From positions 1 through 27,122 of the IMG/VR virus record IMGVR_UViG_3300044960_000210: a stretch of DNA of 27,122 nt. The stretch is one strand, 5' to 3'. The notes beneath the pieces are model-generated. The model saw nothing but the letters and a program-made list of their open reading frames with translations, was not told where the DNA came from and did not search any database. Positions 1 to 27,122 of this stretch are shown here, piece by piece. Within the stretch, counting starts at the first letter, position 1, and each line of letters opens with the position of its first letter. Source of the stretch: a virus. The position numbers were made by a program, and so were the translations under genes.

Positions 1-366
1 AAAAAATTTAATCTATTTGATTACGATGAACAGTTTTTTTTTCTGAATATTAAACAGAAAAAACCACGTAAGGAGCCAGAAAAAACGAATGTTATCCAGA
101 TGCTTCCTCACGGTGAAAGATTCAGGCAAGCGTGGAATAATTGGCTACAATACCGAAGCCGTGAGTTAAAGAAACCAGTAACAAAGATGTCAGCAGCACG
201 GCAGCTGAAGATGCTTGCAAGTCTATCAGAGCAGCAGGCCATCACTTCAATTGAACGCTCGATATGCAACGGCTGGATTGGATTGTGGCCACCAAGAAAA
301 ACAAATCAGAATACAAGCGGAAATATCTTCTGGGCTGATGAGTTGCAAAAAATTGTAAATCGTTAA
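1..366 (+). CDS. C-terminus of a phage replication protein (5' partial)
   Basis: The reading frame is open from the first base, so this is the end of a longer gene; the ATG at 100 is internal. The visible 121 residues end in a helical segment with W..W..YR, then KKPVTKMSAARQLKMLASL, then a stretch reading SIERSICNGWIGLWP. That W/YR, K-T..S...QL and I..SI.NGW.GL pattern is what I know from the C-termini of phage replisome-organiser or primosomal proteins of the helix-turn-helix type, where it follows a DNA-binding N-terminus not visible here. It would load the replicative helicase at the phage origin; that role is inference from the family. It ends in TAA and the frame then stays open for 63 more codons (see 371-558). 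Confidence 0.6.
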   Translation, partial: KKFNLFDYDEQFFFLNIKQKKPRKEPEKTNVIQMLPHGERFRQAWNNWLQYRSRELKKPVTKMSAARQLKMLASLSEQQAITSIERSICNGWIGLWPPRKTNQNTSGNIFWADELQKIVNR

Positions 367-370
367 AAAT

Positions 371-558
371 ATGAAAATAAAAAAAATGAAAAAACTTCTA
401 AAATAGAATTAGATACAAAATATCAATACACTATATGGCACGATGGTGGTGAGTGGATAATTAGTGTAAAAGGTAAAGAAGAAGAAATGTGTAAGACATT
501 AAATGAATGGTTCAGAGAAATTTCTCGACCTTTAAATAAATTTAAAAAGAAAAATTAA
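371..558 (+). pseudogene. small ORF without an in-frame start (one-base frame break or readthrough extension)
   Basis: A 63-codon open stretch in the same frame as the preceding gene runs from the codon after its TAA to a TAA at 556-558. It looks protein-like (YTIWHDGGEWIISVKG, then CKTLNEWFREI) but has no ATG, GTG or TTG near its beginning. An ATG at 371 lies in the next frame and terminates at a TAG at 404. One extra A in the run of eight A at 379-386 would join that ATG to the open frame and give a 62-residue protein starting MKIKKNEKT. It could therefore be a gene broken by one base, a homopolymer error, a -1 frameshift on A-AAA-AAA, or a readthrough tail of the replication protein. Function unknown. 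Confidence 0.4.
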
Positions 559-570
559 CGAGATAAAAAA

Positions 571-1326
571 ATGCAAATCCAAAAATACAACGAATACAGC
601 ATTCAGGCTGTTAGCCTCATTAACAGCAAGCAGTACGATAAAGTAATCCGGAACCTTGCACCTGATATTTACAAGGCACAGAACTGCTCACCAATTCAGA
701 ACTTAATCAACAACGGTGCAAGCAAAAAGGAAATCGTTAACACGGTCGCAATCCTTATTCTAAAGTACGGCAATCTACTGAACGTTTCAGGAAACTTGAA
801 AGAAGGCCAAGCGCTTGCTTACGCTGAAATCATCGTGGAAACCTTCCCCGGCATGAGCATTGATGACATCAACCTCGCATTGAAGTACGGCTGCACTTCG
901 CAATATGGCCAAGTATACCGCTATGATATTTCAGTTATTTCGGAATGGATGCACAAGTACAACGAAAAATTCTACCAGGTCAAAGAAGAGCAGATAAGAA
1001 AGCAGAAAGAAGAGCTCGACAAAACCGAATACGATATACCGGTAACAGACCGAGAAAAAATTGACAAATATTTAAACCAGCTTCTGGAAGAGATTTCAAA
1101 AATTCAAGTTAAGAACGTACGACCGATAAGTGATGCAGAAATCAAACAAGAAGGCCAGGAAAAACCACCACGTCAGCAGTATCACTTCGACGAGGAATAC
1201 GCCATCACTATGGAACTGCGCCGGCAGTGGATGCGTGAAACTTACGATGCAAGAATAGAAGGGCCAAGTATATCGTTTGAAGAGTGGCTTATGATGGACA
1301 GCAAGAATGAAAAACAGCAAAGTTAA
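571..1326 (+). CDS. conserved Bacteroidota phage/mobile-element protein, function unknown
   Basis: 251 residues. The central segment (about 85-135) with FPGMSIDDINLALKYG followed by QYGQVYRYDISVISEWMHKY is a pattern I recognise from proteins next to replication genes in Bacteroidota phages and conjugative elements (DUF6633-like); no biochemical role is known to me. Residues 136-175 are charged and helical, probably coiled coil, and the C-terminus is rich in charged residues and ends KNEKQQS. The start at 571 is preceded by an A-rich tract typical of Bacteroidota initiation. It follows the replication protein region and lies in the same frame, separated by TAA codons only. An accessory replication role is inference from position. 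Confidence 0.6.
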   Translation: MQIQKYNEYSIQAVSLINSKQYDKVIRNLAPDIYKAQNCSPIQNLINNGASKKEIVNTVAILILKYGNLLNVSGNLKEGQALAYAEIIVETFPGMSIDDINLALKYGCTSQYGQVYRYDISVISEWMHKYNEKFYQVKEEQIRKQKEELDKTEYDIPVTDREKIDKYLNQLLEEISKIQVKNVRPISDAEIKQEGQEKPPRQQYHFDEEYAITMELRRQWMRETYDARIEGPSISFEEWLMMDSKNEKQQS

Positions 1327-1444
1327 GATTCAATGCACCAATAGCAGTAATAATAACAGTGCTGCTTATATTAGATATTTTTTATCTGGAAAATATTTAT
1401 TCGTAAAAATAAAAATCTATATAGATACAGCAACGCAGATTTGA
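1307..1444 (+). CDS. small hypothetical protein (45 aa)
   Basis: A short ORF starts at the ATG at 1307, overlaps the last 20 bases of the upstream gene and stops with TGA one base before the next start at 1446. That tight spacing on both sides is the main support. The product begins MKNSKVKIQCTNSS and continues into a beta-like segment FLSGKYLFVKIKIYI. No motif is recognised. It may be a real coupled microprotein or chance openness in AT-rich sequence. Confidence 0.35.
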   Translation: MKNSKVKIQCTNSSNNNSAAYIRYFLSGKYLFVKIKIYIDTATQI

Positions 1445-1445
1445 T

Positions 1446-1817
1446 ATGCAGAAAATACCAAAATACTTATTTGACTGGAAAGGCAAGCCGACAAATGACT
1501 GGATTGAATTTTTAGAAAATTACCAGCCTTGCTATGACTTACCAGCGTGGTATTTTGTATTCGATATTCTGCGGCATGGTTGGTACTTTGAAGATGATGG
1601 ATTTGAAATAACCAAAAAAAAAGAAGGTGTATACGAATTGATATTAAGTACGAACGGTAATAAAAATAATGAAATAATAATTGAAGCAATAAAATCAAAT
1701 AAGCATTTAATTGATTCAGAGGATATGAGACTTGTGCTTGAGATACCTGGCGGGCATTATTTTTTTGAATTCAAAGTTGATTACGAAATAAAAAAGCCCC
1801 GAACAAACGGGGCTTAA
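1446..1817 (+). CDS. hypothetical protein (123 aa)
   Basis: The product is acidic and aromatic-rich, starts MQKIPKYLFDWKGKPTNDW and contains WYFVFDILRHGWYFEDDGF. No signal peptide, membrane segment or motif is visible and I do not recognise a family. It is the last plus-strand gene of the left block. Its final codons run into the GC-rich hairpin at 1794-1815, which serves mainly as terminator for the convergent minus-strand operon, so the two transcription units meet here. The reverse-strand ORF inside it has no independent support. Confidence 0.6.
   Translation: MQKIPKYLFDWKGKPTNDWIEFLENYQPCYDLPAWYFVFDILRHGWYFEDDGFEITKKKEGVYELILSTNGNKNNEIIIEAIKSNKHLIDSEDMRLVLEIPGGHYFFEFKVDYEIKKPRTNGA
1794..1815 (-). 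terminator. rho-independent terminator of the minus-strand operon
   Basis: An 8-bp perfect stem AAGCCCCG / CGGGGCTT closes a 6-base AACAAA loop. On the minus strand it is followed by a T-rich tract (the A run at 1788-1795 read in reverse), the normal form of an intrinsic terminator. In the plus direction the stem is followed by only two T, so it is weaker there. It overlaps the last codons of the plus-strand gene ending at 1817 and lies just after the stop of the minus-strand gene 1822-1995. Confidence 0.85.
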
Positions 1818-1821
1818 AGTG

Positions 1822-1995
1822 TTACTGTTCCTTGGCTAACCATCCAGGATATTGCACACTGTTCCACTTTCTTAGAAGGATGTCAGCTTCTTGACGTGTT
1901 AGCTTCTCGTATTTCATAACATACGTACCTGCATAATACAGATAAATAGTAACACTTGCGTTGTTCTTCTGCTTCTCTTGCTGCTGCTTGCTCAT
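1822..1995 (-). CDS. small hypothetical protein (57 aa)
   Basis: A complete ORF starts ATG at 1995 and ends TAA at 1822. The N-terminus is MSKQQQEKQKNNASVTIYL, followed by YYAGTYVMKYEKLTRQEADILLRKWNS in two short pieces, with an overall helix-rich look and a C-terminal YPGWLAKEQ. It begins 6 bases after the stop of the upstream minus-strand gene and is followed by the terminator hairpin, so it fits as the last gene of the operon. No family recognised; a small DNA-binding or inhibitor protein is conceivable from its size and charge but nothing shows it. Confidence 0.6.
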   Translation of the reverse strand: MSKQQQEKQKNNASVTIYLYYAGTYVMKYEKLTRQEADILLRKWNSVQYPGWLAKEQ

Positions 1996-2001
1996 AAACG
2001 T

Positions 2002-2193
2002 CTACGTTTTTTTCCTTTTATTACGTGACCGAAATTTGAGCTTATCCAGGCTCTCAACCTTGCCAGTATTGGCAAGTTCTTCAACCACGGCTTCGATTAA
2101 GTTCTTGCCGTACGTACCGTAATTCAACGCCATGTCGTCAATCGTCCTTGCGATTGCGGGCTTTAGGTCAATCATTTTTTTTATCGTCTTCAT
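2002..2193 (-). CDS. small hypothetical protein (63 aa)
   Basis: I place the start at 2193 (MKTIKKMIDLKPAIART), because the longer version from 2253 would overlap the upstream gene by 86 bases and begins with a segment that is only its shadow; 2175 (MIDLKP) is an alternative. The protein is helical, with DDMALNYGTYGKNLIEAVVEE split over two turns and a very basic tail ending RSRNKRKKT that suggests nucleic-acid contact. It overlaps the upstream gene end by 26 bases, implying translational coupling. Function unknown. Confidence 0.55.
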   Translation of the reverse strand: MKTIKKMIDLKPAIARTIDDMALNYGTYGKNLIEAVVEELANTGKVESLDKLKFRSRNKRKKT

Positions 2194-3076
2194 TTTCTTT
2201 TGGTTTAAAATTTGCAATAAATAAACCAGCGAGTGCACCATGCTTATTCGCAATCGGCTTTAAAGATTGCAAAATCATAAGTGCCATCGCTTCAGTCTCG
2301 AATACGATGGCATCATCAACAATTTCGGTAATTGAAAAATCACCATCGTTATTAGTGGTTAAATATCCAATTCTGCCTTTATATTGTAAGGCTATACCGT
2401 AGACTTTTTTTGTCTTTTGCTTGCGTTGGAAGATATCTGCGTACGCATCCTGATTATTCAGGATATGCTCTGCGATATCTTCCATCTGATATTTCATTGC
2501 ATCTTTAGGATAGTCTGTGGAATGGAAAAAGCCACTTCTTTCACGTTCCATGTAGAAGAACTTGTCCTCTGGACGAAATCCACCTATGAGCCTATCAAAA
2601 ATCTCATAAGCCGACATAGATTCTTGCAGCTTATCGAAGAACTTAACACAGTTATCGTAAATCATAAACTCAGGACTGTCTGTAAGTTCGCAATACCGGT
2701 TGTAAACCTCAACGAATTGGTAATCGTCCATCTCATTGAGTTGTTGAATAATTGCTTCAAGTTGCGTTTTCATGGTTATCTGGGTTTTTTGATACTTCCT
2801 TGCATGCTCTTCACATATAGGCTTCTCAGCGTAGCTCACATTACCTCTGCGGCCGGTGATGTAGTAATATTTGAGCATATATACGCTCAGATTCTTACAC
2901 TTGCTTGAAATACGGCAACGGCGCCCAAAATTGATAAAGTGCTGTTCACCATATCTTACTGCAATCTCATGACAAACGTTTTTATAAATTCGTTTACCAT
3001 CACTTATCTGCCTCTGCACCTCTTCCTCGGTTAAGGGTCTTAATGTATGGCCCCAAGAGTTAATTTTCTTTTTCAT
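2168..3076 (-). CDS. three-part accessory protein: Cys-rich domain + MKT module + C-terminal domain
   Basis: About 302 residues from the ATG at 3076 (MKKKINSWGH); an ATG at 3088 adds four residues. With the longer numbering, residues 1-105 contain a possible zinc site: C58-x5-C64, then C92-x2-H95 (PICEEHARKY). Residues 106-220 start MKTQLEAIIQQL and continue QFVEVYNRYCEL, matching the separate gene at 3131-3817, including a later shared stretch (FRPEDKFFY versus YDPKDKYIY). Residues 221-306 form a third region with a beta-rich core (GRIGYLTTNNDGDFSI) and a charged tail. The middle module begins at an ATG (2773) preceded by the same leader sequence as its free-standing relatives, so it may also be translated alone. 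Functions of all parts are unknown; the module resembles small acidic proteins common in Bacteroides mobile elements. Confidence 0.65.
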   Translation of the reverse strand: MKKKINSWGHTLRPLTEEEVQRQISDGKRIYKNVCHEIAVRYGEQHFINFGRRCRISSKCKNLSVYMLKYYYITGRRGNVSYAEKPICEEHARKYQKTQITMKTQLEAIIQQLNEMDDYQFVEVYNRYCELTDSPEFMIYDNCVKFFDKLQESMSAYEIFDRLIGGFRPEDKFFYMERERSGFFHSTDYPKDAMKYQMEDIAEHILNNQDAYADIFQRKQKTKKVYGIALQYKGRIGYLTTNNDGDFSITEIVDDAIVFETEAMALMILQSLKPIANKHGALAGLFIANFKPKENEDDKKND

Positions 3077-3104
3077 ATGGTTTACCATTTAAATTTTAAA
3101 CATA

Positions 3105-3123
3105 CCCCGGCACAGTGCCGGGG
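3105..3123 (-). other. GC-rich palindrome between operon genes
   Basis: A perfect 19-bp inverted repeat (CCCCGGCAC-A-GTGCCGGGG) lies between the stop at 3131 and the next start at 3076. As RNA it would form an 8-bp stem with a three-base loop, followed on the minus strand by a mixed AT tract without a run of T. It is more likely an attenuator, processing or mRNA-protecting hairpin, or a protein-binding palindrome, than a full terminator, since transcription must continue to reach 1822. Confidence 0.6.
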
Positions 3124-3130
3124 CAATCAG

Positions 3131-3817
3131 TTACCAACGCTCATTCCAGAACGACTTTTTGGAAACAGCCCAACCATTAGTCTCGAAGCGTTCGGCGAAA
3201 TCCTTGCCATGCCTGATGTCCTCGAAATCCTCCGGCTTGAACTCTTCAATATCGTCGCCAACGTACTTGCACAGTTCAAGGTCGAAGCGGCATTTATTCC
3301 ATGCCCATTCCGAGTTGAACATCAAATCGTTCTGCTTCTTAGTTTCAAGCTGCTTGTCGAAATCCGGATAGCTTCTTTCCAATCTTTCCAGCTCATCTAA
3401 TGCAGCCTCTGCAGCTTCCTCAAGGTCATAATAAAGCTCACGATACTTTTCATTACCATGAGGGGCTTTCAGCTGCAGCTGATAAGTTGTTAGCGGCAGT
3501 ACGTCCTTGTATTCAAAATAGAAGCTATCAATATGACCAACAAACTCATCGTAATCATCATAGATAGGATATACTGGACAACTGGTTGTCCTAATAGAAC
3601 CGCGAAGGTTAGAACAGTAAATGTACTTGTCTTTCGGGTCGTAGCTAACTGTCTCACCGCCTGCATCAAGAAGCATCTGCAGGTTCTCTTCAGTGTTTTC
3701 CAGTAGCATCATTTCTTGCCAGCCCTTGAGCTCGCAGAAACGATTGTACACTTGCACAAACTGCTCATCTTCAAGATTGCGCAGTGTTTCACGGATTGCA
3801 TCAAGTTTGGTTTTCAT
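3131..3817 (-). CDS. MKT-module family protein (228 aa), function unknown
   Basis: Starts MKTKLDAIRETLRNL at 3817, with QFVQVYNRFCELKGW, and is a paralogue of residues 106-220 of the protein encoded at 2168-3076. Conserved landmarks are MKT-x-L-x-A-I, QFV-x-VYNR-[FY]-CEL, a P-x-DK-[YF]-x-Y segment and an acidic helix near residues 90-105 (DDYDEFVGHIDSFYFEYKDVL). The second half is specific to this copy and ends in a basic, aromatic tail (SKKSFWNERW). It is soluble and acidic with no membrane segment. The start is supported by a leader shared with neighbouring genes (CCCAAATAGTC before ATG). I do not know the function; a modulator acting on host proteins would suit its accessory position, but that is inference. 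Confidence 0.65.
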   Translation of the reverse strand: MKTKLDAIRETLRNLEDEQFVQVYNRFCELKGWQEMMLLENTEENLQMLLDAGGETVSYDPKDKYIYCSNLRGSIRTTSCPVYPIYDDYDEFVGHIDSFYFEYKDVLPLTTYQLQLKAPHGNEKYRELYYDLEEAAEAALDELERLERSYPDFDKQLETKKQNDLMFNSEWAWNKCRFDLELCKYVGDDIEEFKPEDFEDIRHGKDFAERFETNGWAVSKKSFWNERW

Positions 3818-3828
3818 GACTATTTGGG

Positions 3829-3856
3829 TTAAGGGTTAAACATTAAGAGTTAAACA
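3829..3856 (-). repeat. two tandem 14-bp repeats in an intergenic leader
   Basis: TTAAGGGTTAAACA (3829-3842) is followed directly by TTAAGAGTTAAACA (3843-3856), one mismatch. On the minus strand this forms the leader of the gene starting at 3817 and covers the stop of the broken copy upstream. A similar TTAAACCTTAA element precedes the start at 4431. Confidence 0.6.
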
Positions 3857-4025
3857 GTTAATATGTCCTCATACTCTTCATAGCAAATTGAAATATGCTT
3901 CACCAAGTCGTCAAGGTAAAAGCCAGCCGTATCTATATTTCGGCCGGTTTTTTCACAGTACCGGGTATAGACTTTTAAAAACTGGTCTATGTTGTTTGTT
4001 CGAGTTTTTTAAGTTCTGTTTTCAT
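3850..4025 (-). pseudogene. short, frame-broken third copy of the MKT module
   Basis: From the ATG at 4025 the frame reads MKTELKKLEQTT and hits a TAG. The neighbouring frame continues with NNIDQFLKVYTRYCEKTG and then DTAGFYLDDLVKHISICYEE to a TAA at 3850-3852, clearly the same family as 3131-3817 and the middle of 2168-3076. One added base (for example in the A run of CTTAAAAAACTC) restores a product of about 58 residues. It also lacks the central part of the longer copies, joining the CE-x-T-G segment directly to the acidic terminal helix. It may be a decaying duplicate, a small gene with a sequencing error, or a recoded gene; the first two are likelier. Confidence 0.6.
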
Positions 4026-4052
4026 GACTGTTCGGGTTTTGAGTTTTAAATA

Positions 4053-4073
4053 GGCCCGGCTATATGCCGGGCC
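4053..4073 (-). other. GC-rich hairpin between operon genes
   Basis: An 8-bp stem GGCCCGGC / GCCGGGCC encloses a five-base TATAT loop. It lies between the stop at 4090 and the broken MKT copy starting at 4025, in the same relative position as the palindrome at 3105-3123: after a gene end and before an AT-rich leader. No T run follows on the minus strand, so a partial terminator or RNA-stability element is the reasonable reading. Confidence 0.6.
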
Positions 4074-4089
4074 AATATTTTTGCTTAAA

Positions 4090-4431
4090 TTAAGCTGCAA
4101 CCGCATTGCATTCTTTGAATTCATTCGCACGGCGTTCATGGCCTTTTGTGCGCAAAACTGAAATTACAGCAGCTAAAATTTCAGCTTTGTGTTTTGCGAT
4201 TAGTTTACACGCGGCATCAAAAATATAACCGGGCGTTTCTGCACCGACATGCAACGTAAGCGTCTTGCCAAGCCAGCCTGCATACTTTTCGTAAGTTTTG
4301 CCATCGAATGGGTTAACGGCTTTGCAGTTGACTTTGATGGCTTTGGCTTCGCCGTTTCTCGGATTGGTGCCAACTTGATAAAAAACTTCAAGGTTTTCGT
4401 TCTTAAAGATGATGTTTGCATTGGTTTTCAT
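4090..4431 (-). CDS. hypothetical protein, first gene of the minus-strand operon (113 aa)
   Basis: I choose the ATG at 4431 (MKTNANIIFKNENLEVFYQVG in two pieces) over that at 4458, because the bases before 4431 resemble the leader in front of the MKT starts downstream. The protein has a beta-like N-terminal half containing NPFDGKTYEKYAGWLGKTLT and a helical C-terminal half (FDAACKLIAKHKAEILAAV) ending in EFKECNAVAA. No family recognised. It is the gene nearest the strong promoter at 4486-4517 and should be the most highly expressed of the operon. Confidence 0.6.
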   Translation of the reverse strand: MKTNANIIFKNENLEVFYQVGTNPRNGEAKAIKVNCKAVNPFDGKTYEKYAGWLGKTLTLHVGAETPGYIFDAACKLIAKHKAEILAAVISVLRTKGHERRANEFKECNAVAA

Positions 4432-4485
4432 GGCTTTTTTTGTTTTAAGGTTTAACATTTGTTTTTTTGGTTATCAATTACGATA

Positions 4486-4517
4486 CAAATATATATAAAT
4501 ATTTATATAGGTGTCAA
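4486..4517 (-). promoter_or_regulatory. Bacteroidota-type promoter for the minus-strand operon
   Basis: On the minus strand TTG (4517-4515) is followed, 21 bases later, by TATATTTG (4493-4486), matching the TAnnTTTG -7 box of the Bacteroidota primary sigma factor. It lies 55 bases before the start at 4431. The same TTG-21-TAnnTTTG spacing occurs at 8386-8417 on the plus strand, which strengthens both calls. Confidence 0.75.
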
Positions 4518-4519
4518 GT

Positions 4520-4721
4520 CTTTTCTAAAAAATTTTTTAAAAAATTAGCTAACTCATTGATACTCAGGCAGAAAAAATTTTAAAAAAAATCGCTTTTTGG
4601 GCGGTTTTTTACGGTTTTTTACCCCCCAAAGACCCCCCCAATTGGGTGCCCTACACCTGCAGCGGCCCCTTTTCTGCCATTTTTTATATTTGCATCGAGG
4701 CACTCTTTTGGCGGCCTCGGT
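4520..4721. other. intergenic regulatory region between divergent units
   Basis: No gene is visible in these 200 bases. They hold A/T runs, a tandem 10-bp repeat CGGTTTTTTA (4602-4621), two C runs (4622-4627 and 4633-4639), a perfect 10-bp palindrome CCCAATTGGG (4637-4646), a TATATTTG box (4685-4692) and a small inverted repeat CGAGGC / GCCTCG (4696-4701, 4714-4719) just before the first tRNA. Divergent transcription starts on both sides, so operator function is plausible. Confidence 0.5.
4685..4692 (+). promoter_or_regulatory. candidate -7 box of the tRNA/terminase-region promoter
   Basis: TATATTTG matches the TAnnTTTG consensus and is followed by GCATCG, similar to the GTATCG after the box at 4486-4493. 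No TTG is present at the 21-base spacing seen in the other two promoters, so the -33 element is weak or absent. It would start transcription about 30 bases before the first tRNA. Confidence 0.4.
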
Positions 4722-4797
4722 GCACCATTAGCTCAGCTGGTAGAGCGGCTGGAATTAATCCGCCAGGTCGTGGGTTCGAGTCCCGCATGGTGCCCCA
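4722..4797 (+). tRNA. tRNA-like gene with UUA (ochre-reading) anticodon
   Basis: 76 bases with encoded CCA. Acceptor GCACCAT / ATGGTGC pairs perfectly; D stem GCTC / GAGC; T arm GTGGG-TTCGAGT-CCCGC; five-base variable loop AGGTC. Fixed spacing puts the anticodon arm at GCTGG-AATTAAT-CCGCC with anticodon TTA at 4755-4757, which would read UAA. Two faults temper this: the stem has a C-C mismatch, and position 33, nearly always U, is A. Position 73 is C. It could be a suppressor tRNA, a decayed tRNA, or a tRNA-like RNA that is not used in decoding. Confidence 0.6.
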
Positions 4798-4799
4798 AA

Positions 4800-4872
4800 G
4801 CATCCTTAGCTCAGCTGGTAGAGCAGCTGACTTGTAATCAGTAGGTCGCTGGTTCGATTCCAGCAGGGTGCT
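4800..4872 (+). tRNA. tRNA-Thr (anticodon UGU)
   Basis: A canonical cloverleaf of 73 bases without encoded CCA: acceptor GCATCCT / AGGGTGC, D stem GCTC / GAGC, anticodon arm GCTGA-CTTGTAA-TCAGT with TGT at 4833-4835 and U33 present, variable loop AGGTC, T arm GCTGG-TTCGATT-CCAGC. It reads ACA and probably other ACN codons. It starts two bases after the preceding tRNA and shares its D-arm sequence, so the two are probably one transcript. Confidence 0.9.
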
Positions 4873-4877
4873 CACAT

Positions 4878-4951
4878 GGCAGCTTTGGTGTAACGGTAGC
4901 ACGCCCGGCGTTTTTCGCTGGGAGGTCTTGGTTCGAATCCATAAGCTGTCC
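4878..4951 (+). tRNA. atypical tRNA-like gene, isotype uncertain
   Basis: Acceptor GGCAGCT / AGCTGTC pairs, and the D arm GTGT-AACGGTA-GCAC is of the Gln/Glu/Gly type. The anticodon arm is unusual: CCCGGCG-TTTTT-CGCTGGG (4904-4922), seven pairs with a five-base loop instead of five pairs and seven bases. The T arm has the TTCGAAT loop but only about three good pairs. Position 73 is C and no CCA is encoded. Loop position suggests UUU if it decodes at all. A degenerate tRNA or a tRNA mimic is as likely as a functional one. Confidence 0.45.
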
Positions 4952-4965
4952 TAAATCAGCACCAT

Positions 4966-5436
4966 ATGAAGTCAATACTCTTTTCAACCGAAATGGTCAA
5001 AGCAATTAAAGCGGGAATAAAAACTCAAACACGGCGCATTGCTTCTGAATTAGATGAAGAGTGCCGTATACAGAAAGGCGATACGTTATATGTGAAGGAA
5101 ACTTATTCGAAACAAGGTGATAGTTATATCTACAAAGCAGATTTTAATTATCAAGAACTTGAAAAGTTGCAAATAAAATGGCGGCCAAGCATTTTCATGC
5201 CGAAAGATGCCGCCAGATTATTTCTCAAAGTTACGAACGTACGAAAAGAACGACTGCATGATATTTCAGAACAAGACCTCAGAGCGGAAGGTATAAACAG
5301 CACTATCGGCTATTACCCACTTATGATTGCAATGTTTGAGGAACTCTGGAACAATATACACGGCGATAACGCTTGGAACGAAAACCCACTGGTATGTGTT
5401 ATCGAATTTGAGAAATTACAAAACTACACTGCATAA
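4966..5436 (+). CDS. ASCH-domain phage protein (156 aa)
   Basis: Starts MKSILFSTEMVKAIKAGIKTQTRR in continuous reading. The opening ILFSTEMV-x-AI-x-AG-x-KTQTRR, then KGDTLYVKET, KWRPSIFMP, AARLFLKVTNVRKERLHDI and the terminal FEELWNNI...NPLVCVIEF are the hallmarks of small phage ASCH proteins (a PUA-like RNA-binding fold; some bacterial ASCH proteins act on modified nucleosides). Length is normal and the KTQTRR motif is intact. It starts 14 bases after the last tRNA-like gene and ends one base before the methyltransferase gene. A role in RNA or nucleotide handling is inferred from the fold only. Confidence 0.8.
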   Translation: MKSILFSTEMVKAIKAGIKTQTRRIASELDEECRIQKGDTLYVKETYSKQGDSYIYKADFNYQELEKLQIKWRPSIFMPKDAARLFLKVTNVRKERLHDISEQDLRAEGINSTIGYYPLMIAMFEELWNNIHGDNAWNENPLVCVIEFEKLQNYTA

Positions 5437-5437
5437 T

Positions 5438-6664
5438 ATGGCAAAGAAAATTCAACAGCTCCAAGACCTTGTCTTTGACGAAAAGAACATCAACAAAGGT
5501 AGCGAATATGGTGCTCAGCTGCTCGAAAAATCACTCAAAGAACTTGGTGCCGGACGCTCGGTGCTTGCGGATAAAAACGGTATTCTTATCGCTGGCAATA
5601 AAACCGTAAAAAAGTGCGAAGAGCTTGGCATCAACAAGGTTAAAGTAGTGGAAACAACCGGCGACGAACTTGTTGTCGTGCAGCGCCTTGACCTGGATAT
5701 TAACAGTCCAGAAGGCGCTAAAATGAAAATACTTGATAATACAGTATCCAAGCATAACTATGTTGAAGACCTTGAGGTCGCAGAGGTTGTCTGCGAAGAG
5801 GTCGGAATTGAGCCTTTGGAATTAGGACTTGAAATTAAAAATACTCAATTACAAGCATCAGAAGATAACTATGAAATACCTGAAGAAATTGAAACAGATA
5901 TTGTTCCAGGTGACTTATTTGAAATCGGCCCACATCGATTACTTTGCGGTGACAGCACAAATGCCGAACACGTGGCTAAATTGATGAATGGAGAGAAAGC
6001 GGATATAACAGTTCATAGTCCACCTTACAACGTAGGTAGAACGCCAAACGGTAATAAGCAGAAATATCAAAACGATAGCGATAATAAGAGTGCTATTGAG
6101 TATTTGCAATTATTGGAACGATCCACTAAAAATGCTGTTCTAAATTCAATATTTTCTTTTGTAAATGTTCAATCGGTAGCAGGTAATAAAATAACACTAA
6201 TTGAATACTTGGCAGATATGAAAGAATGGTTTTGCGATTACATTATTTGGGATAAAATGCAAGCAGAGCCAGCAATGTGTGATAATGTACTAAATAGTAG
6301 ATTTGAATTTGTTTATGTGTTTGGTGAAAGTGCTACAAGAAGAATAGGTGTTAAAAAATTTAGAGGCAATTTAGAAAACATTATTTTCATTAAAAGCAGA
6401 CAAGATAAAGAGTTTTCAAAATTTCATAAAGCTACATTTCCAATTGCGTTTGCTGCTTATTTCATTGAAAACTTTAGCGTACAAAGTTGTTTAGATTTAT
6501 TCTGCGGCACAGGCACAACAATGGTTGCCGCCCACCAACTTAAACGCAAATGTTACGGCATGGAAATATCACCACAATACTGTCAGATAATCATCAACCG
6601 CATGCGAAATCTCGACCCATCGCTTGAAATCAAACGAAACGGTAAACCTTATGGGCAGACATAA
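5438..6664 (+). CDS. ParB-like domain / DNA methyltransferase fusion (beta class, SPPY)
   Basis: 408 residues from the ATG at 5438, one base after the upstream stop. Residues 1-130 resemble the ParB/sulfiredoxin-like N-domain that precedes many phage methyltransferases (GILIAGNKTVKKCEELGI in place of a G-x-G-x-R loop). The catalytic part follows: GDLFEIGPHRLLCGDS, motif IV as VHSPPYN, a variable target-recognition region, and near the C-terminus motif I as DLFCGTGTTMVAAHQL for S-adenosylmethionine. Motif IV before motif I is the beta arrangement. SPPY is typical of N4-cytosine enzymes, whereas DPPY is usual for N6-adenine, so N4-methylcytosine is the better guess. It has no partner endonuclease here and probably protects phage DNA from host restriction. 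The centre (about 6050-6500) is visibly more AT-rich than the ends. Confidence 0.85.
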   Translation: MAKKIQQLQDLVFDEKNINKGSEYGAQLLEKSLKELGAGRSVLADKNGILIAGNKTVKKCEELGINKVKVVETTGDELVVVQRLDLDINSPEGAKMKILDNTVSKHNYVEDLEVAEVVCEEVGIEPLELGLEIKNTQLQASEDNYEIPEEIETDIVPGDLFEIGPHRLLCGDSTNAEHVAKLMNGEKADITVHSPPYNVGRTPNGNKQKYQNDSDNKSAIEYLQLLERSTKNAVLNSIFSFVNVQSVAGNKITLIEYLADMKEWFCDYIIWDKMQAEPAMCDNVLNSRFEFVYVFGESATRRIGVKKFRGNLENIIFIKSRQDKEFSKFHKATFPIAFAAYFIENFSVQSCLDLFCGTGTTMVAAHQLKRKCYGMEISPQYCQIIINRMRNLDPSLEIKRNGKPYGQT

Positions 6665-7181
6665 AAAACCACATGAACAAGCGCAGATAAGCTTCATAGT
6701 TGAAATGCTCAGAAAAGGAGCAAATAGAGCTCAAATTATTGAAAATTTTTTCAAAAACTGGCAAAATATCTGCGTAAGAACTTTCGACCGACGCCTTCGT
6801 GATGCTGAAATTCAATATCAAAAAGAACTCGAACTTGTACAGGAAAAAGTAATGCAAAGAATCGAGAAAGAAGCAAAAGAAATACAAAAAAATATCATGA
6901 GCCGCCTCGAACGTATGGAATACCTCAGTTTCATTGTTAATGCGCCAACTGACTTAAAAAAAGTCGGCAATCAGCATATTGAAATCTTAACACTACCGGA
7001 CGGCCGCAAGCGAATCATAACAGAAAGAGACAGGCAACGTGCAATGGACATCTTGAATAAGATGGACGGCGCATACGCTGCAACTAAGCACGAGCACGTA
7101 TTGACGCAAAGAGAAGCGGTAGCCGGCTTGTTTCCCTTCGGCAAGACAAGTGAAGATTCAAATGAGCCCGACAATGAATGA
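6651..7181 (+). CDS. terS: terminase small subunit
   Basis: 176 residues from the ATG at 6651 (MGRHKKPHEQAQISF); an upstream start at 6624 would lie inside the methyltransferase gene. An N-terminal helix-turn-helix-like segment (residues about 12-45) is followed by a long charged helix of K/E repeats (about 55-90) suited to oligomerisation, then a beta segment (ILTLPDGRKRIITERDRQR) and an acidic C-terminus (SEDSNEPDNE). Size, architecture and position directly before the large subunit support the call. It would bind the packaging site and present DNA to TerL. It overlaps the upstream gene by 14 bases and TerL by an ATGA junction. Confidence 0.75.
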   Translation: MGRHKKPHEQAQISFIVEMLRKGANRAQIIENFFKNWQNICVRTFDRRLRDAEIQYQKELELVQEKVMQRIEKEAKEIQKNIMSRLERMEYLSFIVNAPTDLKKVGNQHIEILTLPDGRKRIITERDRQRAMDILNKMDGAYAATKHEHVLTQREAVAGLFPFGKTSEDSNEPDNE

Positions 7182-8377
7182 AAGTAAACAAGAATTTATT
7201 ATTCCTACGAGAACAGTATTTGAAAAAAAAGCGGGGCGTTGTACTGGAAGGTGGGAGCCGTAGCGGCAAAACATGGTCAAGTATCGACTTCATTATCTGG
7301 CTTTGTTCGGCCGTCGTTCAGAACAAGACTTTTTTAATCATTCGTGAGACTTACAACTCTTTCAAGACTACTCTCTACGAAGACTTCAACCGCCGGCTGC
7401 CGATGTTCGGCATTCCGAGTCCTTTCGCCAATAGGCAAGAAGTTCATAAATTCGACTTGTTTACCAATAAAATCATATTTCTTGGCGCTGATAACGACCG
7501 CATTTTTCAGGGCGTAGGCTCGGATTTTGTTTACTTCAACGAGGCACTTGAGATAAAAAAGGAAGTATTCAATCAAGTCGAACAACGCTGCCGCAAGTTC
7601 TGGTGGATGGACTACAACCCTAAGTACCTCAACCACTGGATATACGATAACATACACAAGCGTTCAGACGTGGCAACGCTGCGAACTACGTTCATTGATA
7701 ACCCTTACATCTCAGAAGGCGAGCTAAAAAAAATTCTAAGCTACGAGCCTATTGAAGAGAACATTCAAGCCGGCACCGCAGACCCGTACATGTGGGCTGT
7801 CATGGGCCGAGGTGAAAGAGCAGCACCCGAAGGCCTGATATTTCCTTATGTTACTTGGATTGACAAGTTCCCGGAATGCCCACCCGAGCAGCTTATGTTC
7901 GGCCTTGACTTTGGGTATACTAATTCACCAAGCTGCCTTGTTAAACTTTTTTTGGACGGCGAAAAATTATACATCCAGAACCTATTCTACGCCCCTACGC
8001 CCAGCGTTCAGCAACTCGCACCGGTGATAGCTCAGCATGCAGGCAAGGCACCGGTATGGGCAGACCCGTCGGGTGATTATGGCAATAGGGCCTTTATCTC
8101 AGAGCTTCGAAGGGCTGGCTTCAAAGTATACGCTGCCAACACGGCACCAGGTACTATTCAGTTCTCGATTGGTATTTTAAAAAATTTTAAACTCAATATC
8201 GTCCGAGACAAAGATGCGATGGCCGAGCAAAATGCCTACCGGTATAAGGTAGTCAAAGGCATCGCAATTGATGAGCCTGAAGACGACTTCAACCACTTCT
8301 GGGATGCGGTAAGGATGGCTGTACTGGGCAATCTTTCCAGGTTTAGAAAAAATTTTAAACAAGAATTTAACTTTTGA
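7178..8377 (+). CDS. terL: terminase large subunit (packaging ATPase/nuclease)
   Basis: 399 residues with all expected parts in order. The Walker A GGSRSGKTW (about 25-33) is in the ATPase half; the Walker B and catalytic glutamate lie in VYFNEAL (about 118-124). The nuclease half has its first acidic motif in FGLDFGYTNSPS, the second in VWADPSGDYG and the third in DDFNHFWDAVRMAV, consistent with an RNase H-fold nuclease of the Terminase_3 / PBSX type. It translocates DNA into the prohead and cuts it. The start overlaps TerS by four bases. Length is normal and no motif is missing. Confidence 0.93.
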   Translation: MKVNKNLLFLREQYLKKKRGVVLEGGSRSGKTWSSIDFIIWLCSAVVQNKTFLIIRETYNSFKTTLYEDFNRRLPMFGIPSPFANRQEVHKFDLFTNKIIFLGADNDRIFQGVGSDFVYFNEALEIKKEVFNQVEQRCRKFWWMDYNPKYLNHWIYDNIHKRSDVATLRTTFIDNPYISEGELKKILSYEPIEENIQAGTADPYMWAVMGRGERAAPEGLIFPYVTWIDKFPECPPEQLMFGLDFGYTNSPSCLVKLFLDGEKLYIQNLFYAPTPSVQQLAPVIAQHAGKAPVWADPSGDYGNRAFISELRRAGFKVYAANTAPGTIQFSIGILKNFKLNIVRDKDAMAEQNAYRYKVVKGIAIDEPEDDFNHFWDAVRMAVLGNLSRFRKNFKQEFNF

Positions 8378-8385
8378 AACTACAC

Positions 8386-8417
8386 TTGCATTTGATTTTA
8401 AAATTTATCTACCTTTG
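8386..8417 (+). promoter_or_regulatory. Bacteroidota-type promoter for the head/tail operon
   Basis: TTG (8386-8388) and TACCTTTG (8410-8417) are separated by 21 bases, the same layout as the minus-strand promoter at 4486-4517. It lies in the only real gap (80 bases) between TerL and the next gene. A small inverted repeat AGACA / TGTCT (8425-8429, 8435-8439) sits where transcription would begin. Confidence 0.65.
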
Positions 8418-8457
8418 AAGCGTTAGACAACTTATGTCTTAAAAAAATTTTTAAACC

Positions 8458-8733
8458 ATGAGCCAGACCCGCATCTACACAGTGCTTTCTATCTTGAACT
8501 TCCTTGCAGTTTTCTTTCCCTTCGATATATCAATCTTTTTCTACGCCTTTGCGATTGGCATTGCTGGCTTAACTTTGGAAAAAAATTTTAAAACCGCAGC
8601 GGCCTTTTTAGCCGTAGCAGTGTTCCTGCACTATTTCGGTCTTGAAAACTACGCCATCGCATGTAATTTCATTTTTTTTAGTGTCGCTTGTTACTATGAG
8701 TATAAGAAAAGTAATTCAAACGCAAACGAATAA
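8458..8733 (+). CDS. small multi-pass membrane protein (91 aa)
   Basis: Three or four hydrophobic segments (about residues 5-22, 24-45, 47-62 and 66-82) with short loops, a short polar N-terminus (MSQTRIYT) and a charged tail (YEYKKSNSNANE). It lies between TerL and the portal gene, right after the promoter at 8386-8417, where no membrane protein is needed for virion assembly. No family recognised. Possible roles include superinfection exclusion or membrane docking of assembly, but nothing in the sequence decides this. Confidence 0.65.
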   Translation: MSQTRIYTVLSILNFLAVFFPFDISIFFYAFAIGIAGLTLEKNFKTAAAFLAVAVFLHYFGLENYAIACNFIFFSVACYYEYKKSNSNANE

Positions 8734-8753
8734 ACCCATACTTTATGCCTTAG

Positions 8754-9899
8754 ATGCTGAAATTTTTTAAGCGTTTCGCAAAAAAATCTGTTCCCAGCAG
8801 TTGGTTTCTATGGCCAATCGGTACCACTATCGGCACATCTTACTACTCAGAACTTTATCAGTATTACTTATCGGTTCCTGAACTAAATACGGTCATAAAC
8901 CTTCGTGCCAGGGCTTTTGCTTCTGCTAAAGTAGTCGCAACCAAGCCATCAGATGAAAGATATTTACAGCTGTTCCAGAACCCTAATTGGTATCAGACAT
9001 TCGCCGAATTCATGCGCACGGCGCACATCCAGCGGCTGATTTACGGTAATGAATTTATCTACCTGCTTCGCCCTTTCGGGGTAACAAACGGCAGCAGCGT
9101 TTATGCATTATATGTTCTGCCATCTCAATTGGTAAAAGTTAAGCAAGAAAGCCGCGAATATTATCTACTTAACCAGCCGACAGTAACATATACTATCGGA
9201 ACAAGGCAGCTCGAACGAGAGAACGTCCTGCATTTTGTCGAGAACCGCACACCTGAACAATTGACAGGTGAGAGTCCTGTCGTTCAGCTTAGATGTGTAC
9301 TTGATAACATTGCAAGGGCTTACGAAAGCCGAGGCGTAATCATTAAATCCAGAGGCGCACTCGGTATCTTGTATAACAACGCCAAGGACGCTGCCGGTAT
9401 GCTTGACTTTACAGAAGAAGAGCAGAAGCGCATTCAGGAGCAATATCGAAATAATTACGGCCTACTGAGCAATCAGAATCAGCTCATCATGAGCAATAAG
9501 CCGCTTGGCTACATTCAGATGAACGTCAGCCCTGATAGGCTTGGACTTTTTGAAGAAGCGAAAGACGGTCTTGCAAAAATCTTAGACCGCTACGGCGTAC
9601 CTGCTGACTTGTTAGTTCGTGAAAAAGGTGCAACGTATGAGAATCAGCGCCAGGCAGAAAAAGGCTTTTTCATTCGTACCATTATTCCCGAAGCTAACGA
9701 ATGGATAGCGGGCTTCAATTCAGTGTTCGGTACTTCACTGAAACTTGACTACTCACACCTACATGTCTTTAATGACGAACTAAAAATCCATAGCGAGATG
9801 TTAAAGTCAAGAATAGAGGTACTTTCAATGCTACTTCGTGATGGCATCATAACAGCGGAAGAATATAGGGCAGAGGTAAATAAATTTTTAACGATATGA
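8754..9899 (+). CDS. HK97-type portal protein
   Basis: 381 residues. The sequence follows the HK97-like portal pattern: an aromatic N-terminus, the helical VPELNTVINLRARAFASAKV, a wing segment with LIYGNEFIYLLRP and LYVLPSQLVKV, VLHFVENRTPEQLTGESPV, then a long stem/crown helix region with KILDRYGVPADLL and a C-terminal helix ending DGIITAEEYRAEVNKFLTI. It forms the dodecameric ring at the capsid vertex through which DNA enters and which binds terminase and connectors. The length is typical. The stop overlaps the next small ORF by ATGA. Confidence 0.9.
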   Translation: MLKFFKRFAKKSVPSSWFLWPIGTTIGTSYYSELYQYYLSVPELNTVINLRARAFASAKVVATKPSDERYLQLFQNPNWYQTFAEFMRTAHIQRLIYGNEFIYLLRPFGVTNGSSVYALYVLPSQLVKVKQESREYYLLNQPTVTYTIGTRQLERENVLHFVENRTPEQLTGESPVVQLRCVLDNIARAYESRGVIIKSRGALGILYNNAKDAAGMLDFTEEEQKRIQEQYRNNYGLLSNQNQLIMSNKPLGYIQMNVSPDRLGLFEEAKDGLAKILDRYGVPADLLVREKGATYENQRQAEKGFFIRTIIPEANEWIAGFNSVFGTSLKLDYSHLHVFNDELKIHSEMLKSRIEVLSMLLRDGIITAEEYRAEVNKFLTI

Positions 9900-10069
9900 G
9901 AAAGAAAGAAACCATCGTCGTTGTTCGCAAGGACGAACAAGGCAAAGCTGATAAGCAAGAGAGCAATAAGAAACTTCCGGAAGAGGAGGTTGAGCGGCTT
10001 CGTGGTGAAGCTGCTAAGCGTGTGAACAATTATGTGTCAAAATTTGCTAATGTGTATGCGTTTAGATGA
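9896..10069 (+). CDS. small charged hypothetical protein (57 aa)
   Basis: Starts in an ATGA overlap with the portal stop and ends with TGA at 10067-10069, so it bridges portal and protease genes. It begins MRKKETIVVVRKDEQGKADK and is highly charged and helical (EEEVERLRGEAAKRVNNYV), with no hydrophobic segment. The protease gene starts inside its last codons, so it may act partly as a coupling reader. Assembly helper or scaffold-like functions are possible by position only. Confidence 0.6.
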   Translation: MRKKETIVVVRKDEQGKADKQESNKKLPEEEVERLRGEAAKRVNNYVSKFANVYAFR

Positions 10070-10889
10070 GATACTTCCGAAAGGCTGCACCGACAAGATA
10101 GCTTGGCTTGTCGAAAACAAGCAGTACGTACTGAATGTAAAAAAATTCGAAATAAAAAAATGTGATTCAATCAGTACGTACTATCCGCCAAAAATTTTCC
10201 ATGAGAAAGAAGACATTGCCATCAAATACGTGGCTTCGCCTTCGCTTATTCCAGCCGATATACCTGATAGAATTCGTGTGCGAGCAGTGGTTAATACGAC
10301 CAACTACATGGATTCGCACGGCGACGTACACATAAATGGACTGTGGAATAAATCTTTAAAAGAGAACAAATATAACGTCTTACTCAAAGACCACAAGAAC
10401 GAATGGGAGGGCCTCATAACTCAGGATGTGCACGTGTTTGCAAAATACATGTCTTGGCGAGAGCTTGGAATTGATGCGCCAGGCGAAACGCAAGCGCTTA
10501 TTTACGATGCTGTAATACCTCGTAATGATAAGACAGAAATGTTTGAGCGCTATCTTACTGGGCAAGTTAGGAATCACAGCGTAGGCATGCGATACATTAA
10601 AGTATCCCTCGCAGTTAACGACCCTAACTATCCTGAAGAGTACGCTAACTGGAAAAAATATTCGGTCGACGTACTTAATATTGCCGAAGCAGAAGAGCAA
10701 GGCTTCTTCTTCGCAGTAACTGAAGCAAGACATATAGAGGGTAGTGCGGTTGTGCTTGGCTCACATCCAATCACCCCTACACTATATGCAGGTAAAGCCA
10801 CTCACAATGAAGCAGAGCCGGTCGTTGTACCACTCGCAAGTGTTGATGAGCAGGTCAAGTATATTATCAAAAATTTTAACCCTTTCTAA
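10056..10889 (+). CDS. prohead maturation protease (HK97-like serine protease)
   Basis: 277 residues from the ATG at 10056 (MRLDEILPKG); ATGs at 10032 and 10050 are alternatives deeper inside the preceding ORF. The core shows a beta strand VRAVVNTTNYMDSHGDVH, a catalytic-type histidine in LLKDHKNEWEG (about H113) and a serine in VRNHSVGMRYI (about S175), then the conserved end VTEARHIEGSAVVLGSHP, all typical of S78/U35-like phage proteases. It should cleave the capsid delta domain and itself during maturation. Its position between portal and capsid is canonical. It ends in TAA four codons before the capsid ATG and in the same frame. Confidence 0.82.
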   Translation: MRLDEILPKGCTDKIAWLVENKQYVLNVKKFEIKKCDSISTYYPPKIFHEKEDIAIKYVASPSLIPADIPDRIRVRAVVNTTNYMDSHGDVHINGLWNKSLKENKYNVLLKDHKNEWEGLITQDVHVFAKYMSWRELGIDAPGETQALIYDAVIPRNDKTEMFERYLTGQVRNHSVGMRYIKVSLAVNDPNYPEEYANWKKYSVDVLNIAEAEEQGFFFAVTEARHIEGSAVVLGSHPITPTLYAGKATHNEAEPVVVPLASVDEQVKYIIKNFNPF

Positions 10890-10901
10890 ACCACTCAAAA
10901 A

Positions 10902-12095
10902 ATGGAACTTGAAAACATTGTGAAAGAGCTGAACGGCAAGACAAAAGAAGCCGTGAAGCAGGCCGTTGACGAACTCAAAGCCGGCCTAATTACCAAAAAT
11001 GAGTTCACTGACATGGTGAAGGATTTCGTGTCAAAATTGCAGCTTGAAGAGATTCAGAAAGCTGTTGAAACACAAGGCATGAAAATCAACGAGCTCATCG
11101 CAAGCAAGAACGAAGAGCCCGAAACCATCACCAAGGTGCTAAGCAAGCACGCTGACCGCCTCAAGAACTTGCAGAGCGGTGAGAAGCTGCGCTTCAATCT
11201 GAAGGTAAACAAAGCCATCAGCGCTGCATCTTTCAACAACAGCACGCTTGCGATGAGGCTTGCTGAAATCGGCGACTACCCTACAATACAACCTCAACTT
11301 ATGGGCTTGTTCCAGCAGGGCACGGTTTCGCCTAACAGCAACGGCGTTATCCGTTACTTCGACCGTGATGCTTGGACGGTAACCGCTGCACCGACTGCAC
11401 AGCTTGCTGCTAAGCCTGAAGCTAATTACAGCTGGACAGAGCAACTTGTAAAGCTCGAAACCATCGCCGTATGGACAGAGATTGCAAAGCAGTCACTGCA
11501 AGATTTGGATTTCCTTGCCAGTGAAGTAGAGTCTTTGCTTCGTCTTGACCTATCGCTTGCTGTTGACCAGCAATTGTACAGCGGTAACGGTACAAGCCCG
11601 CAGCTGAGAGGTGTGTATACCACTGCACCGGCATTTACGCCTACGCAAATCACCACGCAGGCAAACATCTACGACCTGATTGCAGCTGTTGCGGTGAGCA
11701 TTACCGACAATGAAGACAGGATTTACAATCCTAACGTAGCGCTTGTCAACCCAGTTGACCTGCTGCGTGTGCGCACTCGCAAGGCAAGTGATGGACACTA
11801 CGTTATGCCTGCTTTTGCAACGCCTGATGGCCGTGTGATTGATGGTATACAAGTAATACCGACTGGACGCGTTGCAGCTAATACGCTGCTTGTTGGTGAC
11901 TTCCGCTTTGGTACTGTGTATCAGATGGGTGATGTGACCGTTGAAATTGGTCAACAAACTAACCAATTTGTCCGTAATGCTGTAACGATGCTTGCCGAAA
12001 CCAGGCTTGCGCTGTTGATTAAGAACATCAACGCAACGGCATTCAGGAAGGTAACTGACATCACTGCTGCACTTAATGGTCTGAACATTCCTTAA
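10902..12095 (+). CDS. major capsid protein (HK97 fold)
   Basis: 397 residues. Residues 1-90 are a charged coiled coil (delta-domain-like scaffold) expected to be removed by the protease. The mature part begins around KVNKAISAASFNN and carries the familiar run of a Phage_capsid protein: GVIRYFDRDAWTVTAAPTA, KPEANYSWTEQLVKLETIAV, WTEIAKQSLQDLDFLASEV, DQQLYSGNGTSPQLRGV and NPVDLLRVRTRKASDGHYV, then the P-domain end. Strong codon preference and GC-richer text than the flanking genes suit high expression. Followed by tandem TAA TAG stops. Confidence 0.92.
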   Translation: MELENIVKELNGKTKEAVKQAVDELKAGLITKNEFTDMVKDFVSKLQLEEIQKAVETQGMKINELIASKNEEPETITKVLSKHADRLKNLQSGEKLRFNLKVNKAISAASFNNSTLAMRLAEIGDYPTIQPQLMGLFQQGTVSPNSNGVIRYFDRDAWTVTAAPTAQLAAKPEANYSWTEQLVKLETIAVWTEIAKQSLQDLDFLASEVESLLRLDLSLAVDQQLYSGNGTSPQLRGVYTTAPAFTPTQITTQANIYDLIAAVAVSITDNEDRIYNPNVALVNPVDLLRVRTRKASDGHYVMPAFATPDGRVIDGIQVIPTGRVAANTLLVGDFRFGTVYQMGDVTVEIGQQTNQFVRNAVTMLAETRLALLIKNINATAFRKVTDITAALNGLNIP

Positions 12096-12100
12096 TAGCC

Positions 12101-12586
12101 ATGATAGTTAGCGCCAACGATTTTGTTTTTCCTTATGTCATCCCGAATAAGGATAGACTTTTAATTCAACTGAATAACTTTATTGCGGTTGAGGAGGAAA
12201 AATATTTAATCAAGGTGCTATCTTACAATGGCTACAAGGCTTTTGTTCTGAATCAAACCGCACCTAAGTGGGTCGACTTTATCAACGGTAAAGATTACCA
12301 GGTTGATGGGGTATGGTATAAGTACGAGGGTGCAAAATCTTTCGTACTGCCATACCTCTATCAGCTTTGGATACGCACTAACATCGTGTCAAACTTTGTT
12401 GGCACAGGCCACGCCCGGACAGATACCGAGAACGCTGAGATAGTTAGCTCTTCTTATACCTGCGCACAGTATTACAACGAAGCAACGGATAAGGTGAAGA
12501 GCTTCTATAAGTTCATCGAAGCTGTCGGTAATTATGACGAAGTTAAGCAGTCGGAATTTGGGTACGTTAACAACTTGTCCATATGA
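12101..12586 (+). CDS. head-tail connector / head-completion protein (DUF6712-like)
   Basis: 161 residues, mainly helical, with the motif region WVDFINGKDYQVDGVWYKYEG followed by LPYLYQLWIRTNIVSNFVG and TENAEIVSSSYTCAQYYNEA. That W-x-D-(L/F)-x-NGK...Y..G...L..Y..Y..W pattern is what I know from the DUF6712 family directly downstream of capsid genes in Bacteroidota phages; it occupies the place of the adaptor protein below the portal. It ends in an ATGA overlap with the next gene. Confidence 0.7.
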   Translation: MIVSANDFVFPYVIPNKDRLLIQLNNFIAVEEEKYLIKVLSYNGYKAFVLNQTAPKWVDFINGKDYQVDGVWYKYEGAKSFVLPYLYQLWIRTNIVSNFVGTGHARTDTENAEIVSSSYTCAQYYNEATDKVKSFYKFIEAVGNYDEVKQSEFGYVNNLSI

Positions 12587-13068
12587 TTGCGTTGGTTGAT
12601 AGAATGCGTGAAGTTGTGCAAGCGATTGACTACCCGAAGCCTATTGGATACCTGCACGGGCATCGGCTTGAAATTGCCAATATGCTAATAGAACAGGACA
12701 AGCACAAGGCTGACAAGTATCCGCTGATTGCATTGCGGCAAGACTTCGAGGAAACTATTGTCGGGAAGATGCATCAGTATTCGCTTAACTTGGCAATCCT
12801 TGAATACACTGACCGTAATTACACTGCTGAACAGCGGTATGTTAATGTATTCAAACCAATCCTTTACCCAATTTATTCTGCTTTCTTTATTGCGCTACGT
12901 AAGAAAGGATTCTACTGGAGTGGCTGGCTGAGCATGCCACCGCATACCAAGATAGATAGACCTTTCTGGGGTGTATCGCAAACCAACAAAAATGTGGAGC
13001 AGATATTTACTGACCCACTGGATGCGATTGAGATTATTAACTTAAAGATTAACATTTTAAACTGCTAA
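12583..13068 (+). CDS. head-tail joining / tail-completion protein
   Basis: 161 residues. Features are YLHGHRLEIANML, KYPLIALRQDFEET, a strand MHQYSLNLAILEYTDRNYTAEQRYVNV in two pieces, a helix with PIYSAFFIALRKKG, and a C-terminal segment R-PFWG...NVEQIFTDPLDAIEIINLKI. I recognise this layout from phages of the same phylum, where it sits between the connector and the tail tube and would be the stopper or tail-terminator component. Which of the two cannot be told from sequence. It overlaps the upstream gene by ATGA. Confidence 0.6.
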   Translation: MIALVDRMREVVQAIDYPKPIGYLHGHRLEIANMLIEQDKHKADKYPLIALRQDFEETIVGKMHQYSLNLAILEYTDRNYTAEQRYVNVFKPILYPIYSAFFIALRKKGFYWSGWLSMPPHTKIDRPFWGVSQTNKNVEQIFTDPLDAIEIINLKINILNC

Positions 13069-13073
13069 AAACT

Positions 13074-13910
13074 ATGAGCTGCGATATTCGCAAGATTCCA
13101 CTCAAGCCCGGCAAGTGCATTGACCTGCCAGGGCTTATTACGTCCATGATAGTAACATCGGACGATTTCAAAGCCACGCCTGCACAGATAGGTAATGAAA
13201 CCTTCTGGCAAAATTCGGCTTTACAACAGAACGGTGAGTTTAATATATGGCCATATTTCGATATGTTTGAAAACATCAGCGAAGAGGCTATATATGATGA
13301 AACGCCGCTGTCTTACCTGAACGTGCGGGATGGTAACTACCGTTTCAAGTTCCACATCGCTCAAAGTCTCTGCCTGCACAAGGCAATGTTTACACACAGA
13401 GCCAAGAGCGGCCGTGCGTTTCTCTTTGACAACGAAGGCAACTTGATGGGAACCAAAGACAGCGCCGGTAACTTCTACGGTTACAGTATTCAATTGCTGC
13501 ATACCGAGAAGCTTGTCTTCAGTGATGGAAGCGTTGCAACCAAGAGCCCGATTGTTCTTGCACTGCGCAATAACAAAGAGCTTGACCGCAACGGCTATAT
13601 GCTGAAAGCTGATTGGTTCTATACCTTGCCTCGCATTCAAGATGTAACTATTGCAGGTAGCCAGACCGGTGCTCTGGAGATTACCTTCACAGTTACCTCT
13701 ACTTGCGACGGTACGCCAATCACTGGGCTTGTGCTTGCTGACTTCCAGTTCTTCGGAACGGTTGGAACACCTGCAATCACTGCCGGTGCGAACCCTGGCC
13801 AGTATAAACTGACAGGTGCTTCGATGCAAAGCGTTGTGAAGATTGGCTTGTCTGCACCTACGCTGACCAAGCCATACAGCGCAGAGGTAGCGAAGATAAA
13901 TGTTACTTAA
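13074..13910 (+). CDS. major tail tube protein with C-terminal Ig-like domain
   Basis: 278 residues. Residues 1-185 are a beta-rich domain in the position of the tail tube subunit (FNIWPYFDMFENISEEA, YRFKFHIAQSLCLHKAMFTHR, YGYSIQLLHTEKLVFSDG). Residues about 190-278 read as an Ig-like domain: VTIAGSQTGALEITFTVTS, then GTPITGLVLADFQFFG, AGANPGQYKLTGAS and VGLS-type ending. C-terminal Ig-like additions to tube proteins decorate the tail surface in several siphophages. It is followed in frame, after TAA and one codon, by the start of the 64-residue membrane peptide. Assignment rests on gene order and fold impression rather than a signature motif. Confidence 0.65.
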   Translation: MSCDIRKIPLKPGKCIDLPGLITSMIVTSDDFKATPAQIGNETFWQNSALQQNGEFNIWPYFDMFENISEEAIYDETPLSYLNVRDGNYRFKFHIAQSLCLHKAMFTHRAKSGRAFLFDNEGNLMGTKDSAGNFYGYSIQLLHTEKLVFSDGSVATKSPIVLALRNNKELDRNGYMLKADWFYTLPRIQDVTIAGSQTGALEITFTVTSTCDGTPITGLVLADFQFFGTVGTPAITAGANPGQYKLTGASMQSVVKIGLSAPTLTKPYSAEVAKINVT

Positions 13911-13913
13911 GAC

Positions 13914-14108
13914 ATGAAAGGCAAAAGCAAGGCGGCGGAGATTGTTGTCTTCTTCATAGGTATGGTGCTGTCGACTTATGTCGTGTATGTTCCGCTTGCC
14001 TTGCTTTTTTCTTCTGCTACTATCCTTGATGCTGCTGTGGTTAACTTAGTGTTATTCTGCATCATATGGATAAGTTTGAAGCTACGCTCGCAAAAATCAA
14101 AGCATTAG
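13914..14108 (+). CDS. small two-helix membrane protein (64 aa)
   Basis: MKGKSKAAE is followed by two hydrophobic segments (about 9-31 and 34-55: VVFFIGMVLSTYVVYVPLAL; AAVVNLVLFCIIWISLKL) and a basic tail RSQKSKH. It starts four bases after the tail tube stop and overlaps the next gene by 43 bases. A membrane hairpin in the middle of a tail module is unusual. It might be a pore- or receptor-contacting peptide, an exclusion factor, or a misplaced holin-like gene; no evidence decides. Confidence 0.55.
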   Translation: MKGKSKAAEIVVFFIGMVLSTYVVYVPLALLFSSATILDAAVVNLVLFCIIWISLKLRSQKSKH

Positions 14109-14500
14109 ACGTTGAGCGTCTGATGCTTGAAGCGATTGAACTTGCCGAACCGGAAATCGTGCAAGTAAACACTGAGCAGCTACTGGAAGGAAAGACATCG
14201 AAAGGTGAATTTCTTCCGGATTATTCACCTGGAAGTGTTTTTGTATACGGTAAGCGACCGGGCCCATGGCAGTTAAAAGATACAGGCGCATTTCACAATA
14301 GCTTTTTTTTATTGACTGACAAGTTTCCGGTACTGTTTGATGCGAGCGACAAAAAAAAGGATTTGATATTTGCGAAATTGGCAGACAGAGGTTATGTACC
14401 TGAAGAAATTTTTGGTATTACTAAAGAAAATAAAGACAGAGTTGCTGCTGTGGTGCGGCAGAAATTTACCGAATTACTTATGCAAGCCTTACAAATATGA
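14066..14500 (+). CDS. virion morphogenesis protein upstream of tape measure (144 aa)
   Basis: N-terminal helices (FEATLAKIKALDVERLMLEA; ELAEPEIVQVNTEQLLEGK), then GEFLPDYSP, PGPWQLKDTGAFHNSFFLL and a C-terminal EEIFGITKENKDRV. The N-x-EQL-x-GK-x-S-x-G...DTG-x-F-x-x-S...IFG-[IL]-T pattern is a family I recall near the tape-measure gene in Bacteroidota phages, usually annotated hypothetical; it recalls HK97 gp10-like tail-completion proteins. It ends with ATATGA; the ATG at 14497 inside that junction is the natural but out-of-frame start of the next gene. Confidence 0.6.
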   Translation: MDKFEATLAKIKALDVERLMLEAIELAEPEIVQVNTEQLLEGKTSKGEFLPDYSPGSVFVYGKRPGPWQLKDTGAFHNSFFLLTDKFPVLFDASDKKKDLIFAKLADRGYVPEEIFGITKENKDRVAAVVRQKFTELLMQALQI

Positions 14501-15050
14501 AGAGATAACACTGAAAAGATTTATTGAGATAAACAATAAGAAAGATTTAAGGCTATTAGTAAAGTTCGGAATACCAATAAAAAGCGTACTGATGAAGGCA
14601 TGGGAAGAAATATTGGAAAAGAATGAGAAAAGCACGGGCGTACGCAATCTTTCGGTATACAAGCTCACATTGAAAGACTACTATCTTTCCATGGCTAACT
14701 TTTTAACAATGAAGAGTGCGCTGTCTTACCTGCTGTTTAAGTACGATAAAGGTATGGTAGATTTATTGAAGCGCAACGGTATTTTAATTGATACGACTGA
14801 TAGCGAAAGATACCAAGAATCTTTGATAGCTGCTGCACATCGAATAAATGCTTTAAGCTCTCAGATAATTACGAAGAAAAACAATATCGAAAAAAAATTC
14901 AATAACGAAAGTGAGCAGACCGACTTCTATACAATGCTGGCCTGGCTGTCAATGAATGTAGGCTTCTCGGTCAACGAAAAGATAAAGTTAGCAGAGTTCA
15001 ATAGTTATTTAAGGCAACTTAAACTTCGTAATTATGAGCAAAATAAATAG
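14394..15050 (+). CDS. pre-tape-measure protein with disrupted 5' end (tail assembly chaperone position)
   Basis: The open frame reaches back to 14370 (TTG) and has its first ATG at 14394, but up to about 14500 it overlaps the preceding gene and reads like a shadow. The convincing protein begins around 14500 with EITLKRFIEINNKKDLRLL and continues as a helical protein (SVYKLTLKDYYLSMANFLT, then YTMLAWLSMNVGFSVNEKIK). If one A is added just after the ATG at 14497, that ATG reads MKEITLKRFIE and forms an ATGA overlap like its neighbours. Alternatives are a +1 slip at the upstream stop (AUA-UGA-A to GAA) or use of 14394. Position directly before the tape measure suggests a tail assembly chaperone. 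It overlaps the tape measure gene by 17 bases. Confidence 0.6.
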   Translation: MYLKKFLVLLKKIKTELLLWCGRNLPNYLCKPYKYEEITLKRFIEINNKKDLRLLVKFGIPIKSVLMKAWEEILEKNEKSTGVRNLSVYKLTLKDYYLSMANFLTMKSALSYLLFKYDKGMVDLLKRNGILIDTTDSERYQESLIAAAHRINALSSQIITKKNNIEKKFNNESEQTDFYTMLAWLSMNVGFSVNEKIKLAEFNSYLRQLKLRNYEQNK

Positions 15051-17628
15051 AGAAGATTTTTTTTCTGATGATTTGCTCACGGCACCTCTTGTGCTTGCCA
15101 AGAATATGGAGGAGGTGTTAAAGGTTGCCGCAAAGATTGCCGGCTCTATGCAAGTTGTTTCTGAGCAGATAAAAAAAGCAACTGAAGTTCAGCAATTAGT
15201 TACTGCCACGAAGGAAGTAAACGCTGCGCAGTCTGAATTTGAGAAGATACAGAAGCAAATTGAACAAGCACAGATGCGCACAAGCAAGGCTTATATTGAA
15301 CAAGCCGATAAACTTGCGGCGGTGAAAGAAGCGCAGCGTGATGCAGCTAAGGAAGCGCAGCTGAATAGACAGATAGCGCAAGCGCAAGAAGGCTCAATAA
15401 AGAGGCTGGGATTAGAATTAAAAAAGCTGAAAGACCAATACAGCAACTTATCCGCAGCAGAGCGTGAGAATGCTGAGATAGGTGGAAAGTTATTAAATGA
15501 AATTAAATTGAAAGATGCGGAATATAAGAAGCTGCAAACTTCTATCGGCAATACCAATGTAAACGTCGGTAACTACACACAGAGTATTATTGACGCTATA
15601 CCTGCATTGAGAGGTGTAATAGGCGGCATTCAGGGCTTCAGCATGTCGCTGAAATCAATCCCACTGTTTGCAATTATAGGCTTAATTCAAACGCTTGTAG
15701 CATACTTCACCAAGACCGAGGATGGTGCGCTGAAACTCAAGGTAATTGTCGCTGCTTTGAGCGCTGTGTTTGACACATTTGTTGATTGGGTGATCGCACT
15801 TGGCCGTGAACTTTCCAATCTTTCTCTTGAAAAGATAAAGCAAGGGTTTCAGGACTTAGGTAATGCAATCAAAGACTTCTTTATCAGCCGAATAGAGCTT
15901 GCGTTGAAAGGATTTAAAGGCCTTGGGAATGCTTTTGCATTGCTATTCAAAGGTGAATTCAAAGAAGCAGCTAAAGCTGCCGGGCAAGCAGTTGAAGACT
16001 TGGTACGTGGCACCGTGCCAGTTGCTTGGGCAATCGAGGGAGCAGTCGAAGCAGGGAAAGCACTCGCACCGGTATTAAGTGATGCTTACGAAAAGATAAA
16101 GAATAATGTAAAGGCAAACGTTGACTTGCAGAAGCGAGAGAACGAACTTATGCTAATGAAACGGCAATTCTTGAAAGAAGAAGCTGAACTCAACCAAGAA
16201 ATTGCAGAAAATCGTGAAGCTGCTGCGGATAAAACAAAGACTGATGAACAGAGATTGCAGGCATTATTAAAGGCTGAAGCAGCTCTTCAGAAGCTATATG
16301 ATAAGCGTATTGAGATTAAAGAAATAGAAAATAAAATACTAAAAGAACGTGATGATTTGTTTGAGAATGATAAAGCTGCCAATGAAGCAGCTGCTCAAAG
16401 GGAAGCCGAACTTATTAACTTGCAGACAGAAAGATTCCAAGCACAAAAAATGCTAACTTCTCAAATAACAGGTCTGCAAGAAGAGATTCAAAAGAAAGAG
16501 GACGCAAGAATTGAAAAAGATAGGCTTGCCAAGATTGAAGCTATAAAAAAAGTAAATGAGCAGGCTGTTATTGAGCTTCAGAAGCGCATTGATACAGAAG
16601 TAAAAGCCATTCAAGACGCTGCGATACGTGGTGAAATAACACGTGCAGAAGCAGAGAAGCGAATTGCAGACGTCAAGAAGTCAATGGTTGACGATGTACT
16701 TGCCAAGCAGATTGAAGGCTTGGAGAAACTTCTTGGATTTGAGCAGTTGACAGCTTCAGAGCGTGAGGATGTTGAGAAAAAACTATATGAACTACGCAAG
16801 CAACTGAACGATGCGATATTTGAGCAGATACAGAGCAATGAAGAGAAGACAGTTGAAAAAGTAGAACAGACGCTCGAAAAAATACAAGAGTTATACAATC
16901 AATTTACCTCGAACGTTGGCGCACTCTTTAAGTCTCTTTCTGATAAACGTATTGCAGCACTCGATGCCGAGATTGCTAAGGTAGATGAGAATGCGAAGCG
17001 TGAATTGCTGCTTGCCGGCAATAACGAAGCCGCAAAGCAAGCTATCCAGCAGCGTGCAGAACTTGAGCGTGAGAAGTTAGAAGCTAAGCGCAAGCGTGAA
17101 AGACAGCAGCAGGCTAAGATTGAGAAGGCAATGGCTGTGTTTAATGCAATAATAAATACAGCTGTTCAAGTTACCAAAGTATTAGCCAACCCGATATTGG
17201 CAGCTTTCGTGGCTGCGATGGGAGCAGCACAAGTTGCGGCAATCGTTGCACAGCCGATACCTCAGTTTAAAAAAGGTACAAGCAGTGCGCCTGGCGGCCT
17301 TGCTATCGTTGGTGAAGAAGGCCCTGAACTGATACGGAAGGGCAATAAAGTAGCCTTGTCGCCTGGAGTGCCAACGCTCGTTAACTTACCGAAGGGAACG
17401 GAAGTTATCCCGACCGAGCGCACGATGGATATACTTGCAAAACAAGAGTTTGCGAAACGTGATAACTTTGTATCACTGAAAGAAATTGTCATGCAGGGCA
17501 ACCGTGAACTGGTAGAAGCCATGTACAAGACAGCGCCGAATTATATCAAGAACGGCACTACCTTGTACGAGGTCATAAGCAGCAGCAATGGAAATAGGAT
17601 AATTAAACGCAAATCCATATTTGGATGA
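15034..17628 (+). CDS. tail tape measure protein
   Basis: 864 residues. Long charged coiled-coil stretches dominate (about 40-165, 370-690), with a hydrophobic section at about 186-225 (IDAIPALRGVIGGIQGF, then SIPLFAIIGLIQTLVAYF) and another near 700-742 (FNAIINTAVQVTKVLANP, AAFVAAMGAAQVAAIVAQ). The end carries the recurrent tape-measure finish: KGTSSAPGGLAIVGEEGPEL, then PGVPTLVNLPKGTEVIPTE. It sets tail length and is ejected during infection; the hydrophobic parts may form a channel in the host membrane. By the usual rule of about 1.5 angstrom per residue the tail would be roughly 130 nm. It overlaps its upstream and downstream genes. Confidence 0.92.
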   Translation: MSKINREDFFSDDLLTAPLVLAKNMEEVLKVAAKIAGSMQVVSEQIKKATEVQQLVTATKEVNAAQSEFEKIQKQIEQAQMRTSKAYIEQADKLAAVKEAQRDAAKEAQLNRQIAQAQEGSIKRLGLELKKLKDQYSNLSAAERENAEIGGKLLNEIKLKDAEYKKLQTSIGNTNVNVGNYTQSIIDAIPALRGVIGGIQGFSMSLKSIPLFAIIGLIQTLVAYFTKTEDGALKLKVIVAALSAVFDTFVDWVIALGRELSNLSLEKIKQGFQDLGNAIKDFFISRIELALKGFKGLGNAFALLFKGEFKEAAKAAGQAVEDLVRGTVPVAWAIEGAVEAGKALAPVLSDAYEKIKNNVKANVDLQKRENELMLMKRQFLKEEAELNQEIAENREAAADKTKTDEQRLQALLKAEAALQKLYDKRIEIKEIENKILKERDDLFENDKAANEAAAQREAELINLQTERFQAQKMLTSQITGLQEEIQKKEDARIEKDRLAKIEAIKKVNEQAVIELQKRIDTEVKAIQDAAIRGEITRAEAEKRIADVKKSMVDDVLAKQIEGLEKLLGFEQLTASEREDVEKKLYELRKQLNDAIFEQIQSNEEKTVEKVEQTLEKIQELYNQFTSNVGALFKSLSDKRIAALDAEIAKVDENAKRELLLAGNNEAAKQAIQQRAELEREKLEAKRKRERQQQAKIEKAMAVFNAIINTAVQVTKVLANPILAAFVAAMGAAQVAAIVAQPIPQFKKGTSSAPGGLAIVGEEGPELIRKGNKVALSPGVPTLVNLPKGTEVIPTERTMDILAKQEFAKRDNFVSLKEIVMQGNRELVEAMYKTAPNYIKNGTTLYEVISSSNGNRIIKRKSIFG

Positions 17629-18284
17629 AGGTTTCAGAACTTTGCCCGGTAAGATTTTACGACCCAGATAAAGGGCCTGACGTACTGCCAGATTACATGA
17701 AGGATGAGGACTTCGTGCAGTGCTGGTACGTTGATGATTTGATTTATGTACAGTTTACCGATACAATCGAATACGTAGCAAGGCTATTTATTAAGCAAGG
17801 CAGTAACACATTTACGCAGACATTTATAAAAACAATCGAAGGTAATAACATTGTTTATACCACTTCATTCCAGCCGCAGACATATGGCCTTGTCAATGGA
17901 TGCTTTGAGCTCGAGGTTGAAATCGAATACATCGAGGTTGATGGAAATATTGTTGAAGGAGGTGAAAGTATCGAATCGCTGATAAGCCTGACGGACGACA
18001 TTCTGTTGAGTGGTAACCTTACTGAAGGAAGTGAAGAGATTACTTCAAGCATAATAAGCATCAATCAGCGAATTTTCGGTCTTGAACCAAACGAATGCAC
18101 TATGTCAACAGTACTGTATTGGCAAGGTGATTTAGTTTTTGGCACACAGCTGTACACAGATGCAGCCCTTACGACTGCATTTACTTTTACTGGCATCATA
18201 GCAGAAGGTGTTTTTGGAATTAAGTATATAGTTATCAATGGAATCATACAGAATGAAACAGGTCAATGTACTAATATATCATGA
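17625..18284 (+). CDS. tail-tip protein, function unknown (219 aa)
   Basis: Starts in an ATGA overlap with the tape measure stop. Beta-rich, opening MKVSELCPVRFYDPDKGPDV and with WYVDDLIYVQFTDTIEYV, which fits a tail-tip or distal-tail component located right after the tape measure. The middle repeats the element LISLTDDILLSGNLTEGSEEI, and the C-terminus (LYTDAALTTAFTFTGIIAEG) is like small beta domains found in phage fibres. Four cysteines (7, 42 or so, 93 and near the C-terminus) have no obvious metal pattern. The exact role is not readable. Confidence 0.5.
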   Translation: MKVSELCPVRFYDPDKGPDVLPDYMKDEDFVQCWYVDDLIYVQFTDTIEYVARLFIKQGSNTFTQTFIKTIEGNNIVYTTSFQPQTYGLVNGCFELEVEIEYIEVDGNIVEGGESIESLISLTDDILLSGNLTEGSEEITSSIISINQRIFGLEPNECTMSTVLYWQGDLVFGTQLYTDAALTTAFTFTGIIAEGVFGIKYIVINGIIQNETGQCTNIS

Positions 18285-18712
18285 AGAAGGTAATACTCAA
18301 ATCGCAGCAGAAGATAGTTCCAAAAAGTGATAGGTATGTACTGATAACATACCGCAACGACAGGCCTATTTTCGGGACTTACTTTTACAACGCCTTCAAT
18401 CTTAGGCTCGAGGCTTCCTTTTTCCATCGTAGGTTTAAAGAGACAATTGAGAGCTCGGAATTCAACAGCGGTACGGTTGTTCAGCTTACCAATACAATGA
18501 AGGAGCAGCAACTACTAGTGATTGAACCGGTGCCTGCTTTCTTTATGGTTTTAATTAAAAAAATATTTATGATGAACGAAATCAAAGTTGAGGGCGCTGA
18601 TGTGGTTCAAGAAGAAAACCTTGAGATAAGTCAATTAAACAACAAATACCCGAACTATTTACTTCAAGTTTGGCTTACTTTGAAAAACAGTTTTAAATTC
18701 AATATACCATGA
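18281..18712 (+). CDS. hypothetical tail-region protein (143 aa)
   Basis: Basic N-terminus MKKVILKSQQKIVPKSDRYV, then a beta-type segment LITYRNDRPIFGTYFYNAF and RRFKETIESSEFNSG, and a hydrophobic stretch PAFFMVLIKKIFMM. The C-terminus (NYLLQVWLTLKNSFKFNIP) is aromatic. It overlaps neighbours on both sides by ATGA, so it is a genuine member of the late operon. I recognise no family; a minor tail component is implied by context only. Confidence 0.55.
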   Translation: MKKVILKSQQKIVPKSDRYVLITYRNDRPIFGTYFYNAFNLRLEASFFHRRFKETIESSEFNSGTVVQLTNTMKEQQLLVIEPVPAFFMVLIKKIFMMNEIKVEGADVVQEENLEISQLNNKYPNYLLQVWLTLKNSFKFNIP

Positions 18713-19098
18713 TAAAGAAAAATACAGCTCTAAGAAACAAGCAGCTCAATGATTCGCTTGCGGTCTTCAATGGCGGTACGCTTGAAATCCGTACAGGTGC
18801 ACAGCCTGCATCTGCTAACAACGCTGCTACCGGTACGCTGCTGGTAAGTATTAACATCCCGAACCCTGCATTCAGTGCAGCTTCTGGTGGTGTTGCGTCA
18901 AAAAACGGCACTTGGTCGGCTGTTGCAGTTGCTTCAGGTGTAGCAGGTTGGGCTCGCATGAAGTCTTCCAACGGCACTTATGTCAGAGACTTCTCTGTCG
19001 GTGAATCAGGTGCTGACTTAATTATTGACGATGACAATGTAACTTCTGGAACAACTGTAACAGTAGTTACGCTAAATATTACTGCCGATGGTGCTTAA
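18709..19098 (+). CDS. virion protein, small beta-sandwich type (129 aa)
   Basis: Low-complexity, Ala/Ser/Gly/Thr-rich beta protein: NGGTLEIRTGAQPASANNAA, then GTLLVSINIPNPAF, GTWSAVAVASGVAGWARM and DFSVGESGADLIID. This layout (L.IRTG.QPAS...A..GTLL...., a G-x-A-x-W-x-R core, and a closing D..VG..G.D) recurs in tailed phages of many hosts as a small structural protein, possibly decoration or fibre-associated. Text composition resembles that of the capsid gene, suggesting high expression. It overlaps the next gene by 11 bases. Confidence 0.6.
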   Translation: MIKKNTALRNKQLNDSLAVFNGGTLEIRTGAQPASANNAATGTLLVSINIPNPAFSAASGGVASKNGTWSAVAVASGVAGWARMKSSNGTYVRDFSVGESGADLIIDDDNVTSGTTVTVVTLNITADGA

Positions 19099-21007
19099 TC
19101 CGCTTGAGATTAAGTTCGTAGTGAATGGCAATAACCTAAAAAATGTTATTGGCTGGGAAGATTTTACCCTTGACCTTGAGCGGCATAATGATTACCATGG
19201 TGTTATATTTTTCTCAAACTTCGAGCCAGTATTCGTTGGCGATGATGCAGAATACATACTGCATTTAATTAACCAAGACATAGATGGTAGTCATAGTATT
19301 CAAATATACCTTAACGATGAGCTTGTACTTACCGGCCTGCTTGAACTTGCGAGCGCTGAGATAACATATTTTAATAACCTGCTTCGTGTAAAGTGTGGAA
19401 TAAAGAAGACAGATGTATGGAGCAAGTTGATACAGCGTAAAAGTGTTGAGTTTGATATTACGCCTGCTACTGCTTTAGGATTAGATGGTCAGCAGCTTAA
19501 TACAGTTGTTTCTCAGATTGATTTGCCGCCGATTGAAATAATATACAATTTCAAAGTGTTAAAAGAATTACGTTCTGCCTATTCAAATCTTACTAATAAT
19601 ACACTCTATTTGATGGTAAACTATGAACCGGCAGAGAACAATATCGAAGAGGTCTTTAACTATGGAATGAATATTAGCGAGTTGCCACCTTTTGAAGTAG
19701 AAAAGTATTTTATCAATGTGAAGTATGCCGGTAAATATATCTTCAAAAATAAAATCAGTGCAAGAATAATATTCACACAGCCTGGAAGTACTTATATTCT
19801 AAGTTGCTTCATAAAGGTTAATGCACAAGCACCCATTCAGGTAGGTTCGACATTTAACGATGTCTTAGGTGTAATAAACGCAGATTTCAATTTCAACAAC
19901 TATGAAGTCAACTGTAATCCAGGCGATAAAATATACCTATACATGGTTCTTGTTAGATTGGGTGGAATTTCCAGAAACTTTAACTTTTACAATGGTAGTT
20001 TCTTTCAAGTCTTTCAAGGTACAAACTTTGAGGTAGAAGCAAGAACGCAATACTACTGGCTATCTCGTGAATCACTGACAGTTGAAGAGGCTTTAAGAAG
20101 AACTATTTATGGTTGCAATTCACAACTTCCGCAAATAGACTACCAATTTAATGCACGTATAATGCGAGGACGTCAGATTAGAATACCGCAGAGCAAGCCA
20201 TTTGCAGTTTCATTCGATAAGCTATTTAATAACCTTGCAAAGATATTTCCTATCGGTCTAACTTATGACGAGCAGCTCATCCGCATCGTTGACGTAGCAA
20301 CGCTGTACGATAATGAGGTATTTGCCGAAATCGTATTCCGTGAGAAGCCTTCATTAAAGTTAAATTTGCAAAAATACATAAGCACTGTTGAAATAGGATA
20401 TTCTAAGTATGAAAGCTCATTGCCAGGATTGCGAACCGGTGGCAGCTTTGTTGCAACAAATGCGAACAAAAATATAGGCTCGACGCTTAACCTTGTTTCA
20501 GATTTTGTTAGTGAGCAACTTGTTATCGAAGAAGGTAGGCGGTTGTCAATTGACCCGGAAAAAGATTGGAGCTACGATGAAGATATTTTTATCATTGAGA
20601 CGCAAAATGGGCAGCCGCCAAATATTGGGTCTTACAATTTAAACTTAAGACCACACAAGAATTTCAACCGGCTTCAAAAAATTTTCCAGACAGCTAAGAA
20701 AAATTTTCAAATAAAAAGTTTAAAAGGTTCAAGCTCTTTGGTAATTGACAACTACGATGGCCGTTTCTTCTCGGCATGGGAACTAAGCGGCAAATGCTTC
20801 ATGGATTTCGAGCTTTTTCGGGCCATTAAGCAGTCCGGCAGGCATAAAATGTTTGCCGTGGCAGGCTCTGAATTAAAAGGATTTTTAAAAGTTCTAAGCT
20901 TCAACCCCTTCAAGGGCGAGGCTGATATTACTTTAATCGTTAACTTTGATGAGCTGGACATCCAGCCTGGATTTACAATAGGTTACTCACTGGGCTATGA
21001 CGCTTGA
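19088..21007 (+). CDS. large tail-tip / baseplate-hub-like protein (639 aa)
   Basis: Starts MVLNPLEIKFVVNG with GWEDFTLDLERHNDYHGVIF, followed by beta-rich domains in the first 150 residues, a carbohydrate-binding-like middle part (residues about 180-320, with GKYIFKNKISARIIFTQPGS and STYILSCFIKVNA), and a C-terminal half with FAVSFDKLFNNLAKIFPIGL, DEQLIRIVDVATLYDNEV and LKLNLQKYISTVEIGYSKYE. The last segment resembles the clustered strands of tail hub proteins. The gene lies between tail-tip proteins and the fibre, so it likely forms the platform to which the fibre attaches. No enzymatic motif is seen. It overlaps the fibre gene by 11 bases. Confidence 0.6.
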   Translation: MVLNPLEIKFVVNGNNLKNVIGWEDFTLDLERHNDYHGVIFFSNFEPVFVGDDAEYILHLINQDIDGSHSIQIYLNDELVLTGLLELASAEITYFNNLLRVKCGIKKTDVWSKLIQRKSVEFDITPATALGLDGQQLNTVVSQIDLPPIEIIYNFKVLKELRSAYSNLTNNTLYLMVNYEPAENNIEEVFNYGMNISELPPFEVEKYFINVKYAGKYIFKNKISARIIFTQPGSTYILSCFIKVNAQAPIQVGSTFNDVLGVINADFNFNNYEVNCNPGDKIYLYMVLVRLGGISRNFNFYNGSFFQVFQGTNFEVEARTQYYWLSRESLTVEEALRRTIYGCNSQLPQIDYQFNARIMRGRQIRIPQSKPFAVSFDKLFNNLAKIFPIGLTYDEQLIRIVDVATLYDNEVFAEIVFREKPSLKLNLQKYISTVEIGYSKYESSLPGLRTGGSFVATNANKNIGSTLNLVSDFVSEQLVIEEGRRLSIDPEKDWSYDEDIFIIETQNGQPPNIGSYNLNLRPHKNFNRLQKIFQTAKKNFQIKSLKGSSSLVIDNYDGRFFSAWELSGKCFMDFELFRAIKQSGRHKMFAVAGSELKGFLKVLSFNPFKGEADITLIVNFDELDIQPGFTIGYSLGYDA

Positions 21008-22787
21008 TAAGAACACTTTCCTGCAGTTATTCGCAACCTTCAACGGTATCTTCAAGGATAACACCTCAAGAGAGATAACCGAAGAGAAGATGCGGCAATT
21101 TGCGCAAGCCGTTGGCGATTCGCTGATGTTTTTGAAAGAACATGCGCACGAGAGTTTTTTGCTTGAGGCTACCGGCACCAATACATACACTACTACTACA
21201 AGCGTTAATACCAATAGCCCGAACCCTATCTTTATTGTTTACTTTCAGAATGCAAATACAGGGCCTTCTACTTTGATTGTACAAGGCTTCGGGCAGTATC
21301 CAATTAAGGTGGGTAATATTGACTTGACAAACGGCCAGATAAAAGCTAATTCAGTTGCCATTCTGGTATTTAAGAATAACACCTATCAGCTTATCAGCGG
21401 TGGAAGTGGTGGAGGAGGTGGCGGTGGTGGGGCCGTAAATTCAGTATTCGGTCGAACCGGTGATGTATCTGCACAAGAAGGAGACTATACATTTAATCAG
21501 CTTGCCGATGTGCAGATAACTTCACCGCAAGCAGGTGAAATAATACGATATGATGGTTCTCAATTCAGGAACTTACCATTTCCGCAGGCAACTGAAACAG
21601 CTATCGGAGGCGGTCAATTAGCAACCCAAACCATCAGTGAAACCGCTGGCAATGCAACCTCTGCATCAGGTGCTGACCATACAAGAATAGCCACACCTCG
21701 TGCGCTGTGGTGGTTTTATGAAGCAAGAAGATTGCTTGGTTTGTTCTACAATTGGCTATTTGACTTTGTAACAGAATCCGGCACATCGCATACCTTTGCT
21801 CTATCCGATGCAGGTAAAAGTATTCAATACACAAGCAACTCAAATGTTACTGTAACCATTCCCAACGATAGCACCATTAACTTTCCAATTGGTACACGCA
21901 TCAGGCACCGCAGAAGGGGCAGTGGATTGGTAACGCTTACACCCGCAACAGGTGTAACCCTGCATTCAACTGATAATAACCTGACAATCAGGAAGTTAAA
22001 CGATTATATTGACATGGTAAAAATTGCTGCCAACACCTGGCAGATAGACCACGGTGCAAGCAGTAGTTGGGAATTTTTCAAGACACAGCCCGCAACTATT
22101 ACAGCAGCTTGGGAAATCATCGGCACTGATGATAGCAATCTTACCTACTGTTTTGTTCTCAAAAACCTTAGTAACAATGTAATCGCAAGATTCAGAAACG
22201 ACCAAGTGTTTGAGGTTGGCGGTAATAGCCACTACATTAAAGTTCCTTCTGGTATAGCTTCAGGAAATGCGAAGTTGGAATTTTTAGATAACCTAAGCCT
22301 TGCTTATATTTTTGGCACAACTGGTAATAATTTTCTTGAATTTCAATCTACTAACAACAACTATAGAGTAAGAGCAAGGGTGGCAAGAGAGCTTGCAATG
22401 GCAAATGCTACATTGCTTGAGATAAACTTTGAAACGCAGGTAACTGCAACCGTAAATGGTCAAACTGTGATTGGTAGCTTTGCGATTCAAGATAACACTG
22501 TCGCAAATGTAGAGATAAGCTGGACAGCAGCCGAGGCTTCTGCCGGAAATGCAGGTGGTGGCAACATATCCCACACAATAAGACGTAGGTCTGGTACAGT
22601 ATCAGAAGTTGGTATGCAATCAATAACTGTTGCAAGGAGAACAGCTGGAACATTTGTTATGGATATTATTGGTAACGACACCAACAAGACGATAGATTTT
22701 AGATTTACAAACAATACTGTATCGCCAGCATATGCGTTTAAAGTTAACGTACACGCAAAGATTTTCTATACACCATATCCAACTTAA
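20997..22787 (+). CDS. tail fibre / receptor-binding protein with glycine hinge
   Basis: 596 residues in modules. Residues 1-50 are helical (FNGIFKDNTSREITEEKMRQ), a likely attachment domain. Residues 60-133 form a small beta domain. Residues 135-145 are nearly all glycine, encoded by GGN repeats at 21400-21432. Then comes AVNSVFGRTGDVSAQEGDYT (146-165), a motif common after hinges in phage fibres, followed by TETAIGGGQLATQTISE and RIATPRALWWFYEARRL, and a domain with SYTSN-type strands ending in LTPATGVTLHST like other fibre beta-helices. The C-terminal third (about 360-596) is more AT-rich and has a beta-sandwich look. It probably binds the host surface; host range should map to the distal half. 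Confidence 0.75.
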   Translation: MTLDKNTFLQLFATFNGIFKDNTSREITEEKMRQFAQAVGDSLMFLKEHAHESFLLEATGTNTYTTTTSVNTNSPNPIFIVYFQNANTGPSTLIVQGFGQYPIKVGNIDLTNGQIKANSVAILVFKNNTYQLISGGSGGGGGGGGAVNSVFGRTGDVSAQEGDYTFNQLADVQITSPQAGEIIRYDGSQFRNLPFPQATETAIGGGQLATQTISETAGNATSASGADHTRIATPRALWWFYEARRLLGLFYNWLFDFVTESGTSHTFALSDAGKSIQYTSNSNVTVTIPNDSTINFPIGTRIRHRRRGSGLVTLTPATGVTLHSTDNNLTIRKLNDYIDMVKIAANTWQIDHGASSSWEFFKTQPATITAAWEIIGTDDSNLTYCFVLKNLSNNVIARFRNDQVFEVGGNSHYIKVPSGIASGNAKLEFLDNLSLAYIFGTTGNNFLEFQSTNNNYRVRARVARELAMANATLLEINFETQVTATVNGQTVIGSFAIQDNTVANVEISWTAAEASAGNAGGGNISHTIRRRSGTVSEVGMQSITVARRTAGTFVMDIIGNDTNKTIDFRFTNNTVSPAYAFKVNVHAKIFYTPYPT

Positions 22788-22789
22788 TT

Positions 22790-23575
22790 ATGACGCAAGT
22801 TAAGGCCGCACATATGAAAGGTGTTAGAATAGAAGGCAAAGAAACGTTTGCCTCTATTCCTGGCTTTATTATGTGGTGCGAAACAGACTTTGGCATTACA
22901 TTATCTGGTAGTGATATTGTAAGCATTGACGATAGGTCTGGTACTGGAAATTCAATAATAGGTGCCTCTGCACCACGTAGGGCACAGCTTGTATCAATAG
23001 GCGGCGGGTTTAATGCTATGCAAAATAGTGGAAACACCAAATGGAGTAATTTACTAAATGCAGCTTCAAAAGGCTGGAACCCTATATTAAGACAGCAGCC
23101 ATCTGGAATATTTACTTTATTCAGCAGAAACGCTAATGGTACTGGATACATTCTAAAACATCTTGGTAATGAAGCAAATAAGATGTGGTTATTGGTTAAC
23201 ACAAGCGGTGCAGTAAGACATATTTTTAGAAATTCTTCCAACACTGAAACTGCTTGGGGAAGCGCTAATGGTATAGTTTCATTGAATAATACTATTCATG
23301 CTATTGATTTAGTATCTTACGGTAGCGGAAACAATCCTCGTCTTGAATTATTTGCAAATACATCAAGTGTAGCGACATTGGCAACATCAAATGTAACTGG
23401 TTCAGAAACAGCAGGTGTAGATTTTCGTATATTAGAAACTGATAACGCATCTGCTGTTAGTCAGCTTGTTATGGTGTTAGTCTATGACTGGACTGGCTAT
23501 TCGGTTTCGCAGATAAATAATTTCAGGCAGCGTGTAAACAACTTAAGAGAAGAAAAATATGGTTCCATCTTTTAA
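22790..23575 (+). CDS. lectin-like (LamG/concanavalin-type) receptor-binding protein
   Basis: 261 residues. The pattern PGFIMWCETDFGITLSGSDI, VSIDDRSGTGNSIIGASAPR, WNPILRQQPSGIFTLFSRN and the C-terminal VLVYDWTGYSVSQINNFRQR ending EEKYGSIF matches jelly-roll lectin-like domains attached to phage tails: W.D.SG.GN at the beginning and a terminal helix before KYG. It would bind glycans. It follows the fibre by two bases and has the same AT-rich text as the fibre's distal third, suggesting that the two exchange as one block. Start as MTQVKAAHMKG at 22790. Confidence 0.65.
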   Translation: MTQVKAAHMKGVRIEGKETFASIPGFIMWCETDFGITLSGSDIVSIDDRSGTGNSIIGASAPRRAQLVSIGGGFNAMQNSGNTKWSNLLNAASKGWNPILRQQPSGIFTLFSRNANGTGYILKHLGNEANKMWLLVNTSGAVRHIFRNSSNTETAWGSANGIVSLNNTIHAIDLVSYGSGNNPRLELFANTSSVATLATSNVTGSETAGVDFRILETDNASAVSQLVMVLVYDWTGYSVSQINNFRQRVNNLREEKYGSIF

Positions 23576-23586
23576 ACAATAAAGCT

Positions 23587-23856
23587 ATGATACTATTTGA
23601 AAAAGGCATCGAAGTAGATGACACGCTTGTTGAGAGCGTTGGCGGTAAGGAAGCATTTGAGTTTACCGTTCTTTCTTACATTAAAGCCTTGCTAAAAGGT
23701 TCTTATGTAAGGCAGGAAGAAAAGAAAGCTAGGGAGCAAGCTGATATATTGCTTGCTGAAAAGGTAAAAAAATATCAGGAAGCGATTGATATTCTACCCG
23801 CACCTGAAGAGCCGAACGAAAATCCAAAATATGAAGATAAACTCAAACTCAAATGA
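23587..23856 (+). CDS. small acidic hypothetical protein (89 aa)
   Basis: Begins MILFEKGIEVDDTLVESVGG and is helical, with a K/E-rich stretch (RQEEKKAREQADILLAEKVKK in parts) and a proline/acidic end PAPEEPNENPKYEDKLKLK. No membrane segment. It closes the tail gene cluster and overlaps the next gene by ATGA. A fibre chaperone or assembly protein is conceivable by position, but unsupported. Confidence 0.55.
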   Translation: MILFEKGIEVDDTLVESVGGKEAFEFTVLSYIKALLKGSYVRQEEKKAREQADILLAEKVKKYQEAIDILPAPEEPNENPKYEDKLKLK

Positions 23857-24140
23857 GCATCGAAAAAATACACGGTAAATTCCTGGCAGTGATTGACATT
23901 ATCCTGTCAGTGATTTCTTTTTTAAACATCTTCGACATGGTGGTAAGAATACTTGCTGCCATCGGTGTGGTGATTTCAACTTATTATCTTATCAGAAAAT
24001 ACATCAACGAATCACGAGTGCTGAAGGAAAAGAAAAGAGTTCTTGAGCTTGAACGCATGAAAAAAGAGCAGGAACTGGCACAGATAATTGAAAGAAACAT
24101 CAAAAAAAAGAAAGAGAATGAAGACGATTACATTGATTAG
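23853..24140 (+). CDS. membrane-anchored coiled-coil protein, lysis-region (95 aa)
   Basis: Residues about 10-45 are hydrophobic (FLAVIDIILSVISFLNIF, then MVVRILAAIGVVISTYYLI), probably two closely spaced membrane helices; residues 50-90 are a very charged coiled coil rich in K and E, ending ENEDDYID. This is a holin-like or antiholin-like layout. It overlaps the next gene start by 23 bases. I regard it as the first gene of the lysis cassette, inferred from topology. Confidence 0.5.
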   Translation: MSIEKIHGKFLAVIDIILSVISFLNIFDMVVRILAAIGVVISTYYLIRKYINESRVLKEKKRVLELERMKKEQELAQIIERNIKKKKENEDDYID

Positions 24141-24540
24141 AAAATATTTCAAAGATTACACCATCGGGTCGTTAATTGATGGCGATAAAACCATTGCGCT
24201 GACACTGGAACTGCCGTGGAAAGACAATAAACGAGCCATAAGTTGCATTCCGGAAGGCAGTTACAAGGTGACAAAAGAAGCGCCGATACCGCAATTTGAT
24301 GGGGACAAAAGAAAGCCCAGAGATTACTGGCACTTTAGAGTGCATGATGTACCGGAGCGCAGTGGCATTTTGATTCATCGTATTACGTATGTAAAAGATT
24401 TAAAAGGCTGCATCGGTGTTGCTTCTCGGTTTCACGATATTGACAAAGATGGTATTCCTGATGCTATTCAAAGTGGTAAAAAATTGCAGTGGATGGTGGA
24501 TAACCTACCTGATGAGTTCACGCTTGTGATAAAATCATGA
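24118..24540 (+). CDS. DUF5675-like protein, possible lysis enzyme
   Basis: 140 residues from the ATG at 24118 (MKTITLIRKYFKDYTIG); a longer start at 24088 is inside the upstream gene. The sequence follows DUF5675: T-IG-SLIDG, LTLELPWKDNKRAISCIPEG, YWHFRVHDVPERSGILIH and DLKGCIGVASRF. The ordered IH...D..GCI block resembles the His/Cys active-site region of L,D-transpeptidase-fold proteins, but an S/H-GC-R motif is not fully present, so catalysis is uncertain. No other endolysin (amidase, muramidase, peptidase) is seen in the window, and membrane genes flank it, so a role in cell-wall degradation is a reasonable inference. Confidence 0.7.
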   Translation: MKTITLIRKYFKDYTIGSLIDGDKTIALTLELPWKDNKRAISCIPEGSYKVTKEAPIPQFDGDKRKPRDYWHFRVHDVPERSGILIHRITYVKDLKGCIGVASRFHDIDKDGIPDAIQSGKKLQWMVDNLPDEFTLVIKS

Positions 24541-24860
24541 AAGAGCTTCTGCTTTTTTTGGTTGAAAAACGCTGGGATTTGCTGCTGATAGGGTTAAGCC
24601 TCATCTACCGTCGTGAAATATTTCAAGCATTGAAAGGCGGCAACGGCGTACTGCAAATTGATGAGCTTGCAAAAGGATTGATAATGTTAGTTTTTTACCT
24701 ATCATTCGAGGCTGAAGTGAACCGCAAGACCGAAGTAAATGTTTTTCCGGAAGAGTACTGGTTTGCTTTGCTATTCAGCGTAGCAGCGATTGCAGGAATT
24801 AAATATCTAAAAAAATATGAGCACAAGAGCACTAAGAAAGATACTGCTGATGCTGGTTAG
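24537..24860 (+). CDS. holin-like membrane protein (107 aa)
   Basis: Begins in an ATGA overlap: MKELLLFLVEKRWDLLLIGL. Hydrophobic segments at about 4-24, 45-60 (IMLVFYLSFEAE) and 73-92 (EYWFALLFSVAAIAGIKYL), separated by FQALKGGNGVLQIDELAKG and a short acidic loop. The tail is basic (KKYEHKSTKKD). I recall a similar ALKGGNGVLQ-DELAK family beside lysis genes in Bacteroidota phages. It would make the membrane lesion that lets the enzyme out. Confidence 0.6.
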   Translation: MKELLLFLVEKRWDLLLIGLSLIYRREIFQALKGGNGVLQIDELAKGLIMLVFYLSFEAEVNRKTEVNVFPEEYWFALLFSVAAIAGIKYLKKYEHKSTKKDTADAG

Positions 24861-25119
24861 CTTCTGCCTCGGCTACTATGTTAAAGAGCAGAAGAAGCCC
24901 GTTGAGTATGTAGTTGTGAAGTACGATTTAAAAAAAATTGATTCACTGCGCAACGAATTAGGGAACTTGCAACAGCTGTATGCTTACCGAGTGCATGAGA
25001 TTGAGCAAATAAAGGAAGAACTCAGAAAGACACGACAGCGGTACAATCGCCTTACCAAATCTATTATCCGTAACACTGATATTGATAGTGTTTTAAATTC
25101 AATCGTATGCGACCGATAG
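24817..25119 (+). CDS. inner-membrane spanin-like protein (100 aa)
   Basis: A short basic N-terminus (MSTRALRK) is followed by one membrane helix (ILLMLVSFCLGYYV) and then a periplasmic coiled coil from about residue 35 (YDLKKIDSLRNELGNLQQLY, HEIEQIKEELRKTRQRYNRL). This is the Rz topology: N-terminal anchor, helical periplasmic arm. It overlaps the holin-like gene by 44 bases and the next ORF by 13 bases. Spanins fuse inner and outer membranes at the last step of lysis; function is inferred from topology and position. Confidence 0.55.
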   Translation: MSTRALRKILLMLVSFCLGYYVKEQKKPVEYVVVKYDLKKIDSLRNELGNLQQLYAYRVHEIEQIKEELRKTRQRYNRLTKSIIRNTDIDSVLNSIVCDR

Positions 25120-25460
25120 TTATTGCTTTATTTTTTCTACCTCTATCTGCTTCCGGGCAAAGCCTATTTGTTGAAAAGTGCAAGATAGAGAAGATGGTTA
25201 CAATTATTCACAGCTGCGACAGCGTTGTGAATGTTCAGGACAGAATAATAGAGTTACAGCAAGGCAATATTGATAACCTGAAGCAGCAGGTGCAAATTGG
25301 CGAGCGAATAATAGAAGAACAAAAAAAAGGTATTGAGAGCCTTAGCGGTGCACTTGCTTTATCAAATGAAAAAATTGAAAATAAAGATAAAGAAATTAAG
25401 CAGTTAAAATTGCAAAGGGTAATATTATTCGCTGCGTTGATATTGGCTGCTATTTTTTAA
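25107..25460 (+). CDS. exported coiled-coil protein with C-terminal membrane helix (117 aa)
   Basis: Residues 1-18 form a signal peptide (MRPIVIALFFLPLSASGQS) with a probable cleavage after SASG. Then comes a long coiled coil (ELQQGNIDNLKQQVQIGERI; LSGALALSNEKIENKDKEIK) and a C-terminal membrane helix VILFAALILAAIF with no cytoplasmic tail. Signal, periplasmic coil and C-terminal anchor is the layout of a unimolecular spanin, but the lipobox cysteine is missing. Together with the preceding gene it could be a two-component spanin-like pair. It ends convergently with the next gene, sharing four bases. Confidence 0.55.
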   Translation: MRPIVIALFFLPLSASGQSLFVEKCKIEKMVTIIHSCDSVVNVQDRIIELQQGNIDNLKQQVQIGERIIEEQKKGIESLSGALALSNEKIENKDKEIKQLKLQRVILFAALILAAIF

Positions 25461-26329
25461 CCACACTCGGAAAAAATTTCGCAGTTTTCACCACCAAGTA
25501 AATCCATTTGAAAAATGTAGTCATCTGCATCATTTTTTATTTTGCCATGCCAATTATCTGCTTCTTTTAATATTTGCTTTGTACTTCTATTATTTCTGAA
25601 AAATACTCTATCTTTTGCGTTAGGGTCTTTTGTAAATTCAGACCCCACTCTTGGATATTTAGTTTCCATTATGTCCATAAATTTAAATGCTTCTGGATTT
25701 TCTTTCGCTATTTGGTAAAGTTTTTTATCTGATTTTTTCCAACATGTTATGCAGTTTCCTTGGTAACTTTTTAGATTTAATCTAAAAGGCATTGTACGCC
25801 AGAAAAAATTGACCATTTGCTTATTAACCGGTATCATATTCCTATTGATTAAAGGATATATAAAACCCAATTCTTTTGCATTTGGGTTAATTCTATCAGC
25901 TTCATCTAATCTAATACCAATAGCTGTATGATATTTTTGGCCGTTGAAATAATCTTTACCGAATGCTTTAATTGGATTTTGTTTAAGTTCTCTTGTACAA
26001 TGTGGGTAAGACTGATTTGGTATACCGTATTTTTTTATGACTGCTTCAAATGGTTCACCGTTTCTTGAAGCGTCTGCAAAATTTGTTAAATAGTATCCTG
26101 AAGATTTTCTTGCTTCTGAATAAACAAGAGCTTCTACCCAATGGACTTTTAAATTCCAATATTCATCGCATTTTTTAACAAATATCAATGTCTCTTCATT
26201 TTCCAGGCCTGTGTTTGCAAAAACAAATACAATATTTTCATAGCCAAATTTTTGGTAGTGTCTTTTAAGCCATTGAGCCATGAATGCAGATGTTTCACCT
26301 CCAGAAAATGAAACTAATAGATTTCTCAT
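25457..26329 (-). CDS. PP-loop ATPase of the PAPS-reductase family
   Basis: 290 residues from the ATG at 26329 (MRNLLVSFSGGETSA). The PP-loop is SFSGGETSA (about residues 7-15), followed by IVFVFANTGLENEETLIFV, as in CysH-type enzymes. Further features are HCTRELKQNPIKAF, YHTAIGIRLDEADRI, a CxxC-containing GNCITCWKKSDKK and the terminal CEIFSECG, which ends where CysH has its ECG-type redox motif. Such genes are frequent in phages; proposed uses include sulfur transfer and nucleic-acid modification, but the substrate is not known. The gene is AT-rich compared with the late operon. It lies in an ATGA-coupled set with the two small genes upstream (minus strand). Confidence 0.85.
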   Translation of the reverse strand: MRNLLVSFSGGETSAFMAQWLKRHYQKFGYENIVFVFANTGLENEETLIFVKKCDEYWNLKVHWVEALVYSEARKSSGYYLTNFADASRNGEPFEAVIKKYGIPNQSYPHCTRELKQNPIKAFGKDYFNGQKYHTAIGIRLDEADRINPNAKELGFIYPLINRNMIPVNKQMVNFFWRTMPFRLNLKSYQGNCITCWKKSDKKLYQIAKENPEAFKFMDIMETKYPRVGSEFTKDPNAKDRVFFRNNRSTKQILKEADNWHGKIKNDADDYIFQMDLLGGENCEIFSECG

Positions 26330-26389
26330 GGTTGCTGAATCTTTGTTTACATTGAGCAAAATCCCACAGTATTTTACTAATTCTTTGTT

Positions 26390-26542
26390 TCATAATTTCA
26401 AATCATCAATAATTGACTGTATTAAGTTCTTAGAAGTATCAACATCTTTATTTAAGAACATGTCATACAAATCTACTACCAGTGCAGCAGGTAACAGTAG
26501 AGATTTGAGTAATGCCGAAAGAAATTTTAATACTATTTTCAT
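26390..26542 (-). CDS. small hypothetical protein (50 aa)
   Basis: A complete ORF starts at 26542 in an ATGA overlap with the stop of the gene at 26539-26814. It has a hydrophobic N-terminal helix (VLKFLSALLKSLLLPAALVV), then DLYDMFLNKDVDTSKNLIQS and IIDDLKL. The overlap supports it as real. A membrane-associated peptide is likely; a 32-residue ORF follows by another ATGA into the PP-loop gene start and may only serve coupling. Confidence 0.5.
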   Translation of the reverse strand: MKIVLKFLSALLKSLLLPAALVVDLYDMFLNKDVDTSKNLIQSIIDDLKL

Positions 26543-26814
26543 GGAAGAAAAATTTTATTTATATCTTCCTTGTCAATACCTTTTTCTTCAAGCTGCGTTG
26601 CAAGCTTGACAAGAAACTTCTTCTGCACTGTAAGCAGTTCCATTGCTGTCTTCTTTATCCTTGCTTCTGTAAGCAACGCAAGGTTGCTCACACTGCAAGG
26701 CTCTGAATTCACTAATTCAGTCTTATATCCATAAGGCGCTAATATATCCTCGCAGACCTTATGAATTTTTTTTGACCATGCCTTGATGGTTTCGTCCGTA
26801 ATTTTGTCCTGCAT
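26539..26814 (-). CDS. hypothetical helical protein (91 aa)
   Basis: Starts MQDKITDETIKAWSKKIHKV at 26814, four bases after the stop of the upstream gene. It is helical throughout (LLTEARIKKTAMELLTVQKK, then ATQLEEKGIDKEDINKIFLP) with one clear cysteine pair (KVCED, EPCSVSN). No family recognised. Its neighbours are small proteins and a PP-loop enzyme in one minus-strand unit. Confidence 0.55.
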   Translation of the reverse strand: MQDKITDETIKAWSKKIHKVCEDILAPYGYKTELVNSEPCSVSNLALLTEARIKKTAMELLTVQKKFLVKLATQLEEKGIDKEDINKIFLP

Positions 26815-26817
26815 ATG

Positions 26818-27102
26818 TTATAAATTCCTTTCTTCCGGTTCTACATATTTTATTCCAAGCCATTCAAAAAACTCCTTTTCCGACTGCCATACAGGCGGAA
26901 GTTCTGGATTCTCGGCAATACATTTCCACTTGCTTTTACCATCAGGAGTCTTTATCTCTATACAATCTGCTATCTTACGAAGTCCTTTATCAGTACCGCA
27001 CCAACCTATTTTTATCCACCCCTTTGCAATTACATTGTGCGAAAATTCGGCACAGCCGGTTCGTATGGCAAGTTGTCGGTAGTAATCATTAACATCAGGC
27101 AT
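26818..27102 (-). CDS. hypothetical protein (94 aa or longer, right edge)
   Basis: From ATG 27102 it reads MPDVNDYYRQLAIRTGCAEF, then WIKIGWCGTDKGLRKIADCI, KTPDGKSKWKCIAENPELPP and WQSEKEFFEWLGIKYVEPEE. The frame stays open beyond this ATG to the window edge (six more codons), so the gene may start outside. Three or four cysteines at spaced positions are not in a clear zinc pattern. No family recognised. It begins the visible minus-strand unit that ends at 25457. Confidence 0.5.
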   Translation of the reverse strand: MPDVNDYYRQLAIRTGCAEFSHNVIAKGWIKIGWCGTDKGLRKIADCIEIKTPDGKSKWKCIAENPELPPVWQSEKEFFEWLGIKYVEPEERNL

Positions 27103-27122
27103 GAATAGGTCAAGTTTTATCA

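Follow-up and report, generated by a model that had tools for sequence, protein, structure and literature searches.

The viral record IMGVR_UViG_3300044960_000210 is an incomplete linear fragment, and the window analyzed here (the whole 27,122-base stretch of DNA) covers all of it. The structural set encoded in the window, comprising a terminase, a portal, an HK97-type capsid, a tape measure and tail proteins, identifies the source as a tailed phage. Judging from sequence comparisons, its host is probably a member of the Bacteroidota; the nearest cellular carriers of DUF5675 among GTDB genomes were 10 contigs, by their titles nine from Bacteroidota and one from Balneolia, which is compatible with such a host but is no proof of it. 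No contig extending the window downstream turned up, and when close relatives were sought for the 639-aa protein encoded at positions 19088-21007, the one hit was a contig from this phage itself.

Downstream of tail-fibre-type genes, five ORFs lie on the + strand, each overlapping the next (by 23, 4, 44, and 13 bases), and a convergent gene on the opposite strand meets the end of the fifth. This layout agrees with an earlier note on the same DNA, which had described five coupled genes as a lysis cassette. An 89-aa ORF without a PHROGs family match (23587..23856, + strand) precedes them, and its stop codon overlaps the start of gene 1 via ATGA. Gene 1 (23853..24140; 95 aa) encodes two hydrophobic segments followed by a charged coil and is a candidate holin or holin regulator, with a weak match to the holin family phrog_1350 (E = 0.0036). 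Gene 2 (24118..24540; 140 aa), for which the ATG at 24118 was the best choice of start, encodes the DUF5675 protein that we propose as the endolysin. The product of gene 3 (24537..24860; 107 aa) is hydrophobic and holin-like. That of gene 4 (24817..25119; 100 aa) has a short N-terminal hydrophobic anchor followed by a coil, making it a candidate inner-membrane spanin, and gene 5 (25107..25460; 117 aa) encodes a signal peptide, a coil and a C-terminal membrane helix in a u-spanin-like topology that lacks a lipobox. At a crude hydropathy threshold of 1.6 for membrane segments, the features described in the earlier note were recovered for gene 1 (two segments and a coil) and gene 5 (N- and C-terminal segments), whereas genes 3 and 4 fell below the threshold.

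Gene 2 proved to be a clear member of the DUF5675 family, as had been suspected, scoring 79.9 bits against PF18925 (E = 1.6e-22; gathering cut-off, 26.7 bits) and matching phrog_1501 at E = 3.2e-17. Both Pfam and PHROGs list the family as being of unknown function. An IH...GCI block had been singled out in the earlier note, and its His and Cys were indeed conserved: across 62 aligned sequences, His87 and Gly97 were present in all 62, and Cys98 and Arg81 in 61 each. The sole loss of the Cys, a change to Ser, occurred in a DUF5675 domain that is fused to a muramidase (L101). The spacing from the Arg to the His was six in every one of the 62 sequences, and that from the His to the GC pair was mostly 11, with variable residues preceding GC; the (S/T)H that stands ahead of GC in the canonical L,D-transpeptidase motif, (S/T)HGC, was absent. 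The stretch ELPWKDN(K) was rejected as a catalytic candidate, since its apparent invariance in alignment A1 stems partly from the use of that word to gather the relatives. An N-terminal signal-anchor of the SAR type, scored as an N-terminal segment with mean hydropathy of at least 2.0, was found in none of 75 DUF5675 ORFs, and none was seen in the window protein.

The structure of the gene 2 product was predicted with AlphaFold2 from a 20-sequence alignment (mean pLDDT 90.3, pTM 0.84). When the top 992 PDB chains from Foldseek were structurally realigned to the model with VIA-align, enzymes of the L,D-transpeptidase (YkuD) fold made up 47 of the best 50, with Z scores of 10.1-5.9 over 93-113 aligned residues; the next fold in the ranking, an unrelated one, scored 2.5. 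The comparison with YkuD called for in the earlier note thus came out in its favor, and the predicted fold of gene 2 is that of an L,D-transpeptidase. Among the matches were Pgp2, Csd6, DpaA, and Bd1075, all of which we take to be hydrolases, as well as Tlde1a (Z 9.6). Sequence-based and default structural searches gave no such result: Foldseek returned no PDB match at E ≤ 0.001 (LdtMt2 appeared at 0.69-0.78), PF03734 (YkuD) was absent at E ≤ 1 from a Pfam scan of gene 2, hhalign of DUF5675 against ten host YkuD domains gave a probability of 8%, and neither phmmer nor a profile search of PDB sequences reached an L,D-transpeptidase from DUF5675. Since the kinship is invisible by sequence, gene 2 is described here as having the fold and not as a member of PF03734.

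Tlde1a, a type VI secretion system effector, offers a parallel in residue arrangement. According to the available text of PMC9638812, it has L,D-carboxypeptidase and D-amino-acid exchange activity and uses residues R115, H121, and C131, an R-x5-H ... GC arrangement with the same Arg-to-His spacing as in DUF5675. Unlike the DUF5675 protein, Tlde1a is described there as a secreted protein that carries the (S/T)HGC motif and a capping subdomain and is toxic through stem trimming and exchange.

A family scan of 30 window proteins revealed no classical endolysin, and neither did six-frame searches of the whole record with seven endolysin families or inspection by eye of 5.6 kb lying upstream, taken from another contig of this phage. 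The proposal that the cassette has no classical endolysin therefore stands for the sequence at hand, but the record does not cover the whole genome, and an endolysin may lie in the remainder. Matches to six endolysin families occurred in one of 39 DUF5675 records (the window, 33 viral contigs, four named phages, and the terminase relative G041) as opposed to eight of 14 DUF5675-free genomes chosen by the similarity of their terminase to that of the window phage; the Fisher p-value of 2.7e-5 (4.4e-5 after removal of near-identical DUF5675 proteins) is a guide only, since the two sets were chosen in different ways, are related by descent, and contain fragments. The eight control endolysins, all above cut-off, were four phage lysozymes, two M15 peptidases, one GH19, and one CHAP protein. 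The single DUF5675 record with a known family, L093, has a lysozyme-family protein that matches only model positions 48-125; the missing N-terminal third is presumably the catalytic part. This comparison left out Amidase_2 and G037, a truncated copy of the window phage; Amidase_2 was sought in 38 DUF5675 records, with controls not part of that search, and was found in none. For another five named DUF5675 records (W05-W09), the search covered GH108, GH19, and CHAP only. GH108 matched none of the 14 control genomes, which makes the GH108 negatives weaker, and those for GH19 are graded likewise. The whole-record searches did not include NlpC/P60, GH25, M23, SLT, Amidase_3, or stand-alone PF11860, and the Pfam CHAP search missed crAss001 gp26, for which a GenBank note records a CHAP domain. 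Within these bounds, the distribution is the pattern that interchangeable lysis enzymes would be expected to produce.

The neighborhoods of DUF5675 genes were examined in relatives. A small transmembrane protein lay within two same-strand genes in 62 of 78 non-redundant DUF5675 loci, compared to 34 of 177 control genes drawn from 51 of those loci. Among the 16 loci without such a neighbor, two encode fusions with hydrophobic segments of their own and four are microviruses. Microviruses with DUF5675 included a named one (L002) and three recognized by capsid or replication genes (L021, L024, L026). In the microviruses, DUF5675 is a separate small gene adjoining the pilot protein gene, and in the ~4.5-kb microvirus contigs it was the only endolysin candidate seen. 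In two bacterial contigs a single protein, with N-terminal hydrophobic segments visible by eye, contains both a PF11860 muramidase and DUF5675 (E = 5.5e-62 and 3.3e-30 in L100; 2.6e-64 and 4.4e-28 in L101), and in the phage locus L020, to which L019 is identical, DUF5675 (2.3e-31) is joined to a half resembling GTA_holin_3TM (2.3e-4; 22.1 bits, below the curated 24.8). In L093, DUF5675 immediately precedes a GTA-type holin (GTA_holin_3TM, E = 2.2e-24), and in Vibrio phage 1.122.A, DUF5675 and an annotated holin form a two-gene island amid opposite-strand genes. Similar membrane proteins, belonging to PHROG 1544, a family with no function assigned in PHROGs, directly follow DUF5675 in Vibrio phage 1.176.O; in martha 12B12 and ZX4290, both Mu-like, they lie one gene further on. 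The only DUF5675-bearing terminase relative of the window phage, G041 (locus L148), has small membrane proteins, then DUF5675, then a 192-aa protein that, by eye, starts like a lipobox protein and has a helix at its C terminus. A scan of 222 neighboring proteins (109 in set A2 and 113 in set A3; a 50-aa ORF of L038 was left out of 223 candidates) was also made; among the matches listed (25 of 45 and 25 of 123 families), several families were holins and none was an endolysin.

Three characterized or annotated phages provide points of comparison. In Bacteroides phage crAss001 (PhicrAss001; MH675552), gp27-gp30 include small membrane or coil proteins whose annotations read lysis regulatory protein and holin, followed after one 122-aa gene by the DUF5675-type gp30, which was reached through the cr111_1 protein. 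PhicrAss001 differs from the window phage in belonging to another virion lineage and in having no pair like genes 4 and 5 annotated after gp30. In Cellulophaga phage phi39:1 (gp28-gp32), DUF5675 follows a coil protein bearing a hydrophobic stretch and precedes an overlapping pair, one member with an N-terminal anchor and charged helix and the other with a signal peptide and coil; gp32 lacks a C-terminal helix, however, gene 3 has no recognizable homolog there, and BLAST comparison of the pair with genes 4 and 5 was not convincing (best E = 0.010, between two coils). In phage Mu, whose lysis genes are 22-25, the late activator is followed by the endolysin gp22, an Rz-like spanin and, further on, DUF2730 and then the small terminase. 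The position and neighbors of gp22 are those of DUF5675 in Mu-like Vibrio phages, as in ZX4290, where DUF5675 directly follows the late activator and precedes, by a few genes, DUF2730 and the small terminase. According to the available text of PMC9239132, gp22 is experimentally proven as a SAR endolysin, its catalytic residue being a Glu (E37), and Mu has no holin. In contrast to gp22, DUF5675 is leaderless and has a different fold. Taken as a whole, the genomic context, as read from annotation and similarity, strongly supports a putative lysis role for DUF5675.

The holin of the cassette is likely to be the product of gene 1 or gene 3, each with a weak family match. For gene 3 this is a holin-type link to phrog_2524 (E = 7e-4), a family that is also matched (5.5e-4) by the holin adjoining DUF5675 in L082, which in turn matches holin phrog_3427 at 1.2e-25. 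By its layout, gene 4 could be an inner-membrane spanin; its PHROGs matches were weak and included the Rz-like spanin phrog_739 (E = 0.09). Gene 5 begins with a signal-peptidase-I-like start, has a C-terminal segment at residues 99-117 that scores as a transmembrane helix (mean hydropathy 1.79), and matched Rz-like proteins weakly (E = 0.037 and 0.093). This is the layout of a unimolecular spanin (signal peptide, coil, C-terminal helix) minus the defining lipobox. Neither gene 4 nor gene 5 carries a lipobox, and a search of the entire window turned up no ORF with one, so the outer-membrane half of a spanin was not found there. The suggestion that the last two proteins form an envelope-fusing pair is accordingly weakly supported, agreeing with the anchor and coil of gene 4 but not with the missing lipobox of gene 5. 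Proteins with a lipobox and a C-terminal helix were seen near DUF5675 in L006, L032, L033, L040, and L042. By a crude rule such proteins were not enriched (5 of 78 loci vs. 9 of 177 control genes), and the linkage to spanins thus rests on these examples and L148. One of the five rule-positive loci, L003, encodes a four-segment membrane protein and not a spanin. Searches with genes 1, 3, 4, and 5 by tblastn in the DUF5675 loci gathered gave nothing convincing, the best being gene 5 against L047 (E = 0.024).

We consider it likely that the five genes are a late lysis cassette in which DUF5675 serves as a thiol peptidase endolysin of the L,D-transpeptidase fold, released by a holin, with genes 4 and 5 aiding disruption of the outer membrane. 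The leaderless enzyme would wait in the cytoplasm, as the lack of an N-terminal signal-anchor in 75 DUF5675 proteins suggests, until the product of gene 3 or gene 1 acted as a holin at the end of infection and admitted it to the periplasm. In that compartment, Cys98 would attack, with help from His87, the L,D bond that links diaminopimelate-3 to D-Ala-4 in the stem peptide. Stems would be trimmed in this way, and 4-3 cross-links would be cut as well if the enzyme accepts cross-linked donors; the products of genes 4 and 5 would afterwards help to break the outer membrane. From the predicted fold, the fusions, and the synteny, we infer that DUF5675 may degrade peptidoglycan. The view in the earlier note that it is the wall-acting enzyme fits the fold, the conserved His and Cys, and the lysis-module contexts; its part in lysis, which we infer from these along with its catalysis, is likely to the same extent as the cassette reading. 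That cutting of cross-links is the main act is closer to an even proposition, the chemistry being that expected of the fold class: if the L,D bond were cleaved in a donor that carries a 4-3 cross-link, the link itself would be severed, while trimming alone might weaken the cell and not burst it.

Known L,D-carboxypeptidase or exchange activities trim stems and need not lyse cells. DUF5675 might in this manner edit the wall by L,D-transpeptidation or exchange, aiding lysis or blocking superinfection, while an unrecognized protein does the main cutting. We think this unlikely. It would suit a fold that transpeptidases share with Tlde1a, a carboxypeptidase and D-amino-acid exchange enzyme, the joining of DUF5675 to a separate muramidase in L100 and L101, and the lysozyme-family protein near DUF5675 in L093, but that last match begins at model position 48, with the N-terminal third missing. 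Furthermore, most DUF5675 records hold no other recognized endolysin, DUF5675 holds the Mu endolysin position, and it is the only candidate seen in the ~4.5-kb microvirus contigs.

A less probable reading still is that DUF5675 is a virion-associated wall enzyme for DNA entry, with the lysis genes lying outside the fragment. Gene 2 comes shortly after tail-fibre-type genes, and in BFVD its fold also occurs as part of proteins 868 to 1251 aa long, the longest from Ralstonia phage RP31, and weaker matches carry the names tail lysozyme, GH19, and endolysin; some members with this fold may thus be virion proteins. Yet the gene 2 product is small, leaderless, and stand-alone amid small membrane proteins, the annotation of PhicrAss001 places its homolog next to 'lysis regulatory protein/holin' genes, and phage 1.122.A has its isolated DUF5675-holin pair. 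Hardly credible is an operon with no part in lysis and only incidental membrane neighbors; apart from DUF5675, the gene functions do rest on weak matches, but the excess of transmembrane neighbors (62/78 vs. 34/177), the DUF5675 fusions, and the synteny with Mu all speak against it.

Beyond this phage, there is about an even chance that DUF5675 constitutes a widespread, experimentally unrecognized class of thiol L,D-peptidase endolysin that cuts 4-3 cross-links and is the sole lysis enzyme in several phage groups, namely crAss-like phages, Bacteroidota siphoviruses like the window phage, Mu-like and other Vibrio phages, and ~4.5-kb microviruses. Should DUF5675 prove to be an endolysin, a lysis enzyme would become known for many phages in which none is recognized, crAss-like phages among them, and cell bursting would be established for a fold associated with making or trimming links in the wall. 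In the limited literature covered, papers that name DUF5675 assign it no function, and none shows a phage enzyme of the L,D-transpeptidase or carboxypeptidase kind or tests DUF5675; the coverage of crAss-like phages comprised the available text of PMC7886860, PMC10172136, PMC10569736, and PMC10354031. The report on the isolation of crAss001 mentions three genes with lytic functions, and the words carboxypeptidase, transpeptidase, endolysin, and holin are absent from its main text as available (PMC6235969). The earlier note's term 'unconventional' overstates the rarity of the cassette. At least 109 phage records match the window protein and 188 match the crAss-like homolog, and such a cassette is annotated in PhicrAss001, so that it is not a one-off. 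It would be a variant of the known holin-endolysin-spanin kind, and its enzyme class has already been annotated in places: the PhicrAss001 homolog and its relatives are labeled 'L,D-carboxypeptidase/transpeptidase' in GenBank (by annotation only), and one protein is so named in BFVD.

Upstream of window base 1, the sequence continues for 5.6 kb on another contig from this phage (L149:2283-7918). Inspection of this segment by eye showed SbcC/RecF-type ATPase-like, RecT-like and metallo-beta-lactamase nuclease-like genes, and no wall enzyme was seen in it by the same means.

DUF5675 was found fused to an N-acetylmuramidase domain (PF11860) in two bacterial (pro)phage proteins (L100:4495-6369 and L101:68-1528), the second of which has a Ser in place of the predicted catalytic Cys of DUF5675. 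On two other contigs (L019:5962-6876 and L020:5806-6720), DUF5675 and a GTA-type holin-like domain are encoded together by one ORF, which is identical in both. On contig L093, the DUF5675 gene adjoins a phage-lysozyme relative (L093:7547-7918) whose match is confined to model positions 48-125; this may be a decayed lysozyme that DUF5675 has supplanted. In microviruses L002, L021, L024, and L026, which are about 4-5 kb in size, DUF5675 occurs as an additional gene close to the pilot protein. The putative microvirus enzyme is leaderless, and its exit from the cytoplasm would have to occur without a holin.

The window's cassette is directly adjoined by a PAPS-reductase-like gene (25457-26359, minus strand; phrog_424, E = 4.7e-51). 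A protein resembling its product by eye is encoded at L036:3188-4048 (plus strand), immediately upstream of that contig's DUF5675. Alpha/beta-hydrolase-like proteins with a GxSxG motif, identified by eye, are encoded upstream of the DUF5675 cassettes of two contigs (L033:3924-4697 and L032:4861-5658); one of the two carries a signal peptide, and they are possibly envelope esterases. Elsewhere in the window, a DNA methyltransferase gene (5426-6661, plus strand; PF01555, E = 1.7e-22), the N-terminal part of whose product is ParB-like according to phrog matches, adjoins an ASCH-like gene (4966-5436; PF04266, 20.0 bits, under its cut-off of 21.2).
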